From: Caulobacter sp. Root655 | Lineage (GTDB): Bacteria; Pseudomonadota; Alphaproteobacteria; Caulobacterales; Caulobacteraceae | Length of the DNA: 64,000 bases | Assembly: GCF_001427665.1 (NCBI RefSeq) | Contig: NZ_LMHC01000023.1 | Coordinates: forward strand, 263,170 to 327,169 | Direction of reading: 5' to 3' | In this document: positions 1 to 64,000 of the stretch, piece by piece | Position numbering within the stretch: position 1 is the first letter of the stretch | Layout of the letters: each line of letters starts with the position of its first letter | The notes under the pieces: model-generated | What the model saw: only the letters and a program-made list of their open reading frames with translations | What the model was told of the DNA's origin: nothing | Database searches by the model: none | Position numbers and translations under genes: made by a program

Positions 1-148
1 TCCGCGACGGAGACAGCGATCAGTATGGGCGTGGTTGTGAGTACGCCAGCGATCGTGACGCTGATTATTTTGTACGGCGTTGAGATTGCTGAACTTCGTT
101 CCAGCCGCGACGGGGATAGACGCCCGCCTGTCCCCGCCCCCCTTCCCC
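1..148. other. Window edge, no assignable gene
   Basis: This stretch precedes the stop codon of the first clear gene. On the plus strand a frame open from base 1 encodes a hydrophobic segment (VVVSTPAIVTLIILYG) and runs on to a stop at 199-201, so it could be the last residues of a membrane protein starting outside the window. The minus strand is also open and hydrophobic here. There is too little sequence to choose. Confidence 0.25.
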
Positions 149-649
149 TCAGTGCGGCCAGGCTTCGGCCAACACCTTGGCCACGCCGTTCTTCCAGCTG
201 ACCTCCAGGGCCGGCGTCTTGGGTTGGCCCGCCGCGAACAGTTCGTAGATCACCAAGCCGTTGTTCTGGGTGCTTTCGATGACCCGGACCGGCGCGACGG
301 CGTGGGCGGCCTTGGTCGCCGCGTCGCGCACGGCCTGCGGGGCCGAAACCCAGGCGATGTCGCGCTGGGTCTCGACGATCTCCCAGCGACCGTCCTTTTC
401 CAGCAGATCGAACTCGATCTCGGCCCCGTCCGGCAGCACGCCCTCGACATCGAAATAGCGGCGGTTCTCGCGCGCCTTCAGCTCGGCCTCCTTGATGACC
501 AGGCCCGGCGCGGCAGCCTTGACGACGGCGATCACCGCCGGCGGCAGGTCGGCGGCCGCGACGGTGGTGATCTTGGTTTCGGGCGCGCCGGCGAGGGCGG
601 CGGAGGCGACCAGCGCCAAGGCGGGGGCAAGCATCAGGCGCGTGAACAT
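149..649 (-). CDS. PepSY-like secreted protein
   Basis: A 166-residue protein with a clear Sec signal peptide (about residues 1-21, hydrophobic core LALVASAALA, likely cut after ALAGA). The mature part has two similar alpha/beta halves: a segment of the type 'PPAVIAVVKAAAPG', then 'ARENRRYFDVEGVLPDGAEIEFDLLEKDGRW', then the related 'PQAVRDAATKAAHAV' and 'VIYELFAAG'. This alternation is typical of PepSY and PepSY-like domains, which are small periplasmic folds often tied to peptidase inhibition or metal sensing. No enzyme motif is visible. It stands alone, divergent from the gene at 780. The family call is moderately sure; the role is unknown. Confidence 0.65.
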   Translation of the reverse strand: MFTRLMLAPALALVASAALAGAPETKITTVAAADLPPAVIAVVKAAAPGLVIKEAELKARENRRYFDVEGVLPDGAEIEFDLLEKDGRWEIVETQRDIAWVSAPQAVRDAATKAAHAVAPVRVIESTQNNGLVIYELFAAGQPKTPALEVSWKNGVAKVLAEAWPH

Positions 650-779
650 GACGAACTCTCCGGACGGCCAATTTGCAAAGACACCGGTATCATGGCGTCC
701 CTCCTGCCAGGAACCGTTGAAAACCGCCGATCGTTCCCGTCAAATCCCCACGGGCGGGTCACTGGCGATGGAGAGCCTC

Positions 780-1136
780 ATGATGTCCCACAAACACTTG
801 ATCGCGGCGGCGGCGGCCATTTTGCTCGTTCCCGGAGCGGCCCTCGCCCACCACGGCTGGAGCAGCTACGACGCCGGAAAGACGCTCAAGATCACCGCGC
901 CGCTGACGTCGATCGCCTGGCGCAATCCGCATGGCGAGGCCAAGGTCAACTACAACGGCAAGACCTGGGCCGTGGTGCTGGCGCCGGTCGCCCGCATGGA
1001 GGCGCGGGGCCTGACCGAGGCGATGATCGGCGGCGGCAAGCCGGTGACGATCGAGGGCTATCCGCGCAAGGACGGCGTTCCCGAGATGCGCATCGAGCGG
1101 ATCACCGTCGACGGCAAGACGGTCGAGCTGCGCTAG
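780..1136 (+). CDS. DUF6152-type secreted protein
   Basis: About 118 residues. The start is one of two adjacent ATGs (780 or 783) behind a GGAGAG ribosome binding site at 770-775; an in-frame ATG at 768 is possible but lacks a site. An N-terminal signal peptide (LIAAAAAILLVPGAALA) ends just before the sequence HHGWSSYD, which begins the mature protein and is the hallmark of the DUF6152 family. The rest is beta-rich ('ITAPLTSIAWRNPHGEAKV', 'VTIEGYPRKDG'). The function of the family is not known. Its stop codon is directly followed by the GTG start of the next gene with no spacer, so the two are surely co-translated. Confidence 0.7.
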   Translation: MMSHKHLIAAAAAILLVPGAALAHHGWSSYDAGKTLKITAPLTSIAWRNPHGEAKVNYNGKTWAVVLAPVARMEARGLTEAMIGGGKPVTIEGYPRKDGVPEMRIERITVDGKTVELR

Positions 1137-1610
1137 GTGGAGGCCCTGGCCGTCGCGCTGGAAGCCTCGCCCCTGGGTGCGTGGGCGCGCGGTTCGGACC
1201 TGGCCTACCCGGTCGCCAACCTGGTCCACCTGCTAGGCCTGGTGCTGCTGGTCGGCGGCATCGGCCTGCTGGACCTGCGGTTGACCGGTCTGTTCAGGAG
1301 CCTGCCCGTCGCGACCCTGTCGCGCGTGCTGACCCCGCTGGCGATCGCCGGCCTGGTCCTGCTCGGCCTGGGCGGGGCGGTGATGTTCAGCGCGGACGCG
1401 ACCGCCCTGTTCGCCTCGACGGTGTTCCGCTGGAAGGTGGCGCTGATCGCGCTGGCCCTGGCCAACGCCGCGGCGTTCCGCTGGCTCCGGCGACGGCGGA
1501 TGGCGCGCTGGGATGTCGACCCGCCGCCGGCCGGGCGCGTCATGGCCGCCGGTTCGCTGGGACTCTGGCTGATCGTCGCGGGCCTGGGCCGATGGATCGC
1601 CTACAGCTAG
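1137..1610 (+). CDS. DUF6644-type membrane protein
   Basis: A 157-residue integral membrane protein starting with GTG immediately after the TAG of the upstream gene. Four to five hydrophobic segments are visible: around 'YPVANLVHLLGLVLLVGGIGLL', 'VLTPLAIAGLVLLGLGGAVMF', 'WKVALIALALANAAAF' and 'AAGSLGLWLIVAGLGRW'. The first contains a histidine, a layout that recalls small haem-binding or redox membrane proteins, but no pair of ligands is obvious. I read it as a DUF6644-like protein. The pairing with a DUF6152-type secreted partner suggests a joint envelope function, which is inference. Confidence 0.6.
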   Translation: MEALAVALEASPLGAWARGSDLAYPVANLVHLLGLVLLVGGIGLLDLRLTGLFRSLPVATLSRVLTPLAIAGLVLLGLGGAVMFSADATALFASTVFRWKVALIALALANAAAFRWLRRRRMARWDVDPPPAGRVMAAGSLGLWLIVAGLGRWIAYS

Positions 1611-1636
1611 GCTCGACGCTTTCCCAGTGAGTCCCC

Positions 1637-2026
1637 ATGGCCCGCCACCTCGCCCTCCTGTCGCTGCTCGTCGAAGACTATGACCAGGCCCTGGCCTTCT
1701 ATGTCGGCAAGCTGGGCTTCAGCCTGGTCGAGGACAGCGACCTGGGCGGCGGCAAGCGCTGGGTCGTCGTCTCGCCCGGCCCCGGCGGCTCGCGGTTCCT
1801 GTTGGCCCAGGCGGCCGACGATCGCCAGGCGGCGCGGGTCGGCGACCAGGGCGGCGGCCGGGTCTGGCTGTTCCTGCACACCGACGACTTCGCCGGCGAC
1901 CACGCCCGGATGACCGCCGCCGGCGTGCGGTTCCTCGAAGAGCCGCGCCACGAGGCCTATGGCAGCGTGGCGGTGTTCGAGGACCTCTACGGCAACCGCT
2001 GGGACCTGCTACAGCCCAAGACCTGA
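1637..2026 (+). CDS. Glyoxalase/VOC-fold protein
   Basis: A 129-residue single-domain protein of the vicinal oxygen chelate superfamily. The first beta-alpha-beta unit opens 'LALLSLLVEDYDQALAFYVGKLGFSLVED', and the second ends with 'GSVAVFEDLYGNRWDLLQP', the usual last strand of glyoxalase/bleomycin-resistance folds. Metal ligands in such proteins come from first-strand His or Gln and later Glu residues; here the first strand carries no His, so it may not be a metal-dependent glyoxalase. The substrate cannot be told. It lies 32 bases before the FMN reductase gene on the same strand and may share its transcript. Confidence 0.75.
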   Translation: MARHLALLSLLVEDYDQALAFYVGKLGFSLVEDSDLGGGKRWVVVSPGPGGSRFLLAQAADDRQAARVGDQGGGRVWLFLHTDDFAGDHARMTAAGVRFLEEPRHEAYGSVAVFEDLYGNRWDLLQPKT

Positions 2027-2058
2027 CCTTGCTTGCCCTACCGCGATCGGAGTCTTCG

Positions 2059-2595
2059 ATGAAACTGCTCGGCGTTTCCGGCAGCCTGCGGGCCGCCTCG
2101 TTCAACACCGCCCTGCTGCACGCGGCCCAGGAGGTGGCGCCGGACGGGGTGACGATCGAGATCTTCCGCCTGCACGACCTGCCGCTGTTCAACCAGGACG
2201 TCGAGGACCAGGGCGATCCCGCGCCGGTCACGGCCTGGAAGGACGCCGTGCGCGGCGCCGACGCCCTGCTGCTGGCCTGCCCGGAATATAACGGCGGGGT
2301 GACCGGCGTGCTGAAGAACGCCATCGACTGGGCCTCGCGCGGCGCGCCCTCGGCGCTACAGGGCAAGACCGCCTGCATCATCGGCGCCTCGCCGGGCGTG
2401 ACCGGCACGGTGCGGGCCCAGGACGCCCTGCGTCAGTCGCTGCGCAAGGTCTCGGCGCAATACTGGCCGCTGAGCGAGATGCTGGTGGGCCAGGCTCACA
2501 CCAAGATCGAGGCCGGGGTGGTCACGGACGAGAAGACCCGGGCCTATCTGGCCCGACACCTGGCCACGTTCGTGGAGCACATGCGGGGCGGTTGA
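2059..2595 (+). CDS. NADPH-dependent FMN reductase
   Basis: 178 residues, flavodoxin-like fold. The N-terminus 'KLLGVSGSLRAASFNTALL' is the phosphate-binding loop (GSLRxxSxN) that holds FMN, and 'CPEYNGGVTGVLKNAIDW' is the second flavin-contacting loop, both diagnostic of the NADPH-dependent FMN reductase / chromate and azo reductase group. Such soluble dimers reduce FMN or quinones at the expense of NAD(P)H. The ATG at 2059 was chosen because the SGSLR motif follows at the normal distance; a longer TTG-started frame has no family support. It follows the glyoxalase-like gene by 32 bases. The physiological substrate is not evident. Confidence 0.85.
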   Translation: MKLLGVSGSLRAASFNTALLHAAQEVAPDGVTIEIFRLHDLPLFNQDVEDQGDPAPVTAWKDAVRGADALLLACPEYNGGVTGVLKNAIDWASRGAPSALQGKTACIIGASPGVTGTVRAQDALRQSLRKVSAQYWPLSEMLVGQAHTKIEAGVVTDEKTRAYLARHLATFVEHMRGG

Positions 2596-2706
2596 CACAA
2601 GGTCGGGCCGTGATCTGAAGTCCTATTCCGGCCCAGCCGCCAACTTCCTATTCGACCCTGAGCGGACGTTCGAACGGTCAGCTTTCGAAATCCGAAACCC
2701 TCTCGT

Positions 2707-2834
2707 CCCTCCCCCCTGCGGGGAGGGTGGCCCGCGTAGCGCGTCGGGTGGGGGTCCGGTGCAGGGCCGTTCGTTGCGGCGGTGAAGCCCCACCCACCAG
2801 CTTCGCTGGTCCCCCCTCCCCATAAAGGGGAGGG
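2707..2834. repeat. Multi-hairpin intergenic repeat
   Basis: The gap 2596-3029 holds no gene but a complex palindromic element. It opens with CCCTCCCC (2707-2714) paired with GGGGAGGG (2720-2727), then a small hairpin ACCAGC-ttc-GCTGGT (2796-2810), and closes with CCCTCCCC (2814-2821) paired across five bases with GGGGAGGG (2827-2834). A related element with the same order of parts, a CCTCCCCC/GGGGGAGG hairpin next to a short GAA-loop hairpin, lies at 50442-50527, so it belongs to a dispersed family. The remainder of the gap up to 3029 shows nothing assignable. Confidence 0.75.
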
Positions 2835-3026
2835 AAAGGCGATCCGTCCGTTGTTATCGGCGCTCGCGTATCTCCCTTTCGCTTCAAGGCAGGAATGACG
2901 GACGTCGGCGACGGCGAATGGCAAGATTGCTCCCCTCCCGCGTTGCACCACGACAAGCGCGGGCGTAAGACCGCCGCAATCCTGAAACCGGTCTTTCGAG
3001 TCCACGTCCTCCCAGGGGAGTCCTGA

Positions 3027-4232
<1,206 letters not shown>

Positions 4233-4240
4233 GGACCTAG

Positions 4241-4310
4241 GGGGACACACACTCATCGCGAGGCGTTCCGGTCTTATGATCGGACGTTGGTGAGATGAGT
4301 GTGTGTCCCC
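4241..4310. repeat. GGGGACACACACTCA inverted repeat, copy 1
   Basis: A perfect 17-base inverted repeat: GGGGACACACACTCATC at 4241-4257 and its reverse complement at 4294-4310, 36 bases apart. It lies 8 bases after the aminotransferase stop. A second copy with the same arms is at 13182-13247 and a shorter relative at 40086-40111. No run of T follows, so it is not a textbook intrinsic terminator, although its position just after genes suggests a role in ending or protecting transcripts. Confidence 0.85.
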
Positions 4311-4429
4311 GCCTCGTCCGCGGGGACTTGAGGGGGTTTCCCGCCCTTCATGACAGAAATCGCAACCCTTTCAGCGCGAACCGCGCTAGGGGATCGCCGT
4401 CGCGTCTCTGCGACAAAGGAGGTCGCCGC

Positions 4430-4591
4430 ATGGCCCGTACACCGAACTATTCCTTCGAACGCCAGGAGCGCGAGCGCCTGAAGGCCCGCAAGGCCGCTGA
4501 AAAGGCCGCCGAGAAGGCCGCCGCCAAGGCCGCTGGCCAGCCCTACGACCCGGACGACGCCGACGCCAAGCCCCCGACCGACGACCAATAG
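4430..4591 (+). CDS. Small Lys/Ala-rich protein
   Basis: A 53-residue hydrophilic protein. The start ATG at 4430 is well fixed by the strong ribosome binding site AAAGGAGG at 4415-4422. The centre is a charged helix built on repeats of the type 'KAAEKAAEKAAAKAAG', preceded by 'SFERQERERLKARK' and followed by an acidic Pro-rich tail ending DDQ. Such composition is common in small nucleic-acid- or ribosome-associated proteins, but no family is recognised. It is 24 bases upstream of the next small gene and probably co-transcribed. Confidence 0.7.
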   Translation: MARTPNYSFERQERERLKARKAAEKAAEKAAAKAAGQPYDPDDADAKPPTDDQ

Positions 4592-4615
4592 ACCGCGACC
4601 GCCGAAAGACCGCCC

Positions 4616-4876
4616 ATGCCCAGCTCGACCGCCTACAATCACGAGACCGTATCGCTGGATGGCGAGCACTTTTCCGACTGCGAGTTCCGCGACTGCCGCC
4701 TGACCTACGCCGGCGGCAAGGCCCCGACCTTCGACAACTGCAAGGTCGTGGACTGCGAGTGGAAGTTCGAGGGGCCGGCCGAGCAGACCCTGGCCCATCT
4801 GAAGGCGGTGTGGAACGCGGGCGGCAAGGCCCCGGTCCAGGCGCTGATCAAGGAAATCACCGGCGGCGGCCGCTAG
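4616..4876 (+). CDS. Small hypothetical protein, pentapeptide-like start
   Basis: 86 residues, soluble. The first half reads 'VSLDGEHFSDCEFRDCRLTYAGG...FDNCKVVDCEWKFEG': five-residue steps with Phe/Leu and Cys in register (F-x-D-C-x-F-x-D-C-x-L), which resemble one or two coils of a pentapeptide-repeat helix. Four cysteines sit in this part. The second half 'AEQTLAHLKAVWNAGGKAPVQALIKEI' is a helical tail. No function is known to me. The same strand carries small genes on both sides, and a nested hairpin follows 2 bases after its stop. Confidence 0.65.
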   Translation: MPSSTAYNHETVSLDGEHFSDCEFRDCRLTYAGGKAPTFDNCKVVDCEWKFEGPAEQTLAHLKAVWNAGGKAPVQALIKEITGGGR

Positions 4877-4878
4877 GC

Positions 4879-4943
4879 CTTTTCGGAGCCTTGTGCGCCG
4901 CGAGGGGTTAGTACCCCGAAGGCAAGGCGCGAGGTTCGAAAAG
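4879..4943. repeat. Nested inverted repeat between small genes
   Basis: Three nested arm pairs are visible: CTTTTCG (4879-4885) with CGAAAAG (4937-4943), CCTTG with CAAGG inside it, and a central GGGG-ttagta-CCCC hairpin (4904-4915). It fills the gap between the 86-residue gene and the next small gene, ending 7 bases before its ATG, so it could act as a terminator, an RNA stability element or a translation-controlling structure. Confidence 0.65.
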
Positions 4944-4950
4944 AACGGCG

Positions 4951-5124
4951 ATGCGCAGCGCGGCGGAATGCCTGGCCAAGGCCACCGAGATGGAACGACA
5001 GGCCGGCCTGTGCGACACGCCGAGCCTGCGCACCGACCTCCTGTCGATGGCGCGGACTTGGCGCTACGTCGCCCAGCAGGCCCTGTGGCAGGACACCTTG
5101 GACGCCACCGCCCCGCCCCACTGA
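4951..5124 (+). CDS. Small helical hypothetical protein
   Basis: A 57-residue protein reading MRSAAECLAKATEMER, then 'CDTPSLRTDLLSMARTWRYVAQQALWQD'. It is all-helical with a conserved-looking pattern (Cys at 7, 'EM', 'LRTDLLSMARTWR') that I recall as a common type of short hypothetical protein in Caulobacter and relatives, but no function is assigned. The ATG at 4951 is the only in-frame start. The nested hairpin at 4879-4943 ends just upstream and no strong ribosome binding site is seen, so translation may be modest or controlled. Confidence 0.6.
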   Translation: MRSAAECLAKATEMERQAGLCDTPSLRTDLLSMARTWRYVAQQALWQDTLDATAPPH

Positions 5125-5224
5125 CGAAAGCGACCCACGACAACGGTTCGGGATAGGCGTACAGCTTGACGATCGGCGCCTATCCGTTGCCGTCCGCGAA
5201 CGTCATTGCGCCTAGGATCGGACG

Positions 5225-6310
5225 ATGCCCCGCTTGATGACGCGCGCGATCCCCGGCATCGAAGACGCCCAGACGCTGGCCCAGGCGATCGTCGACACCA
5301 TCCACGAACCGCTGCTGGTGCTCGACTCGGACTTGCGCGTGCTGGCCGCCAGCCGTTCGTTCTACGAGACGTTCAGGGTCGACCCCGAACAGACGATGGG
5401 TTGCCTGCTCTACGACCTGGGCGACGGCCAGTGGGACATTCCGGCCCTGCGCCTGCTGCTCGAGACGATCATCCCCGAGCGCGTGGCCATGAACGGCTTC
5501 GAGGTCAGCCACGACTTCCCGGACCTGGGCCAGCGGATCATGCTGCTCAACGCCCGCAAGGTGCTCTACGAGACCAGCTCCAATTCGACGATCCTGCTGG
5601 CCTTCACCGACATCACCGCTCGCCGGGCGATCGAGCGCGAGAAGGAAAGCCTGCTGGACCGGACCCGCGACCTGCTGAACCAGAAACAGGTGCTGCTGCA
5701 GGAAATGCAGCACCGGGTCGCCAACAGCCTGCAGATCATCGCCAGCATCCTGATGCTCAAGGCCAGGGCCGTCACCTCCGAGGAGACTCGCTTTCACCTG
5801 AAGGACGCCCACCAGCGGGTGATCTCGGTGGCCGAGGTGCAGTCGCACCTGCACGCCTCGGGCGGCGTCGACCAGATCGAGGTTGGACCCTACCTGTCGA
5901 AGCTCTGCGGCAGCCTGGCCGGCTCGATGATCGGCGAGAGCCAGCCCATCGCCCTGACCGTCGTCGCCGACCATGGCCTGATCGGTTCGGACAAGGCCGT
6001 CAGCATCGGCCTGATCGTCACCGAACTGGTGATCAATGCGGTCAAGTACGCCTTCCCGATCGCCAGGGACGACGCCGGGATCACCGTCGCCTTCGATAGC
6101 GGAGCGGACGGCTGGACCCTGGTCGTCTCGGACAATGGGGTCGGCAAGACCGAGACCGACATCGCCGCCACGCACGGTGGTCTCGGCACGGTGATCGTCG
6201 ACGCCCTGGTCAAGCAGCTCGACGGCCACATGACCGTGACGACCACCGCCGGCGTGACCGTGACGATCCGGCACAAGGACGTCCCGGTTCTGGCGCCGAT
6301 CGCCGCTTAA
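5225..6310 (+). CDS. Sensor histidine kinase, HisKA_2 type
   Basis: 361 residues, no membrane segments, so a cytoplasmic kinase. Residues about 20-135 form a PAS-like domain ('IVDTIHEPLLVLDSDLRVLAASRSFYETF' ... 'LLAFTDITARRAIEREKE'). The phosphoacceptor follows in 'LLQEMQHRVANSLQIIASIL' with H163, the H-R-x-x-N pattern of HisKA_2 kinases, and a HATPase domain with N box 'IVTELVINAVKYAF' and G box 'VSDNGVGK'. Kinases of this group in alphaproteobacteria often feed the PhyR general stress pathway, but no response regulator is adjacent, so the partner is unknown. The PAS-like domain shows no flavin-binding Cys motif. Confidence 0.85.
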   Translation: MPRLMTRAIPGIEDAQTLAQAIVDTIHEPLLVLDSDLRVLAASRSFYETFRVDPEQTMGCLLYDLGDGQWDIPALRLLLETIIPERVAMNGFEVSHDFPDLGQRIMLLNARKVLYETSSNSTILLAFTDITARRAIEREKESLLDRTRDLLNQKQVLLQEMQHRVANSLQIIASILMLKARAVTSEETRFHLKDAHQRVISVAEVQSHLHASGGVDQIEVGPYLSKLCGSLAGSMIGESQPIALTVVADHGLIGSDKAVSIGLIVTELVINAVKYAFPIARDDAGITVAFDSGADGWTLVVSDNGVGKTETDIAATHGGLGTVIVDALVKQLDGHMTVTTTAGVTVTIRHKDVPVLAPIAA

Positions 6311-6389
6311 ACGATCGTTTGACCCACCCCCGCCCCGCGGGCGATGCTGCGCGACGGCGCGGCGCCAGACCGCGCGTGGGAGGCCAGAG

Positions 6390-6971
6390 ATGCGGTTGAA
6401 CGAGCCCCGGGTCCGTCCGGTGAACATGGACGCCCTCACCCCGGACCAAGCCGAGGTCCTCGCGCCGCTGGGAGCCGGCGGCGTCATCCCGGCCGGGCGG
6501 GTGCTCAACATCTTCCGCACCCTGGCCCACGCCCCCAAGGCCCTGAAGGCCTTCCTGACCTGGGGCAACTACATCCTCTCCAAGAAGAACGACCTGCCGG
6601 CCAGGGAGCGCGAAATCGTCATCCTGCGCACCGGCTGGCTGTGCCGCTCGGGCTATGAGTGGACGCAGCACGTCGAGATCGGCCTGCGCTGCGGCCTGAC
6701 CCCGGACGAGATCCCCAAGCTGAAGGCCGGACCGGACGCCGGCTGGAGCCCCGCCGACGCGGCCCTGGTCCGCGCCGCCGACGAACTGCACGCCGACCAG
6801 TTCGTCTCAACCCCGACCTGGACCGCCCTGCTCGCCCATTTCGGCGAGAAGCAGGCCATGGACGTGGTGTTCACCGCTGGCCAGTACACTCAGGTCTGCA
6901 TGATGCTGAACAGCTTCGGCGTGCAACTGGACGACGGCCAGACGCTCGATCCCGACTTCGCGAAGGCCTGA
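6390..6971 (+). CDS. Carboxymuconolactone decarboxylase family protein
   Basis: 193 residues of the AhpD/CMD fold. The core 'LPAREREIVILRTGWLCRSGYEWTQHVEIGLRCGLT' matches the CMD helix pair, with the acidic residue, Cys and His (C-R-S-G-Y-E-W-T-Q-H) of the active-site region. Members range from true gamma-carboxymuconolactone decarboxylases (protocatechuate pathway) to peroxidases of uncertain substrate. The gene ends 2 bases before the SDR gene, so they form one unit. That pairing favours a catabolic or detoxification role over the classic pca pathway, since no other pca gene is nearby. Confidence 0.8.
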   Translation: MRLNEPRVRPVNMDALTPDQAEVLAPLGAGGVIPAGRVLNIFRTLAHAPKALKAFLTWGNYILSKKNDLPAREREIVILRTGWLCRSGYEWTQHVEIGLRCGLTPDEIPKLKAGPDAGWSPADAALVRAADELHADQFVSTPTWTALLAHFGEKQAMDVVFTAGQYTQVCMMLNSFGVQLDDGQTLDPDFAKA

Positions 6972-6973
6972 CC

Positions 6974-7777
6974 ATGACCGGACGGCTGGCGGGCAAGCGC
7001 GCGGTGATCGTCGGGGCCGGCCAGACGCCGGGCGAGACGCTGGGCAACGGCCGAGCCATGGCCCTGCTGTTCGCCCGGCAAGGCGCGACCGTGCTGTGCG
7101 TCGACCGTGTCCTTGACCGGGCCGAGGAGACGGCGGCGATGATCGCGGCCGAGGGCGGGCGTTCATTCGCCCTGGCCGCCGACATCCGCGACGCGAGCGC
7201 CGCCCAGGCCATCGTCGACGCCGCCCAGGCCCAGCTCGGCGGGTTGGACATCCTGGTCAACAATGTCGGGATCGGCGGTCGCGGCGACGGCCCGGCCCAT
7301 CACCTGACCGAGGAGGCCTTCGACCTGATCCTCGACGTCAATCTGAAGGGTCTGTGGCGGGTGACCAAGGCCGCCCTGCCCGTCCTGCGCGCCCAGGGTC
7401 ACGGGGCGATCGTCAACATCTCGTCCCTGGCCGGCATGGCCGGCGGAAACCAGCTGGCCTACGAGGTCTCCAAGGCCGCCGTGAACCGCCTGACGACCAG
7501 CGTCGCCCAGGCCAACGCCGGCAAGGGCGTGCGCTGCAACGCCGTCGCGCCCGGCCTGATGGACACCCCGATGGCCGTGGCCGGCATCGCCGAGGCCAAG
7601 GGCCAGGACATCGAGACCGTCCGCGCCTCCCGCAACGCTCGCGTGCCGCTGAACGGTGTCATGGGCACGGCCTGGGACACCGCCCACGCGGCCCTGTTCC
7701 TGGCCTCCGACGAGGCGGGTTTCATCACCGGCGTGGTGCTGCCGGTGGACGGTGGGATGTCGAGCCGGGTCGGCTAG
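6974..7777 (+). CDS. SDR family oxidoreductase
   Basis: 267 residues, classical short-chain dehydrogenase/reductase. The Rossmann start is 'RAVIVGAGQTPGETLGNGRAMA', a longer glycine loop than the common TGxxxGIG. Other landmarks: 'ADIRD' for adenine binding, 'LVNNVG', catalytic Ser in 'NISSLAG', and Y163-x-x-x-K167 in 'AYEVSKAAV', then 'VAPGLMDTPM' and 'VLPVDGG'. It would use NAD(P)(H) on an unknown alcohol or ketone. The ATG is 2 bases after the upstream CMD-family stop, so translation is coupled. Confidence 0.88.
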   Translation: MTGRLAGKRAVIVGAGQTPGETLGNGRAMALLFARQGATVLCVDRVLDRAEETAAMIAAEGGRSFALAADIRDASAAQAIVDAAQAQLGGLDILVNNVGIGGRGDGPAHHLTEEAFDLILDVNLKGLWRVTKAALPVLRAQGHGAIVNISSLAGMAGGNQLAYEVSKAAVNRLTTSVAQANAGKGVRCNAVAPGLMDTPMAVAGIAEAKGQDIETVRASRNARVPLNGVMGTAWDTAHAALFLASDEAGFITGVVLPVDGGMSSRVG

Positions 7778-7827
7778 GCGCCCCTGGGCGCGTTTGCGCG
7801 TTCGACCATAAGGTGTAGCTTCGGCGG

Positions 7828-8802
7828 ATGCCTTGCCTCGCCATTCGCCCCCACGCCGCTTTCGCCATTGCCCTGTTGGCGGCTTTCGCGGCCTTCGGCG
7901 GCGTCACGCCTGCCCGCGCTCAGACCCCGTCGCCAGACGCGCCCCACGAGATCAACGTGACCTCGGACTCAGCGCCTGGCTGGATTCCGTCCCCGGATCA
8001 GGAGCGCGCGGCGCGGGAGGCCGCGACCGCCTTCCTTGCCGCCCTCGACACCGGCAAGGCCCGCGAGGCCTATGCGCTTCTGGCCGACAAGAACCGACGC
8101 CATATGCCCTATGCGACGTTCTCCGCCGGCGTATCGCGGTTCAATGCCGAGGCCGGCGCCGTCGTCGAGCGGCGCGTCGTCAAGACCACCTGGACGAAGG
8201 ATCCGTCAGACGCACCGGTTCCCGGCGTCTATGCGGCGATCGATCTGGTGAGCCATTTCGCCAGGATCGACCGCCATTGCGGCTACCTGATCCTCTATCA
8301 ACCGCCCGCCGGAGGTCCGTTTCGCGTGATGCGCCAGCAGGACGCCTATGTCACGAACGCCTCGGCCGACAGCATCGAGACGCAACAATCCAAGGCTCAG
8401 CTGGACGCCGCCTGGAGGAGCGCGTCGGCCGGTTGCCCGAACTATGTCGCCGAGGGTCCACAGGCCGATGCGCCCTTGCCCGAGCAGCCCGGCGCGACCG
8501 GCTATCCCAGCGTCGCCGCCGCCCTGGTCGATCTGCGCTCACGGCCCGGCGTGGAATTCTCGACCCAGAATGGCTGGACCATCGCCACCGACAACGGCTC
8601 GCTGACCTTGTGGTCCTTCGCCCCCACCGACCATCCCGCCTATCCGTCGGCGGTGAAGCGCCAGGCGGTACAAACGGGCGGCCAAACGTCACTGCAAATG
8701 AGCGTCCTCTGCGAAGCTGACAAGACATCCTGCGACGCGCTGGTTCGCTCATTCCAGGATCTGAGCGCCCAGATGACGCGGAGCCTGCAGAAGGGCCGTT
8801 GA
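7828..8802 (+). CDS. DUF4019-domain secreted protein
   Basis: 324 residues with a signal peptide (AIALLAAFAAFGGVTPARA, cut after ARA near residue 31). Residues about 55-180 match the DUF4019 pattern: 'REAATAFLAALDTGKAREAYALLADKNR' then 'VKTTWTKDPSDAPVPGVYAAIDLVSHFARIDRHCGYLILY', a cystatin/NTF2-like fold. The C-terminal 100 residues, 'GYPSVAAALVDLRSRPGVEFSTQNGWTIATD', look like a second small domain. The family has no known biochemistry; the fold suggests ligand or protein binding in the periplasm. It is not obviously in an operon. Confidence 0.75.
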   Translation: MPCLAIRPHAAFAIALLAAFAAFGGVTPARAQTPSPDAPHEINVTSDSAPGWIPSPDQERAAREAATAFLAALDTGKAREAYALLADKNRRHMPYATFSAGVSRFNAEAGAVVERRVVKTTWTKDPSDAPVPGVYAAIDLVSHFARIDRHCGYLILYQPPAGGPFRVMRQQDAYVTNASADSIETQQSKAQLDAAWRSASAGCPNYVAEGPQADAPLPEQPGATGYPSVAAALVDLRSRPGVEFSTQNGWTIATDNGSLTLWSFAPTDHPAYPSAVKRQAVQTGGQTSLQMSVLCEADKTSCDALVRSFQDLSAQMTRSLQKGR

Positions 8803-8911
8803 GCCGCTTTTCCGCACTCCCCCCGCGCTTCGTGCCTTGGGACGCGATTTATACGACTTCTCCTTCTGAGAACGACTTGCAACTAAACGCGCGCCGCCCT
8901 AAGCAGCGCGC

Positions 8912-8926
8912 TAAGAATAGTTCGCA
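8912..8926. promoter_or_regulatory. Candidate Fur-type iron box
   Basis: The bases TAAGAATAGTTCGCA fit the near-palindrome TGCGAATnATTCGCA at all but three positions, the kind of site I recall for Fur-family regulators in alphaproteobacteria. It ends 18 bases before the start of a TonB-dependent siderophore receptor, where a repressor would block transcription. A weaker related stretch, TGAGAACGACTTGCA, lies at 8867-8881. The assignment is by eye and by context. Confidence 0.45.
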
Positions 8927-8944
8927 TTAGCACCTGAGGTCGTC

Positions 8945-11077
8945 GTGAAGCCCCAAGCCCTGCTGCTCGCCCTGCTGGCGACCGCCGCCCCCCTGCATGC
9001 CATGGCGGCGGACGTGACGGCCGACGACGACAAGAGCGCGGTGGATGGCGTCGTCGTCACCGCCCGGGCCCACGACACCGTCGGTTCGACGGCCAGCAAG
9101 CTGGCCACGCCCCTGGTCGAGACCCCGCAATCGGTGTCGATCATCACCGCTGACGAGATCGACAAGTTGGGCTTGCAGTCGCTGAACCAGGCCATGCGCT
9201 ACGTGGCCGGTGTGACTCCCGAAACGCGTGGCGGGGCGGTCACCCGCTACGACCAGTTCAAGCTGCGCGGCTTCGAGGTGACGACCACCTTCCTCGATGG
9301 CCTGTCGAGCCAGTACCCGGGCTGGTACGCCGACGCCCAGGTCGACGCCTCGACCGTGGACCGCATCGAGATCCTCAAGGGCCCGGCGTCGGTGCTGTAC
9401 GGGAACTCGCCCCCGGGCGGACTGCTGAATTTCGTGTCCAAGACGCCCAAGGAAGTCGCCAGCGGCGAGATCGAGGTGCGCGCTGGCAGTCGCGACCTGT
9501 ACGAAACCTCGCTCGACACCACCGGCCCGATCGCCGGCGACAGCCGCTACACCTACCGGCTGCTGGCGCTGTATCGCGAGGGCGACGGACAGGCCCAAAC
9601 CACCCGCTACGAACGCTACCTGATCGCGCCGTCCTTCACCTGGCGACCGGACGACGCCACCACCATCACCCTGCTGGGCCGCTACCAGCACGATCCCAAG
9701 TCCAACTCCTACGGCTCCGCGCCGTCGAAGGGCTCGGCCTTCGCCAACCCGCTGGGCCAGCTTTCGCCCGACTTTTACGACGGCGACCCCAACTTCGAGG
9801 CCTATAACCGCACCCAGGCCTCGATCGGTTACCTGGCCGAGCACCGGTTCAGCGACGTCTTCGCCTTCCACCAGAACCTTCGCTACACCCGCGTCGAGAG
9901 CAACTACGAGTCGGTCTATGCCAGCGGCCTGGCGGACGACAACCGCACCCTTCACCGGGGCACGGCCGCGTCGCTGGAGAGCAATGACGGCTTGGCCGTC
10001 GACAACCAGCTCAGCGCCCGCTTCGACACCGGCCCCCTGACCCACAATGTCCTGCTCGGGCTCGACTACCAGCACATGATGGCCAAGGTGCTGTTCGGCC
10101 TGGGCACGGCGCCGGACCTGGACATCTTCAACCCGGTCTACGGCCAGGCGACAATCGGCGACCCGCGCGGCCCCGCCGGCTTCTACAACGCCGACAGCCG
10201 CATCAAGCAGGAGCAGACCGGCCTCTACGCCCAGGACCAGATCAAGCTCGACCGCCTGGTCGTGCTGCTGGGCCTACGCCACGACAAGGTGACCCAGGAC
10301 ACCACCGCCCTGGGCGCGACGAACACCACCACCAGCGTTGATCAAAGCAAGACCACCGGTCGGGTCGGCGTCCTCTACCACTTCGACAGCGGCCTGGCGC
10401 CCTATGCCAGCTGGTCGCAGTCGTTCGAGCCCCAGGGTCAGACCGATTTCGCCGGCAACCCGTTCAAGCCGGTGACCGGCGACCAGGTCGAGGGCGGCCT
10501 GAAGTACGAGTCGCCCGACAAGCGCGTCTACGCCACCCTGGCGGCCTTCGAGATCAAGCGGAAGGACGCCCTGACCGCCGACCCGGACCACCTGAACTTC
10601 AGCGTCCAGGACGGCGAGCTGCGTTCGCGTGGCGTCGAGTTCGAAGGCCGCGCCCATCTGACTCATCGGCTGAAACTGACCGCGGCGGCCACCAAGCTCG
10701 ACGTCGCGTTCACCAAAAGCAACGACGGCCTGCTCGGCAAAACCCCGGTCGGCGTCGCCGAAAAAACCGCCTCGGCCTATCTCGACTACGACTTCGGCGG
10801 CCCGCTGGACGGCCTCGCCGGCGGCGCCGGCGTGCGTTATGTCGGCCCCAGTTGGGGCGACACGGCCAACACCTTCAAGTCGCCCTCCTACACCCTGGTC
10901 GACCTGAACCTCGGCTACACGCTGGGCAAGCTGAACCCGTCGCTCCAGGGCTGGCGGGCCACGGCCAGCGCCACCAACCTGTTCGACAAGCGGTACGTGT
11001 CGTCGTGCTACTCGGTCGACTGGTGTTGGTTCGGCGAGCAGCGCACCGTGCAAGTCGGCCTCAAGCGCAGCTGGTAG
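8945..11077 (+). CDS. TonB-dependent siderophore receptor
   Basis: 710 residues, outer-membrane barrel. A signal peptide (ALLLALLATAAPLHAMAA) precedes a short N-terminus with a TonB-box-like 'DGVVVTARA' and the plug domain: 'ETPQSVSIITADEIDKLGLQSLNQAMRYVAGVTPE', 'YDQFKLRGFE', 'IEILKGPASVLYGNSPPGGLLNFVSK'. About 500 residues of barrel strands follow, ending 'RTVQVGLKRSW' with the C-terminal aromatic expected for barrel insertion. The plug signature is that of ferric-siderophore (FhuA/FpvA-like) receptors; the actual ligand cannot be read. It starts with GTG and heads a three-gene unit with the two membrane protein genes downstream. Confidence 0.92.
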   Translation: MKPQALLLALLATAAPLHAMAADVTADDDKSAVDGVVVTARAHDTVGSTASKLATPLVETPQSVSIITADEIDKLGLQSLNQAMRYVAGVTPETRGGAVTRYDQFKLRGFEVTTTFLDGLSSQYPGWYADAQVDASTVDRIEILKGPASVLYGNSPPGGLLNFVSKTPKEVASGEIEVRAGSRDLYETSLDTTGPIAGDSRYTYRLLALYREGDGQAQTTRYERYLIAPSFTWRPDDATTITLLGRYQHDPKSNSYGSAPSKGSAFANPLGQLSPDFYDGDPNFEAYNRTQASIGYLAEHRFSDVFAFHQNLRYTRVESNYESVYASGLADDNRTLHRGTAASLESNDGLAVDNQLSARFDTGPLTHNVLLGLDYQHMMAKVLFGLGTAPDLDIFNPVYGQATIGDPRGPAGFYNADSRIKQEQTGLYAQDQIKLDRLVVLLGLRHDKVTQDTTALGATNTTTSVDQSKTTGRVGVLYHFDSGLAPYASWSQSFEPQGQTDFAGNPFKPVTGDQVEGGLKYESPDKRVYATLAAFEIKRKDALTADPDHLNFSVQDGELRSRGVEFEGRAHLTHRLKLTAAATKLDVAFTKSNDGLLGKTPVGVAEKTASAYLDYDFGGPLDGLAGGAGVRYVGPSWGDTANTFKSPSYTLVDLNLGYTLGKLNPSLQGWRATASATNLFDKRYVSSCYSVDWCWFGEQRTVQVGLKRSW

Positions 11078-11081
11078 GCGC

Positions 11082-11681
11082 ATGAGCCCAGCGATCCAAC
11101 CCCTGTTGGCGTCAGCGGCGACTCTCGCGGTCGCCGTCGGCGTCTGGCTACTATGGCGGGCCTGGAAGCGCCATCCCCAGCCGCGCGGCCGACTGATCGC
11201 CGGCGGCTGGGCGTTGCTGCTGCTGGCCGCCGTGCTGCTGGCCCCGTGGGCCGGCGGCGATCGCGGCGTGGCCATCGAGACCCTGCTGGCGGCCGTCGCC
11301 GCCACGGTGTTCATCGTCGTCAGCGGGCGCTGGGCGTCGCCCAAGGGCAAGAAAGCCCGGCCGATCCGCGCCACGGCCATGATCTCGGGGGGCGCCGATC
11401 CCGCCATCGGCCCCGCCACCACGCCGTTGCGCACCGTGGCCGCCGTGCTGCTGGCCCTGCCCGTCTCGCTGGCGGCGTCGGTCGGCGTCGGTCTGGTCCT
11501 GGCGATCTGGGTTCCGGGATCACAGGCCGACAAGCTGGTGACCGCAGCCTTCGGCGCGCCGCTGGTGATGGCCGGGGCCATGGTCTGGACCTGCGCCGAC
11601 CGCCGCCTGCTGCGCACCACCGCGGTGCTGCTCGCCGTCACCGCGCTCTGCGCCCTGGCCGTCGTCCTGCGGCCGCACTGA
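11082..11681 (+). CDS. Small membrane protein of iron-uptake operon
   Basis: 199 residues with about six hydrophobic segments ('LLASAATLAVAVGVWLLW', 'GGWALLLLAAVLLAPWA', 'ETLLAAVAATVFIVV', 'VAAVLLALPVSLAASVGVGLVL', 'AAFGAPLVMAGAMVW', 'TTAVLLAVTALCALAVVL'). It has basic loops and no ligand motif that I recognise. It starts 4 bases after the receptor stop and ends 10 bases before the PepSY-TM gene. Genes of this size and topology sit in the same position in many siderophore-receptor/PepSY operons, so a helper role in iron reduction or import is a reasonable inference. Confidence 0.65.
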   Translation: MSPAIQPLLASAATLAVAVGVWLLWRAWKRHPQPRGRLIAGGWALLLLAAVLLAPWAGGDRGVAIETLLAAVAATVFIVVSGRWASPKGKKARPIRATAMISGGADPAIGPATTPLRTVAAVLLALPVSLAASVGVGLVLAIWVPGSQADKLVTAAFGAPLVMAGAMVWTCADRRLLRTTAVLLAVTALCALAVVLRPH

Positions 11682-11691
11682 GGAATTCGAC

Positions 11692-13218
11692 ATGGACGCC
11701 GCCGTTCCCCCCGACACCGCCAGCGCCCGCCCCAGGCGCCGGACCTCGATCTGGCCCAAGGCCTCGCCGGCCTTCGTGCGCACCGTGCTGTCGGGGCACT
11801 CCGGGCTGGGCCTGGTGGCCGCCGCCCTGATCTACATCGTCTGCCTCAGCGGCACGGTCGCGGTGTTCATCAACGAGCTGAAGCTGTGGGAACAGCCCGC
11901 CGCGCCGCGCCTGACCCAGATCAGCCCCCACGCCGTCCAGGCCTTCGCCGAGGCGGTGACCAAGGCCCACCCCAAGACGCCCTACACCTATATCGGCCTG
12001 CCGACCGACGACGTGCCCCACCTGTACGCGATGATTCAGGACGGCGACGACAAGGTGCTGGTCGGCGACGCCCAGGGCGCCGTCGTCGGCGACATCGCCG
12101 CCGAGTGGTCCCACTTCATCGAACACCTGCACATCTATCTGCACCTGCCCGAGACCCTGGGCCTGATCGTCGTCGGCCTGGTCGGGGCGGCCCTGACCGG
12201 CCTGATCGTCTCGGGCTTCCTGGCCCACCCCAAGATCTTCCGCGACGCCTTCGCCTTTCGCTGGGCCGGCGCCAGGCGGCTGTCCCGGGCCGACCTGCAC
12301 AACCGCCTCAGCGTCTGGGGCGCGCCCTTCCACTTCGTCGTCGCCTGGACTGGGGCCTATATCGGCCTGGCCACCGTGCTGCTGTTCGCCGTGGCCGGGG
12401 TCACCGCCAAGGGCGATGTCGCCAAGGTCACCGCGCCGATCTACGGCGTGGTGCGCAAGGCCGATCCCACGCCCGCGCCCTATCCCGACCTGGTCGCGAC
12501 CCTGGCCTGGTTCGCCCCCCTGAAGCCCGACGTCGAGCCCGAGCTGATCGCCCTGACCGCGCCGGGCACCCGGGGCCAGACCATCGAGGTCAACGCCGCG
12601 CTGCCCAAGCGCCTGGTCTATGCCGAGCGCTACGAATTCGACGGCCAGGGCCGGATGATCAAGAAACTGGGTCTGTCGGACGACGGCCTGGGCAAGCAGG
12701 TGTTCGCTTCGTCCTACCCGCTGCATTTCGGCTCGTTCGGCGGCCTGCCGGTCAAGATCGCCTATGGGCTGCTGGGCGTCGCCCTGTGCGTGGTGACCAG
12801 CAGCGGCGTGACCATCTGGCTGACCCGCCGCCGCGATCGCGGACGTCCCGCGCCGCGCCTGGAGAAGGCTTGGACGGCGGTCGCCTGGGGCGCGCCCGCG
12901 ACCCTGGCCCTGTCTGCCGTCCTGTGGCTGGCGATCAAGGCCCCGCCGGTCTGGGTGTTCTGGGCTCCGCTGGCCGTCGCGGTCGCCGCCGCCGTGGCGG
13001 TCAAGGACGCGCGGTTCTGGACGGTGGGCCTGCGGGCGGCGACCAGCCTGGCGCTGGCGGCGGTCGTGGCGGTTCACGTGGCGCGGTTCGGCGCTCTGGC
13101 GTTCAGCTCGACGGCGCTGGGGGTGAACCTGACGCTGCTGGCGCTGGCGGTGGTGATCGCGCCGTGGCGGAGGGCACGGACGGGGACACACACTCAGCCC
13201 CGCCACCTCGCCACCTAG
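11692..13218 (+). CDS. PepSY-TM iron-uptake membrane protein
   Basis: 508 residues. N-terminal region 'VLSGHSGLGLVAAALIYIVCLSGTVAVFINELKLWEQPAAPR' is the typical start of PepSY-associated TM-helix proteins (PiuB-like), with histidines in or beside helices ('HFIEHLHIYLHLPETLG', 'LHNRLSVWGAPFHFVVAWTGAYIG') that may bind haem. A central periplasmic PepSY-like part is followed by four more C-terminal helices. Such proteins are thought to reduce ferric siderophores at the inner membrane. It is the last gene of the receptor operon. The final residues GTHTQPRH are encoded by an intergenic repeat arm (13182-13196), so the natural C-terminus may once have been elsewhere. Confidence 0.82.
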   Translation: MDAAVPPDTASARPRRRTSIWPKASPAFVRTVLSGHSGLGLVAAALIYIVCLSGTVAVFINELKLWEQPAAPRLTQISPHAVQAFAEAVTKAHPKTPYTYIGLPTDDVPHLYAMIQDGDDKVLVGDAQGAVVGDIAAEWSHFIEHLHIYLHLPETLGLIVVGLVGAALTGLIVSGFLAHPKIFRDAFAFRWAGARRLSRADLHNRLSVWGAPFHFVVAWTGAYIGLATVLLFAVAGVTAKGDVAKVTAPIYGVVRKADPTPAPYPDLVATLAWFAPLKPDVEPELIALTAPGTRGQTIEVNAALPKRLVYAERYEFDGQGRMIKKLGLSDDGLGKQVFASSYPLHFGSFGGLPVKIAYGLLGVALCVVTSSGVTIWLTRRRDRGRPAPRLEKAWTAVAWGAPATLALSAVLWLAIKAPPVWVFWAPLAVAVAAAVAVKDARFWTVGLRAATSLALAAVVAVHVARFGALAFSSTALGVNLTLLALAVVIAPWRRARTGTHTQPRHLAT

Positions 13219-13247
13219 ACAAGGGCCTGGGGTGAGTGTGTGTCCCC
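13182..13247. repeat. GGGGACACACACTCA inverted repeat, copy 2
   Basis: GGGGACACACACTCA at 13182-13196 pairs perfectly with TGAGTGTGTGTCCCC at 13233-13247; the stem can be extended by CCCC/GGGG past a one-base bulge. The left arm lies inside the last codons of the PepSY-TM gene (stop at 13216-13218), and the right arm ends 22 bases from the stop of the convergent GST gene. Arms are the same as in the copy at 4241-4310. Confidence 0.85.
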
Positions 13248-13269
13248 AGCTCATCCACGGACCAGAAAC

Positions 13270-13908
13270 CTACCCGTCGATCCAGTCCGTCAGCCCCTCG
13301 CGAGCGTGCGTCTCGCGCAGCGACGGCATCGCCCGCATCCGCGACAGGTAGCGGGCGACATGCGGCCACGCCGTGGCGGGCCTGGGCATGTTGCGCGACC
13401 ACCGCATCAGCATGGTCGCCAGGAAATCGACGGCCGACAGCCGCTCACCCAGCATGTAGGGGCCGCGCCCAGCCAGTTGCGCGTCGAGGCGGTCCCAGAC
13501 GGCCTCGATCCGCGCCTGGGCCACGGCCTGGACGGCCTGGGCGCCGGCCTCGCCCGCCGGCTCGTGCGGATAGAACCAGGCCCGGAAGCTCGGCAGCAGG
13601 GTGTTGGCCAGATAGATCATCCCCTGCAGGTAGGCCGCGCGTTCGGGCGCGCCGACCGGCGGGGCCAGGCCCTTGTCGGCGTGGCGCTCGGCCAGCAGCA
13701 TCAGGATCGCCGTGCTCTCGCACACCGGCGCCCCGTCGACGATCAGGGTCGGGACCACGCCGGCCGGGTTGAGCTTGAGGTACTCCGGCTGCTTGTGGGC
13801 GCCGGCCTGGATGTCGGTCAGCACCAGTTCGAACGGCGCGCCGATCTCGATCAGCATCCAGTGCACGGCCAGGGCGGCCGTGCTGGGGCTATAGTAGAGT
13901 TGGTACAT
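13270..13908 (-). CDS. Glutathione S-transferase family protein
   Basis: 212 residues, cytosolic GST fold. The N-terminal thioredoxin-like domain reads 'YQLYYSPSTAALAVHWMLIEIGAPFELVL', then 'NPAGVVPTLIVDGAPVCESTAILMLLAE' with the cis-proline (VP) and the E-S pair that binds the gamma-glutamyl group of glutathione. The C-terminal helical domain has the N-capping motif 'LSAVDFLATMLM'. S-P-S-T near residue 7 places a Ser at the catalytic end of the first helix, as in beta- or theta-like bacterial classes. The substrate is unknown. It is followed by, and convergent with, the iron operon. Confidence 0.88.
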   Translation of the reverse strand: MYQLYYSPSTAALAVHWMLIEIGAPFELVLTDIQAGAHKQPEYLKLNPAGVVPTLIVDGAPVCESTAILMLLAERHADKGLAPPVGAPERAAYLQGMIYLANTLLPSFRAWFYPHEPAGEAGAQAVQAVAQARIEAVWDRLDAQLAGRGPYMLGERLSAVDFLATMLMRWSRNMPRPATAWPHVARYLSRMRAMPSLRETHAREGLTDWIDG

Positions 13909-13980
13909 GGGAATCCCTCGCCCGCGATGGGCGAGGGATCGGTCGGCGAGGCCTGGCTGTCAATCGGCGTGCGACGAACT

Positions 13981-14217
13981 TCAGTGCTTCTCGCGCCAGG
14001 CCGCCTTGGCGGCGTCCTTGGTCAGGGTCAGGTGCACGCCCTCGTCGTCGACGTGGTCGACCCAGGTGATCGGGATTAGATGATGCTTGAGGCCGCTGCC
14101 CAGGTCGAGCTTGGTCAGCTCGATCTCGCCGCCGACCACGTGGTCCACGCGGCCGACATGGCCGCCGTCCGAACCGACCACTTCGAGATGTTCCTGAATT
14201 CGCGAGGCGTCGATCAT
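13981..14217 (-). CDS. DUF2171 family protein
   Basis: A 78-residue soluble protein. The ATG at 14215-14217 sits 6 bases after AGGAGG on the minus strand, which fixes the start. The sequence 'HLEVVGSDGGHVGRVDHVVGGEIELTKLDLGSGLKHHLIPITWVDHVD' is a PRC-barrel-like beta fold that I recognise as DUF2171: a G-x-x-x-G-x-V-D turn followed by 'HLIP..WV'. Such proteins are small, often stress-induced and of unknown function. The gene is divergent from the DUF6807 gene, and an SOS-type motif lies in the shared promoter region. Confidence 0.75.
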   Translation of the reverse strand: MIDASRIQEHLEVVGSDGGHVGRVDHVVGGEIELTKLDLGSGLKHHLIPITWVDHVDDEGVHLTLTKDAAKAAWREKH

Positions 14218-14303
14218 GATGTTCCTCCTGATGTTGGTGACCGCCCGAGGGGCTAACGGACAGGCGCCCGGCGCAGTTTCCAGAGCGCTTGCGCAGAGCG
14301 AAT

Positions 14304-14318
14304 GTTCTCTATATGTTC
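14304..14318 (+). promoter_or_regulatory. SOS (LexA) box, GTTC-N7-GTTC
   Basis: GTTC at 14304-14307 and GTTC at 14315-14318 are separated by seven bases (TCTATAT), the exact direct repeat known to bind LexA in Caulobacter and other alphaproteobacteria. It sits about 95 bases upstream of the DUF6807 gene and about 87 bases upstream of the divergent DUF2171 gene, so either could be damage-inducible. No other gene lies in the gap. Confidence 0.55.
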
Positions 14319-14413
14319 CCGTCAAGGTTGCGACTTTGCCGAGGCCGCGATCCTGGCTATCACTCGCGGGTCGGACGCGTTCGCCGCCAGGACCCGTCGA
14401 TGGGGAAAGACCG

Positions 14414-15412
14414 ATGATCAAGCCGCTCGCCGCCGCCCTGTGCCTGCTGATCGGCGGAGCGACTTCGGCGGCCTGGGCCCAGCCGGCGCCGGCGACGGTT
14501 GAAGCGCCGGCGGCGGCCGCTCCGGCCCCGGTTGCGCTCCCCGCTACGCCTCCCGTCACGCCCCTGGCCCGTGTCGACGCGGTGTTCGCCGACGACGGCG
14601 TCACCCTCACCGACGGCGGCAAGAGCGTGCTGTTCTACCGCACCGCGCCCGCCGATCCCCACGAGCCGGGCCGGCTGAACTATGTGCACCCCATCTACGC
14701 CCCTGACGGAACGGTGCTGACGCAGGATCGCCCGGCCGACCACCCGCACCAGCGCGGGGCCTTCTGGAGCTGGCACCAGGTGATCGTCGACGGGAAGACC
14801 GTCGCCGACGGCTGGTTCATGAAGGGCCTGACCTTCCACGTCCGCGAGAAGCGCTTCAAGGGCGACGGCGCCGGCGGCGGGACCCTGGTGGTCAATGCCG
14901 ACTGGATCGTCAATTCCGGACCGGAGGTGGCCTATGTGGCCCGCGAGACCACCAAGGTCCGGGTCCATCCGCTGAAGGCCGGCGCGCGGCGCATCGACTT
15001 CGACACCGTGATCACCGCCCGCGCCGATACCCTGGCCCTGGGCGGCAGCGACGACGTCAAGGGCTATGGTGGCTTCTCGGTGCGGCTGGTCATGCCCGAC
15101 CGCCTGGCCTTCGGCTCGGACGGCAAGGCCGTGACCCCGGCGGTCGGCCCGGTGGACGCCGGCAAGGCCATGGGCTTCGCCTGGCCGCAGGGCGCCGGCG
15201 CGCCGGCCTGGACGGTGGGCCTGGCCTGCAAGGCCAACGGGACGCCGATCACCCGCTGGATCCTGCGCAAGGAGCTGTCGATGCAGAATTGCGTGTTCCC
15301 CGGCCGCGCGCCGTTCGTGCTCAGGAAGGACCAGACCCTGCGCCTGCAGTCGACCCTGATCCTGCGCCCGGCCACACCGCCGAAACCCCCGAAGCCAACC
15401 AAGAAGGGCTAG
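14414..15412 (+). CDS. DUF6807 (PmoA-like) secreted protein
   Basis: 332 residues. A signal peptide (LAAALCLLIGGATSAAWA) is followed by an Ala/Pro-rich linker (about residues 20-50) and a large beta domain. Motifs such as 'LNYVHPIYAPDGTVLTQDRPADHPHQRGAFWSWHQV' are typical of the DUF6807 family, annotated as 'methane oxygenase PmoA' although these are not methane monooxygenase subunits. The His-rich 'DHPHQRG' loop looks like a metal or sugar site. The role is unknown; relatives often sit near sugar-degradation genes. It precedes the small DUF4169 gene by 3 bases. Confidence 0.75.
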   Translation: MIKPLAAALCLLIGGATSAAWAQPAPATVEAPAAAAPAPVALPATPPVTPLARVDAVFADDGVTLTDGGKSVLFYRTAPADPHEPGRLNYVHPIYAPDGTVLTQDRPADHPHQRGAFWSWHQVIVDGKTVADGWFMKGLTFHVREKRFKGDGAGGGTLVVNADWIVNSGPEVAYVARETTKVRVHPLKAGARRIDFDTVITARADTLALGGSDDVKGYGGFSVRLVMPDRLAFGSDGKAVTPAVGPVDAGKAMGFAWPQGAGAPAWTVGLACKANGTPITRWILRKELSMQNCVFPGRAPFVLRKDQTLRLQSTLILRPATPPKPPKPTKKG

Positions 15413-15415
15413 GCC

Positions 15416-15592
15416 GTGGCCGATATCCTCAACCTCAACCGGGCCCGCAAGGCCAAGACCAAGGCGGGCGCCAAGGCCCAGGCCGTCGAGAACCGCGCCA
15501 AGTTCGGCCGCACCAAGGGCGACAAGGCCCTTGAGGCCGCACGCGCCGACAAGCTGAAGCGCGAGCTGGACGGCGCCAAGCGCGAGGAGTGA
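15416..15592 (+). CDS. DUF4169 family small protein
   Basis: A 58-residue, very basic protein starting with GTG 3 bases after the upstream stop. It begins 'ADILNLNRARKAKTKAGAKAQ' and continues 'AVENRAKFGRTKGDKALEAARADKLKRELDG', the N-R-A-K-F-G-R-T-K motif that defines the DUF4169 family, known only from alphaproteobacteria. The function is unknown; the composition suggests binding to nucleic acid or ribosomes. It is short enough to be missed by automated calls. Confidence 0.78.
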   Translation: MADILNLNRARKAKTKAGAKAQAVENRAKFGRTKGDKALEAARADKLKRELDGAKREE

Positions 15593-15623
15593 GCGTGCGG
15601 ACTCCATTGAGCCCCACCCAATT

Positions 15624-15730
15624 GTTGTCATCCCGGCTGTAGTGAAGCGAAAGGCCGGGACCCAGGGGCCACCGCGTTGCGCCGCCCCCCAGGTCCCGGA
15701 CAGCCTCTGCGAGGCTTCCGGGATGACAAC
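15624..15730. repeat. GTTGTCATCCCGG inverted repeat, copy 1
   Basis: GTTGTCATCCCGG (15624-15636) pairs with CCGGGATGACAAC (15718-15730) without mismatch; inner segments with GGCCGGGACC and GGTCCCGG also pair. It lies between the DUF4169 gene and the convergent small gene at 15808. The same outer arms recur at 23869-23973 and, slightly changed, at 59932-60077. Confidence 0.85.
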
Positions 15731-15807
15731 TGTATTTGAAGCTTCGACGTCTCCAGGAGACGCGTGGGTTCGATCGTGTCTGGGTCCGACAACCGCGGGT
15801 CCCCGTT

Positions 15808-15990
15808 CTACCGGAGCCCCAGATACCGCATGGGCTTGGCCAGCGTCGCGTCACGGATCGCCGCCAGCCGGGCCTCGTCCGCCACGCGCCGAACCGCCCG
15901 CCTGGCCGCCTGACGCTGACGAAACTCCTGCCACATCAGCACCCAGCCGAAGGTGGTTTCCTTATGGGTCTTGATTGCCTCGTCCATCAT
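15808..15990 (-). CDS. Small Arg/Ala-rich hypothetical protein
   Basis: About 60 residues. The start is one of two adjacent ATGs (15988-15990 or 15985-15987) behind GGAAGG on the minus strand. The protein reads 'DEAIKTHKETTFGWVLMWQEFRQRQAARRAVRRVADEARLAAIRD', a helical, basic protein with an aromatic N-terminal part. I do not recognise a family, although the arginine-rich amphipathic design recalls small regulatory proteins. It is divergent from the LysR regulator, whose usual habit of controlling a divergent neighbour makes this gene a possible target. Confidence 0.6.
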   Translation of the reverse strand: MMDEAIKTHKETTFGWVLMWQEFRQRQAARRAVRRVADEARLAAIRDATLAKPMRYLGLR

Positions 15991-16082
15991 CGTCGCCTTC
16001 CGTGCGCTGCGATGACGTGAAAATCCTCCTTTCGTCCCTGGGTGACAAACGCGGTCTCCTTGGCTATACATAAGCTATCCTT

Positions 16083-17000
16083 ATGCCAGACATCCTCGCC
16101 ACCCTGCCGCTCAGCGCCATCCGGATCTTCGAGGCGGCCGCGCGCCTGAAGAGCTTCACCCGGGCGGCCGACGAACTGGGCGTCAGCCAGGCCGCCGTCA
16201 GCTGGCAGGTCAAGGCGCTGGAGCAACGGCTGGACCAGCCGCTGTTCGTGCGCCGGCCGCGTGAGGTGGACCTGACCCCGGCGGGAGAGCGCCTGTCGCG
16301 GGCGGCCACCGAGGCCATGGCCATCCTGCGCGCCGCCGTCTCCGACCTGGTCGAGACCGAGGAGGGCGTGCTGTCGATCACCACCGTCCAGAGCCTCGGC
16401 GCCCAATGGCTGGCCCCGCGCCTGGGCGGCTTCCAGGTGGCCCATCCCCGGATCGCCGTGCGGCTGGAGACCTCCAGCCGCGTGGTCGACCTGACGCGCG
16501 AGACCTACGACCTGGCCCTGCGCGGCGGCCAGGGCCATTGGCCGGGCCTGGAAAGCCACTACCTGGCCCCCTCGATCCAGACCGCCCTCTGCACCCCTGC
16601 GTTCCTGGCGCGGATCGGCGGCCTGGCCACGCCCGCCGACCTGGTCGACGCTCCGCGCATCGGCTCGGCCGCCGAATGGGCCACGTGGTTCGACGCGGCC
16701 GGGGTCGCGCCCTGCGACGATCGCGCCGTGCCGCGCCTGATGGCAGACGCCCAGGCGCTGGAGGTGGCCTCGGCCCTGGCCGAGCAGGGCGTGGCCCTGG
16801 GCTCGCCGATCTTCTACGCCCAGGACCTGGCCCAGGGCCGGCTGGTCGCGCCGTTCGACGTCGTCGCCCACTACGGCGGCGGCTATTGGATCACCTACCC
16901 GGCCGAACGTCGCCGCGTGCGCAAGATCGCCGCCTTCCGCGACTGGATCCTGGCCCAGGCGGCGGCCGATCCGCTGATCGCCCGCCATCGGGCGCCGTGA
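16083..17000 (+). CDS. LysR-type regulator, GcvA-like
   Basis: 305 residues. The winged helix-turn-helix is at about residues 8-65: 'PLSAIRIFEAAARLKSFTRAADELGVSQAAVSWQVKALEQRLDQPLFVR', including the V-S-W-Q-V variant seen in the GcvA/AmpR branch. The effector-binding domain follows ('LSITTVQSLGAQWLAPRLGGFQVAHPRIAVRLET'). The effector is unknown. The ATG follows only about 10 bases after a TATACATAAGCTAT stretch, without a ribosome binding site, so the message may be nearly leaderless. It is divergent from the small gene ending at 15990. Confidence 0.88.
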   Translation: MPDILATLPLSAIRIFEAAARLKSFTRAADELGVSQAAVSWQVKALEQRLDQPLFVRRPREVDLTPAGERLSRAATEAMAILRAAVSDLVETEEGVLSITTVQSLGAQWLAPRLGGFQVAHPRIAVRLETSSRVVDLTRETYDLALRGGQGHWPGLESHYLAPSIQTALCTPAFLARIGGLATPADLVDAPRIGSAAEWATWFDAAGVAPCDDRAVPRLMADAQALEVASALAEQGVALGSPIFYAQDLAQGRLVAPFDVVAHYGGGYWITYPAERRRVRKIAAFRDWILAQAAADPLIARHRAP

Positions 17001-17095
17001 GGGATCAGGCCCCGCCCCGCCGGGCCAGTCGGCCGTCGGCGCTGGCCCCTTTGTCCGATTTGGCGTAACATCGTTCTCCTTGAAGGAGATCCGAA

Positions 17096-17749
17096 ATGAC
17101 ACCTTGGGAATTCAAGGGTCGGGAACTCGTCAACTGCACGTGCGAGTACGGCTGCAACTGCCAATTCAACGCCCTGCCCGACAAGGGACATTGCCACGCG
17201 GTCGCCGGGATCGTCATCGACGAGGGGCGTTTCGGCGACGCGCGCCTGGACGGCATGAAAATCGCGGCGATCTTCAAATGGCCCGGGCCGATCCATGAAG
17301 GCAACGGCGAGGCCATGGCCTTCGTCGATGAACGGGCGGACGCGGCCCAGCGCGACGGTCTCCTGCGGATCATGAGCGGTCAGGACACCGCGCCGTTCGC
17401 CACGATGTTCGCGGTGTTCGCCTCGACGCTCACCAAGATGCACGATCCGGTGTTCACCAGGATCGACATCGACATCGACGTCGACGGTCGCCAGGGCCGC
17501 GTCTTTGTCCAGGACCATATCGATCTGACCGGCCGCCCGATCCGCAATCCCGTGACCGGGGCCGACACCCGCGCGCAGATCATTCTGCCCGACGGCTTCG
17601 AATATGAACTGGCGGAGATCGGCAGCGCCTCGAGCCGGACCGGTGGTCCTGTCCTGGTACAGATCGACGACAAGTACGCGCAGTTCGCCCGGCTGCACCT
17701 GAACAACAACGGCGTCGTACGCTCACGGACGGCGTCCGCGGCCGCCTGA
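17096..17749 (+). CDS. DUF1326 family protein
   Basis: 217 residues, soluble. The N-terminus 'WEFKGRELVNCTCEYGCNCQFNALPDKGHCHAVAGIVIDEG' is diagnostic of DUF1326: a C-x-C-x-x-x-C-x-C cluster (NCTCEYGCNC) near residue 15 plus a CH pair, likely a metal site. The rest forms a beta-rich domain with 'FVDERADAAQRDGLLRIMSGQ'. The start ATG is 5 bases after AAGGAGAT. It is followed after one base by the DUF2182 gene; this pairing recurs in many proteobacteria and suggests that the two handle a metal, perhaps copper, together. That role is inference. Confidence 0.85.
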   Translation: MTPWEFKGRELVNCTCEYGCNCQFNALPDKGHCHAVAGIVIDEGRFGDARLDGMKIAAIFKWPGPIHEGNGEAMAFVDERADAAQRDGLLRIMSGQDTAPFATMFAVFASTLTKMHDPVFTRIDIDIDVDGRQGRVFVQDHIDLTGRPIRNPVTGADTRAQIILPDGFEYELAEIGSASSRTGGPVLVQIDDKYAQFARLHLNNNGVVRSRTASAAA

Positions 17750-17750
17750 C

Positions 17751-18629
17751 GTGGCGAGCGAGAGCGAAGCGGCGATGCTGGAGCGCGTGCTGAGGCACGA
17801 GCGCATGATCGCGTCGGTGGGGCTGGCCCTGCTCTGCGCGCTGGCTTGGCTCTACCTGCTGACCGGCGCCGGGCTCGACATGAGCGCGTCGGAGATGACC
17901 ACGCTCTCGCTCTTTCCGCACAAGGCGGCGCAGGCCTCGGCCGCGATGTCGATGCCGATGTCGATGTCCGCGGCGGAGATGCGGGACATGGCGATGGGGC
18001 CGCCGGCCTGGAGCCCCGGCCTCTGGGCGCTGACCGCCGCCATGTGGTGGACCATGATGGTCGCGATGATGACGCCCAGCGCGGCCCCGACCATCCTGCT
18101 CTACGGACGGGCGCACCGGCACGCGCTGGCCCATGGCCAGGCGGCGGGCCTGGCGCCCGTCTGGGCGTTCGCGGCGGGCTATCTGCTCGTCTGGCTCGGC
18201 TTCTCGCTCGCGGCCGCGGGGCTGCACTGGGGCCTGGAGCGCGCCAGCCTGGTTTCGGCCGCGACGATGGGCTCGCGGAGCCGGTGGCTGTCCGGGGCCG
18301 TCCTGATGGCCGCCGGGGCCTACCAGCTCTCGCCGCTGCAGCAGGCCTGCCTTGGCCATTGCCGCTCGCCCGCGGCGTTCCTCTCACGCCACTGGCGGCC
18401 GGGAGCCCTGGGCGCCGTCCGGCTGGGCGTCCTGCACGGGACCTACTGCGTTGGCTGCTGCTGGCTGCTCATGGCGCTGCTATTTGTCGGCGGAGTGATG
18501 AACCTGGCCTGGATCGCGGCCCTGACACTGCTGGTCATGGCCGAAAAGGTGTTTCCAGGCGGGCCATGGGTCGCCCGTGTTTGCGGAGTCGTGATGCTTG
18601 CATGGGGCGCGGCCACGCTCCTGGTGTGA
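17751..18629 (+). CDS. DUF2182 metal-binding membrane protein
   Basis: 292 residues, GTG start 1 base after the DUF1326 stop. About seven transmembrane helices are visible. A Met-rich loop (MSMPMSMSAAEMRDMAMG, about residues 65-82) and helix 'WALTAAMWWTMMVAMMTPSAAPTILLYG' carry the M-x-x-x-M-M-x-M-M pattern of DUF2182, annotated as predicted metal-binding integral membrane proteins. Later, 'KQACLGHC'-like Cys/His residues ('QQACLGHCRSPAAF') and 'GTYCVGCCW' add ligands. With its DUF1326 partner it probably handles copper or another soft metal at the inner membrane. Confidence 0.83.
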   Translation: MASESEAAMLERVLRHERMIASVGLALLCALAWLYLLTGAGLDMSASEMTTLSLFPHKAAQASAAMSMPMSMSAAEMRDMAMGPPAWSPGLWALTAAMWWTMMVAMMTPSAAPTILLYGRAHRHALAHGQAAGLAPVWAFAAGYLLVWLGFSLAAAGLHWGLERASLVSAATMGSRSRWLSGAVLMAAGAYQLSPLQQACLGHCRSPAAFLSRHWRPGALGAVRLGVLHGTYCVGCCWLLMALLFVGGVMNLAWIAALTLLVMAEKVFPGGPWVARVCGVVMLAWGAATLLV

Positions 18630-18634
18630 CGGCT

Positions 18635-19039
18635 CTAGCCGCGCAGGAACTCGTCCACCAGCGCCTGGTCGCCGTCATAGACCCAGCACTCGGCCAGCAG
18701 GTCGCCGTCGATCCTGTAGACCAGCACTCGGTCCAGCTCGGTGACCACGCCGTCGCGTTCGAAGGCCTCGCGGGCGATGACCACCGCGCGTTCGGGACCG
18801 GCCGTGACGTCGACGATCCTCACCAGCTTGCGGCGCGTGCGGCGGCTGACCTCGGCCAGGGTCGCCAGGGCCGCCGCCAGGCCGACATGGTCGCCGCTCA
18901 GCGGGTGGTCGCCGAAATAGTGCAGGGTGAAGTCCGGGTGATAGCAGGCGCGCAGGGCCGTCAGGTCGCCCGCCTCCCAGGCGCGGGCATAGCGCTCGGC
19001 GACAGCGCGGTTGGCGGCCGTCCGGTCGCCGGCGGTCAT
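18635..19039 (-). CDS. SnoaL/NTF2-like protein
   Basis: 134 residues, a single NTF2-like domain: 'VAERYARAWEAGDLTALRACYHPDFTLHYFGDHPLSGDHVGLAAALATL', then strands 'RIVDVTAGPERAVVIAREAF' and 'VLVYRIDGDLLAECWVYDGDQALVDEFL'. This is the usual SnoaL-like pattern, with conserved Trp/Tyr and Asp lining a pocket. Such proteins may be enzymes or binding proteins. The start ATG overlaps the stop of the Coq4-like gene by four bases (ATGA), so the two are translationally coupled. Confidence 0.8.
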   Translation of the reverse strand: MTAGDRTAANRAVAERYARAWEAGDLTALRACYHPDFTLHYFGDHPLSGDHVGLAAALATLAEVSRRTRRKLVRIVDVTAGPERAVVIAREAFERDGVVTELDRVLVYRIDGDLLAECWVYDGDQALVDEFLRG

Positions 19040-19815
19040 GCGACCACGAACCGGTCGCGAAGACTTTCGGGGATGCCCTGATAGACCGTGGCCGGCGAGA
19101 TCTTCAACCGGTGGCGGGCCTCGTCCAGCGGCAGGGCGAACAGGGCCGGATAGTCGACCTCGGGCAGCCAGGCCGCCTTGCGGCCGTTGCGCCAGGCCTG
19201 CCGGGCGGCCTGCCCGTAGGGCTGGCCGTTCTTCTGCCTGGCGAACTGCCTGGCCCCGGCCATGGCGATCACCGCGAAGCCCAGGCTACGGGTCTGGGCG
19301 TAGGAGAAGGCCACCACGCAGACCTCGCCCAGGGCGTCGGTCCCGTAGCCGGTCAGCACGTGCCAGACGTCATGGACGTCGCGCATCCGCCGCGCGTACC
19401 AGGCCAGCGGGTGGGCCGCGTCGACGTCGGCCTCCGGAACCTTGCGGCTCTCCTCGGCCAGCCCCTCGGCCGACAGGCCGCGCGGGGCGATGAACTCGCG
19501 ATAGGCCGCGCCCACCGTACCGGGCGCGAAGCCGGCCAGCCAGGCGGGATCGGACAGCCGCTCGGCGAACTCGTCGCGCTCGTAGGCGATGCGGCCGCCC
19601 TCCGGCGTGCTCAGCAGTCGGCGATAGCCCTTGGGGATGGCCCTGCCCGACAGCGCCCGCATGATCTCGAACACCTGGCGGGTGTCCTCCTTGTCGGCGA
19701 TCAGGCGCCGGACGGCCCGAAGCGCCCGCAAAGGCTGCAGATTGAACGCGTCGCGCTGCCGACGCATCGGCTGGCGGAGGTTTTGCTCGCCGAGGGCTTG
19801 CGTGGCCGCGATCAT
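19036..19815 (-). CDS. Coq4 family protein
   Basis: 259 residues. The central 'ARRMRDVHDVWHVLTGYGTDALGEVCVVAFSYAQT' contains the H-D-x-x-H-(x)n-E zinc motif of Coq4, the ubiquinone-biosynthesis protein recently described as removing the C1 carboxyl and hydroxylating the ring in eukaryotes. Alphaproteobacterial members occur with or without a link to ubiquinone synthesis. The ATG at 19813-19815 follows AGGAG by 8 bases. The next gene, an NTF2-like protein, overlaps the stop by four bases. Family membership is firm; its role here is not. Confidence 0.85.
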   Translation of the reverse strand: MIAATQALGEQNLRQPMRRQRDAFNLQPLRALRAVRRLIADKEDTRQVFEIMRALSGRAIPKGYRRLLSTPEGGRIAYERDEFAERLSDPAWLAGFAPGTVGAAYREFIAPRGLSAEGLAEESRKVPEADVDAAHPLAWYARRMRDVHDVWHVLTGYGTDALGEVCVVAFSYAQTRSLGFAVIAMAGARQFARQKNGQPYGQAARQAWRNGRKAAWLPEVDYPALFALPLDEARHRLKISPATVYQGIPESLRDRFVVA

Positions 19816-19911
19816 AGGGCATTCTCCTGCTGGACCCCACAAAGATGACATCGCGTCATTTTTATTCAAGGGGTTCAGCGACCCCTGCTATGTGAAAATG
19901 GGGACGGCGAG

Positions 19912-20124
19912 ATGGGCAGTCTTAAAAAGCGTTCGATCAACCTGGCCGGCCACGCCACCTCGCTGGCCCTGGAGCCGGAATTCTGGGCCGTGCTGCAGCA
20001 CGCGGCGGCGGCCGACGCGATCAGCATCGCCGGCCTGATCCAGCGCATCGACGCCGGACGCGGCGACCGGCCGCTGGCCTCGGCCTGCCGGGTGTTCGCG
20101 CTACAGCACAATCAAGCCCGTTAG
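19912..20124 (+). CDS. Ribbon-helix-helix (RHH_4) protein
   Basis: 70 residues. 'LKKRSINLAGHATSLALEPEFWAVLQHAAAADAISIAGLIQRIDAGR' fits the RHH_4 family: an N-terminal strand (R-S-I-N-L-A-G-H-A-T-S), then 'LEPEFWAVL' and a helix ending in 'I..ID..R'. These small proteins are presumed DNA-binding, though some are annotated wrongly as sulfotransferases. The stop overlaps the stop of the convergent gene at 20121 by 3 bases. Confidence 0.82.
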   Translation: MGSLKKRSINLAGHATSLALEPEFWAVLQHAAAADAISIAGLIQRIDAGRGDRPLASACRVFALQHNQAR

Positions 20125-20357
20125 CGCTCGACGCCGGGCCCTGGCTTCGGCAACGGCGCCGGTTGTGGATTGGGTGTCGGGGCCCGCGGCAGGGTCGGCG
20201 CGGCCGGCAGCCGCATCGCGAAATCGTCGGGCCGCACGGCCAGCAGGCCCGAACGCCAGCTGCCCCACACCAGGGCCCCGACGAACAGCAGAACGATCAG
20301 CAAGGCCAGCCCCACAAGTCCGATGTGCTGGGGATGCATGTCGTGACGGTACGCCAC
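20121..20357 (-). CDS. Small single-pass membrane protein
   Basis: 78 residues starting with GTG behind GGGAGAG. One hydrophobic segment (HIGLVGLALLIVLLFVGALVWG) near residues 11-32 is followed by a Pro-rich tail ('PAAPTLPRAPTPNPQPAPLPKPGPG') of about 35 residues that would extend into the periplasm or cytoplasm. No family is recognised. It lies divergent from the UvrD gene and its SOS motif, 103 bases away from it. Confidence 0.6.
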   Translation of the reverse strand: MAYRHDMHPQHIGLVGLALLIVLLFVGALVWGSWRSGLLAVRPDDFAMRLPAAPTLPRAPTPNPQPAPLPKPGPGVER

Positions 20358-20460
20358 CTTGTCTCTCCCGTGCGTTTCGTCCCATCAGGAAAACGGCGGG
20401 GCGTGGTCGAGGTTCCTGTTTCGCGCGATCGGGCGCGAGGGCTTAAGCCCGGCGAACTTT

Positions 20461-20475
20461 GTGCTACATATGTTC
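20461..20475 (+). promoter_or_regulatory. SOS-like box at uvrD start
   Basis: GTGC (20461-20464), seven bases (TACATAT), then GTTC (20472-20475): one mismatch from the LexA direct repeat GTTC-N7-GTTC of alphaproteobacteria, and directly before the ATG of the UvrD helicase gene. uvrD is a classic SOS gene in many bacteria. The motif sits so close to the start codon that a bound LexA would occlude the promoter or the start of the message. Confidence 0.55.
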
Positions 20476-20476
20476 C

Positions 20477-22873
20477 ATGTCTCAAGGCTTCGACTCGACT
20501 GATTTCCCCGGCGACCTCCCCGCCCCGCGCATCTCCGACCTGGCCCGCCCGCGCGGACCGGAAGGCCCGACTCCGAACTATCTGGAGGGCCTGAACCCCG
20601 AACAGCGCGCCGCCGTCGAGGCGACCGAAGGCCCGGTCCTGGTGCTGGCCGGGGCCGGCACCGGCAAGACCCGGGTGCTGACCACCCGCCTGGCCCACAT
20701 CCTGGCGACCGGCCGCGCCCGGCCGTGGGAGCTGCTGGTCGTCACCTTCACCAACAAGGCCGCGCGCGAGATGCGCGAACGCATCACCCACATCATCGGC
20801 GACCAGGCCGAGGGCCTGCGCTGGCTGGGCACCTTCCACTCGGTGGCCGCCCAGATCCTGCGCCGCCATGCCGAGTTGGTGGGGCTGAAATCCAGCTACA
20901 CGATCATCGACACCGACGACCAGGAGCGGCTGCTCAAGCAACTGATCGAGGCCGCCGACATCGACGCCAAGCGCTGGACGCCGCGCATCCTCGCCGGGCT
21001 GATCGACACCTGGAAGAACCGCGGCTGGACGCCCGATCGCGTGCCCGGTTCGGAGGCCGGCGAGTTCGCCAACGGCCGTGGGATCACCCTCTACCGCCAG
21101 TACCAGGAGCGGCTGCGGATCCTCAACGCCTGCGACTTCGGCGACCTGCTGCTGCACAACATCACCATCCTCACCAGCCACCCGGACGTGCTGGCCGACT
21201 TCCAGCGGCGCTTCCAGTACGTGATGGTCGACGAGTACCAGGACACCAACGTCGCCCAGTACCTGTGGCTGCGGCTGCTGGCCCAGGGCCGCCAGAACGT
21301 CTGCTGCGTGGGCGACGACGACCAGTCGATCTATGGCTGGCGCGGGGCCGAGGTCGACAACATCCTGCGCTTCGAGCGCGACTTCCCCGGCGCCAAGGTG
21401 GTCAAGCTGGAGCGCAACTACCGCTCCACCGAGCACATCCTGGCCGCCGCCTCGGGCCTGATCGACGCCAACAAGAGCCGGCTGGGCAAGACCCTGTGGA
21501 CCGAGATCACCGGCGGCGAGAAGGTCAAGGTCAGCGGCGTCTGGGACGGCGAGGCCGAGAGCCGGATGGTCGCCGACGAAATCGAGAAGGCCAAGCGGGC
21601 CGGCCGCAAGTACAGCCACATGGCCATCCTCGTGCGCGCCTCGTTCCAGATGCGGGCCTTCGAGGAGCGCTTCGTGATGCTGCAGATCCCCTACAAGGTG
21701 GTCGGCGGCCCGCGGTTCTTCGAACGGGCCGAGATCCGCGACGCCCACGCTTACCTCAGGCTGATCCAGTCGCCCGACGACGACTTGGCCTTCGAGCGCA
21801 TCGTCAACACCCCCAAGCGCGGCATCGGCGACACCTCGGTGCAGAAGCTGCTGCAGATCGCCCGGCTGGAGGGCATCTCCACGGTCGACGCGGCGCGGGT
21901 GATCATCGGCGGCGACGACCTGCCGGCCCGCACCCGCACGGCGCTGAGCAATTTCCTGCGCGACCTCGACCGCTGGCGGGCCCTGGCCGTCAACACTCCG
22001 CACCAGCGGGTGATGGAGGCGGTGCTGGAGGAGAGCGGCTATACCGACGCCCTGCGCCTCGACAAGGGCCCCACCAGCCAGACCCGGCTGGAGAACCTGA
22101 AGGAACTGGTCCAGTCGATGAGCGCCTTCGACACGCTGGAGGCCTACCTGGAGCACGTGTCGCTGGTCATGGACCTCGACAAGGGGGCCGGTGATGACGC
22201 GGTGTGGATCATGACCCTGCACTCGGCCAAGGGGCTGGAGTTCCCGCTGGTGTTCCTGCCCGGCTGGGAGGAAGGCGTGTTCCCCAGCCAGCGCAGCATG
22301 GACGACAAGGGCGAGAAGGGCCTCGAGGAAGAGCGCCGCCTCGCCTATGTGGGCATCACTCGGGCCCGCGAGGAGGCCCGGATCAGCTTCGTGGCCAACC
22401 GCCAGGTCTACGGCCGCTGGACCAGCCAGTTGCCGAGCCGCTTCGTCGACGAACTGCCCCTGGCCCACGTCGATGCGGCCTCGGAGACCGGCTATTACGG
22501 CGGCGGACCGGGCATGCAGCAGACCGTGGCCTCACGCTGGGATGATCCCGGGACCAGCACCTTCACCGCCGGCAGCTACGACAGCCCCGGCTGGAAGCGG
22601 GCCCAGGACCGGGCGTCAGGCTTCGGCGAGCGCGCGGCGCCCAGCTGGCGGGCTGGCGGCTCGGCCGCCCGCTCGGCCCCGATCGAGGGCGAGGGCCGGC
22701 TGGTGGCCGTCTCGGCCAGTTCGGCGGCCAGCACCCACAAGCGCGGCGACCGGGTGTTCCACGTCAAGTTCGGCTACGGCAAGATCACCGCCGTCGAGGG
22801 CAACAAGCTTTCCGTGTCGTTCGACAAGGCCGGCGACAAGAAGGTGATCGACAGCTTCGTGGAGAAGGCGTGA
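20477..22873 (+). CDS. uvrD: UvrD/PcrA family DNA helicase
   Basis: 798 residues, superfamily 1A helicase, a 3'-to-5' DNA unwinding motor used in nucleotide excision and mismatch repair. Motifs in order: Q motif region 'LNPEQRAAVEATEGPVLVLAGAGTGKTRVLTTRLAHIL' (Walker A), 'LLVVTFTNKAAREM' (Ia), 'VMVDEYQDTN' (II; D-E-Y-Q is the usual variant), 'VGDDDQSIYGWRGA' (III), 'LERNYRST' (IV), 'VWIMTLHSAKGLEF' (V) and 'LAYVGITRAREE' (VI). A C-terminal tail of about 150 residues ends in a Tudor-like 'GDRVFHVKFGYGKITAVEGNKLSVSF', which in PcrA/UvrD binds RNA polymerase. The ATG at 20477 is chosen over an upstream TTG. Confidence 0.93.
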   Translation: MSQGFDSTDFPGDLPAPRISDLARPRGPEGPTPNYLEGLNPEQRAAVEATEGPVLVLAGAGTGKTRVLTTRLAHILATGRARPWELLVVTFTNKAAREMRERITHIIGDQAEGLRWLGTFHSVAAQILRRHAELVGLKSSYTIIDTDDQERLLKQLIEAADIDAKRWTPRILAGLIDTWKNRGWTPDRVPGSEAGEFANGRGITLYRQYQERLRILNACDFGDLLLHNITILTSHPDVLADFQRRFQYVMVDEYQDTNVAQYLWLRLLAQGRQNVCCVGDDDQSIYGWRGAEVDNILRFERDFPGAKVVKLERNYRSTEHILAAASGLIDANKSRLGKTLWTEITGGEKVKVSGVWDGEAESRMVADEIEKAKRAGRKYSHMAILVRASFQMRAFEERFVMLQIPYKVVGGPRFFERAEIRDAHAYLRLIQSPDDDLAFERIVNTPKRGIGDTSVQKLLQIARLEGISTVDAARVIIGGDDLPARTRTALSNFLRDLDRWRALAVNTPHQRVMEAVLEESGYTDALRLDKGPTSQTRLENLKELVQSMSAFDTLEAYLEHVSLVMDLDKGAGDDAVWIMTLHSAKGLEFPLVFLPGWEEGVFPSQRSMDDKGEKGLEEERRLAYVGITRAREEARISFVANRQVYGRWTSQLPSRFVDELPLAHVDAASETGYYGGGPGMQQTVASRWDDPGTSTFTAGSYDSPGWKRAQDRASGFGERAAPSWRAGGSAARSAPIEGEGRLVAVSASSAASTHKRGDRVFHVKFGYGKITAVEGNKLSVSFDKAGDKKVIDSFVEKA

Positions 22874-22885
22874 GGCGCCCCTGAA

Positions 22886-22916
22886 CCGCTCATCCGGCGA
22901 ACGCCGGGATGAGCGG
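22886..22916. terminator. Hairpin after uvrD
   Basis: CCGCTCATCCGGCG (22886-22899) pairs with CGCCGGGATGAGCGG (22902-22916) around a two-base turn with one bulged G, starting 13 bases after the uvrD stop. There is no T run after it, so it may end transcription weakly or protect the 3' end of the message. Confidence 0.55.
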
Positions 22917-23019
22917 CGTCTGAGGCGGAACGTGGGATTGGCCCAGGCCAGCAATCGCGATCAAATGCCCCTCTGACGGGCAGGCTATCCAAGCCCCACG
23001 CTTCGTCACGAGACCCGCC

Positions 23020-23859
23020 ATGAACCCCGTCCAGAAAGCCGTCTGGTTCATCGAAAGCCATTTCGCCCAGGTCCTCGACCTGGACGAGATCGCCGACGCC
23101 GGCGGTATTTCACGCTTCCACATGTCCCGCGCGTTCGTGGTCGCCACCGGCCTGCCGGTGATCGGCTATCTGCGCGCGCGGCGGCTGACGGAGGCGGCGC
23201 GGACCCTGGCCGATGGCGCGCCCGACATCCTGTCGGTGGCGCTGGAGGCCGGCTACGGCTCGCACGAGGCGTTCACCCGCGCGTTCCGCGACCAGTTCGG
23301 GATCACCCCCGAGCAGGTGCGGGCGGCGCGCGACCTCGAACCCCTCAGCCTCGTGGAGCCCCTCATGCTGGACTCATCGCCTCGAACCGACCTCGCCCCG
23401 CCGCGCATCGAACAGGGCCGCGCCCTGCTGATCGCCGGTCTCGCCGGCCACTATGGCTGCGAAGGCCCCGGCGGCATCCCCGCCCAGTGGCAGCGTTTCA
23501 ACGAGCACGTCGGCCATATCCCCGGCCAGATCGGCGACGTCGCCTACGGCCTGTGCTTGAACAGCGACGAGCTGGGCAATTTCGACTATGTCAGCGGCGT
23601 CGAGGTGGCCGACTTCTCCGACCTGCCGGAGGGCTTCGTTTCGGCTCGTGTACCGGCCCACCTGTACGCGGTGTTCCGCCATGCCGAGCACATCTCGACC
23701 ATTCGCCAGACCATGCACGCCATCTACACCGAATGGCTACCCAACTCGGACTACGAGGCCGCCGACGCTCCGTTCTTCGAGCGCTACGGCCCGGAATTCG
23801 ACCCCCGCACCGGCGAAGGCGGGCTGGAGGCGTGGATTCCGGTGACGAAGAAGGGCTGA
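23020..23859 (+). CDS. AraC-type regulator with GyrI-like domain
   Basis: 279 residues. N-terminal double helix-turn-helix of the AraC family (about residues 8-100): 'VWFIESHFAQVLDLDEIADAGGISRFHMSRAFVVATGLPVIGYLRARRL', then 'LEAGYGSHEAFTRAFRDQFGITPEQVR'. The C-terminal 160 residues are a GyrI-like effector-binding fold ('IEQGRALLIAGLAGHYG' ... 'LYAVFRHAEHISTIRQTMHAIYTEWLPNS' ... 'FFERYGPEFDPRTGEGGLEAWIPV'), as in Rob/SoxS-type multidrug sensors. It likely controls a drug or toxin response; the target is not adjacent in an obvious way. Confidence 0.88.
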   Translation: MNPVQKAVWFIESHFAQVLDLDEIADAGGISRFHMSRAFVVATGLPVIGYLRARRLTEAARTLADGAPDILSVALEAGYGSHEAFTRAFRDQFGITPEQVRAARDLEPLSLVEPLMLDSSPRTDLAPPRIEQGRALLIAGLAGHYGCEGPGGIPAQWQRFNEHVGHIPGQIGDVAYGLCLNSDELGNFDYVSGVEVADFSDLPEGFVSARVPAHLYAVFRHAEHISTIRQTMHAIYTEWLPNSDYEAADAPFFERYGPEFDPRTGEGGLEAWIPVTKKG

Positions 23860-23868
23860 GCCTCCAAC

Positions 23869-23973
23869 GTTGTCATCCCGGACAAGCGCGCAGCGCGCCG
23901 ATCCGGGACCGGCGCGTGAACGCGGCGCTTCCGGCGGTCCCGGATCTTCGCTTCGCTACGTCCGGGATGACAA
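23869..23973. repeat. GTTGTCATCCCGG inverted repeat, copy 2
   Basis: Outer arms TTGTCATCCCGGAC (23870-23883) and GTCCGGGATGACAA (23960-23973) are perfect complements; inner segments around GATCCGGGACCG and CGGTCCCGGATC pair as well. It separates the AraC gene from the convergent acetyltransferase gene. Confidence 0.85.
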
Positions 23974-23997
23974 TGAATGGGGGAGCACGCCCTACCC

Positions 23998-24552
23998 CTA
24001 CCCCCGCACCCGCGCCGGATTGCCCACCACCGTCGCGCCCGCCGGCACGTCGCGGGTGACCACGCTGCCGGCCCCGATGATGGCGTCGTCGCCGACCGTC
24101 ACACCCGGCACGATGATCGCCCCGCCGCCGATCCAGACGTTGGAGCCGATGGCGACCGGCCGCGAGTACTCGATCCCCGTCCGGCGCTCGGCGTGGTCGC
24201 GCGGGTGGTCGGCGGTGTAGATCTGGACGTGCGGACCGATCGTCGTCCGGGCCCCGATGGTGACGGTGGTCACGTCGAGGATCACGCAGTTGAAGTTGAG
24301 GAACACGCCCTCGCCGATGCTGATGTTGTAGCCGTAGTCGCAATGGAACGGCGGCCGGATGCTGGCGCGGTCGCCAACGCTGGCCAGCCGTTCGCGCAGC
24401 AGGGCGTGCCGCGCGCCGACCGGCAGGTCCAAGGCGTTGTAGCGCCCCATCCAGGCCACCGCCGCCTCGTGGTCGGCCTGGATTTCGGGATCGATGGGAT
24501 CATAGAGGTCGCCGGCCAGCATGCGCTGCTTCTGGGTGCGGGCGTCGGTCAC
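23998..24552 (-). CDS. Sugar O-acetyltransferase, Maa/LacA type
   Basis: 184 residues with GTG start. The N-terminal 'MLAGDLYDPIDPEIQADHEAAVAWMGRYNAL' is the maltose/galactoside acetyltransferase N-domain, followed by left-handed beta-helix hexapeptide repeats: 'CDYGYNISIGEGVFLNFNCVILDVTTVTIGARTTIGPHVQIYTADHP', with catalytic His in 'TADHP'. 'IGSNVWIGGGAIIVPGVTVGDDAIIGAGSVVTRDVPAGATVVGNPARV' is the classic terminal motif. It acetylates a sugar from acetyl-CoA as a trimer. The physiological sugar is unknown. Confidence 0.9.
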   Translation of the reverse strand: MTDARTQKQRMLAGDLYDPIDPEIQADHEAAVAWMGRYNALDLPVGARHALLRERLASVGDRASIRPPFHCDYGYNISIGEGVFLNFNCVILDVTTVTIGARTTIGPHVQIYTADHPRDHAERRTGIEYSRPVAIGSNVWIGGGAIIVPGVTVGDDAIIGAGSVVTRDVPAGATVVGNPARVRG

Positions 24553-24628
24553 GCGAGGAGGCTCCTAACTGCGCCCTCTCCATGCCAGACGCGGCGGCGA
24601 TCTCAAACCTTCCGCGGGAGCCTCCCGG

Positions 24629-24979
24629 TCAGCCGTCCCAGGCCTGGACATTCGTCTGGTCGGTAATGAGGCCATTCACCAGGGTGAGCATCGCGGTTGA
24701 GAACACGCGGGCGCCGTCGGGATAGGCGCACGCCTGGGTGAACGCCAGGTGCTCGTTGTCAGCGATCACGGCATCGACATGGTGGGTCATCGCCCGGCCG
24801 CAGACGTCCTCGTAAAAGGACCGGATCTCGCCCTTTCCGTGGAGTTCCAGGGGAGAGCTTGGCGGGTGGTCGCGGTCGATGATCCTCATCACCGCGTCGT
24901 CGGCGTAGAACCCCGTCAGGGCGCGCGCGTCGCGGCCTTCGATAGCCTGCTTCAGTTGGGTGGTCGTCACGGAGGTCAT
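24629..24979 (-). CDS. SnoaL-like polyketide-cyclase-fold protein
   Basis: 116 residues, single NTF2-like domain: 'TQLKQAIEGRDARALTGFYADDAVMRIIDRDHPPSSPLELHGKGEIRSFYEDVCG', then 'TMLTLVNGLITDQTNVQAWDG', the common SnoaL-like pattern with an Asp-His (RDHP) in the pocket. It probably binds or isomerises a small hydrophobic compound. It lies 76 bases downstream of the acetyltransferase start in the same direction of transcription and could share its promoter. Confidence 0.78.
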   Translation of the reverse strand: MTSVTTTQLKQAIEGRDARALTGFYADDAVMRIIDRDHPPSSPLELHGKGEIRSFYEDVCGRAMTHHVDAVIADNEHLAFTQACAYPDGARVFSTAMLTLVNGLITDQTNVQAWDG

Positions 24980-25436
24980 GGGACGGTCCTCCTCCAGGCC
25001 GGCGCCGTCCGGCGCCGCGAACGCGTGGCGGGCCGACGATCGGTCGCCTCATGGCTTGGCGACGGCAGTCTACGCTCGCGGGGGTGAAAGGCGAACCGAC
25101 TAAAAAACAGGCACATGGCGACACTCCCTCCGTCCCCCGCCTCCAGGGCCGTGCGCGACTCGCCGGCGCCGGACGCCAGGACCGCCCGACTCCGGACTGA
25201 GTCGGCCCTTCACGCCCTTGCGCACCGCCCATATCGCCCCCATTTCCGCGCCTCGCCAGACAACAGCCCTAACGCGGCCTTCGGGCGGATCACCGCTATC
25301 CCAAGCGGGAAGCCACTTTGCGCGGCGCCCCTGTGTTAAAGCGGCGCACCGACGCGGCAGCCCCTTCCAAAGCTGCCGCGTTTCCATATCTAATCTAACA
25401 AGGCGGGTGGTTCGGCCCGCCGGGAGAAAGTGGTCG
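24980..25436. other. Long clpS leader region, no gene seen
   Basis: About 450 bases between the divergent SnoaL-like gene and clpS. Short frames exist on both strands but have poor composition and no ribosome binding sites, so I call no protein. Near the clpS end a perfect hairpin stands out (see 25353-25383). The stretch 25380-25420 is relatively A/T-rich (TTTCCATATCTAATCTAACAAGG) and could contain a promoter. Confidence 0.5.
25353..25383 (+). terminator. Hairpin with short T run before clpS
   Basis: CGCGGCAG (25353-25360) and CTGCCGCG (25373-25380) pair perfectly around a 12-base loop and are followed by TTT. It lies 54 bases upstream of the clpS ATG. As it precedes the gene, it may be an attenuator in the clpS leader or the terminator of an unseen small transcript. 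Confidence 0.5.
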
Positions 25437-25766
25437 ATGGCCGAGCGAAAGCAAGGCGGACAAAACAACGGCGCGGGCTCTTCGGTCATCACGGAAGTGA
25501 AGCCGAAGACGCAGAAGCCCTCGCTGTATCGCGTACTAATCTTGAACGACGACTACACCCCTATGGAGTTCGTCGTTTACGTACTTGAACGTTTCTTCAA
25601 CAAGTCGCGCGAAGATGCGACCCGGATCATGCTGCACGTTCATCAGCATGGCGTCGGCGTTTGCGGCGTTTTCACCTACGAAGTTGCCGAGACCAAGGTC
25701 GCGCAAGTGATCGACTCGGCGCGCAGGCATCAGCACCCACTGCAGTGCACCATGGAAAAGGATTGA
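25437..25766 (+). CDS. clpS: ClpS adaptor for ClpAP protease
   Basis: 109 residues. The core '[61 protein letters not shown]' is the ClpS signature: [10 protein letters not shown] and H-V-H-x-x-G form the pocket that grips N-terminal leucine, phenylalanine, tyrosine and tryptophan (N-degrons), and 'FTYEVAE' contacts the ClpA N-domain. The flexible N-terminal extension needed for substrate hand-off is present (about 25 residues). clpA follows 11 bases later. Confidence 0.97.
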
Positions 25767-25777
25767 GGAGCCTCCCC

Positions 25778-28099
25778 TTGCCCTCTTTTTCGCGCCCACT
25801 CGAAGAATCCCTGCATCGCGCCGTCGCTTACGCCAATCAGCGCAAGCACGAGTACGCCACGCTTGAACACCTGCTGCTGTCGCTCACCGACGACGACGAC
25901 GCGGCCGGGGTCATGCGGGCTTGCGATGTCGACCTCAACGCTCTGAAGAAGAGCCTCGTGAACTATCTCGACGTCGAACTGGCCTCGCTGGTCGTCGACG
26001 ACGAGGATGACGCCAAGCCCACGGCGGGCTTCCAGCGCGTGATCCAGCGCGCCGTCATTCACGTGCAGTCCTCCGGCCGCGAAGAAGTTACCGGCGCCAA
26101 TGTGCTGGTGGCGATCTTCTCGGAACGGGAAAGCCACGCCGCCTACTTCCTGCAAGAGCAGGACATGACCCGCTACGACGCGGTGAACTTCATCGCCCAC
26201 GGCATCGCCAAGAAGGCGGGCGCCTCCGAGCCGAAGACGGCCAAGGGCGCCACGGTCGAGGAAGACGTCGAGAAGCCCAACGCCAAGACCGGCGGCGAGG
26301 CCCTCGAAGCCTATTGCGTCGACCTCAACGAGAAGGCTCGCCAGGGCAAGGTCGATCCGTTGATCGGCCGCGCCAACGAAGTCGAGCGGGCGATCCAGAT
26401 CCTCTGCCGCCGGACCAAGAACAACCCGTTGCTGGTCGGCGAACCCGGCGTCGGCAAGACGGCGATCGCCGAGGGCCTGGCCCGCAAGATCATCACCAAC
26501 CAGGTTCCCGAAGTCCTGGCCGGCGCCACCATCTTCTCGCTCGACATGGGCGCGCTGCTGGCTGGCACCCGCTATCGCGGCGACTTCGAGGAACGCGTCA
26601 AGCAGGTGGTCAAGGAACTGGAGAACCACCCCAACGCGGTGCTGTTCATCGACGAGATCCACACGGTGATCGGCGCGGGCGCCACCTCGGGCGGGGCCAT
26701 GGACGCCTCCAACCTGCTGAAGCCGGCTCTCGCCTCCGGCACCCTGCGGTGCATGGGGTCGACCACCTACAAGGAGTTCCGTCAGCACTTCGAGAAGGAT
26801 CGGGCCCTGGTCCGTCGCTTCCAGAAGATCGACGTCAACGAACCGACGGTGGAAGACACCATCAAGATCCTCAAGGGCCTGAAGACCTATTACGAGGACT
26901 TCCACAAGCTGAAGTACACCAACGAGGCCCTGAAGGTCGCGGTGGAGCTGTCGGCCAAGTACATCACCGACCGCAAGCTGCCCGACAAGGCGATCGACGT
27001 GATCGACGAGGCGGGCGCCGGCCAGATGTTGCTGCCCGAGAGCCGTCGCAAGAAGGTCCTGGGCGTCAAGGAGATCGAGGCCGTGGTGGCCAAGATCGCC
27101 CGCATCCCGCCCAAGTCGGTCAGCAAGTCGGACACCGAGTCGCTGCGTGAACTGGAACGCGACCTGAAGCGGGCGGTGTTCGGTCAGGAAGAGGCGCTTG
27201 CTCAGCTGTCCTCGGCCATGAAGCTGGCCCGGGCAGGCCTGCGCGACCCGGAAAAGCCGATCGGCAGCTACCTGTTCAGCGGCCCGACCGGCGTCGGCAA
27301 GACCGAAGCGGCCAAGCAACTGGCCTCGACCCTCGGGATCGAGATGATCCGCTTCGACATGTCGGAATACATGGAGCGCCACACCGTCAGCCGGCTGATC
27401 GGGGCTCCCCCCGGCTATGTCGGCTACGACCAGGGCGGCCAGCTGACCGACGCCGTCGACCAGCACCCGCACGCCGTGGTGCTGCTGGACGAGATCGAGA
27501 AGGCCCACGCCGACGTCTACAACATCCTGCTCCAGGTCATGGACCACGGGGTGCTGACCGACAGCAACGGCAAGAAGGTCGACTTCAGGAACGTCATCCT
27601 GATCATGACCACCAACGCCGGGGCTTCGGACGCCCAGCGCCAGGCGATCGGCTTCGGCCGTGACAAGGTGCAGGGCGAGGAAGAGGCCGCGCTCAAGCGC
27701 CTGTTCACCCCGGAGTTCCGCAACCGCCTCGACGCGGTGGTGGCCTTCAAGCCGCTGACGCCGGACATCATCCGCCAGGTCGTGCAGAAGTTCGTCATGC
27801 AGATGGAGGCCCAGCTGGCCGACCGGAACGTGACGATCTCGCTGAGCGACGACGCGGCCGACTGGCTGGCCAAGAACGGCTTCGACGAGCTCTACGGCGC
27901 CCGTCCCCTGGCGCGGGTGATCCAGGAGCACATCAAGAAGCCGCTGGCCGACGACATCCTGTTCGGACGTCTCGTCCGGGGGGGCCACGTCAAGGTCATC
28001 CTCAAGGACAGCAAGATCGACTTCGAGATCGAGAGCGCGCCCGAAAAGCCGGGCAAGGCTCCCAAGGAAGACGAAGCCGAACCGGCCCTGGCCGAATAG
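25778..28099 (+). CDS. clpA: ClpA ATPase of ClpAP protease
   Basis: 773 residues. N-terminal double Clp_N repeat ([20 protein letters not shown] onward, to about 150), then two AAA+ modules: Walker A '[13 protein letters not shown]' with Walker B '[10 protein letters not shown]' in the first, and '[13 protein letters not shown]' with '[11 protein letters not shown]' in the second. '[14 protein letters not shown]' is the pore loop region. No middle coiled coil as in ClpB, so it is ClpA: it unfolds proteins and feeds ClpP. I choose the TTG at 25778 because it gives the expected start and follows GAGGAG by 7 bases; no ATG or GTG fits. The rare start may limit its level relative to ClpS. Confidence 0.95.
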
Positions 28100-28124
28100 G
28101 CGTCAAGCCGCGACAAGACAGCGG

Positions 28125-28151
28125 GAGGCCCGGAGCGATCCGGGCCTCTTT
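28125..28151 (+). terminator. clpA intrinsic terminator
   Basis: GAGGCCCGGA (28125-28134), loop GCGA, TCCGGGCCTC (28139-28148), then TTT and, after two bases, a further TTTT. A perfect ten-base GC-rich stem followed by T residues, 26 bases after the clpA stop. Confidence 0.9.
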
Positions 28152-28211
28152 GCTTTTGGACGCGCGCGCCGCCGCTCAAGACCCGCTACGGCGCCTGACG
28201 AGACGCCGGGG

Positions 28212-28643
28212 CTAGAGCGCCGCCGAGATCTTCTCCGCCAACGCCTTCAGGTCCTCGACATCGGCCATGCCCTCGCCATGCCGGCCCAGGGCCTCGCCCT
28301 CGTAGCGGGGGATGATGTGGAAATGCAGGTGGAACACGGTCTGGCCGGCCGGCGTGCCGTTGAACTGGGTGACCACCACACCGTCGGGCTTCAGGGCGGT
28401 GGTCACCGCCTGGGTCACCTTCTGCACCGCGCCGATCAGCCGGCCCAGGGTCTTGGTCTCGGCCTCCAGCAGGTTGCGGGCCTGGCTGGTCTTGGAGACC
28501 ACCAGCACGTGGCCGCGCGACTGCGGGAAGACGTCCATGAAGGCCAGGACCTGGTCGTCCTCGAACACCTTCACGGCCGGAATCTCGCCGCGGATGATCT
28601 TGGCGAAGATGTTGTCGGCGTCGTAGCTTCCGTGAAGGCTCAT
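28212..28643 (-). CDS. HIT-family nucleotide hydrolase
   Basis: 143 residues. The histidine triad 'TVFHLHFHIIPRY' (H-x-H-x-H) near residue 108 is the nucleotide-binding and catalytic site; upstream 'NIFAKIIRGEIPAVKVFEDDQVLAFMDVFPQSRGHVLVVSK' is the typical HinT/PKCI N-terminal part. Such proteins hydrolyse AMP-linked substrates such as adenosine phosphoramidates. It converges on clpA, from which the terminator separates it. Confidence 0.93.
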   Translation of the reverse strand: MSLHGSYDADNIFAKIIRGEIPAVKVFEDDQVLAFMDVFPQSRGHVLVVSKTSQARNLLEAETKTLGRLIGAVQKVTQAVTTALKPDGVVVTQFNGTPAGQTVFHLHFHIIPRYEGEALGRHGEGMADVEDLKALAEKISAAL

Positions 28644-28696
28644 GATCGTCTCCAGTTGATCGGCCCTGTACCTAGCAAACCGGGAGGGGCGCGCAA

Positions 28697-29776
28697 ATGA
28701 CCACGAGCCCGACGCGTCGCGGCGTGTTGGCGGCCACGGCCGCGCTCGGCGCCGCCGGACCGGCGTTCGCCGAGGCCGGCGCGCTTCGCCGCGAAGAGCT
28801 GTCCGTCACCACCGACGACGGCGTCCGCCTGCATGTGCGCGAGGTGAGCCCGGCCTCGCCACGGGGCGCGCCGCTGATCCTGCTGCATGGGGCCCGGGCG
28901 CCCGGCGTCGCCTCGTTCGACCTGCCCGTGGCCGGCGGATCCCTGGCCGGCGACCTGGCGTTGCGCCTGAACCGCCGGGTCTATCTGCTGGACGTCCGCG
29001 GCTATGGCGCCTCGCAACGGCCGGCGGCGATGTCCCGGCCGCCCGGCGAAAGCCGACCCCTGACCCGCGCCTACGAGGTGGCTCGCGACATCGACGCCGC
29101 CCGCGCGCTGGCCAGCCAGCGGGCCGGCGGCGACCGCGTCGGACTGGTTGGCTGGGCGACCGGCGGCCTGTGGGCGGGGTTCTACGCGGCGCTGCGGCCG
29201 GAGACCGTCAGCGGCCTGGTGATCCTCAATGGACTCTATGGCGGGGCCGACGCCCATCCGATGCTGGGCCCCGGCTCGGCGGTCGCCCAGCCAGGACAGC
29301 CGCGACGCTTCGATCCGGCGACCGGCGGCTACGCGCTCTATCCGGCGGCCTCGCTGCTGGGCGCCTGGGAGCGCGGCATCCCCTCGGTCGACAAGGACGC
29401 GTGGCGCGACCCGGCGATCGCCCAGGCCCTGGCGGCGGCGGTGCTGGCCAGCGACCCGGAAAGCGGAACCCATGCGCCGCCCCAGTTCCGCGCCCCGCTG
29501 GGCGCGCTGGAAGACAGCTTCTACCAGGCCTGCGGGCGGCGGCTGTACGACGCTGGTTCGATCACCGCTCCGACCCTGCTGCTGCGCGCCGAACACGACT
29601 TCTGGAGCCGCCAGGCCGACCTCGACGCCTTCGTGGCTGACGCCGCCCGCTCGTCCTCGGTCAAGGTCGTGAGTCTGCCCGGCGCGACCCACTTCGCGCA
29701 CCTGGACCGGCCGGAGCGCGGCCGCGACCGCCTGCTGGCCGAACTGGCCGGCCATTTCGAAGAAACCCGCGCATGA
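28697..29776 (+). CDS. Alpha/beta hydrolase-fold protein, Ser nucleophile missing
   Basis: 359 residues with a twin-arginine-like export signal (S-P-T-R-R-G-V-L-A-A-T-A-A-L-G-A-A-G). The fold is clear: oxyanion strand 'PLILLHGARAPG', 'RVYLLDVRGYGAS', the nucleophile elbow 'GLVGWATGGLWAGFYAALRPETVSGLVILNGL', an acid in 'LLLRAEHDFWS' and His in 'PGATHFAHL'. In the elbow the consensus G-x-S-x-G reads G-W-A-T-G: residue 154 is Ala (codon GCG at 29156-29158) where Ser should be, so ordinary serine hydrolysis is unlikely. It may be a binding protein or use another mechanism. It overlaps the next gene by four bases. Confidence 0.82.
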   Translation: MTTSPTRRGVLAATAALGAAGPAFAEAGALRREELSVTTDDGVRLHVREVSPASPRGAPLILLHGARAPGVASFDLPVAGGSLAGDLALRLNRRVYLLDVRGYGASQRPAAMSRPPGESRPLTRAYEVARDIDAARALASQRAGGDRVGLVGWATGGLWAGFYAALRPETVSGLVILNGLYGGADAHPMLGPGSAVAQPGQPRRFDPATGGYALYPAASLLGAWERGIPSVDKDAWRDPAIAQALAAAVLASDPESGTHAPPQFRAPLGALEDSFYQACGRRLYDAGSITAPTLLLRAEHDFWSRQADLDAFVADAARSSSVKVVSLPGATHFAHLDRPERGRDRLLAELAGHFEETRA

Positions 29777-30345
29777 CCGAGCAACTCACCGAGCGCCAGG
29801 CGAAGTGGTTCGCCTCGGTCCAGGCCAGCCTGGAGCGCGACACCGGCAAGAGCCTGGCGCAATGGGTCGAGATCGTTCGCCGCGACTGCACGGAAACCCG
29901 GCCCCGGGCGCGGACCCAATGGCTGAAGGAGGTCCACGGACTGGGCGTCAACCGCGCGGCCCACATCCTGTCGGCGGCTTTTCCCGAAGGGCCGGGCTGG
30001 GACGACGCCGACGCCCTGCGCGCGGCGCTGTGGACCGACCCGGCCGCGACCGCGATCCTGCGGGCGCTGGAAGCGGCCGTCGCCGACTTCCCCGGCATGG
30101 TCAGCGGCCAGCGCAAGGCCTTCAGCGCCTGGTCCCACAAGGTGCAGTTCGCCGCCGCCAAGCCGGTCAGGGGCGGGACGGCGATGCTCGGCCTGGCGCT
30201 GACGCCCGAAGCCTCCCCTCGCCTCTCGTCGCCGAAGAACGAAAGCTGGTCGGAACGCCTGAAAGCCAAGCTCGCCCTGGCCTCGCCGAGCGACGTGGAC
30301 GACGAGGTCCGCGCGCTGCTGAAGGCGGCCTGGGAACGCTCATAG
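29773..30345 (+). CDS. DUF4287/DUF5655-type protein
   Basis: 190 residues. The first part 'LTERQAKWFASVQASLERDTGKSLAQWVEIVRR' is the DUF4287 domain, a short helical element, followed by 'RTQWLKEVHGLGVNRAAHIL', a helix-hairpin-helix-like segment. The rest, 'VQFAAAKPVRGGTAMLGLALTP' and 'LASPSDVDDEVRALLKAAW', matches the DUF5655 part that resembles a PAS/YdhG-like fold. Function unknown. The ATG overlaps the stop of the hydrolase-fold gene (ATGA), indicating co-translation. Confidence 0.75.
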   Translation: MTEQLTERQAKWFASVQASLERDTGKSLAQWVEIVRRDCTETRPRARTQWLKEVHGLGVNRAAHILSAAFPEGPGWDDADALRAALWTDPAATAILRALEAAVADFPGMVSGQRKAFSAWSHKVQFAAAKPVRGGTAMLGLALTPEASPRLSSPKNESWSERLKAKLALASPSDVDDEVRALLKAAWERS

Positions 30346-30410
30346 GGCGGTTCCCAGGCCGGAACACGACGGCTCACCCTTCGTTCAAGTCTCGTACGGA
30401 GGAACTCAAC

Positions 30411-30899
30411 ATGCCCAAGGACGCCGATCTCGCCGCCAAGTTCTGGAAGGCCCTGAAGTCCGACCGCACGGTCATGCTGGCCCTTCCCGGGGTCGCGGAC
30501 GGACATGCCCAGCCGATGACCGCGCTGTTCGAGGGCGACCACAGCGGGCCGCTGTGGATCTTCACCTCGGCCGACAACCATATCGCCGCGGCGACCGGCC
30601 CCGCTGGGCGCGAGGCGCTCATTTACTTCGCCTCGAAAGGCCACGACCTGTTCGCCACCGTGGACGGCGCGTTGAAGGTGGACACCGACTACACGACGCT
30701 GGAACGCCTGTGGAATCCCTTCGTCGCCGCCTGGTTCGATGGCAAGGACGATCCCAAGCTGCGCCTGTTGCGGTTCGACCCACGCCACGCCCAGATCTGG
30801 CTGAACGAGAACAGCCTGTTCGCCAGCGTCCGCATGCTGCTCGGGACCGACCCAAAGAAGGCCTACAAGGACAAGGTGGGCGAGGTCGAGCTCGGTTAA
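30411..30899 (+). CDS. Pyridoxamine 5'-phosphate oxidase-fold protein
   Basis: 162 residues of the general-stress/PNPOx-like flavin-binding fold: 'DLAAKFWKALKSDRTVMLALPGVADGHAQPMTALFEGDHSGPLWIFTSADNH', then 'FASKGHDLFATVDGALKVDTD', 'LERLWNPFVAAWFDGKDDPKLRLLRFDPRHAQIW'. The 'W.P.VAAWF.GKDDP.L.LL' segment marks the group of stress proteins similar to YdaG/GSP26 that bind FMN or FAD. It probably acts in oxidative or general stress. It lies 65 bases after the DUF4287 gene. Confidence 0.85.
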   Translation: MPKDADLAAKFWKALKSDRTVMLALPGVADGHAQPMTALFEGDHSGPLWIFTSADNHIAAATGPAGREALIYFASKGHDLFATVDGALKVDTDYTTLERLWNPFVAAWFDGKDDPKLRLLRFDPRHAQIWLNENSLFASVRMLLGTDPKKAYKDKVGEVELG

Positions 30900-30940
30900 A
30901 GCGTGATGACACCGGGCAAAACCGGCCTTGCCTTCAAGCG

Positions 30941-31046
30941 CCGTTTCCCCGGCGAAGGCCGGGGCCCAGATGCAGCCGCGACGCCGGCCAGACTTCCGAA
31001 ACACCCTGCTCTATGACCTGGGCCCCGGCCTTCGCCGGGGAAACGG
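30941..31046. repeat. CCGTTTCCCCGGCGAAGG inverted repeat, copy 1
   Basis: A perfect 29-base inverted repeat: arms at 30941-30969 and 31018-31046, starting CCGTTTCCCCGGCGAAGG and with a 48-base interior. It lies between the PNPOx-like gene and the convergent acyltransferase gene. The same left arm, base for base, recurs at 38031-38059. Confidence 0.9.
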
Positions 31047-31080
31047 AAATTGAGACGATTCACAATTATCTTAGGCTCGG

Positions 31081-32241
31081 CTAACGCTCCTCGCGGAACG
31101 GCGAGAATTCCTCGGTCAGCATCTCGATCTCGGCGCTGACCGCCTCGCGCTCGTGTTCCAGATAGCGGGCGACCGGTTCGCGCAAGGCCGGGTCGGCGAT
31201 CCAGTGGGCCGAATAGACCGGGCTGGGCAGGTAGCCGCGGGCGATCTTGTGCTGGCCCTGGGCGCCGGCCTCGACGCGCGGCAGGCCCAGGCGGATGGCG
31301 TGCTCGATGGCCTGATAGTAGCAGAGCTCGAAGTGCAGGAACGGCACGTCCTCGGTGCAGCCCCAGTGGCGGCCGTAGAGGCAGTCACCGCCGATCAGGT
31401 TCAGGGCCCCAGCGATCCACGGGCCGCCCGGGCGGCGGGCCAGGATCAGCAGAACCTTGTCGGCCATCCGCTCGCCCAGCAACGAATAGAAGGCGCGGTT
31501 CAGATAGGGTCGCCCCCACTTGCGACCGCCGGTGTCCATGTAGAAGCCGAAGAAGGCGTCCCAGTGGTCCTCGGTCAGCTGGTCGCCGGTCAGGGCGACG
31601 ATCTCCAGCCCGGCCTGGGCGTCGCGCCGCTCGCGACGGATGGTCTTGCGGCGGTTGGACGACAGGGCGGCCAGGAAGTCGTCGAAGGTCGCGTAGCCGG
31701 CGTTGTGCCAGTGGTACTGCTGGTCCTGCCGCGGCAGCATGCCGCGCTCGCCCATCCAGGCCCATTCGTCGGCCCTCGGGAAGGTCACGTGCAGCGACGA
31801 GGCGCCCAGCCGCTGGCACAGGGTCAACGCCCCGCCCAGCAGAGCCATGCGTCCCTCGTCGACGTCGATGTCGGGGCGGACGATCAGCCGGGGGCCGGTG
31901 ACCGGCGAGAACGGCGCCGAACATTGCAGCTTGGGATAATAGGCCCCGCCGGCCCGCTCGTAGGCGTCGGCCCAGCTGTGGTCGAAGACGTATTCGCCCT
32001 GGCTGTGGGACTTCAGATACAGCGGCATGACGGCCGCGACCTCTCCGTTCTCGTCTTGGACGGACAGGTGATGTGGCGCCCAGCCGGTGCGCGGGGTGGC
32101 GCAGCCGCTCTCTTCCAGCGCGTCGAGGAAGTCAAAGCTGACGAAGGGGTCGCCCGAGGGCCCGGCGCAGGCGTCCCAGGCCTCGCGGCCGATCTCGGCG
32201 ATGCGCCGATGGACGCGCACCTCCGCCTTGACGGCTGTCAC
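31081..32241 (-). CDS. DUF482/FemAB-like acyltransferase
   Basis: 386 residues, GTG start. It has a double GNAT fold: 'PFVSFDFLDALEESGCATPRTGWAPHHLSVQDENGEVAAVMPLYLKSHSQGEYVFDHSWADAYERAGG' in the first half and 'FYMDTGGRKWGRPYLNRAFYSLLGERMADKVLLILARRPGGPWIAGALNLIGGDCLYGRHWGCTEDVPFLHFELCYYQAIEHAI' in the second, the signature of the DUF482/peptidogalycan family. Relatives of FemX transfer amino acids, but the true reaction is unknown. The start GTG overlaps the stop TGA of the phosphodiesterase gene (GTGA), so it is the last gene of a tight three-gene operon. Confidence 0.83.
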   Translation of the reverse strand: MTAVKAEVRVHRRIAEIGREAWDACAGPSGDPFVSFDFLDALEESGCATPRTGWAPHHLSVQDENGEVAAVMPLYLKSHSQGEYVFDHSWADAYERAGGAYYPKLQCSAPFSPVTGPRLIVRPDIDVDEGRMALLGGALTLCQRLGASSLHVTFPRADEWAWMGERGMLPRQDQQYHWHNAGYATFDDFLAALSSNRRKTIRRERRDAQAGLEIVALTGDQLTEDHWDAFFGFYMDTGGRKWGRPYLNRAFYSLLGERMADKVLLILARRPGGPWIAGALNLIGGDCLYGRHWGCTEDVPFLHFELCYYQAIEHAIRLGLPRVEAGAQGQHKIARGYLPSPVYSAHWIADPALREPVARYLEHEREAVSAEIEMLTEEFSPFREER

Positions 32242-33011
32242 GCGGCGAAGCCCTCGAAGATCAGGTTGTCGCAATGGTCGCTGACGCTGTCCCACTGTTC
32301 AGCCGAGCGCACCGTCCAGGCGATCACCGGCATGCCCTTGGCGCGCAGCAGGTCGGCGCGCGGGCTGGGCAGCATGTCCATTCCCAGGGCCAGGAAATCG
32401 GGCCGGGCGATCTCGACATGCTCCAGCGCCGCCAGCGACTTGCGCAGCTCCGGCGCCAGCTTGCGGGCGTTCTCGTCGGCCCAGCCGTAGCTGTCCAGGC
32501 CGCGCAGGATCTGCGGCTGGTGCTCGGCGAACCAGGCGTGGGAATAGGGGTTGAAGCCGATCACCGCGGTCGGGCCGTTGTGATCGAGCAGGATCTCGGA
32601 GACCTGCTTCTCCAGTTCACCCACCTCGCCGAACGGCGTCTTCAGTTCGATATAGACCATGGCCCGGTGACCGATCACGGTCAGGGCGTCGGCCAGGGTC
32701 GGGATGGTCTCGTCGGCGCCCGACAGCGTCAGCTGGCCCAGTTCGGCGGCCGTGTGGTCGCGCAGCTTGCCCGGGGCGCCGGTCAGGCGCTCGAGATGAT
32801 CGTCGTGGAACACCACCACGTGGTTGTCGGCGGTCAGTTGCACGTCCAGTTCGATGGCGTAGCCGCCGGCGCAGGCGGCCTGGAAGGCGGCCAGGGAGTT
32901 CTCGGGCGCGCCGCCGGGCGACCACAGGCCGCGATGCGCCACGGCCGGTTCGAACAGGCGCTCCCACGCCTCGCCGAACACCTCGGTTCCGGGCCGGGCG
33001 CGGGCGCGCAT
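32238..33011 (-). CDS. Glycerophosphodiester phosphodiesterase
   Basis: 257 residues, TIM-barrel GDPD family. Active-site elements: 'VAHRGLWSPGGAPENSLAAFQAACAGGYAIELDVQLTADNHVVVFHDDHLERLTG' holds the H-R-G, E-N-S and catalytic HD (FHDDHLERLTG), with E-L-D metal ligands. The end 'MPVIAWTVRS' is the usual last strand. It hydrolyses glycerophosphodiesters to glycerol 3-phosphate and an alcohol. There is no signal peptide, so it is cytoplasmic. The ATG overlaps the stop of the RidA gene by one base, and its own stop overlaps the acyltransferase GTG. Confidence 0.9.
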   Translation of the reverse strand: MRARARPGTEVFGEAWERLFEPAVAHRGLWSPGGAPENSLAAFQAACAGGYAIELDVQLTADNHVVVFHDDHLERLTGAPGKLRDHTAAELGQLTLSGADETIPTLADALTVIGHRAMVYIELKTPFGEVGELEKQVSEILLDHNGPTAVIGFNPYSHAWFAEHQPQILRGLDSYGWADENARKLAPELRKSLAALEHVEIARPDFLALGMDMLPSPRADLLRAKGMPVIAWTVRSAEQWDSVSDHCDNLIFEGFAA

Positions 33012-33469
33012 CAGAACACCTCGACCACGGCGTCGACCTCGACCGAGAAGCCCAACGGCAGGCGATAGACCCCCACCGCCGAACGGGCGTGGCGGCCGGC
33101 GTCGCCGAACACCTCGACCATCAGGTCCGAACAGCCGTTGATGACCTTGGGGATGTCGGTGAAGTCCTGGCTGACCTGGACGAAGCCGCCCAGCTTGACC
33201 ACCCGCTTGACCCGGTCGAGGTCGCCCGTGGCGGCCTTCATCTGGGCCAGCAGGTTGATCCCGCAAAGGCGCGCGCCCTGCTGGGCGGTTTCCAGGTCGA
33301 CCTCGGTCCCGACCGTGCCCTTGAGGCCGCCATTGGCGTCGAGCGAGATCTGACCGGAAATATGGATCAGGTTCCCGGCCTGGACGAAGGGAACATAGTT
33401 GGCGACCGGCGCCACCGGTTGCGGCAGCACGATTCCGAGACCCGCCAGACGCTCTTCGACCTTCGACAT
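33011..33469 (-). CDS. RidA family enamine/imine deaminase
   Basis: 152 residues. 'VPFVQAGNLIHISGQISLDANGGLKGTVGTEVDLETAQQGARLCGINLLAQMKAATGDLDRVKRVVKLGGFVQVSQDFTDIPKVINGCSDLMVEVFGDAGRHARSAVGV' is a YjgF/RidA trimer fold of the longer subgroup with a C-terminal 'LPLGFSVEVDAVVEV'. Archetypal RidA uses an Arg to bind substrate carboxylate (here in 'GRHARSAVGV'), and deaminates reactive enamines. The ATG (33467-33469) follows GGAG by six bases; the GTG before it is less likely. First gene of the three-gene operon. Confidence 0.9.
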   Translation of the reverse strand: MSKVEERLAGLGIVLPQPVAPVANYVPFVQAGNLIHISGQISLDANGGLKGTVGTEVDLETAQQGARLCGINLLAQMKAATGDLDRVKRVVKLGGFVQVSQDFTDIPKVINGCSDLMVEVFGDAGRHARSAVGVYRLPLGFSVEVDAVVEVF

Positions 33470-33521
33470 CACACACTCCAGAAACCTGGCCCCATGCTTA
33501 GCGCGACGTGATCACAGGACA

Positions 33522-33557
33522 AGAAAAAAGGCCCGGACCGTTCCCGGTCCGGGCCTT
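33522..33557 (-). terminator. Phasin gene terminator
   Basis: On the minus strand: AAGGCCCGGACC-type stem (33530-33539 paired with 33546-33555), a six-base loop and then a run of six T (A run at 33524-33529 on the plus strand). It lies 49 bases after the phasin stop and should end phasin transcription before the RidA promoter region. Confidence 0.88.
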
Positions 33558-33605
33558 CAAACTGTGTCGCGGCTCTATCGCCTGGGGCCTGAGGGCCCGA
33601 AAGGC

Positions 33606-34040
33606 TTAGCGCGCGGCTTGGAACTTCTCGACGGTGGCGCTGACGCGTTCGTTCAGCGGCTTCACCGAGTCCTTGATCGAGGCCGAGACGATCTCCGAAG
33701 CCTTGCTCACCTGGGCGATGTAGGCTTCCAGGGCCGACTTGGCCCAAGCGGTCTGCAGCTCGACGGCTTCCTGGACGCTCTTGGCGCCGGCCAGCGACTT
33801 GGCGGCGGCGACCTGGTCTTCAGCGGCCTTCTTCGAATAGGCGAACGCCTGGGCGCCCAGGGCTTCGGCGCCCTTGGTCGCGGCGGTCACCGAGGCGACG
33901 ACGGCTTCCAGGTTCTTCTTCGAATGGGTGTTGGCCTCGGCCAGAGCGGCCAGGGACTTTTCGACGCCGTCCTTGAACGCTTGGTTCGAGGCGGTGCTGA
34001 ACTGCTCGACGGTGTTCTTCAGGGTTTCGGTAGCGGCCAT
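33606..34040 (-). CDS. Phasin family protein
   Basis: 144 residues, all-helical and amphipathic: 'AATETLKNTVEQFSTASNQAFKDGVEKSLAALAEANTHSKKNLEAVVASVTAATKGAEALGAQAFAYSKKAAEDQVAAAKSLAG' then 'SVQEAVELQTAWAKSALEAYIAQVSKASEI', the Phasin_2 pattern (A-Y-x-K-K-x-x-E). Phasins coat polyhydroxyalkanoate granules and keep them apart; small members also act as general granule-surface proteins. The ATG at 34038-34040 is behind AGGAG at 7 bases. It is divergent from the D,D-carboxypeptidase gene and ends in a good terminator. Confidence 0.88.
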   Translation of the reverse strand: MAATETLKNTVEQFSTASNQAFKDGVEKSLAALAEANTHSKKNLEAVVASVTAATKGAEALGAQAFAYSKKAAEDQVAAAKSLAGAKSVQEAVELQTAWAKSALEAYIAQVSKASEIVSASIKDSVKPLNERVSATVEKFQAAR

Positions 34041-34350
34041 GGGGAGGCTCCTGGCAAAGGCGGGGCATGGCGCGGGACTAACGATCCTGCTCATGCGGTT
34101 GGGACAACATCGGTGTCTCATGTTGCAGTGCAGCAGTCAAGAATTTTGTGCAGCGCACCATAACCCTAGGGAAGAGCCATTCAACTGATGCGCGATAACC
34201 GAAGCGTCACCGCAACGCCTTGAAATTATCCATGTCCGCGGCGAAACCACTCACCACTTGTTTACTTTAGCGTAAGGCGACGACGCGCATGCTAAGGTCA
34301 CGCGTGTGGCGGTGCGGAACCGCTCAGTTCAAATGACGGACGCATTTCTC
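34041..34350. other. Divergent promoter region, phasin / carboxypeptidase
   Basis: Some 310 bases without a gene. It should contain the two divergent promoters. A GCTAAGGTC stretch at 34291-34299 resembles the -10 part of Caulobacter housekeeping promoters (GCTANAWC) and points toward the carboxypeptidase gene, but no convincing -35 is at the right distance. No RNA gene or repeat is seen. Confidence 0.4.
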
Positions 34351-35661
34351 ATGTTCGCCAAGTTTATGTCCGCCCGTTTCGTTCTGGCTGCCGCTGGCCT
34401 GGCTAGCGCGCTGATGTGCGGCCTGGCCGCGCCGACGACGGCCGCCGCGCAAATCCCGTACCTGCAGCTGAACAGCGCCGAGCCCAAGTACGCGGCGATC
34501 GTGATCGACGCCAATTCGGGCGAAATGCTTTACGACAAAAGGGCCGACAGCCCGCGCTACCCGGCTTCGGTCACCAAGGTGATGACGCTGTACCTCACCT
34601 TCGAGGCGCTCAGCGAAGGCCGGCTGAAGCTGACCGACCGCGTGCCGTTCTCGTCCCGCGCGGCCGCCCAGGCCCCGACCAAGCTGGGCCTGCAGGCCGG
34701 CGACAGCATCAGCGTCGACGAAGCGATCCGCGCCATGACGGTGAAGTCGGCCAACGACGCCGCCGTGGCCATGGCCGAGCGACTCGGCGGCAGCGAGAGC
34801 CGCTTCGCCGCCCTGATGACCCTGCGTGGTCAAGAATTGGGCATGCGCAACAGCCGTTTCGTTAACGCTTCTGGCCTGCCCGACAGCCGCCAGATCAGCA
34901 CCGCCCGCGATCTGGCCATCCTGTCGCGCGCCACCATGCGCGACTTCCCGCAGTACTATTCCTACTTCAGCATCACCGGCTTCAATTTCCGCGGCAACTA
35001 TGTCCGCGGCCACAACCGCCTGCTGACCAACATGCCCGGCTTCGACGGGCTGAAGACCGGCTACACCAACGCCTCGGGCTACAACCTCGCCGGCTCGGCC
35101 GTGCGCGACGGTCGCCGCCTGATCGCCGTGGTCCTGGGCGGCTCGTCCACCGCCTGGCGCGACAACAACATGGAAGACCTGCTGACCACCGGCTTCGACG
35201 TGCTCAAGCGTCGCTCGCACGGCGAGCGCACCACCATCGCCTCCAACCTGTATGAAGACGAGCCGACCGGCCCGATCATGCGTCCCTCGTCCGAGGAAGG
35301 CGACGGCGACCAGGCCGGCCTGAAGATCGTGCTGACCGACAATCCCCGGCCGCCGCCGGCGCTCAAGGTCTCGCCGACCCTGAAGGCCGCTCAAATTCCG
35401 GCAAAGGGGGCCAAGAAGGCCAAGGGCGAGTGGGGCGTGCAGGTCGGGGCGTTCAAGTCCAAGGGCCTGGCCCGGGAACAACTGATGATCGTGCGCTCGC
35501 GCTTTTCCAAGTTCGTGTCCGACGCCGAGGGCGCGGTCGAGGGCGCGGCCGGCGGGAACTTCCGGGCCCAGTTCCAGGGCCTGACCGCCGAGGCGGCCCG
35601 CGGCGCCTGCCAGGCGATCTCCGCCAAGCGTCAGCCCTGCATGGTCCTGGCGCCGGGCTGA
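34351..35661 (+). CDS. D-alanyl-D-alanine carboxypeptidase with SPOR domain
   Basis: 436 residues, secreted by a signal peptide (FVLAAAGLASALMCGLAAPTTAAA). Penicillin-binding motifs: 'SVTK' (S-x-x-K, nucleophile), 'KSAND' (S-x-N) and 'LKTGYT' (K-T-G). This is class C, DacF/DacA type, which trims the terminal D-Ala from peptidoglycan stem peptides. The C-terminal 75 residues ('GEWGVQVGAFKSKGLAREQLMIVRSRF') form a SPOR domain that binds denuded glycan at the division septum. This domain pairing suits a septal enzyme. The ATG at 34351 is preferred; ATGs at 34333 and 34366 and a GTG at 34306 are alternatives. Confidence 0.9.
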   Translation: MFAKFMSARFVLAAAGLASALMCGLAAPTTAAAQIPYLQLNSAEPKYAAIVIDANSGEMLYDKRADSPRYPASVTKVMTLYLTFEALSEGRLKLTDRVPFSSRAAAQAPTKLGLQAGDSISVDEAIRAMTVKSANDAAVAMAERLGGSESRFAALMTLRGQELGMRNSRFVNASGLPDSRQISTARDLAILSRATMRDFPQYYSYFSITGFNFRGNYVRGHNRLLTNMPGFDGLKTGYTNASGYNLAGSAVRDGRRLIAVVLGGSSTAWRDNNMEDLLTTGFDVLKRRSHGERTTIASNLYEDEPTGPIMRPSSEEGDGDQAGLKIVLTDNPRPPPALKVSPTLKAAQIPAKGAKKAKGEWGVQVGAFKSKGLAREQLMIVRSRFSKFVSDAEGAVEGAAGGNFRAQFQGLTAEAARGACQAISAKRQPCMVLAPG

Positions 35662-35668
35662 ACGCGGG

Positions 35669-36091
35669 CTATTTCAAGAGACGATCCCGCGCGGCGTTGA
35701 GCTGCGCGGCCAGACCGGCGGTGCCGCCCTTGTCGGGATGGGCCAGGCGGATCAGGCGAGTATAGGCGGCCTGGATTTCCGCGCCGGTGGCTTGCGGGCC
35801 AACACCCAGGATGGACCGGGCTTCGGACAGGCTGAGCTCAAGCTTGGCGTCCGCCCCCGCCCGGCGCACGACGGGCCGCTGTCGCGCCGTCACCGCCGTC
35901 CACAGCCCGATCACGAACAGCACGACGCCCGGCTCCCAGGCCCCGCGAATGCTGGCATAGGCCGCGCCGGCAAAGGCCACGACAGCCGTCACGCCGGCGC
36001 CGATCCGCCAGCCGTCGCCCTTCAGGAACGGTTTGCGGCGGCCCCACAGCAAGAAGACGACGACCACCGCGCCGATCAGCAGATAGAACAT
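35669..36091 (-). CDS. Membrane-anchored J-domain protein
   Basis: 140 residues. Two or three N-terminal hydrophobic segments ('FYLLIGAVVVVFLLW', 'GAGVTAVVAFAGAAYASI', 'GVVLFVIGLWTAV') precede a C-terminal J domain: 'SLSEARSILGVGPQATGAEIQAAYTRLIRLAHPDKGGTAGLAAQLNAARDRLL', with the H-P-D tripeptide that activates DnaK. The order (membrane part first, J domain last) is that of DjlA-like or TIM14/Pam18-like proteins. It would recruit DnaK to the inner membrane. It converges on the carboxypeptidase gene, 7 bases away. Confidence 0.85.
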   Translation of the reverse strand: MFYLLIGAVVVVFLLWGRRKPFLKGDGWRIGAGVTAVVAFAGAAYASIRGAWEPGVVLFVIGLWTAVTARQRPVVRRAGADAKLELSLSEARSILGVGPQATGAEIQAAYTRLIRLAHPDKGGTAGLAAQLNAARDRLLK

Positions 36092-36117
36092 TCAGCGTCC
36101 CTGACGCCGCCAGACGC

Positions 36118-36954
36118 CTACTCGGCGGCGAGCAGAGTTTCCCCGGAAAAGGCGGCCAGGCCAAGGGAATGCATCAGGGCCCGAAGTTCCTGGCGCGCGG
36201 CCAGGTGCTGCAACGACACCGGCACCGGCCGCACCTGGGGCGACAGGTCGGCGATGGTCAGGCCGAACGGGAACAGTTCGCGATAGATCACCCGGTCGCG
36301 CAGACCCGGACCCATGCGGAAACCGACCCGCTTCGACAAGGCCGTGAGGCGATCCTCGACGCGCTTGCGGTTACGGGCCTCGGTGGTGGCCAGGCGGTTG
36401 CGCAGCACCACCCAGTCCAGGGCCTGGCGCTGGCCCGACAGGGCGCGGGCCTTGCGGGCCTCCCACACGGTCAGGGAATAGAGGCTGGGCTTCTGCAGAT
36501 CCATGGTGACCGGATCGATGTGGCCCAGCATGTCGAAGTCGACGAAGCTGTCGTTCATCGGCGTGACGATCAGGTCGGCCAGGCCGTGGGCCATGCGCGA
36601 AATCGCGGTGTCGCCGCCGGGGGTGTCGATCAGCACGAAGTCGGCGGCGTCGCGCGCGGCGGCGAACGCGGCCTCGAACTTCTCGACCTGACCGACTTCC
36701 GGTCCGGCGGCCAGGGCGACGTCGTCGTCGCTGAGGCGTTGTTGGATCGGCATGGGCAAGGTCACGCCATTGGCCGCGCCCCAGGCCTGGCGGTTCTCGA
36801 AGAACCGCATCGACGAGCACTGGCGCAGGTCCAGGTCCAGCAGCGCCACCTTGGCGCCGCCGTACAACAGGGCGGTGGCCAGGTGCACGGCGATCGTGGA
36901 CTTGCCCGCTCCGCCCTTTTCATTGCCGACGACGATGACGCGCGGCTCGGCCAT
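36118..36954 (-). CDS. mipZ: MipZ, division-plane positioning ATPase
   Basis: 278 residues, ParA/MinD family. The N-terminus 'RVIVVGNEKGGAGKSTIAVHLATALLYGGAKVALLDLDLRQCSSMRFFENRQAW' carries the deviant Walker A (K-G-G-x-G-K-S) and the D-L-D-L-R-Q variant typical of MipZ; 'DFVLIDTPGGDTAISR' is Walker B. MipZ forms gradients from ParB at the poles and blocks FtsZ assembly there, so division occurs at midcell. It is essential in Caulobacter. The neighbour panC is divergent. Two GANTC methylation sites sit in its upstream region. Confidence 0.94.
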   Translation of the reverse strand: MAEPRVIVVGNEKGGAGKSTIAVHLATALLYGGAKVALLDLDLRQCSSMRFFENRQAWGAANGVTLPMPIQQRLSDDDVALAAGPEVGQVEKFEAAFAAARDAADFVLIDTPGGDTAISRMAHGLADLIVTPMNDSFVDFDMLGHIDPVTMDLQKPSLYSLTVWEARKARALSGQRQALDWVVLRNRLATTEARNRKRVEDRLTALSKRVGFRMGPGLRDRVIYRELFPFGLTIADLSPQVRPVPVSLQHLAARQELRALMHSLGLAAFSGETLLAAE

Positions 36955-36977
36955 GGTTGCCTTCCTTCTTTTCGCCC

Positions 36978-36990
36978 GACTCGGCGACTC
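36978..36990 (-). promoter_or_regulatory. GANTC pair upstream of mipZ
   Basis: GACTC at 36978-36982 and at 36986-36990, 24 to 36 bases before the mipZ start. GANTC is the recognition sequence of the CcrM methyltransferase; methylated sites in promoters recruit GcrA, and mipZ is a known GcrA/CcrM-regulated gene in C. crescentus. The conserved pair suggests the same cell-cycle control here. Confidence 0.7.
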
Positions 36991-37134
36991 TCACTGAAAG
37001 ATTAACATGAACGACGTACCCTGAGAGGGTTAGGCGTCAATCCAGGGTTCCTTCCCTGTGGACCCATTGTCGCAGGTGGACGCCCGGGGTGGTCTCCGTC
37101 ATAAGCCAACGCCTGTTCGACGCAGGAGTTCGCC

Positions 37135-37995
37135 GTGTCCCATCCGGCCCCGAAGATCGTCCGTACGGTCGCCGACCTGCGCGACCAGGTGCGCACCTGG
37201 AAGACGGCAGGCGAGCGCGTCGCCCTGATCCCGACCATGGGCGCCCTGCACGAAGGCCACCTGTCGCTGATCAAGCTGGGACAGGTCCATGCCCAAAGGA
37301 CGGTGGCCAGCATCTTCGTCAATCCCCGGCAGTTCGCCCCGCATGAGGATTTCGACTCCTATCCGCGTGGCGAGGCCCGTGACGTCGACTTGCTGGCTGA
37401 AGTCGGCTGCGACCTGCTGTTCGCCCCCAATGTCGCCGAGATGTACGCCCCGGGTTTCTCGACCGCGATCGAGGTCTCGGGCGTCTCGGAACCGCTGGAA
37501 GGCGCGGCGCGGCCGCAATTCTTCGGCGGCGTCGCCACCGTGGTCACCAAGCTGCTGATCCAGGCCCAGGCCGAAGTCGCCCTGTTCGGCGAGAAGGACT
37601 ACCAGCAGCTTCAGGTCATCAAGCGCGTGGTCCGTGACCTGGACCTGCCGGTCGAGATCATCGGCGCCCCGACCGCGCGGGCCCCGGACGGCCTCGCCCT
37701 CTCCTCGCGCAACGCCTATCTCAGCGCCGAGGAACGCGCCGCCGCCGTCGCTCTGCCGACCGCGCTGAAGGCCGCCGCCCAGGCCGTGGCGGCTGGCGGC
37801 CGGGTCGACGAGGCCGAGGCCGCCGGCAAGGCCGCCCTGACGGCCGCGGGGTTCGGTCAGATCGATTATCTGGAGGTCCGCGAGGCCAGCGACCTGTCGC
37901 GCCTGGGCCCTGGCCCGATCAACGACGCGAACGCCCGCATCCTGGTCGCCGCGTGGCTGGGCAGGACGCGGCTGATCGACAACATGGCGGTCTAG
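37135..37995 (+). CDS. panC: Pantothenate synthetase
   Basis: 286 residues, GTG start after GCAGGAG. It joins pantoate and beta-alanine with ATP to make pantothenate (vitamin B5). Seen: 'LIPTMGALHEGHLSLI', the HIGH-like nucleotide-binding motif (H-E-G-H), 'SIFVNPRQFAPHEDFDSYPR', 'FFGGVATVVTKLL', 'FGEKDYQQLQVIKRVVRDL', and the KMSKS-like 'LALSSRNAYLS'. All are diagnostic. It is divergent from mipZ. panB is not in the window. Confidence 0.95.
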   Translation: MSHPAPKIVRTVADLRDQVRTWKTAGERVALIPTMGALHEGHLSLIKLGQVHAQRTVASIFVNPRQFAPHEDFDSYPRGEARDVDLLAEVGCDLLFAPNVAEMYAPGFSTAIEVSGVSEPLEGAARPQFFGGVATVVTKLLIQAQAEVALFGEKDYQQLQVIKRVVRDLDLPVEIIGAPTARAPDGLALSSRNAYLSAEERAAAVALPTALKAAAQAVAAGGRVDEAEAAGKAALTAAGFGQIDYLEVREASDLSRLGPGPINDANARILVAAWLGRTRLIDNMAV

Positions 37996-38030
37996 GGCCT
38001 GCCTTCTAGCGTTGAATCAGGGCCCCTTCC

Positions 38031-38117
38031 CCGTTTCCCCGGCGAAGGCCGGGGCCCAGGTGAAGCTCACGAGCCGCTCGGGATGAATCTGGGTCCCGGC
38101 CTTCGCCGGGAAGACGG
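38031..38117. repeat. CCGTTTCCCCGGCGAAGG inverted repeat, copy 2
   Basis: Left arm 38031-38059 is identical to the left arm of the copy at 30941. The right arm (38089-38117, CTGGGTCCCGGCC then TTCGCCGGGAAGACGG) has three changes, so the hairpin is slightly imperfect. It lies between panC and the convergent DUF1489 gene. Confidence 0.88.
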
Positions 38118-38170
38118 GAAAGCGGTAGCTCTCCTGGATCAGGCCCCGTCCGCTTAAGCTCATGCCAACG

Positions 38171-38572
38171 CTACCAGGCCCCCAGTTCGCGCAGCTGCCG
38201 GGCCAGGTCCGCCGGCATCTCGGCGGCCTCGGCCTCGGTCAGGTCGGGCGGCGCGTCCTCGGCCCTGAGGTAGCGCCAGCCCTGGAACGGACGGCGCGGG
38301 GTCGGCGCCACCCGCACGATGGTCGGGTCGACCGTCACCTCGCAGCGCGACGCCTGGCCCTCGCCGACCGTGTCGATGGCCAGGATGGTCTGGCGGCACA
38401 GGATCTGGCCCTTCATCACCCGGTACAGCGAGCCGCCAGCCAGCACCTCATCGACGCGCTTGGGCGTCATGCGGGTGTGCATGATCCAGGGACGGTCGGC
38501 CTCGGCGTGCCAGGCGACCAATTCCTCGATGTTGTCGCAGCCGACGACCAGCTTGATGATGTGCAGGGGCAT
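38171..38572 (-). CDS. DUF1489 family protein
   Basis: 133 residues, soluble. 'HIIKLVVGCDNIEELVAWHAEADRPWIMHTRMTPKRVDEVLAGGSLYRVMKGQILCRQTILAIDTVGEGQASRCEVTVDPTIVRVAPTPRRPFQGWRYLRAEDAPPDL' matches DUF1489, a protein restricted to alphaproteobacteria. The H-T-R-M-x-P and 'GSLYRVMKG...CRQ' blocks are conserved; the fold resembles an RNA-binding ASCH/PUA-like domain, but no function is established. Confidence 0.85.
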   Translation of the reverse strand: MPLHIIKLVVGCDNIEELVAWHAEADRPWIMHTRMTPKRVDEVLAGGSLYRVMKGQILCRQTILAIDTVGEGQASRCEVTVDPTIVRVAPTPRRPFQGWRYLRAEDAPPDLTEAEAAEMPADLARQLRELGAW

Positions 38573-38771
38573 GAGCCGTACTTAGGGCCAGCGCCCCGCC
38601 GAGGAAAGAGCCGCGAGATTCAGGGTGTCGCGACGGCGGCCTCCCGCGTCCGCCGCGCATTTTTACTCGACATGACAGCGTAGTCATTTTCTATGGCGGA
38701 TGGACGATCGATGTTCGGTCGGCGGGGTTCAAGCGATCGCGGTCAACGCGACGCGGATTTTGGGGGGCGAC

Positions 38772-40076
38772 ATGACGCCAGCACAGCTCAGCGTAGCTTT
38801 CTTTCTGCAGATGTTCGTGATCATCGCCACCTGTCGCGCGGTCGGCTGGGTGGCGAAGAAGTATCTGGGCCAGCCCCAGGTCGTGGGCGAGATGATCGCC
38901 GGCGTGATCCTCGGCCCGTCCCTGTTCGGGCTGCTGGCCCCCGACATCCAGCACATGCTGTTCCCCAAGGAATCCAAGACCATCCTCTATGTCGGCGCCC
39001 AGCTGGGCGTGGGCCTCTACATGTTCCTGGTCGGCCTGGGCTTCCGCAGCGAGCACTTCAAGAGCAACGCCAAGAGCGCCGCCGCCGTCTCGATCTCGGG
39101 CATGGCCGCGCCGTTCCTGGTGGCCGTGGCCATCGCACCCTGGCTGCTCAGCCAGAACCTGTTCGGCAAGGGCATCGACACCTTCCAGGCCACCCTGTTC
39201 ATGGGCGCGGCGATCTCGATCACCGCCTTCCCGATGCTGGCCCGGATCATCTATGAGCGCGGCCTGACTAACACCCCGCTGGGCACCCTGTCGCTGTCGG
39301 CCGGGGCCATCGACGACGCCGGGGCCTGGACGGTGCTGGCCATCGTGCTGGCCAGCTTCGGCGGCGGCCCGATGGTCGCGGTCAAGGCCATCGTCGGCGG
39401 CGTCGCCTTCGTGGTCCTGATGCTGACCCTGGGTCCCAAGCTGCTGGCTCCGCTAGGCCGCTGGGCCGAGCGCGAGGGCAAGGTCAGCCCCAGCCTGCTG
39501 GGCGTGGTGTTGATGCTGTTCATGCTCAGCGCCTTCGCCATGGACGCCATCGGCATCCACGCGGTGTTCGGCGGCTTCATCCTGGGCACGGTCATGCCAC
39601 GCGGCGTGCTGAGTCGGGAGATCAAGAAGCAGCTGGAGCCGTTCGCGGTGATCGTGCTGCTGCCGATGTTCTTCACCTTCTCGGGCCTCAACACCCAGCT
39701 GAACATGGTCAACAATGTCGGCCTGCTGCTGGTCGCCGCCGTGATCCTGCTGGGCTCGATCCTGGCCAAGGGTGGGGCCTGCTGGGCCGCCGCGCGCCTG
39801 ACCGGTCAAGACAACCCGACGGCCCTGGGCATCGGCGCGCTGATGAACTCGCGGGGCCTGATGGAGCTGATCATCATCAATATCGGCCTGCAGCGCGGGA
39901 TCATCGGCCCGGCCCTGTTCTCGATGCTGGTGCTGATGGCGATCGTCACGACGCTGATGGCCTCGCCGATGTTCGAGCTGGTCTACGGCAAGAAGGCCCG
40001 CGAGCGCGGCGAGCTGGGGGCGCTGAACGAGGACGAGGACGACGCGCCGCCGGTGCTGGCGTCGGTTCGGCCGTAG
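38772..40076 (+). CDS. CPA2-type cation/proton antiporter
   Basis: 434 residues with about 12 transmembrane helices, Na+/H+ exchanger family (KefB/GerN/NapA side). Motifs: 'LGQPQVVGEMIAGVILGPSLFGLLAP' in helix 1-2, 'FLVGLGFRSEHFK', and the ion-binding 'LSAGAIDDAGAWTVLAIVLAS' with the paired Asp (I-D-D-A) that carries the proton. 'MNSRGLMELIIINIGL' is the helix 10 region. It exchanges Na+ or K+ for protons at the inner membrane. There is no C-terminal regulatory domain, only a short acidic tail. The ATG at 38772 follows GGGGGGCG. Confidence 0.88.
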   Translation: MTPAQLSVAFFLQMFVIIATCRAVGWVAKKYLGQPQVVGEMIAGVILGPSLFGLLAPDIQHMLFPKESKTILYVGAQLGVGLYMFLVGLGFRSEHFKSNAKSAAAVSISGMAAPFLVAVAIAPWLLSQNLFGKGIDTFQATLFMGAAISITAFPMLARIIYERGLTNTPLGTLSLSAGAIDDAGAWTVLAIVLASFGGGPMVAVKAIVGGVAFVVLMLTLGPKLLAPLGRWAEREGKVSPSLLGVVLMLFMLSAFAMDAIGIHAVFGGFILGTVMPRGVLSREIKKQLEPFAVIVLLPMFFTFSGLNTQLNMVNNVGLLLVAAVILLGSILAKGGACWAAARLTGQDNPTALGIGALMNSRGLMELIIINIGLQRGIIGPALFSMLVLMAIVTTLMASPMFELVYGKKARERGELGALNEDEDDAPPVLASVRP

Positions 40077-40085
40077 TCTGGGATT

Positions 40086-40111
40086 GGGGACACGCCCGTG
40101 GGCGTGTCCCC
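40086..40111. terminator. GGGGACACGCCC hairpin between convergent genes
   Basis: GGGGACACGCCC (40086-40097), loop GT, GGGCGTGTCCCC (40100-40111): a perfect 12-base stem, 9 bases after the antiporter stop and 17 bases before the carboxylase stop. The GGGGACAC start links it to the copies at 4241 and 13182. It probably serves as a bidirectional terminator, though no T run is present. Confidence 0.75.
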
Positions 40112-40128
40112 GTCACCGCACGAAGGCT

Positions 40129-42117
40129 CTAGGACGCGATGTCGAGCGCCGGCTCCAGCCGCGCCAGCACCACGCCCTCGCTGACCTGGCCGCCGGCGGT
40201 CGCCGACAGCTCGGCCACCACGCCGTCGAATGGCGCGGCCAGCGCGTGCTCCATCTTCATGGCCTCGAGGGTCAGCAGGGTCTGGCCCTTGACCACCGCC
40301 TGGCCGGCCTCGACCGCCACCGAGACAATCTTGCCCGGCATCGGCGACAGCACCACCCCGTCCGAAACCGAGACATGGGCCGCGCCCACCTTGGACGTAA
40401 AGTCAAACTCACGGACGTCGCCGCCCTCGAACACATAGAGCAGGTCGTCGCCGAAGGCCGCGGGCAGCACGTCGACGTCGTCCAGCGCCCGGCCGTCCTC
40501 GACGGTGATGTCCCACGACCAGTCGTCGCCCAGGCTTCCCGAGAGGGTTCCTCCCGCCAGGGCCACACGCAACGGCACGGTCTTGCCGTCCACGCTCATC
40601 GGCAGATGCATGGCCGCCCGAGGCGCGTTCATGCGGAAGCCCAGCAGCCGCGACGGCCCGCCGTTCCAGACGTCGGCCTTCGGCGTGTCGGCCTCCATGA
40701 AGGCCTCCAGCCGCTGGCCGATGGCCGCCAGGGTCGGAGCGTCGGAGAACTCGCGCACGGTCAGCTCCTCCAGCCGCGCCTCGATGAAGCCGGTGTCGAT
40801 CGCGCCATCGATGAAGTCGGGATGGCTGGCGCACTTGGCCAGGAAGGCGGCGTTGGTCTTGACCGGATAGACCTCGACCAGGCGGCAGGCCTCGGCCAGG
40901 CGGGCCGCGGCGTCCTCGCGGTCGACGCCGTGGGCGATCAGCTTGGCGATCATCGGGTCGTAGAACGGGGTCACCTCGCCGCCCTCCTCCACCGCGCTGT
41001 CGACCCGTACGTCGCCCTCGGGCAGCCTAAAGTGGATCAGCGGCCCGGTGCTGGGCAGGAAGCCGGTGGCGGGGTTCTCGGCATAGAGGCGGGCCTCCAT
41101 GGCCCAGCCGTCCAGGATGATCTCGTCCTGGCTCAGCGGCAGGGGCTCGCCGGAGGCCACCCGCAGCTGCCATTCGACCAGGTCCTGGCCGGTGACCATC
41201 TCGGTGACCGGGTGCTCGACCTGCAGCCGGGTGTTCATTTCCATGAACCAGATGCGGTCGGCGCGCAGGCCCTCGGAGGCGTCGGCGATGAACTCCACCG
41301 TGCCGGCCCCGACATAGCCCACCGCCTGGGCCGCCTTGACCGCCGCGTCGCAGACGGCGGCGCGGGTGGCCTCGTCCATGCCGGGGGCCGGGGCCTCCTC
41401 GATGACCTTCTGGTGGCGGCGCTGCAGCGAGCAGTCGCGCTCGAACAGGTGGACGACGTTGCCATGGCTGTCGCCGAACACCTGAACCTCGATGTGGCGC
41501 GGCCGGGTGACGTACTTCTCCAGCAGCACGCGATCGTCACCGAAGCTGGCGGCGGCCTCGCGCTGGCACGAGGCCAGCATGGCGGCGAAGTCCTCCGCCC
41601 GTTCGACCTTGCGCATGCCCTTGCCGCCGCCGCCGGCCACGGCCTTGATCAGCACGGGGAAGCCGATCAGCTGCGCCTCGGCGCTCAAGCGCTCCACCGA
41701 CTGGTCGTCGCCCAGATAGCCCGGCGTGGTCGGCACGCCCGCCGCGATCATCACCTTCTTGGCGGCGTCCTTCAGGCCCATGGCGCGGATCGCCGAAGGC
41801 GGCGGGCCGACCCAAACCAGGCCGGCGTCGATCACCGCCTGGGCGAAGTCGGCGTTCTCGGACAGGAAGCCGTAGCCGGGGTGGATCGCCTCGGCCCCTG
41901 ACTGGCGGGCGGCGGCCAGGATCTTCTCGGGAACCAGATAGCTCTCCCGGGCCGGGGCCGGGCCGATCAGGATGGCCATGTCGGCCTCCATCACGAACGG
42001 CGCCTCGGCGTCGGCCTCGGAATAGACCGCGATGGTCCGCACGCCCAGCTCACGGGCGGTGCGGATGATCCGGCGGGCGATCTCGCCGCGGTTGGCGATG
42101 AGGACGGAGGAGATCAA
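40129..42117 (-). CDS. liuD: Methylcrotonyl-CoA carboxylase alpha subunit
   Basis: 662 residues, biotin carboxylase plus biotin carrier: 'SSVLIANRGEIARRIIRTARELGVRTIAVYSEADAEAPF' (N-domain), 'KAVAGGGGKGMRKV' (ATP-grasp), 'RDCSLQRRHQKVIEEAPAPG', 'FMEMNTRLQVEHPVTEMVTG' and the C-terminal biotinyl lysine K621 in 'LEAMKMEHAL'. It carboxylates biotin, which the beta subunit then transfers to 3-methylcrotonyl-CoA in leucine degradation. The gene starts with TTG (42115-42117); no ATG or GTG gives the expected N-terminus. The beta subunit, hydratase and isovaleryl-CoA dehydrogenase genes follow upstream, which picks methylcrotonyl- over other acyl-CoA carboxylases. Confidence 0.92.
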   Translation of the reverse strand: MISSVLIANRGEIARRIIRTARELGVRTIAVYSEADAEAPFVMEADMAILIGPAPARESYLVPEKILAAARQSGAEAIHPGYGFLSENADFAQAVIDAGLVWVGPPPSAIRAMGLKDAAKKVMIAAGVPTTPGYLGDDQSVERLSAEAQLIGFPVLIKAVAGGGGKGMRKVERAEDFAAMLASCQREAAASFGDDRVLLEKYVTRPRHIEVQVFGDSHGNVVHLFERDCSLQRRHQKVIEEAPAPGMDEATRAAVCDAAVKAAQAVGYVGAGTVEFIADASEGLRADRIWFMEMNTRLQVEHPVTEMVTGQDLVEWQLRVASGEPLPLSQDEIILDGWAMEARLYAENPATGFLPSTGPLIHFRLPEGDVRVDSAVEEGGEVTPFYDPMIAKLIAHGVDREDAAARLAEACRLVEVYPVKTNAAFLAKCASHPDFIDGAIDTGFIEARLEELTVREFSDAPTLAAIGQRLEAFMEADTPKADVWNGGPSRLLGFRMNAPRAAMHLPMSVDGKTVPLRVALAGGTLSGSLGDDWSWDITVEDGRALDDVDVLPAAFGDDLLYVFEGGDVREFDFTSKVGAAHVSVSDGVVLSPMPGKIVSVAVEAGQAVVKGQTLLTLEAMKMEHALAAPFDGVVAELSATAGGQVSEGVVLARLEPALDIAS

Positions 42118-42127
42118 CGGTGAAATC

Positions 42128-43504
42128 CTAGATCTGCGCCAAGGCGAAAACGAGCAAGGCGGTGAGAAGCACGACGAAGGAGATAAGCGTAGAAGTCCAG
42201 ACGAAGAAGGTCTTGAAGACCGCCCCCACGATGCTGGAGCCGTAGGCCCCGCGCAGGGTTTGGAACAGGTTGATGGGGGTCCAGATCATCAGCAGCACGA
42301 ACCACCATTTCCGGACGGGGTCGGGCAGCACCAAGCCCAAGGCGTTGGTCAGGAACGAGAACGACAGGAGGTTGGTGGCCACGATCAGGTGGTCGTAGAT
42401 GAAGTACTGCCGCTTGTTGACGTAGACCAGCGCCAGGCTCAGCCCCAGCATCGGCAGCAGCAGCACCGCCAGGCGGTGGCCCCAGCCGAACATCACGACC
42501 ATGTAGTATTCGGGATTTTCCAGGGCCTTGGCCAAGCCGGTCTTGAACCAGTGCGCCTTCTGTCCGGGCTTGGCGTGAGCGCTCGTGGCGGCCGGCGCGG
42601 CATGGCCTTCATCGCCCGTGGTGACCACCGGGTCGCCGTGCTCGGGCGCGGTGACGGTCGTTCCGGCCTCGGGCACATTGATCGTGACGCCGCCGAACTT
42701 GCCGTTTTCGACCGAAGCCGAGCGGATCCGCTGGGCCGCGGCCTTGCGCATCTTGTCGTCGGCCTCAAGCAACTCCTGAGCGGCCAGCGGATTGGTTTGC
42801 AGGTGGTCGGCCTTGGCGATGGCCTCGGCGTAGCGGGTCTGGGCCTTGGCCACGTCGGCCTGATAGTCGATCGGAGCCTTGGCGACGGCGTCCTGGTAAT
42901 CCTTCTGGACCTTGGCGCGGTCCTCGTCCGGATCCTTCAGACTCTCGTCGCGGTCCTTGGCCGCAGAAGCCAGGATTTCGTCGCGATCCCTGGCGGCGTC
43001 GGCGAGCCGCTCGTCACGGTTCTTGGCGGCCTCGACACGCATGCGGCCGGCCTCGGCGGCCCGTCCCTGTGGCGTGGCCAGGGCCTCGGCACGCTTGTGG
43101 GCGTCTTCCTCGGCATGGTGCTGCACCGAATGGATGGCGTGCTCGGCCGCGAAAATGAACAGCAGCAGGGCCACAAGGAAGGTGCGGAACGGCGGCACAT
43201 GCCGCACGATGCGGCCTTCCATATAGTCCTTGGCCAACTTGCCAGGCTGGAAGAACAGCGCCGGCAAGGTCAGGGCCAGACGGCCGTCGAGGTGGAACAT
43301 CCCCTCGATCGCCTCCCAGATCAGATGCAGGATCGAGCGCTTGTGATTGTCGCCGTTCTGGCCGCATTCGTGGCAGTACGGGCCTTCCAGCGCCGCGCCG
43401 CAATTGGCGCAGGGCTGACCGACACCCGTGAACGGGTGCTTCTTCCGTCGCTTGAAGAACTCGGTGAACGAGTCCGCCGCCGCCGCTTCCAGTTCGCCCG
43501 TCAT
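42128..43504 (-). CDS. DUF3667 membrane protein
   Basis: 458 residues. A zinc-ribbon-like N-terminus 'CANCGAALEGPYCHECGQ' (two C-x-x-C pairs) precedes a DUF3667 segment 'RSILHLIWEAIEGMFHLDGRLALTLPALFFQPGKLAKDYMEGR' and a first helix 'TFLVALLLFIFAAEHAI'. A charged, helical region of about 130 residues rich in repeats of the type 'RDRDEILASAAKDRDE' (coiled coil) follows, then three helices at the C-terminus. Function unknown. It lies between the hydratase and the carboxylase alpha genes with only 10 and 17 bases on its sides, so it is part of the leucine operon's transcript. Confidence 0.78.
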   Translation of the reverse strand: MTGELEAAAADSFTEFFKRRKKHPFTGVGQPCANCGAALEGPYCHECGQNGDNHKRSILHLIWEAIEGMFHLDGRLALTLPALFFQPGKLAKDYMEGRIVRHVPPFRTFLVALLLFIFAAEHAIHSVQHHAEEDAHKRAEALATPQGRAAEAGRMRVEAAKNRDERLADAARDRDEILASAAKDRDESLKDPDEDRAKVQKDYQDAVAKAPIDYQADVAKAQTRYAEAIAKADHLQTNPLAAQELLEADDKMRKAAAQRIRSASVENGKFGGVTINVPEAGTTVTAPEHGDPVVTTGDEGHAAPAATSAHAKPGQKAHWFKTGLAKALENPEYYMVVMFGWGHRLAVLLLPMLGLSLALVYVNKRQYFIYDHLIVATNLLSFSFLTNALGLVLPDPVRKWWFVLLMIWTPINLFQTLRGAYGSSIVGAVFKTFFVWTSTLISFVVLLTALLVFALAQI

Positions 43505-43521
43505 ATTGCCCCTGCTCGACT

Positions 43522-44349
43522 CTAGATGGTCCAGCTGGGTTTACGGCGTTCGAGGAACGCGCGCACGCCTTCTTGTCCTTCGTCCGACACCCGCCGGCGA
43601 GCGATGCGTTTTGCCGTTTCCTCGATCAGGCCCCGGTCGATTTTCTGGTCGACCAGGTCGTTGACCAGGGCCTTGGCGTCGCCGATCGCGCCGGGGGCGC
43701 AGGCGGCGACCTCCTCGATCAGGGCGTCCTGGGCGGCCTCCAGGCCGGCGGCGTCGTCGAACACCTCGTCGACCAGGCCGTAGCTCCAGGCCGCGTCGGC
43801 GTCGAATACCCGGCCGGTGGCGAACAGCAGCTTGGCGGTGCGCGGGCCGAGCGCCGCGATCACATAGGGGCTGATGGTGGCCGGGGTCAGGCCCAGCTTG
43901 ACCTCCGAGAAGGCGAACTTGGCGTCGGCCGTGGCCAGGGCGTGGTCGCAGGCGGCGACCAGGCCGGCCCCGCCGCCGAACGCCGGGCCTTCGACCAGGG
44001 CCACGGTCAGGGCCGGGACGTCGTGCAGGGCCTTGAGCATGTGGGCCAGGCCCAGGGCGTCGTCGCGGTTGTCGTCCTCGCTCCAGTCGGCGGCCGAGGC
44101 CATCCATTCCAGGTCGGCGCCGGCGCTGAACGTCCCGCCCACCCCGCGCAGGAAGACGATCCGCACGCCCTCGGCCCCGTGCAGGGTCTCGAACGCCTGG
44201 TGCAGGGCGGCGATGGTGGCGGCGTCGAAGGCGTTCTTCTTGGCCGGACGGTTGATCCAGACGGTCACCGCGCCGCCTTCCGTGGAATCAATGTGGACCA
44301 GCGGGCTCATGGCGTCGGTGTCGGGAACCTCGGCGATCGGATTGGTCAT
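43522..44349 (-). CDS. liuC: Enoyl-CoA hydratase, methylglutaconyl type
   Basis: 275 residues, crotonase fold: 'VTVWINRPAKKNAFDAATIAALHQAFETLHG', 'VRIVFLRGVGGTFSAGADLEWM' (oxyanion hole A-G-A-D-L), 'VEGPAFGGGAGLVAACDHALATADAKFAFSEVKLGLTPATISPYV' with Glu residues in the active-site helix. Lying between the carboxylase genes, it is best read as methylglutaconyl-CoA hydratase, the step after methylcrotonyl-CoA carboxylation. The ATG used may have about 13 extra residues before a second Met; start uncertain. Confidence 0.87.
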   Translation of the reverse strand: MTNPIAEVPDTDAMSPLVHIDSTEGGAVTVWINRPAKKNAFDAATIAALHQAFETLHGAEGVRIVFLRGVGGTFSAGADLEWMASAADWSEDDNRDDALGLAHMLKALHDVPALTVALVEGPAFGGGAGLVAACDHALATADAKFAFSEVKLGLTPATISPYVIAALGPRTAKLLFATGRVFDADAAWSYGLVDEVFDDAAGLEAAQDALIEEVAACAPGAIGDAKALVNDLVDQKIDRGLIEETAKRIARRRVSDEGQEGVRAFLERRKPSWTI

Positions 44350-44432
44350 CAGATTTTCCTAGTTTTCCGGATGAAACGTAGTCCGACTCTGGCCTGGCGA
44401 CGTTGTGCGCCTTCGCATGACACTCGGTAGGA

Positions 44433-44969
44433 TCAACATTTTACCAGCGGGTCGGGGTTGGCGCCGTTCCTGGCCAGGATCGTCCAAATCTTTCTATAGT
44501 TACGGCACAACCTAACTCGATCAATGGACACGCCGGCGTCCTTCATCTCTCGTTCGAAATCCTTGGGGTTCTCTACCACCAATTGATAGGAGAAAATTCC
44601 GGTTGGGTCTGCCGATACATCATTTGCCCAATATTCTATTTCCTTTGCGTATCCAGACCCCCATATTTTTCGATCAGATTTTGCCTTCTTCAATATGAAG
44701 AAAACTTCTTCAATGTACAACATTTCTTCGCTGTATGAACTTCCGTCTTTCATTATATTTTTTATGCATTTGTCATTGTCTGAGTGTGCATGCCACACAT
44801 AAATGCATCTAAAATTTTCTTTCGCCGTTTCGTGCTCTACAAAAATTTCCCCCGAAGCGTTCAGCGCTATATCCGCTGCCAGTCGAGATTGAATCCTTAC
44901 GCTCCAGTAAGTCAGCAATAGCGCCAGCATGGCTATCAACACTCCACCGTGCTTAATAGCTATCGCCAC
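44433..44969 (-). CDS. AT-rich orphan membrane-anchored protein
   Basis: 178 residues from a GTG that overlaps the last ten bases of the small gene upstream; a longer TTG frame to 45134 reads basic, unlikely sequence. One N-terminal helix ('GGVLIAMLALLLTYWSVRIQ') anchors a 150-residue hydrophilic domain ('ASGEIFVEHETAKENFRCIYVWHAHSDNDKCIKN', 'SYSEEMLYIEEVFFILKKAKSDRKIWGSGYAKEIEYWANDV', 'YQLVVENPKDFEREMKDAG') with four cysteines. I recognise no family. Codon use and base composition are unlike the neighbours: bases 44701-44820 contain 38 G+C of 120. It sits between the hydratase and carboxylase beta genes as a likely acquired insert. Confidence 0.65.
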   Translation of the reverse strand: MAIAIKHGGVLIAMLALLLTYWSVRIQSRLAADIALNASGEIFVEHETAKENFRCIYVWHAHSDNDKCIKNIMKDGSSYSEEMLYIEEVFFILKKAKSDRKIWGSGYAKEIEYWANDVSADPTGIFSYQLVVENPKDFEREMKDAGVSIDRVRLCRNYRKIWTILARNGANPDPLVKC

Positions 44970-45115
44970 GCGCCTACGACACGCTTTTGCCTGTACTTTC
45001 GAACCACTCTTACGACGACGGTCGCTGTCACAATTAACAGCGCTATGAAAAGCACCATCGCGAGGACGTCGAAACACCGCGCCAAACCGTCGAAAAACCA
45101 CGTTTGATAGGACAC
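44960..45115 (-). CDS. Small single-pass membrane protein, 51 residues
   Basis: GTG start (45113-45115) behind TAAGGG; it reads SYQTWFFDGLARCFDVLA, then a strongly hydrophobic stretch MVLFIALLIVTATVVVRVV and a basic tail RKYRQKRVVGAWR. That is the layout of a real bitopic membrane protein with an inward basic tail (positive-inside). It begins 22 bases after the stop of the carboxylase beta gene and overlaps the start of the next gene by 10 bases, so the two form a coupled unit. No family known. Its size explains why it would be overlooked. Confidence 0.55.
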   Translation of the reverse strand: MSYQTWFFDGLARCFDVLAMVLFIALLIVTATVVVRVVRKYRQKRVVGAWR

Positions 45116-45137
45116 CCCTTACCCCCGCGTGCAATTT

Positions 45138-46745
45138 TCACATTCTAAACACACCGAAGGTTGTTTCGGCTATCGGGGCGTTGAGGCTGGCGCTGATCGC
45201 CAGGCCCAGCACGTCGCGGGTCTGGACCGGGTCGATGATGCCGTCGTCCCACAGGCGGGCGGTGGCGTGGTAGGGGTCGCCCTCGGCCTCGTAGCGGGCG
45301 CGGATCGGGGCCTTGAAGGCCTCCTCGTCCTCGGCGGCCCAGGTCTCGCCCTTGGCCTCCAGGCCGTCGCGCTTGATTGTGGACAGCACGCTGGCCGCCT
45401 GCTCGCCGCCCATCACCGAGATTCTCGAATTTGGCCAGGTGAACAGGAAGCGCGGGCTGTAGGCCCGGCCGCACATGCCGTAGTTGCCCGCGCCGAACGA
45501 CCCGCCGATCAGCACGGTGAACTTCGGCACCTCGGCCGAAGCCACCGCCGTGACCAGCTTGGCGCCATCCTTGGCGATGCCGCCGGCCTCGTACTTGCCG
45601 CCGACCATGAAGCCCGAGATGTTCTGCAGGAACACCAGCGGGATCTTGCGCTTGCAGGCCAGCTCGATGAAGTGCGCGCCCTTCACGGCGCTCTCGCTGA
45701 ACAGCACGCCGTTATTGGCCAGGATGGCCACCGGCTGGCCCCAGATGCGGGCGAAACCGCAGACCAGGGTCGTGCCGTACAGCGCCTTGAACTCGTCGAA
45801 CACGCTGCCGTCGACGATGCGGGCAATCACCTCGCGCACGTCGTAGGGCGCGCGCACGTCGGTGGGGACGACGCCATACAGCTCGGCCGGGTCATGGACC
45901 GGGGGCTTGGCCTCGTGGATCTCGGTCTCGACGCGCTTGGTGGTGTTGAGGTTGGCGACGATCGAGCGGACGATCTCCAGCGCGTGCTCGTCGTCATTGG
46001 CCACATGGTCGACCACGCCCGAGCGCCGGCCGTGGGTGTCGGCCCCGCCCAGTTCCTCGGCCGAGATCACCTCGCCGGTGGCCGCCTTCACCAGCGGCGG
46101 GCCGGCCAGGAAGATGGTGCCCTGGTCGCGGACGATCACCGTCTCGTCGCTCATGGCCGGCACATAGGCCCCGCCGGCCGTGCACGAGCCCATGACGCAG
46201 GCGATCTGGGCGATGCCCGCCGCGCTCATCCGGGCCTGGTTGAAGAAGATGCGGCCGAAGTGGTCGCGGTCGGGGAACACCTCGGCCTGGTGCGGCAGGT
46301 TGGCCCCGCCGCTGTCGACCAGATAGACGCACGGCAGGCGGTTCTGCTGGGCGATCTCCTGGGCGCGAAGGTGCTTCTTCACGGTCATCGGGAAATAGGC
46401 GCCGCCCTTCACGGTGGCGTCGTTGGCGACGATCATCACCTCGCGGCCCGAGACCCGGCCGATACCGGTGATCACGCCGGCCCCGGGAGCCTCGCCGTTG
46501 TAGAGGTCGCAGGCCGCCAGCTGGCCGATCTCCAGGAACGGCGAGCCGGGGTCCAGCAGGCGCTCGACCCGCTGGCGCGGCAGCAGCTTGCCCCGCGCCG
46601 CGTGGCGGTGGCGGGCGGTTTCCGGACCGCCGAGGGCCGCGGTCGCGACCCTTTCGCGCAGCGCCTGGGCCAGGGCCCGGTTGTGCGCGGCGTTTTTGGC
46701 GAACGACTCGCCGTTTTTGTCGATACCCGTGTTCATCTTCGGCAT
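45138..46745 (-). CDS. liuB: Methylcrotonyl-CoA carboxylase beta subunit
   Basis: 535 residues of the carboxyltransferase family: '[33 protein letters not shown]', '[85 protein letters not shown]' and '[43 protein letters not shown]'. The Q[17 protein letters not shown] motif is characteristic of methylcrotonyl-CoA carboxylase beta subunits. It transfers CO2 from biotin to methylcrotonyl-CoA. It heads the run of minus-strand genes toward the alpha subunit. The ATG at 46743-46745 or the one at 46734-46736 may be used. Confidence 0.93.
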
Positions 46746-46837
46746 TAGCGAGGCATAGCCTTTTCCGTTTCGTCCCGAAAGCCGCAGTTTTTGACCTTCG
46801 ATGGCCAAGTTCAGCGGTTCAAGTTAGCGTCCCACCC

Positions 46838-48622
46838 GTGGTCACCCTGCCCGACTTCATGGCCGATACGGCCCTCGCCCGGCTCTTCGCGCAAGAACAT
46901 CGCGAAGGCGACGCCGCCTGGTTCTCCTTGCCCGGCGGCGCGACACTCTACGCGCCCGGCGAGGCGGCGGACTATCTCTACTTCCTGCGCACCGGCCGGT
47001 TGGGCGCGTTTCGGCGGGAGGAAGGCCAGGAGCCGCAGTTCCTGGGGGTGATCCGCCCCGGCGAGCCGGCCGGCGAGATGGCGATGATCGCCGGCGCCCC
47101 GCATTCGGCCAACCTGGTGGCCCTGCGCGATTCGGAAATCCTCGCCCTGCCCCGCGCCGCCTTCTTCGAGGCGGTCGAGCGCGATCCGGCGGTGATGATC
47201 GAGCTGTCGCGGCTGATGATCCGCCGGGCCCGCCAGGCCGGGGCCCACGCCTCGATCGGCGACCCGTCGGTCTACGGCTTCATCGCCGTCGAGCCTGGCA
47301 AGCTGATCCGCCCGGTCGTCGAGCGCATCGCCCACGCCATCCTGGCCCTGGGCTATTCGGTCACCGTCGAGGGGGCCGAGTCGTTGCTGGCCCCGACCGA
47401 ATGGTTCAGCAATGTCGAGCGTCGCCACGACTTCGTGCTGTACGTGGCCGAGGCCAGCGAGACCGCCTGGAAGCACGTGGTCGGGCGCCAGGTGGACCGC
47501 CTGTTCCGCGTCGGCCAGGGCGACCGCAAGCCGCCGCCGGTCATCCCGTCCTACGCCTCGGGCCCTTTGCAGGACCAGCGCCTGGTCGACCTGATCCTGC
47601 TGCAGCCGGCCAGCGTCACCCATCCGAAGGGGTCGGCCGAGTGGCTGAACGCCACCCAGGCCGCCCGCCTGTTCCATCTGCGCGAGAACGGCATGGCCGA
47701 CGTCGAGCGCCTGGCGCGGGTGCTGACCGGGCAGTCGGTCGGGTTGGTGCTGTCGGGCGGCGGAGCTCGCGCCTACGCCCATGTCGGCGCCATCCAGGCC
47801 TTGCGCGAGCGCGGCGTGCCGATCGACTTCGTCGGCGGCTCGTCGATGGGCGCCGTGGTCGCCGCCGGCCTGGCCATGGGCTGGGACGACGGCGAGATGG
47901 AGACCCGCATCCGCAAGGCCTTCGTGGATTCCAGCCCGCTGGACGACATCGCCTTCCCGCTGGTGGCCATGACCCGGGGCCTGAAGGTCAAGGCGCGGCT
48001 GGAGGAGCATTTCGACGACATCGAGATCGCCGACCTGTGGTTGCCGTTCTTCTGCGTCTCCTCGAATCTGACCTCGGGGGCCTATCACCTGCACCGCCAG
48101 GGCGTGCTGCAGGACGCCCTAAGGGCCTCGATCTCGCTGCCCGGCGTGCTGCCGCCGGTCGCCGACGGCAATTCGGTGCTGGTCGACGGCGCGGTGATGA
48201 AGAACTTCCCGGCCGACGTGATGCGCGCCTTCCAGCTGGGTCCGATCGTCGGAGTCGACGTCACGCGCGGCCGCAGCATCACCGCCGAGGACGTCGATCG
48301 CCCGGCCTCGCTGTGGACCTGGTTCTGGTCGGGCGAGTGGCGCAAGGGTCCGCCGATCGTCGCCCTGCTGATGCGGGCCGCCACGGTGTCGACCGGCCGC
48401 GACCTGACCGCCAGCCGCGAGGCCTCGGACGTGCTGATCACCCCCAAGCTCGACAAGATCGACATCCGCGACTGGAAGGCCTTCGAGCCCGCGGTCGCGG
48501 CCGGACGCACCGCCGCGGCGCTGGCGCTGGACAACCTGGGCAAGCCGGTCACCGAACTTCGTCGCCGCCCCAGCCTCGCCGACCTGGCCCGGGCCGCCGT
48601 CAGTAGCGCTGGGCGACCATGA
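46838..48622 (+). CDS. Patatin-like phospholipase with cyclic-nucleotide-binding domain
   Basis: 594 residues. N-terminal cNMP-binding domain (about 10-130: 'YAPGEAADYLYFLRTGRLGAF', 'IRPGEPAGEMAMIAGAPHSANLVALRDSEILALPRAAF'), a middle region, then a patatin domain from about 300: 'VGLVLSGGGARAYAHVGAIQALRERGVPIDFVGGSSMGAVVAA' with the oxyanion G-G-G-A-R and nucleophile S336 in G-x-S-x-G, and the dyad Asp D450 in 'VLVDGAV'. This is the bacterial NTE/PNPLA6-like arrangement; it should cleave phospholipids or lysophospholipids at the membrane. GTG start. Its end overlaps the convergent methyltransferase gene by 23 bases. Confidence 0.88.
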   Translation: MVTLPDFMADTALARLFAQEHREGDAAWFSLPGGATLYAPGEAADYLYFLRTGRLGAFRREEGQEPQFLGVIRPGEPAGEMAMIAGAPHSANLVALRDSEILALPRAAFFEAVERDPAVMIELSRLMIRRARQAGAHASIGDPSVYGFIAVEPGKLIRPVVERIAHAILALGYSVTVEGAESLLAPTEWFSNVERRHDFVLYVAEASETAWKHVVGRQVDRLFRVGQGDRKPPPVIPSYASGPLQDQRLVDLILLQPASVTHPKGSAEWLNATQAARLFHLRENGMADVERLARVLTGQSVGLVLSGGGARAYAHVGAIQALRERGVPIDFVGGSSMGAVVAAGLAMGWDDGEMETRIRKAFVDSSPLDDIAFPLVAMTRGLKVKARLEEHFDDIEIADLWLPFFCVSSNLTSGAYHLHRQGVLQDALRASISLPGVLPPVADGNSVLVDGAVMKNFPADVMRAFQLGPIVGVDVTRGRSITAEDVDRPASLWTWFWSGEWRKGPPIVALLMRAATVSTGRDLTASREASDVLITPKLDKIDIRDWKAFEPAVAAGRTAAALALDNLGKPVTELRRRPSLADLARAAVSSAGRP

Positions 48623-49376
48623 ACATCCGGGTGAACGGGAACAGCGTCACCCCGTCGGCGCGGCGCGGATAGTCGATCGCCAGCCGGGCCCGCCAGGCCG
48701 TGAGGAAGGCCGCCCGTTCGGCGGGGCCCTCCAGCGCTTCCAGATAGGGCTTGAGGCTGGTTCCCGAGGTCCAGTCGACGATCGGATCCTCGCCGCCCAG
48801 GGCGTGGACATAGGTCGTGACCCAGATGTCGAGCTCGGCGCTGAGCGGCGACAGCCAGTCGTGATAAGGCCGAGGATCGACGCCGGACCGCACCCGCTCC
48901 AGATCGACCAGGCGCGGCGCCCAGGGGCCGTTCTGGGCCACCTCGCGCAGGCTGCGCCGCCAGCCGTCGTCGGCCACCACCGGAATCTGGCAGGCCAGGA
49001 CGCCGCCGGGCGCCAGCAGGCCCATCAGGCGCGGGAACAGCGTCTCGTGATGGTCCAGCCACTGCAAGGCGGCGTTGGTGAAGATCAGGTCGGGCGGGAT
49101 TTCGGGAGCAAAGCCGGCGATGTCGCCCAGCACCCAATCGATGTCGCCGCGCATTGCCCGTCCCCGGGCCAGCATCTCGGGGCTGGAGTCCAGGCCGTGC
49201 ACCCGGGCGCCCGGATGACGGGCCGCCAGCAGGGCCGCGTGCTCCCCCGTGCCGCAGCCCAGGTCCCAGATCTCGCGAGGGCCCAGATCCCGCGGAATCT
49301 GCAGCATCAGGTCGAGCGCCGGGCGGTCGCGATAGGTCTTGTAGCGCTGGTAGACATCGGGATCCCAGGTCGGCAT
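48600..49376 (-). CDS. tam: Trans-aconitate 2-methyltransferase
   Basis: 258 residues, class I SAM-dependent methyltransferase. 'WDPDVYQRYKTYRDRPALDLMLQIP' is the Tam-specific N-terminus (P-x-x-Y-x-x-x-x-x-x-R-x-R-P), followed by SAM motif I 'IWDLGCGTGEHAALLAARHPGARVHGLDSSPEML', 'LIFTNAALQWLDHHETLFPRLMGLLAPGGVLACQIP'. Tam methylates trans-aconitate, an inhibitor of aconitase that forms from cis-aconitate. The ATG at 49374-49376 was chosen over one 27 bases upstream. The 3' end overlaps the convergent patatin gene. Confidence 0.9.
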   Translation of the reverse strand: MPTWDPDVYQRYKTYRDRPALDLMLQIPRDLGPREIWDLGCGTGEHAALLAARHPGARVHGLDSSPEMLARGRAMRGDIDWVLGDIAGFAPEIPPDLIFTNAALQWLDHHETLFPRLMGLLAPGGVLACQIPVVADDGWRRSLREVAQNGPWAPRLVDLERVRSGVDPRPYHDWLSPLSAELDIWVTTYVHALGGEDPIVDWTSGTSLKPYLEALEGPAERAAFLTAWRARLAIDYPRRADGVTLFPFTRMFMVAQRY

Positions 49377-49515
49377 CGGCCCTCCACGGTCAAGCTGCGA
49401 CAATCGGTCCGCCTATTTGGCCCGACCCGTCGCTTTTGTCGCATGGGTCTGGAACGCAACCATGCCTATGTTTGGTCAAGGCGCTCATCCAACGCGCCAC
49501 AGGAAGGAAACCGCC

Positions 49516-49647
49516 GTGAACCGCGCCGTCGCCATCGCCATCGCCGCCAAGGTCCCGACTTTGAACGTGCACCGCGCGGGCATGCTGGTTCTCAACACCG
49601 GTTTCTGGACCCTCATCATCCTGGTCGGGCGAGCCCTCTACGCCTGA
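49516..49647 (+). CDS. Small hydrophobic protein
   Basis: 43 residues with GTG start behind a strong AGGAAGGAAA ribosome binding site, six bases away. It reads NRAVAIAIAAKVPTLNVHRAG then MLVLNTGFWTLIILVGRALYA, a short amphipathic N-terminal part followed by a hydrophobic helix to the C-terminus. It looks like a tail-anchored small membrane protein. I know no family. It is free-standing between the methyltransferase gene and the secreted protein gene. Confidence 0.55.
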   Translation: MNRAVAIAIAAKVPTLNVHRAGMLVLNTGFWTLIILVGRALYA

Positions 49648-49770
49648 CGGTGATGATGCGGCCCCGGGTCGCGCTTATTCCCCCTTTGCGCGACCCGGGA
49701 GTGCCCGGCGCGCCTTGGCTTCAATCCAAGGTCGAGCTATGAACTCCCGAAGACTTTCGGGGAAAAAAGC

Positions 49771-50082
49771 ATGAAAAGATGGGTTTCCGCGCTCCTTGGC
49801 GCGGTCGGTGTTCTGTCGGTCGCCTCGCCAGCCGCCGCCTATAGCGAATGCGAGGCCAAGGTCCTTGGCGCCTTCTACTCGCTGGAAGGCTATATCTGGA
49901 TCAACCTGGACAATGGCGGTGGCGCGGCGGTCGTCGATAAGACCGACCCGAACAGGGAAGCCTACCTCTCGATCCTGCTCACCGCCCGGGCGACGAACAA
50001 GCCGATCAGGATCCGCTTCAACCACGACGCCTCCACATGCACCACGACCAACTACGACATCACCGGAATCTGGATCCCGTAG
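49771..50082 (+). CDS. Small secreted protein
   Basis: 103 residues with a clear signal peptide (WVSALLGAVGVLSVASPAAA, cut after AAA near 23). The mature part of about 80 residues, 'YSECEAKVLGAFYSLEGYIWINLDNGGGAAVVDKTDPNREAYLSILLTARATNKPIRIRFNHDASTCTTTNYDITGIWI', has two cysteines likely to form a disulphide and a beta-rich pattern. I recall no function; proteins of this kind occur in proteobacteria as hypothetical secreted proteins. It stands alone. Confidence 0.7.
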   Translation: MKRWVSALLGAVGVLSVASPAAAYSECEAKVLGAFYSLEGYIWINLDNGGGAAVVDKTDPNREAYLSILLTARATNKPIRIRFNHDASTCTTTNYDITGIWIP

Positions 50083-50280
50083 CCGACTTCCCGTCCTCGT
50101 TGGCTCCTGGACGGCGCCGTGGGCACATGGCCATCACGACGACAGAAAGGCTATCCCGCTGCCCTGAACTTCGGCGCCGCGACGTTGCGGCGTAGTGTCG
50201 CCATATTACCCTCTTTGCAGAACCGCCGATCGGCGCCCATATTCCTCTTGTGTTGTTCAACAACTGAAAGGAGGTGACCA

Positions 50281-50346
50281 GTGTCTCATTGTCTCCAACC
50301 GAGGTCGCGAGTGACCTGGAGCCTGAAGAACGAGGTTTCCAACTGA
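50281..50346 (+). CDS. 21-residue sORF with very strong RBS
   Basis: GTG start preceded by GAAAGGAGGTGACCA (50266-50280), which has a 12-base exact match (GAAAGGAGGTGA) to the complement of the 16S rRNA 3' end, far more than needed. It encodes SHCLQPRSRVTWSLKNEVSN and stops at 50344-50346. A strong intrinsic terminator follows at 50401-50432, so the unit is a short transcript of its own. No gene downstream would make this a leader peptide. It could be a translated small protein, an RNA that titrates ribosomes, or a dual-function RNA. I recognise no family. Confidence 0.5.
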   Translation: MSHCLQPRSRVTWSLKNEVSN

Positions 50347-50400
50347 GGGCGTTGAACGCCTAAGGTTCAAGTCACGCCGCGACGCGGCTACGACGATGGA

Positions 50401-50432
50401 GGGCCGCCCCGAGCAATCGGGGCGGCCCTTTT
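50401..50432 (+). terminator. Strong intrinsic terminator after sORF
   Basis: GGGCCGCCCCGA (50401-50412), loop GCAA, TCGGGGCGGCCC (50417-50428), then TTTT and, one base later, another ATTTT. A perfect 12-base GC stem with a tetraloop, about 55 bases after the sORF stop. No other plus-strand gene precedes it closely, so it belongs to the sORF transcript. Confidence 0.92.
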
Positions 50433-50441
50433 CATTTTGAT

Positions 50442-50527
50442 GCTCCCCTTTTGGAGGAGCTGTCGCGAAGCGACCGAGGGGGTAGGCCCCCTCCGGCCCT
50501 CCGGGCCACCTCCCCCAAAGGGGGAGG
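50442..50527. repeat. Multi-hairpin intergenic repeat, second copy
   Basis: CCTCCCCC (50509-50516) pairs over AAA with GGGGGAGG (50520-50527), and GTCGC-gaa-GCGAC (50462-50474) forms a second hairpin. The design (a C/G-run hairpin plus a short trinucleotide-loop hairpin and GGCC-rich spacers) matches the element at 2707-2834 in mirror order. It lies directly after the isovaleryl-CoA dehydrogenase stop codon. Confidence 0.75.
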
Positions 50528-50529
50528 AT

Positions 50530-51684
50530 CTACCCCCCGACCAGCTCGCGCCCGATCAGGAACCGGCGGATTTCGTTGGTCCCCGCGCCGATGTCGTAGA
50601 GCTTGGCGTCGCGCACCAGGCGCTCGACCGGCCATTCCTTGGTGTAGCCGGCGCCGCCCAGGGCCTGGACGGCCTCAAGCGACACCTTCACCGCGTTCTC
50701 CGAGGCCATCAGGATCGCCCCGGCCGCGTCGAACCGCGTGGTCTTGCCGGCGTCGCAGGCGCGGGCCACGGCGTAGACATAGGCCCGGGCCGAGTTCAGG
50801 GCGACGTACATGTCGGCCACCTTGCCCTGCATCAGCTGGAACGAGCCGATCGCCTTGCCGAACTGCTTGCGGTCGCGAACATAGGGCAGGACCACGTCCA
50901 GGCAGGCCTGCATGATGCCCAGGGGGCCCGCCGACAGCACGGCGCGCTCATAGTCCAGGCCGCTCATCAGCACCCCGACGCCGCCGCCCACCGGGCCCAT
51001 GACGTTCTCTTCGGGGACCTCGCAGTCCTCGAACACCAGCTCGGCGGTGTCGGACCCGCGCATGCCCATCTTGTCGAGCTTCTTGCTGACGCTGAAGCCT
51101 TTCATACCCTTCTCGATCAGGAAGGCGGTGATCCGGCCCTCATCGGTCTTGGCGTAGACCACCAGGGTGTCGGCGTGCGGGGCGTTGGTGATCCAGAACT
51201 TCGTTCCGTTCAGCACGTAGCGGTCGCCGACCAACTCGGCCTTGAGCTTCATCGACACCACGTCGGAACCGGAGCCGGCCTCGCTCATGGCCAGGGAGCC
51301 GACGTGTTCGCCGCTGATCAGCTTGGGCAGGTACCGCCGCTTCTGCTCGGGCGTGCCCCAGCGGCGGATCTGGTTGACGCAGAGATTGGAGTGGGCGCCG
51401 TAGCTGAGCCCCACCGAGGCCGAGGCGCGGCTGACCTCCTCCATGGCGATGACGTGCTCGAGATAGCCCAGGCCCAGGCCGCCGAACTCCTCCTCGACCG
51501 TGATGCCGTGCAGGCCGAGGTCGCCCATCGGGACCCACAGCTCGCGCGGGAAGAGGTTGGTTTCGTCGATCTTCGCCGCGATCGGCGCGATATGGTCGGC
51601 CGCGAAGCGGGCGGTGGTGTCACGGATCGCGTCGGCCGTCTCGCCCAGCGCGAAGTCCATCGAGGGTGCGGTTTGGTTCGTCAT
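50530..51684 (-). CDS. liuA: Isovaleryl-CoA dehydrogenase
   Basis: 384 residues, acyl-CoA dehydrogenase fold: '[62 protein letters not shown]', '[15 protein letters not shown]', '[19 protein letters not shown]', '[20 protein letters not shown]', '[35 protein letters not shown]'. The Glu in 'LDYERAV' occupies the catalytic-base position used by isovaleryl-CoA dehydrogenases, in contrast to other acyl-CoA dehydrogenases where the base is in the last helices. It oxidises isovaleryl-CoA to 3-methylcrotonyl-CoA with FAD, first step before the carboxylase genes at 40129-46745. Confidence 0.93.
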
Positions 51685-51763
51685 GGGCACGTGCATAGCA
51701 CAAACGCCCACGGATCAAGCAGACCCGCGGGCGTTCATGCTCTCGATCCCGAGATCGCGGGTT

Positions 51764-53050
51764 CTAGTCTTCGACCTGCGGTTCCGGGTCGCCCAACCGA
51801 CGCATCAGCAGATAGGCCGAGGTGGCGAAGCAGATCATGCCAATGACGCTGGCCGCCCAACCGAACATCCGGATCGGCGACAGGCCCTCGCCCGCCCCGA
51901 CGCTGAGGTTCCACAGGATCCCGCCGCCGAACAGCGCCAGGCCCAGCAGGCCCAGGCTGACCAGCAGGCTGACCCCGCCGAAGGCGTGCGGCTGGGCCTC
52001 GGCGAACGGCACCTCCTGCGGTCCGAGGTCGACCTCGGCGGCGCTGGTCGAGAAGCCGCCCAGATTGAACAGCGACCCGCCGGCGGCCGGACGCGCCGTC
52101 TCGAACAGGTTGGGCTCGCTGGCGGACGGGGTTTCGATCGTGGGTTGTGGCGCGAACAGGGGCTCGGCGACCGGCTCTTCCGGCGTCAGCTGGAACGGCG
52201 CGGCCACGGGCTCGACCGCGACCAGGGCCTCGGGCGCCTGGTAGACGGCCGGGGCCGGTGCGGCGGCGGCGGGAACGGGCGGCTCGGGCAGGACCAGGTC
52301 CTGGACCGGCGCGGCGACGCTCAGGGGCGGAGCCGGGATCGGGATCGCCGCGACGCCTTCGTCGGGCAGGATGGCTTCCAGGCGCGCGCCGACCGCGGCG
52401 GCGGCCTGCTCGCTGGCGCTCGGCCCCCGGTTCTCGACCAGGGGAACGGCGTCGCCGTCCTCGCGCAGGGCGATGGCCCTGTCGCCCAACAGCGAGGTGG
52501 TGATCGCGGCCGGCGTCTGGGCGGGGATCAGATGGCCCGCGTCATGGTCGATCCTGGGACGCAGCACCGAACTCGGCGCGGCCACCCAGCCACCGTCGGC
52601 CGGCGTCAGGAACAGGGTCTTCTCGGCCGAACGGCGGCGCACCAGGGCGTCGATGACGATCCGCTCGCCCTCGAAATCGGCCTTGCGCCACATCTCCATG
52701 GCGCAGGCGGCCTGCAGCAGCGAACCCTCGTTCAGCCGGCGCAGCACGCCCGACCGGACGAAGTTTTCCGTGCCGATATTGAAGGCGAAACAGACCAGGG
52801 CGTCGAACTGGTTCTGGTTCAGCGGCGTGTAGACGTTCTCGTTGACCGCGTGGGCCACGGTGATCAGATCGTAGAGCAGGAGAGCTTCAGCGTCCTGTTC
52901 CGAGACGGAAGCCCCGACCCGCGCCGTCAGCGTATGGCCATAGCCCAGCGTCCAGCGCCCGTCGGCGAGCTGCGCGGCTTTCATCCGGTAACCTTCGAAT
53001 CTCTTGATGAGATCGACGGCGGCGCGGGAGACCTGATAACGCGGTTTCAT
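51764..53050 (-). CDS. spmX: SpmX, stalked-pole muramidase-like protein
   Basis: 428 residues with the three-part SpmX design: an N-terminal GH24/T4-lysozyme domain (about 1-150: 'VSRAAVDLIKRFEGYRMKAAQLADGRWTLGYGHT', with E19 where the muramidase Glu lies), a long Pro/Ala/Glu-rich acidic intermediate domain (about 170-345), and two C-terminal helices ('LLVSLGLLGLALFGGGILW' and 'MFGWAASVIGMICFATSAYLLM'). In Caulobacter SpmX marks the old pole at the swarmer-to-stalked transition and recruits and activates the DivJ kinase; in relatives it positions the stalk. Start taken at ATG (53048-53050), two codons after a TTG. Confidence 0.92.
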   Translation of the reverse strand: MKPRYQVSRAAVDLIKRFEGYRMKAAQLADGRWTLGYGHTLTARVGASVSEQDAEALLLYDLITVAHAVNENVYTPLNQNQFDALVCFAFNIGTENFVRSGVLRRLNEGSLLQAACAMEMWRKADFEGERIVIDALVRRRSAEKTLFLTPADGGWVAAPSSVLRPRIDHDAGHLIPAQTPAAITTSLLGDRAIALREDGDAVPLVENRGPSASEQAAAAVGARLEAILPDEGVAAIPIPAPPLSVAAPVQDLVLPEPPVPAAAAPAPAVYQAPEALVAVEPVAAPFQLTPEEPVAEPLFAPQPTIETPSASEPNLFETARPAAGGSLFNLGGFSTSAAEVDLGPQEVPFAEAQPHAFGGVSLLVSLGLLGLALFGGGILWNLSVGAGEGLSPIRMFGWAASVIGMICFATSAYLLMRRLGDPEPQVED

Positions 53051-53170
53051 CGCCAAGAATGACCCAGTTTGAGACAGACGCGGATGCGTTCAGAGGGTTC
53101 CGCGCAAGATGGGCGCCGTTTGTGGCGTCCCATGCCTTATCTAACGGCTTGTCGGCTCGGACGTCGCGCC

Positions 53171-53277
53171 CTGCGTCCTTCGAGGCTCGCCTTCGGCGCG
53201 CACCTCAGGATGAGGAGCACTATTGCTGAAGTCCTCATCCTGAGGCGCCCTCCATCGGAGGGCCTCGAAGGACGCAG
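53171..53277. repeat. Double inverted repeat before spmX
   Basis: Outer arms CTGCGTCCTTCGAGGC (53171-53186) and GCCTCGAAGGACGCAG (53262-53277) are perfect; inner arms CCTCAGGATGAGG (53203-53215) and CCTCATCCTGAGG (53233-53245) are also perfect. The element lies between the MgtE gene's stop and the spmX start. It is a family different from the three others here, present once in the window. Confidence 0.88.
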
Positions 53278-53282
53278 CGCGG

Positions 53283-54737
53283 CTAGTGCAACAACAGCGC
53301 CGCGATCAGCAGCACCGCGAAGAAGCCGGTGAAGTCGGTCAGGAAGGTCACGAAGATCGACGACGACACCGCCGGGTCACGTCCCATCTTGGCCAGGGCC
53401 AGGGGGGCCAGGATGCCGCCCACCGCGGCGGTGAAGATGTTGGTGATCAGGGCCAGGCCGACGATGATCGCCAGCTTGCCGTGATGGTCGGCCGGGCCGA
53501 AGAACAGATAGGTCGCGCCGCCCATCACCAGGGCCAGGGTGCAGCCGTTGACGATGCCCACCGACAGCTCGCGCAGGATGATCCGGCGAGCGTTGGCCGT
53601 GGTCAGCTCCTTGCTGGCCAGGGCGCGCACGGCCACGGCCAGGGTCTGGGTGCCGGCGTTGCCGCCCAGGGACGAGACGATCGGCATCAGGATGGCCAGG
53701 GCCACCAGCTTGGCGATCTCGTCCTGGAACACCGCCACGCCGCTGACGGCAATGGTGGCGGTGACCAGGTTCAGCAGCAACCACGGCAGGCGGGCGCGGA
53801 CGATGTCGACGACCGTGGCGTCACGGCCGGCGTCGCTGACCCCGGCCAGGGCCAGGATGTCTTCCTCGGCCTCTTCGCGGATGACCCCGACGATGTCGTC
53901 GACGGTGATCTGGCCCACCAGCCGCCCGCCGGCCTCGACGACCGGGGCGCTGATCAGGTGGTACTTGTCGAAGATGTAGGCGACCTCTTCCTGGTCCATG
54001 TCGACGGTGATCTCGGTCACCGCCTCCATGATCTCGGCCAGGGGGGTCTCCAGCTTGCTGGTCAGCAGCAGGCTGATCGGCAGGGCGCCGACCGGGGTGA
54101 AGCTGGGATCGACCACATAGACGTCGAAGAACAGCTCCGGCAGGTGGTCGCCGGACTCGCGCACGTGGTCGATGGTCTGGCCCACGGTCCAGAACTGCGG
54201 CGCGGCCAGGAACTCGCGCTGCATCAGGCGGCCGGCCGTCTCGTCCTCGTAGGACAGCGAGGTCTCGATCGCCGCGCGGTCGCCCTCGTCCATGGCGGCC
54301 AGGACCTGGGCGCGCTTGCCCTCGTCCAGGTCGTCGATGACGTCGGCGGCGTCGTCGGAGTCCAGTTCCTCCAGCGCCTTGGCCAGGGTGTGCGAAGGCG
54401 TGGCCTCCAGCACCTCCTCGCGCAGGTTGTCGTCCAGCTCGGCGATGATCTCGCCCAGCCATTCGGGGTCGAGGACCGGGATCACCTCTTCGCGGTAGCC
54501 GGCCGACAGGAAGCCCATCAGGTCGGCGACGTCGGCGGGGTCCAGCGCATGGACCAGCTCACGCAGGCGCGCGGTGTCGCCGCGGTCGGCCGCGTCGATC
54601 ACCATCGCGACATATTCGGGATTGAGGGCGTAGTCGTCGCCAAGGGCGAGGTCTTCGAGATCCTCGACCGTCTCGGGTTCGGGGATCAGCAGGTTATGGC
54701 GCGCGGCGTCGGTCAGGTCGGCTGTTTCCCGGGACAT
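53283..54737 (-). CDS. mgtE: MgtE-type magnesium transporter
   Basis: 484 residues. N-terminal superhelical MgtE_N domain (about 60-170: 'LDPADVADLMGFLSAGYREEVIPVLDPEWLGEIIAELDDNLREEVLE', 'EELDSDDAADVIDDLDEGKRAQVLAAMD'), two CBS domains (about 175-300; 'AGRLMQREFLAAPQFWTVGQTIDHVRESGDHLPELFFDVYVVD', 'PLAEIMEAVTEITVDMDQEEVAYIFDKYHLISAPVVEAGGRLVGQITVDDIV') and five C-terminal helices with 'PIVSSLGGNAGTQTLAVAVRAL', the conserved channel motif. It is a Mg2+-selective channel gated by cytosolic Mg2+. The ATG follows AGGAGG by 6 bases. Standing alone, just downstream of tRNA-Leu in its direction. Confidence 0.94.
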   Translation of the reverse strand: MSRETADLTDAARHNLLIPEPETVEDLEDLALGDDYALNPEYVAMVIDAADRGDTARLRELVHALDPADVADLMGFLSAGYREEVIPVLDPEWLGEIIAELDDNLREEVLEATPSHTLAKALEELDSDDAADVIDDLDEGKRAQVLAAMDEGDRAAIETSLSYEDETAGRLMQREFLAAPQFWTVGQTIDHVRESGDHLPELFFDVYVVDPSFTPVGALPISLLLTSKLETPLAEIMEAVTEITVDMDQEEVAYIFDKYHLISAPVVEAGGRLVGQITVDDIVGVIREEAEEDILALAGVSDAGRDATVVDIVRARLPWLLLNLVTATIAVSGVAVFQDEIAKLVALAILMPIVSSLGGNAGTQTLAVAVRALASKELTTANARRIILRELSVGIVNGCTLALVMGGATYLFFGPADHHGKLAIIVGLALITNIFTAAVGGILAPLALAKMGRDPAVSSSIFVTFLTDFTGFFAVLLIAALLLH

Positions 54738-54881
54738 TGGGACCTCCTGAACTCTTAAGACGTGCGTCCTGCGCGTGACCTGAAGCTGCGAAGGGTCAAA
54801 CCCTTCCCCTGAAATGGTTAGAGCGCGCCTGACGAGTCGGAAACCGATTTCGCCAGGCACGCTCTATGCCGTTGTCTCACC

Positions 54882-54966
54882 TGGTGCGGTCGAGAAGACT
54901 CGAACTTCCACGGGTTGCCCCACAGCGACCTCAACGCTGCGCGTCTACCAATTCCGCCACGACCGC
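54882..54966 (-). tRNA. tRNA-Leu (anticodon GAG)
   Basis: Minus strand, 85 bases including an encoded CCA. The acceptor stem pairs 5' GCGGTCG with 3' CGACCGC, followed by A and CCA. The D arm holds TGGTAGACG; the anticodon stem is CAGCG/CGCTG with loop TTGAGGT, so GAG reads CUC and CUU leucine codons. A long variable arm (class II, as for Leu) and the T arm GTTCGAGTC are present. All of the expected features of a functional gene are seen. No integrase or repeated 3' end flanks it. Confidence 0.97.
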
Positions 54967-55064
54967 TCGTGGTGAGGCGCGGCAGGTAGCAAACTGAGTC
55001 TGCTTTGGGAAGAGCGGAGTTCGCTCATGGCGAACAAAGCGTCGTTCCGACGCCGCGGAGGTCC

Positions 55065-55316
55065 TTAGACCCCGCCGGCCATGTAATCGTAGACGTCGGC
55101 GGCGCGGGTCACCTGGATGGCGATGCGGTCGTCGCTGATCTGGATTTCGCCGCGGGCGATCGGGTGGTTGTTGGCCAGGATCCAGACCTCGTCATTGGTC
55201 TTGGCGTCCAGCGGGATCACCGCGCCGCGGCCCATACGCAGCAGTTGCTGCATCGGCAGGATCGAGCGCCCCAGAAGAACGGAGATCTCGACATTGACGG
55301 CGTTGACCTGGCTCAC
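55065..55316 (-). CDS. FliN-like flagellar motor switch protein
   Basis: About 83 residues; GTG start at 55314-55316, with an alternative GTG 24 bases further upstream. A single SpoA domain: 'NAVNVEISVLLGRSILPMQQLLRMGRGAVIPLDAKTNDEVWILANNHPIARGEIQISDDRIAIQVTRAADV', with the G-R-x-x-x-x-x-x-x-L-x-x-G-x-x-x-x-L pattern and the 'N..PIARGEI' turn typical of FliN. FliN forms the C ring base and binds FliM and FliH. No other flagellar gene lies in the window, so it may be a second FliN-type protein separate from the main flagellar clusters. The gene sits between tRNA-Leu and lipB. Confidence 0.8.
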   Translation of the reverse strand: MSQVNAVNVEISVLLGRSILPMQQLLRMGRGAVIPLDAKTNDEVWILANNHPIARGEIQISDDRIAIQVTRAADVYDYMAGGV

Positions 55317-55386
55317 GAAGTAAGTCCCTGGAAGGCGCACGCGACCATGGTCGGTCGCGCGATGCCCATTGCAAGACTAAGGCCGC

Positions 55387-56112
55387 ATGCTTGATCGCCC
55401 GTTAAGCCTTGAAAATAAGGCCCTTCCGCTGCTGGGTCGCCCGGACGGCGCCCCTGCCGGCTGGGCGGTTTCGACCGGGTACGTGCCCTACCCGGCAGCC
55501 GTTGCCGCCATGGAGGCCCGCGCCGCCGCCATCGCCGAGGGCGCGGCGGGCGAACTGGTGTGGCTGCTGGAGCATCCGCCGCTCTATACCGCCGGGATCT
55601 CGTCCAAGCCCGCCGATCTGATCGCCCCCGACCGCTTCCCGGTGTTCGAGAGCGGGCGCGGCGGCCAGTTCACCTATCACGGGCCGGGCCAGCGGGTGGC
55701 CTATGTCATGCTGGACCTGACCCAGCGCGGTCGCGACGTGCGAGCCTTCGTGGCGGCGCTGGAGGGCTGGATCATCGACGCCCTGGCCGCCTTCAACGTG
55801 ACGGGCGAGATGCGCGATGGCCGGGTCGGGGTCTGGGTCGAGCGCAAGGGCCCCGGCTGGTCGCGCGACGACAAGATCGCCGCCCTCGGGGTCAAGCTGC
55901 GCAAGTGGGTCAGCTTCCACGGGATCAGCCTGAACGTCGAACCCGACCTGGAGCACTTCTCGGGCATCGTGCCCTGCGGCCAGACCGAGCACGGCGTCAC
56001 CAGCCTGGTGGACCTGGGCCTGCCGGTGACCATGGATGAGGCCGACGCGGCCCTGCGGACCAGCTTCACGCGGGTGTTCGGTCCGGTCGAGGACACGGCT
56101 CCGCCGGTTTAG
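55387..56112 (+). CDS. lipB: Octanoyltransferase LipB
   Basis: 241 residues. It moves octanoyl from acyl-carrier protein to the lipoyl domains of 2-oxoacid dehydrogenases. Signature: '[23 protein letters not shown]', '[26 protein letters not shown]' (R-G-G-Q-x-T-Y-H-G-P-G-Q), the lysine in '[32 protein letters not shown]' and the acyl-enzyme cysteine. K170 and C197 are the catalytic pair. The first 25 residues form a short extension. The ATG at 55387 is preferred. It is divergent from the FliN-like gene and overlaps the convergent DUF805 gene by 4 bases. Confidence 0.94.
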
Positions 56113-56516
56113 ACCACCACCGTCGGCTTCAGCGGGTTGGGTCCGTAGCGGTTGGCCCCCTGCTCGCCCGGCATGGCGCCCAGTTCGATGACCGCCCAGA
56201 CCACGACGGCGGCGAACAGGAAGTCCAGGAAGTGCTTGGGCGTCGGCCAGACGGCGATCAGCGACATCAGGACCAGCGCCGCCCACCAGCCCGACCGCCC
56301 GCGGTCGTGCAGGCGTTTGGACAGCACGCAGGCGCCGCAGAACACCAGGGTCGGATAGACCAGCCAACCGGTCAGCCAGTGCAGGGCGTCGGGCAGGCTG
56401 GCGTCGTAAAGAATGGCGACGCCCAGCAACACCCCGGCGACGATCAGGAATGGACCGCGCGCGATCCGCCCGGAGGCCGACAGGAAGAGATCCGTCCATT
56501 CGCCGCGATCGTTCAT
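56109..56516 (-). CDS. DUF805 membrane protein, copy 1
   Basis: 135 residues with three or four helices: '[23 protein letters not shown]', '[39 protein letters not shown]', '[14 protein letters not shown]'. The 'R-x-x-R-x-x-F' start and '[14 protein letters not shown]' are the DUF805 hallmark. The role is unknown, though related proteins occur near stress and phage genes. A second DUF805 gene lies just upstream in the same direction, so this is a tandem duplicate. The last bases overlap the stop of lipB. Confidence 0.82.
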
Positions 56517-56579
56517 TCAGGCGGGTTCCAGCGATTCCGATACGTCGAACCTAGGCCTCGCCGCGTTCCGGCGAAAGGC

Positions 56580-56975
56580 CTAGGCGAAGACCTCGGCCAG
56601 CTTGCTGTCGGTGTCGCCGCCGATGCCCTTGGGGGACTTGCCGTAGCTGTTGGGGCCTTGGGTCCCGTCCAGGAAGCCCAGCTCGACCGCGCCCCAGATC
56701 CAGCCGACGATCGGCACCAGCCAGAAGAACGCCACCCAGCCACCGCCCTTGTCGCGATCGTGACAGCGCTTGAGCGCGGTCGAGATGCTGACCCAGAGCG
56801 ACGGGACGTAGAGCGCGTACTGAACCACATCGGTCGCGGTCGCATCCGTGCCGAAGACCGCAAGGGCCACCAGGTTGATCGCCAAGCAGACGAGACTGCT
56901 GGCGATGTTGATCAGCCAGTAGTCGCGCCGGCGAAGACGCCCCTCGAAGCCGAACACCTTGTCCATCAACGCCAT
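56580..56975 (-). CDS. DUF805 membrane protein, copy 2
   Basis: 131 residues. 'FEGRLRRRDYWLINIASSLVCLAINLVALAVF', 'VVQYALYVPSLWVSISTALKRCHDRDKGGGWVAFFWLVPIVGWIWGAVELGFLDGTQGPNSYG' show the DUF805 motif (K-R-C-H-D-R-D-K-G-G-G-W). The C-terminal 'G.NRYG/NSYGKSPKG' tail is shared with the neighbouring copy, so the two arose by duplication. The gene lies 43 bases upstream of the PccA stop. Function unknown. Confidence 0.82.
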   Translation of the reverse strand: MALMDKVFGFEGRLRRRDYWLINIASSLVCLAINLVALAVFGTDATATDVVQYALYVPSLWVSISTALKRCHDRDKGGGWVAFFWLVPIVGWIWGAVELGFLDGTQGPNSYGKSPKGIGGDTDSKLAEVFA

Positions 56976-57018
56976 CGAATCGTCTCTGTAAACTCAACCT
57001 TGGCGCACACAACCATGC

Positions 57019-59019
<2,001 letters not shown>

Positions 59020-59206
59020 CAGGCCATCCCCTACGCGCTTCTCGTGTCTCGTTGGACACGGACTAGCAGGCCATCAGAGGTTTGCAACGGCGCCGCAGCG
59101 TGACAATATTGATGACACCGGTTTCCATAGAGAACCGAAGGGAGTGACGCAGGGTGAGGGTACAAGGTTCCGACCGGTTTTCTGGCGCGGGCGCGGCGGC
59201 GCGGCG

Positions 59207-59354
59207 ATGAGCGATTCCGCCCCCCACGCACCCCACGGACCGCCGATCGCCCTCTCGCAACGCCCTGGCGACCGAGGGCGGCGAACCCTTGATCCTCGAC
59301 GACCGGATCGTCGGCGCGGCGGTCCTCTCCCAAACCCCTGTCCTTAGCGCTTGA
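59207..59354 (+). pseudogene. Remnant of a GlcG/HbpS-like gene
   Basis: Just upstream of the intact haem-binding protein gene, a frame ending at 59352-59354 reads NALATEGGEPLILDDRIVGA, which lines up with the intact protein's GALAIEGGELLIIDGKIAGA (about 12 identities in 20). In the other frame, 59207 onward, an ATG-led 'DSAPHAPHGPPIALSQ' resembles its 'PAAPHAPPYGRAVTLAEA'. The two parts are in different frames and the middle 90 residues are missing. I read this as the leftovers of a tandem duplicate after deletion and frameshift. The first part is the less sure. Confidence 0.45.
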
Positions 59355-59371
59355 TCCAAAGGAACCCACCG

Positions 59372-59893
59372 ATGTCCCGTAAAGCCACGCTCGCCCTGAT
59401 CGCCCTGATCGCCCTGGGGGGCGCCGCCCTCGTCGCCGGACCCGCCCTCGCCCAGACCGCGCCCGCCGCCGCCGTGCCCGCCGCGCCGCATGCTCCGCCC
59501 TATGGCCGCGCCGTGACCCTGGCCGAGGCCAAGACCGTCGTGGCGGCCGCCGAGGCCGAGGCTCGCAAGCAGGGCTGGCTGATGGTGATCACCGTTGTCG
59601 AACCGAACGGCGCCCTGGTGATGAGCCAGAAGATGGACGGGGCGCAGTACGGTTCCAACGACGTGGCCCGGCGCAAGGCCGAGACCAGCGCCAACTTCCG
59701 CCGGCCCACCTCCTATTTCCAGGAGGCGGTGAAGGGCGGCACGCTGAACGCCATCTTCACCGGCGCCCTGGCCATCGAGGGCGGCGAGCTGTTGATCATC
59801 GACGGCAAGATCGCCGGCGCGATCGGGGCCTCGGGCGGTTCCGGCGCCCAGGACGGCCTGATCGCCCGAGCTGGCGCGGCGGCGGTGAAGTAG
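59372..59893 (+). CDS. GlcG/HbpS-like haem-binding secreted protein
   Basis: 173 residues, signal peptide (ATLALIALIALGGAALVAGPALA, cut after ALA near 27). The mature domain: 'AVTLAEAKTVVAAAEAEARKQGWLMVITVVEPNGALVMSQKMDGAQYGSNDVARRKAETSANFRRPTSYFQEAVKGG' and 'FTGALAIEGGELLIIDGKIAGAIGASGGSGAQDG' is the GlcG/HbpS fold. Some members bind haem, others are near glycolate or diol metabolism. The ATG at 59372 follows AAAGGAAC. The remnants of a second copy lie just upstream. Confidence 0.82.
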   Translation: MSRKATLALIALIALGGAALVAGPALAQTAPAAAVPAAPHAPPYGRAVTLAEAKTVVAAAEAEARKQGWLMVITVVEPNGALVMSQKMDGAQYGSNDVARRKAETSANFRRPTSYFQEAVKGGTLNAIFTGALAIEGGELLIIDGKIAGAIGASGGSGAQDGLIARAGAAAVK

Positions 59894-59931
59894 GTCTCGG
59901 CAGCCCGGCCGTTGCGGAATGATCTGAAAAG

Positions 59932-60077
59932 CCTGTCATCCCGGCCTCGGGGCGCGCAAGCGGCCCGCCTGACGGCGGGCTGGCGCGCGGCGCCAAGATC
60001 CGGGACCGAGGCGTGAACGCAGGCGCTTCCGGCGGTCCCGGATCGGCGGCCCTTCGGGCCTTGTCCGGGACGACAGG
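59932..60077. repeat. CCTGTCATCCCGG inverted repeat, copy 3
   Basis: CCTGTCATCCCGG (59932-59944) faces CCGGGACGACAGG (60065-60077) with one mismatch. Inner pairs with GATCCGGGACCG and CGGTCCCGGATC are shared with the copy at 23869-23973. It lies between the haem-binding protein gene and the convergent DJ-1-like gene, starting 39 bases after the former's stop. Confidence 0.82.
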
Positions 60078-60094
60078 CCTTGTGCATGGGTGGG

Positions 60095-60670
60095 CTACCC
60101 TTCGAACTCCTTGGCGAACATTGCCACGTATTCGTCGTGCGCCGCGCCGGCTTCCGGGGCGACCAGGCGGCAGATCGCGGCGCTGAACGTCACCGGAGAC
60201 GTGCCCGCGGCGGTGACCAGGCGGCCGTCGGTCACCGCCTTGGCGGTGTCGACATAGCCGTCGGCCCCGGCATAGCCCGGGGCGGTCTTGGCCAGCCAGT
60301 CCGCGCCGTTCGAGGTATGGGCCTTGCCGGTCAGCAGGCCGGCCCGGGCCGCCGCCACCGTGCCGGCGCAGATCGCGCCGATGATCTTGCCGTCGGCCTG
60401 GGCCTGGCGCAGCAGGCTGAACAGCGCCGAGTCCTCATAGTCGGCCCAGGCGTCCGAGCCGATCAGCAGCAGCACGTCGGCGTCGGCCAGCACCGGGTCG
60501 GAGAACCTGTAGTCGGCCGCCGCCAGCACGCCGCCGATCGAGGTTTGCGGCTCGCCGTCCGGCGTGGCGATCTCGACCTGGACGCCATAATATTCGCGCA
60601 GGGCCGGCAGCACCTGCCCGGCCTCCCAGTCGGCCCAGCCCGGTTGCAGGAAAGCGACGGCGACGGTCAT
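60095..60670 (-). CDS. DJ-1/PfpI family protein
   Basis: 191 residues of the DJ-1/PfpI class I glutamine amidotransferase-like fold: 'VAVAFLQPGWADWEAGQVLPALREYYGVQVEIATPDGEPQTSIGGVLAAADYRF', 'VLLLIGSDAWADYEDSALFSLLRQAQADGKIIGAICAGTVAAARAGLL'. The nucleophile-elbow Cys is in 'GAICAGT', preceded by an acid in the first strand (E) that could tune it. Close relatives include glyoxalase III, chaperones and DNA-protecting enzymes; which role applies is not visible. It is divergent from msrB. Confidence 0.87.
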   Translation of the reverse strand: MTVAVAFLQPGWADWEAGQVLPALREYYGVQVEIATPDGEPQTSIGGVLAAADYRFSDPVLADADVLLLIGSDAWADYEDSALFSLLRQAQADGKIIGAICAGTVAAARAGLLTGKAHTSNGADWLAKTAPGYAGADGYVDTAKAVTDGRLVTAAGTSPVTFSAAICRLVAPEAGAAHDEYVAMFAKEFEG

Positions 60671-60803
60671 TGGGAAATCCTTTCAGCGACTCGGAAGGGA
60701 ACGCGATGGGTGCTTCTACGCTCCGCCGCGTCAAAACCTGGCAGCACCTTGTCATGAGGCTGGCCCCTATCGGTCGCGCCCTCCCGGTCCTAGATTGTAG
60801 CCC

Positions 60804-61286
60804 ATGACCGACACCGCCACCTTTTCCGCCACGGGTTTCGACCTCACGCCGCCGACCGAGCCCGAACGCCTGCGCCTCGAGGCCGACCTGACGGCCGAGG
60901 AGGCCCGCGTCCTGCTGCATCACGGCACCGAGGCCCCGTTCTGCGGCGGCCTGCTGGGCGAGAAGAGCCCCGGCGTCTATTGCTGCCGCGAATGCGGCCT
61001 GCCGCTGTTCGAGCACAGGACCAAGTTCGAGAGCGGCACCGGCTGGCCCAGCTTCTACGCCCCGTTCGACGAGGCCCACGTCAAGGAGGTGCGCGACACC
61101 TCCTACGGCATGCTGCGCATCGAGAGCCGCTGCACCCGCTGCGACAGCCACCAGGGCCACGTGTTCCCCGACGGCCCGGCCCCGACCCGGCTGCGCTACT
61201 GCATCAATTCGGTGTCGCTGCAATTCGTGAAGGCCGGCGATCCCCTGCCCGACCCGCTGCATCGCGGCGACAAGGTCTCGGCCTAG
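60804..61286 (+). CDS. msrB: Peptide-methionine (R)-S-oxide reductase
   Basis: 160 residues. 'GTEAPFCGGLLGEKSPGVYCCRECGLPLFEHRTKFESGTGWPSFYAPFDEAHVKEVRDTSYGMLRIESRCTRCDSHQGHVFPDGPAPTRLRYCINSVSLQFV'. The zinc pairs C-R-E-C and C-T-R-C and the catalytic C133 in 'RYCINS' are in place. It reduces methionine R-sulfoxide in proteins with thioredoxin. It is transcribed away from the DJ-1-like gene, and both are oxidative-damage proteins, so a shared regulatory region is possible. Confidence 0.96.
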   Translation: MTDTATFSATGFDLTPPTEPERLRLEADLTAEEARVLLHHGTEAPFCGGLLGEKSPGVYCCRECGLPLFEHRTKFESGTGWPSFYAPFDEAHVKEVRDTSYGMLRIESRCTRCDSHQGHVFPDGPAPTRLRYCINSVSLQFVKAGDPLPDPLHRGDKVSA

Positions 61287-61322
61287 CAAGGGCGCCCGCG
61301 CCGGGCGGACGCCCCGCCAGGT

Positions 61323-62243
61323 TCAGGCGTCCACCGCCGCCTTGGCCGAGGCCCCGACGCCCAGGCCGGCGCTGATCGCCGCGGCGTAGTCGGACGGCAG
61401 GGGCGCGCTCTGGCCGCCCGATGCCTCGGTCGACCAGATGCCGCCGCTGTTCCACAGGAAGCCGCCGGTGATTCCGGTTCCGGCCAGGCCCGCGAAGGTC
61501 TGCTCCAGCGAGGCCGGGTCGCCGCCGTCGGCGCCCAGTACGCCGTAGCCCGGCACGATGAAGGCGTAGGCGTCGGTCACGCCGGTCCCGGAGGTGTCCT
61601 GCACCGCCTGCGCCCACTCGGTCGGCGAATTGCCGCCGCCGCCCGCGTAGCATTGCAGGTTCATCCACTTCACCAGCTGGGTCCCGGCCTGCTGGTAGAC
61701 GTCCGTCAGGCAACTGGTCCAGAAGCTGGTCGCCGTGTACGGACAATAGGTGGCGAACAGGCCCAGCGACCCGACGTCCTGGGTCAGGGTGACGATCATC
61801 GTCTGGTCCTGGGTGGTGTAGTCGCCCTCATAGTCGAAATCGACGCCGGTGACGCCGAAGGTCGACTTCAGGATCGCCAGATTGGCCTTCACCTGGTCGC
61901 GCGAAGCCAGCCAGGCGGTGAAGTCGCTGGTGGTGCCCCAGGCGCCCACCGAAACCAGCAGGTCGCGCACGCTGCCGCCGGTCATCAGGGCCGAGATCAA
62001 CTTCGGGAAGTCGGGATTGACGCCGCTCTTGTTGTCCGTCGCGTACTGGATCTGGCCGCCGCTGACGAACAGGGTGTCGTTCAGATAGAGGTCGCCGCCG
62101 GCGTGGATGTGGATCGACCACAGGATCACCGTGGTGATCCCCGCGTTCAGCTGCTGGACCTGGGTGGCGTAGGGCACGGGGGGATTGGGATAGCCGTCCT
62201 GGAACAGGCCGTTGCCGTAGATGGCGATGGGATAGGCCGACAT
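61323..62243 (-). CDS. GH18-like TIM-barrel protein, no signal peptide
   Basis: 306 residues, TIM barrel. It starts 'AYPIAIYGNGLFQDGYPNPPVPYATQVQQLNAGITTVILWSIHIHAGGDLYLND' and includes 'VGAWGTTSDFTAWLASRDQVKANLAILKSTFGVTGVDFDYEGDY', a GH18 catalytic strand (V-D-F-D-Y-E) in which E139 would be the acid, though the first Asp of D-x-x-D-x-D-x-E is Thr. It ends with 'YGGGGNSPTEWAQAVQDTS' and 'GGFLWNSGGIW'. It resembles non-chitinase GH18 proteins such as endo-beta-N-acetylglucosaminidase-like or spore-type ones. No secretion signal is apparent, which is unusual for this class. Confidence 0.75.
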   Translation of the reverse strand: MSAYPIAIYGNGLFQDGYPNPPVPYATQVQQLNAGITTVILWSIHIHAGGDLYLNDTLFVSGGQIQYATDNKSGVNPDFPKLISALMTGGSVRDLLVSVGAWGTTSDFTAWLASRDQVKANLAILKSTFGVTGVDFDYEGDYTTQDQTMIVTLTQDVGSLGLFATYCPYTATSFWTSCLTDVYQQAGTQLVKWMNLQCYAGGGGNSPTEWAQAVQDTSGTGVTDAYAFIVPGYGVLGADGGDPASLEQTFAGLAGTGITGGFLWNSGGIWSTEASGGQSAPLPSDYAAAISAGLGVGASAKAAVDA

Positions 62244-62315
62244 GGAAAAGCCTCCGGCTCGGGATGAGCGGCGGGAGGTTAGCGCGACGAATACACTTCT
62301 GAGTGTATTTTTTGA

Positions 62316-62735
62316 TCACTCTCGCGTGACGAGGTTCCCGCCTTCGGTGACCATCGGCACGCTGTAGGTGAGGTAGCCGCGCTCGACCATGCGCCGCATA
62401 GCCTCGTAGACCTCGGCCAGTTCCTCATAGGCGGCGCGCAGGGCGGCCAGCCGCGCGGTCTGTTCGGGGGTGATGGCCGAGGCGGTCTCGGTCATGGCCA
62501 CGGCCTCGGCCACCCAGCGGGACCGGGCCAGGGCGGCGGCCACCGCCAGGCGCTGGAACTTGCCGGAGTCGCTCTTGCCGACCACCTGGGCGATGACCGT
62601 GCTGTTGGAGGCGAACGCCGTATAGTCGATCTGCTCCAGGTGGCCGCGCAGGCGGCGCTGGGTCTGCGGATCGGTGTCCTGCGGCTCGAAATGGTCGTTG
62701 GACCGGCGGAAACTGGATGTCACGGTCGAAGACAT
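62316..62735 (-). CDS. Hypothetical helical protein
   Basis: 139 residues, soluble. After a disordered start ('SSTVTSSFRRSNDHFEPQDTDPQTQRRLRGHLEQIDYTAFASNS') comes 'TVIAQVVGKSDSGKFQRLAVAAALARSRWVAEAVAMTETASAITPEQTARLAALRAAYEELAEVYEAMRRMVERGYLTYS', two long helices with coiled-coil periodicity and a short strand at the end. I do not recognise the family. A gap of 72 bases separates it from the GH18-like gene, upstream of it in the same direction. Confidence 0.6.
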   Translation of the reverse strand: MSSTVTSSFRRSNDHFEPQDTDPQTQRRLRGHLEQIDYTAFASNSTVIAQVVGKSDSGKFQRLAVAAALARSRWVAEAVAMTETASAITPEQTARLAALRAAYEELAEVYEAMRRMVERGYLTYSVPMVTEGGNLVTRE

Positions 62736-62913
62736 GACGAACTCCGATGGCGCCCGCCATATTGACGGACGTGCGAAAACTCTGCGCCAACAGCCTTAAC
62801 GGCCCATTGAGAAGCTTCAGCGCGGGCGGCGGGCCCACGCTTGCCGGGACAGCCCGCGAGGCTCATGCTGATCCTTGGGGAGCGGATTTTGGGGGCGCGG
62901 ATTGGAGACCGGC

Positions 62914-63357
62914 ATGGACGTCCGCCTTCTGCTGCTCGGCATGATTGGCGTCACCGCCTGCGCGGCCGCGCCGGCCGCCCCGACGGCGTTGGCGCGCGGC
63001 GGCCCCGTGGCGCTGGGCGCCGGCCCCGTCCGCCTCGAACTCCCGGTCAGCCCCGCCCTGCGCGACAAGGCCGCGTCCGGAAGCCGGTTGCGCCTGGTGC
63101 TCGACCAGCTCACCGCCGCCGCGCAGCCGGGCGTGCTCTACCGCATCGGCCTGGAGGACGATCCGGGTCCGGCGCTCGGCCACATCAACTTCTACAACGT
63201 CGTCACCGGAGGGCCGGCCGAATTCAGTTTCGAGGCCACCGAGCCCCTGGCTCGCGCGGCGAAGGCCGGGCGGGTCGTCGTCGTGATCTCGCCGGTGGGA
63301 ACGCCCAACCCCGACGCCAGGGCCGGGATCGGCCGCATCGAGGTTTTCGCGCGCTGA
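62914..63357 (+). CDS. Lipoprotein upstream of tyrosinase
   Basis: 147 residues. A lipoprotein signal 'VRLLLLGMIGVTACAAAP' has the lipobox V-T-A-C with C16 as the attachment site. The mature part, 'GGPVALGAGPVRLELPVSPALRDKAASGSRLRLVLDQLTAAAQPGVLYRIGLEDDPGPALGHINFYNVVTGGPAEFSFEATEPLARAAKAGRVVVVISPVGTPNPDARAGIGRIEVF', is a beta-sandwich like the domain fused to or following bacterial tyrosinases. It precedes a tyrosinase gene by 78 bases in the same direction. The link to tyrosinase suggests a copper-loading or shielding partner, as caddie proteins do. Confidence 0.72.
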   Translation: MDVRLLLLGMIGVTACAAAPAAPTALARGGPVALGAGPVRLELPVSPALRDKAASGSRLRLVLDQLTAAAQPGVLYRIGLEDDPGPALGHINFYNVVTGGPAEFSFEATEPLARAAKAGRVVVVISPVGTPNPDARAGIGRIEVFAR

Positions 63358-63435
63358 TTGCGTAAAGCTACTTTTAAGTGCATTAATTCTCCCGGCACGC
63401 ATGACGGTATCGTCAGTGAACGGGGAGAAAACGCG

Positions 63436-64000
63436 ATGGGTTCGGTATCAAGGCGCCTGATGATCGCCGGTGGCGCGGCCATTCCCTTCGCCCAATGGTT
63501 CGGGGGCCAGGCCTGGGCGCAGGGGGTCTCGATCCGCCGCGACCTGTCCACACCGGGCGGCCAGGCCGACCTCCAGAAGTACGCCAAGGCGGTCAAGATC
63601 CTGACCGCCCTGCCCGAGAGCGACCCACGCGGCTGGATGTTCCAGTGGTACATCCACGCCGTGCGCGGCGACCGCACCAAGGCCGCCGAACTCGCCCGCG
63701 TCTATCCGGCGCCCAGCCCGCAACGGCAGCTGGCCCAGGATTCCTGGAGCACCTGCCAGGCGCACGGCCCCGGCACGGTCGAGGACTACTTCCTGCCCTG
63801 GCACCGGATGTACGTGTTCTTCATCGAGTCGATCATCAAGAAGACCTTGAACGACCCGACCTTCGCCATGCCCTACTGGCGCTATACCCAGCCCGCCCAG
63901 CGGGCCCTGCCCGCGGCGTTCCGGCAGCCGGGTTCGCCGGCCCTGGGCACGCTCTACCGGCCCAATCGCAACGGCTGGACGAACGCCGGCTCTCCGATCG
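63436..64000 (+). CDS. Tyrosinase family protein (3' end outside window)
   Basis: The first 188 codons are present. An export signal with an S-R-R start ('VSRRLMIAGGAAIPFAQW', then 'GGQAWAQ') suggests Tat-dependent secretion of a folded, copper-loaded enzyme. CuA ligands can be read: H74 ('FQWYIHAV'), H110 ('STCQAHGPG') and H123 ('YFLPWHRMYVFFIES'). A Cys (C107) three residues before H110 recalls the Cys-His thioether bond of some type 3 copper proteins. CuB lies beyond the end. Such enzymes oxidise phenols to quinones. The ATG at 63436 follows GGGGAGAA. Confidence 0.88.
   Translation, partial: MGSVSRRLMIAGGAAIPFAQWFGGQAWAQGVSIRRDLSTPGGQADLQKYAKAVKILTALPESDPRGWMFQWYIHAVRGDRTKAAELARVYPAPSPQRQLAQDSWSTCQAHGPGTVEDYFLPWHRMYVFFIESIIKKTLNDPTFAMPYWRYTQPAQRALPAAFRQPGSPALGTLYRPNRNGWTNAGSPI

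Follow-up and report, generated by a model that had tools for sequence, protein, structure and literature searches.

Probable acquisition of a frame-split gene for a rare two-helix envelope protein between two leucine-degradation genes of Caulobacter sp. Root655

In Caulobacter, small non-homologous segments lying between homologous flanks have been described as being swapped rather than added, and, in the part of that work considered here, most of the replaced regions show no significant difference in GC content, with the exception of those containing phage genes or mobile elements (Ely 2020, PMC6986707). The locus described in this work belongs to the window, i.e., the whole stretch of 64,000 nucleotides of Caulobacter sp. 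Root655 that was analysed, and it resembles the cases reported in that part of the paper in being a one- or two-gene non-homologous segment swapped between collinear homologous flanks, with abrupt borders and with a content that differs at the same site among relatives. Unlike that pattern, in which low GC is mainly a feature of regions carrying phage genes or mobile elements, the window segment is low in GC and comes without an identified donor carrying it, no close one having been found among what was searched. The pattern of the tract fits the segment swapping so described; the existence of this process in Caulobacter and the variability of the slot support such an explanation, whereas the low GC content, compared with the mostly unchanged GC of the regions treated in the same part of that paper, is a point against it. 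The locus likely harbors a two-helix envelope protein gene of a rare Caulobacteraceae type, in an allele that was acquired horizontally and whose frame is split; it is a passenger between two leucine-degradation genes. The case is thus an example of a known process having a rare protein as its cargo.

Two minus-strand ORFs overlapping by 10 bases (44960-44969) are located between the carboxylase-beta and the hydratase genes, exactly as reported in the preliminary description of this DNA. The 51-aa ORF (44960..45115) starts with GTG and encodes a single hydrophobic helix followed by a basic C-terminus; the 178-aa ORF (44433..44969), which also starts with GTG, encodes a second membrane helix and a domain of about 140 residues with four cysteines. 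The count of 38 G or C out of 120 bases given there for 44701-44820 proved to be exact. The window's lowest-GC 120-mers, starting at 44662-44664, contain 36/120 G or C, and 120-mers with 40 or fewer start solely in the 200-base bin from 44600, the GC content of the window being 0.68. The statement that codon usage follows this AT-richness was confirmed as well, the third-position GC being 0.50 in the 178-aa ORF and 0.65 in the 51-aa ORF, vs 0.92 in both neighbour genes. By GC content at the codon positions, 45120-44941 is consistent with the 51-aa frame, and the regions around 44940-44761 and 44640-44461 with that of the 178-aa ORF; the signal is weak across the AT-richest middle (44820-44581). 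Both ORFs are probably coding. Upstream, the 178-aa frame stays open to a TTG at 45134 (233 codons). All the five starts submitted to a ribosome-binding scan, including that of the hydratase gene, reach 4/6, and an Rfam scan of 43400-47000 gave no match.

The comparison with the closest sister (G021, loci L003 and L044) reveals the borders of a replaced segment (44350..45137, minus strand). On the carboxylase side, a single blastn block (96.4% over 4576 columns) starts from window position 45138, while on the hydratase side another single block (88.6% over 4235 columns) ends at 44350; between 40131 and 49709, the similarity is broken solely at 44350-45138. In the sister, the slot contains a GNAT gene (PF13302, E 2.2e-21). 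The hydratase gene, its end aside, shows 0-3 differences per 60 bases from its counterpart in the sister, and the sequence up to the hydratase ATG has also been replaced. The carboxylase gene shows 0-7 differences per 60 over the last 709 bases preceding the stop, until the final 49, which contain 9 mismatches; the three 60-base blocks ahead of these are free of them. All nine are embedded in the last 33 bases, the first being at 45171, i.e., inside the gene and ahead of its stop; the donor-like carboxylase-beta end, consisting of the last 11 codons and the stop, can be placed at 45138..45173 (minus strand). At the protein level, this tail differs from that of the sister by two residues (P to A and D to E), and its codons include ATA, ACA, GGT, TTT, and AGA. 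The GC content of the last 36 carboxylase bases preceding the stop is 0.47, the lowest among the loci listed (0.53-0.69 in the others); the next lowest value, 0.53, is that of G188, one of the Phenylobacterium genomes in which a relative of the 178-aa protein is encoded (see below). As far as sequence comparison can establish it, the segment has been acquired and, together with the last carboxylase codons, is foreign when set against the closest sister. The idea of an acquisition, already advanced in the preliminary description, is supported by this sharp replacement tract and by the finding that, of the 75 genomes of the window's genus, the window's own alone gave a credible match to the 178-aa protein. 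Since foreign carboxylase codons are part of the tract, the incoming DNA must have held the end of a carboxylase gene, and the donor would have carried the gene in the same slot. The locus represents a well-bounded gene acquisition by segment swap within a catabolic cluster, in which the foreign tract remains visible even in synonymous codons of the adjacent enzyme gene. As a separate observation, the near-identical 11-mers CCGATAGCCGA and CCGATCGCCGA are located at the segment edges (45166-45176 and 44330-44340), possibly by chance.

Among the genomes searched, the relatives of the 178-aa protein are two Phenylobacterium proteins (identity of 37% with E 1.1e-28, and of 36% with E 1.7e-26), one from genome G188, whose contig matches NZ_JAUSCJ010000012.1 (a Phenylobacterium MAG), and the other from G219, of the same genus. 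Matches to the protein were found in 3 of the 299 genomes of the family sample, own included, in 2 of 101 Phenylobacterium genomes, in 1 of 398 in the order sample (its own), and in 2 of 385 in the class sample, where the additional match, in G847 (E 0.003, 16 bits, profile positions 14-67, corresponding to the helix region), was judged to be due to chance. Twelve other genomes of the window's genus gave matches that were set aside as weak (E 0.2-0.9). In all the three members found, the gene is located between the carboxylase-beta and the hydratase genes. Both relatives are single 235-aa proteins with two hydrophobic helices; the identity spans the second helix and the C-terminal domain, and the four cysteines of the 178-aa protein are all invariant in the three-row alignment (window and two relatives). 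The alignment demonstrates, at the sequence level, homology between the 178-aa protein and the part of the single Phenylobacterium slot protein that comprises its second helix and C-terminal domain. The two systems share the slot, a near-identical start distance, and the four cysteines; they differ in that the Phenylobacterium protein is one chain encoded by GC-rich codons (third-position GC of 0.89 and 0.91), whereas the window contains two ORFs with AT-rich codons. Between the two Phenylobacterium genes, dN is 0.065 and dS 0.526 (dN/dS 0.12), which shows that the 235-aa protein is under purifying selection in that genus. The preliminary description had considered that its reading would be refuted by the same pair being present, at the same place and with normal composition, in all relatives; in Phenylobacterium the gene indeed has the same place and a normal composition, but 2 of 101 genomes, not all, carry it. 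In the mapping across the genus that had been proposed there, no genome other than the window's own gave a credible match to the 178-aa protein, and the slot was variable (n = 57; see below). Scans by short peptide patterns, which can miss relatives, retrieved the already known Phenylobacterium contig alone when the three-row alignment was used on the genome collection, and nothing that could be confirmed when the single 178-aa protein was used on the genome and viral collections. No low-GC or close donor was found among the genomes and collections searched, which is a point against the explanation preferred here.

Since the Phenylobacterium homologue is one 235-aa gene in the same slot, the ORF pair is probably one two-helix gene of the same type that has been split by a frame change. 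The 51-aa ORF starts 22 nt after the carboxylase stop, compared with 23 and 22 nt in the relatives, and its layout (one helix followed by a basic stretch) matches their first helix in position and architecture; from these features, we infer that it encodes the first helix of the same protein as the 178-aa ORF. Its similarity to the N-terminus of the relatives is not significant, the local score being reached by 724 and the global score by 245 of 2000 shuffles; the splitting is therefore argued from position, length, and the pattern of helix and charges. The frame periodicity switches near the overlap, where the window, unlike its relatives, changes frame; apart from this, the 229 codons of both frames are uninterrupted. 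Programmed frameshifting was disfavoured, since no in-frame slippery heptamer of the type X XXY YYZ is present in the 51-aa ORF. The two independent membrane partners proposed in the preliminary description are thus not the best reading of a locus for which Phenylobacterium has, at the same place, one gene encoding one two-helix protein: the comparison points to one ancestral protein, and the split-gene reading probably replaces the two-partner one.

It is known that positively charged loops of membrane proteins tend to be on the cytoplasmic side (the positive-inside rule). In the relatives, positive charges are found between the two helices (RLGRKRRIR), and in the window they are located at the end of the 51-aa ORF (RKYRQKR). 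This arrangement suggests that the interhelix loop is cytoplasmic and the cysteine-bearing domain periplasmic, and our conjecture is that the product is an envelope protein with two membrane helices and, on the outer side, a helical domain bonded by disulfides. The structure models are all-helical and of low confidence (mean pLDDT 55.6 and 58.1), so that topology and disulfides are predictions. The following series of events can be proposed. A lower-GC relative, in which the segment would likewise lie behind the carboxylase gene, would have been the donor; two crossovers, one in each of the conserved genes flanking the slot, would have swapped out its resident content, which, as in the sister, may have been a GNAT gene; and the loss of one base (or the gain of two) near the overlap would have separated the first helix, i.e., the 51-aa ORF, from the rest. 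The transcript of the leucine cluster would carry the ORF pair. The first helix would be oriented N-out/C-in, with its basic RKYRQKR end inside, and the second in-out, leaving the C-terminal helical domain, with two putative disulfides, in the periplasm. Stop-start coupling of translation may still allow the two chains to pair; alternatively, the gene may be undergoing decay.

What the frame change means for the living strain can be read in different ways. That a single gene has been broken by a recent mutation or by a sequencing error, being a pseudogene or, in the living strain, still one chain, is a serious possibility that falls a little short of probable: the relatives are intact single genes and the missing slippery site speaks against a programmed event, whereas the integrity of both frames outside the break implies that any decay would be recent. 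A sequencing error could be the cause of the split. It is also possible, although this seems doubtful, that the two genes are real and that a fission has generated one-helix proteins, translationally coupled through the GTGGCGATAG overlap and forming a two-chain complex. Both frames are open with a coding-like periodicity outside the AT-richest middle, and a GTG start lies inside the overlap, but the sole relatives found are one-chain and one base would restore a single frame. A broader scenario, which we regard as unlikely, is that Caulobacteraceae preferentially use the gap following the carboxylase gene as a docking site for envelope proteins that lack known relatives and depend on the leucine-cluster promoter, and that fission has turned the AT-rich gene into a true two-chain complex on its way from a low-GC relative, as yet unsampled, which keeps it in the same place.

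Other readings concern the origin and the function of the segment. Elements that target gene ends replace those ends with nearly synonymous versions, and the last 11 carboxylase codons have indeed been exchanged for a nearly synonymous foreign version, as would be expected if the segment were the remnant of a site-specific mobile element targeting the carboxylase 3' end and bringing a substitute for it. This is nevertheless very unlikely, as the insert does not contain a copy of the carboxylase tail above shuffled sequences (own tail 264/300 direct and 265/300 inverted; tail of the sister 83/300 direct and 41/300 inverted, not above chance), the tail protein of G219 and G188 is identical to that of L070, which is without the gene, and the replacement also reaches the hydratase ATG. 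No repeated attachment sequence was found at both edges of the segment and no integrase among the two ORFs and five neighbour genes scanned. Directly ahead of the hydratase start there is an inverted 9-base match to the carboxylase tail of the sister, of a kind reached by 41/300 shuffles. A toxin-antitoxin, immunity, or anti-phage unit, an idea put forward in the preliminary description, would account for a small and a larger membrane protein that are AT-rich and patchily distributed (1/75 genus genomes), but it appears highly improbable, given that the relatives are one-chain, that the slots of other genomes hold other kinds of genes, and that neither the profile libraries nor the phage, plasmid, and viral-contig collections gave support to it. 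For both proteins, Pfam, PHROGs, PADLOC, and NCBIfam yielded sub-threshold matches alone, in agreement with the preliminary description, in which neither could be matched to a family. All were judged to be due to chance: DUF1889 (0.056) and Csn2 (0.014) for the 178-aa protein, MTABC_N (0.0046), phrog_21248 (0.03), and ArlG (0.1) for the 51-aa protein, and DUF2231 (0.037) and TgpA_N (0.07) for the relatives. In the phage, plasmid, and viral-contig collections no credible relative of the 178-aa protein was detected, two plasmid matches (E 3 and 4) being attributed to chance, and the pattern of the three-row alignment retrieved nothing from the viral collection. Among solved structures searched by sequence, the best E was 0.16; fold searches gave nothing with E <=0.001, a result that is not informative, as the query was a low-confidence model. 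None of the four family libraries searched thus has a model for this rare membrane protein, and the cargo of its slot differs among relatives.

The slot was read across the genus. The hydratase gene is present in 59 of 61 genomes, and the slot was read in 58 of these 59 (30 + 20 + 8 loci), G038 having been left out because its match lies at a contig end. The length could be determined at 57 loci (L057 ends too early; at L020, where the carboxylase match stops at residue 480, the gap was corrected) and is <=40 bp in 30, 41-100 in 8, 101-260 in 8, and >260 in 11. Several of the 101-260 bp slots carry palindromic repeats; such repeats fill the slot in L005, L006, L017, L018, L062, and L063 (the last seen in part). 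About eight kinds of cargo can be recognized, judged by eye and partly by Pfam. Besides the AT-rich ORF pair of the window, the slots longer than 260 bp include those of L003, L011, and L028, with a GNAT acetyltransferase gene (PF13302; Pfam test on L003 only), which shares slot and direction with the window pair but is an unrelated soluble enzyme of normal GC. Others hold a GIY-YIG gene between repeats (L064), a lipoprotein-like ORF (L101), secreted-like ORFs similar to each other by eye (L103 and L104), and ORFs on the other strand (L058 and L066). The slot of L067 (G052) contains a 745-bp insert with a GC content of 0.48, in which an ORF of about 245 aa encodes several hydrophobic stretches; it is a second AT-rich cargo, whose ORF looks unrelated and has no Pfam match.

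As a control, the gap between the hydratase and the carboxylase alpha genes could be read at 21 loci; it measures 1311-1407 bp at 18 of these, among them that of the window, and 51-66 bp at the other 3. This control is rough, as 9 of 30 loci are unreadable there and long inserts may be missed. In the window, this gap harbors a gene for a DUF3667 membrane protein (42128-43504). It was considered as a second insertion and then dropped, a gap of its length being present in those 18 loci; the presence of the same gene in the other long gaps is deduced from length, that of the window being the one tested. In Phenylobacterium, the corresponding gap is 2-59 bp in most readable loci and 1281 bp in L097. 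A short other-strand ORF is located just ahead of the hydratase gene in Phenylobacterium L039 (2159-2365), and also in L070, L073, L097, and L090; it ends in a hydrophobic, glycine-rich segment, and the one tested had no Pfam match. Finally, a second break with respect to the closest sister is found at 49709-50187 of the window (about 477 bp in the window vs about 40 bp in the sister), within which a 103-aa secreted-looking ORF is located (49771-50082).
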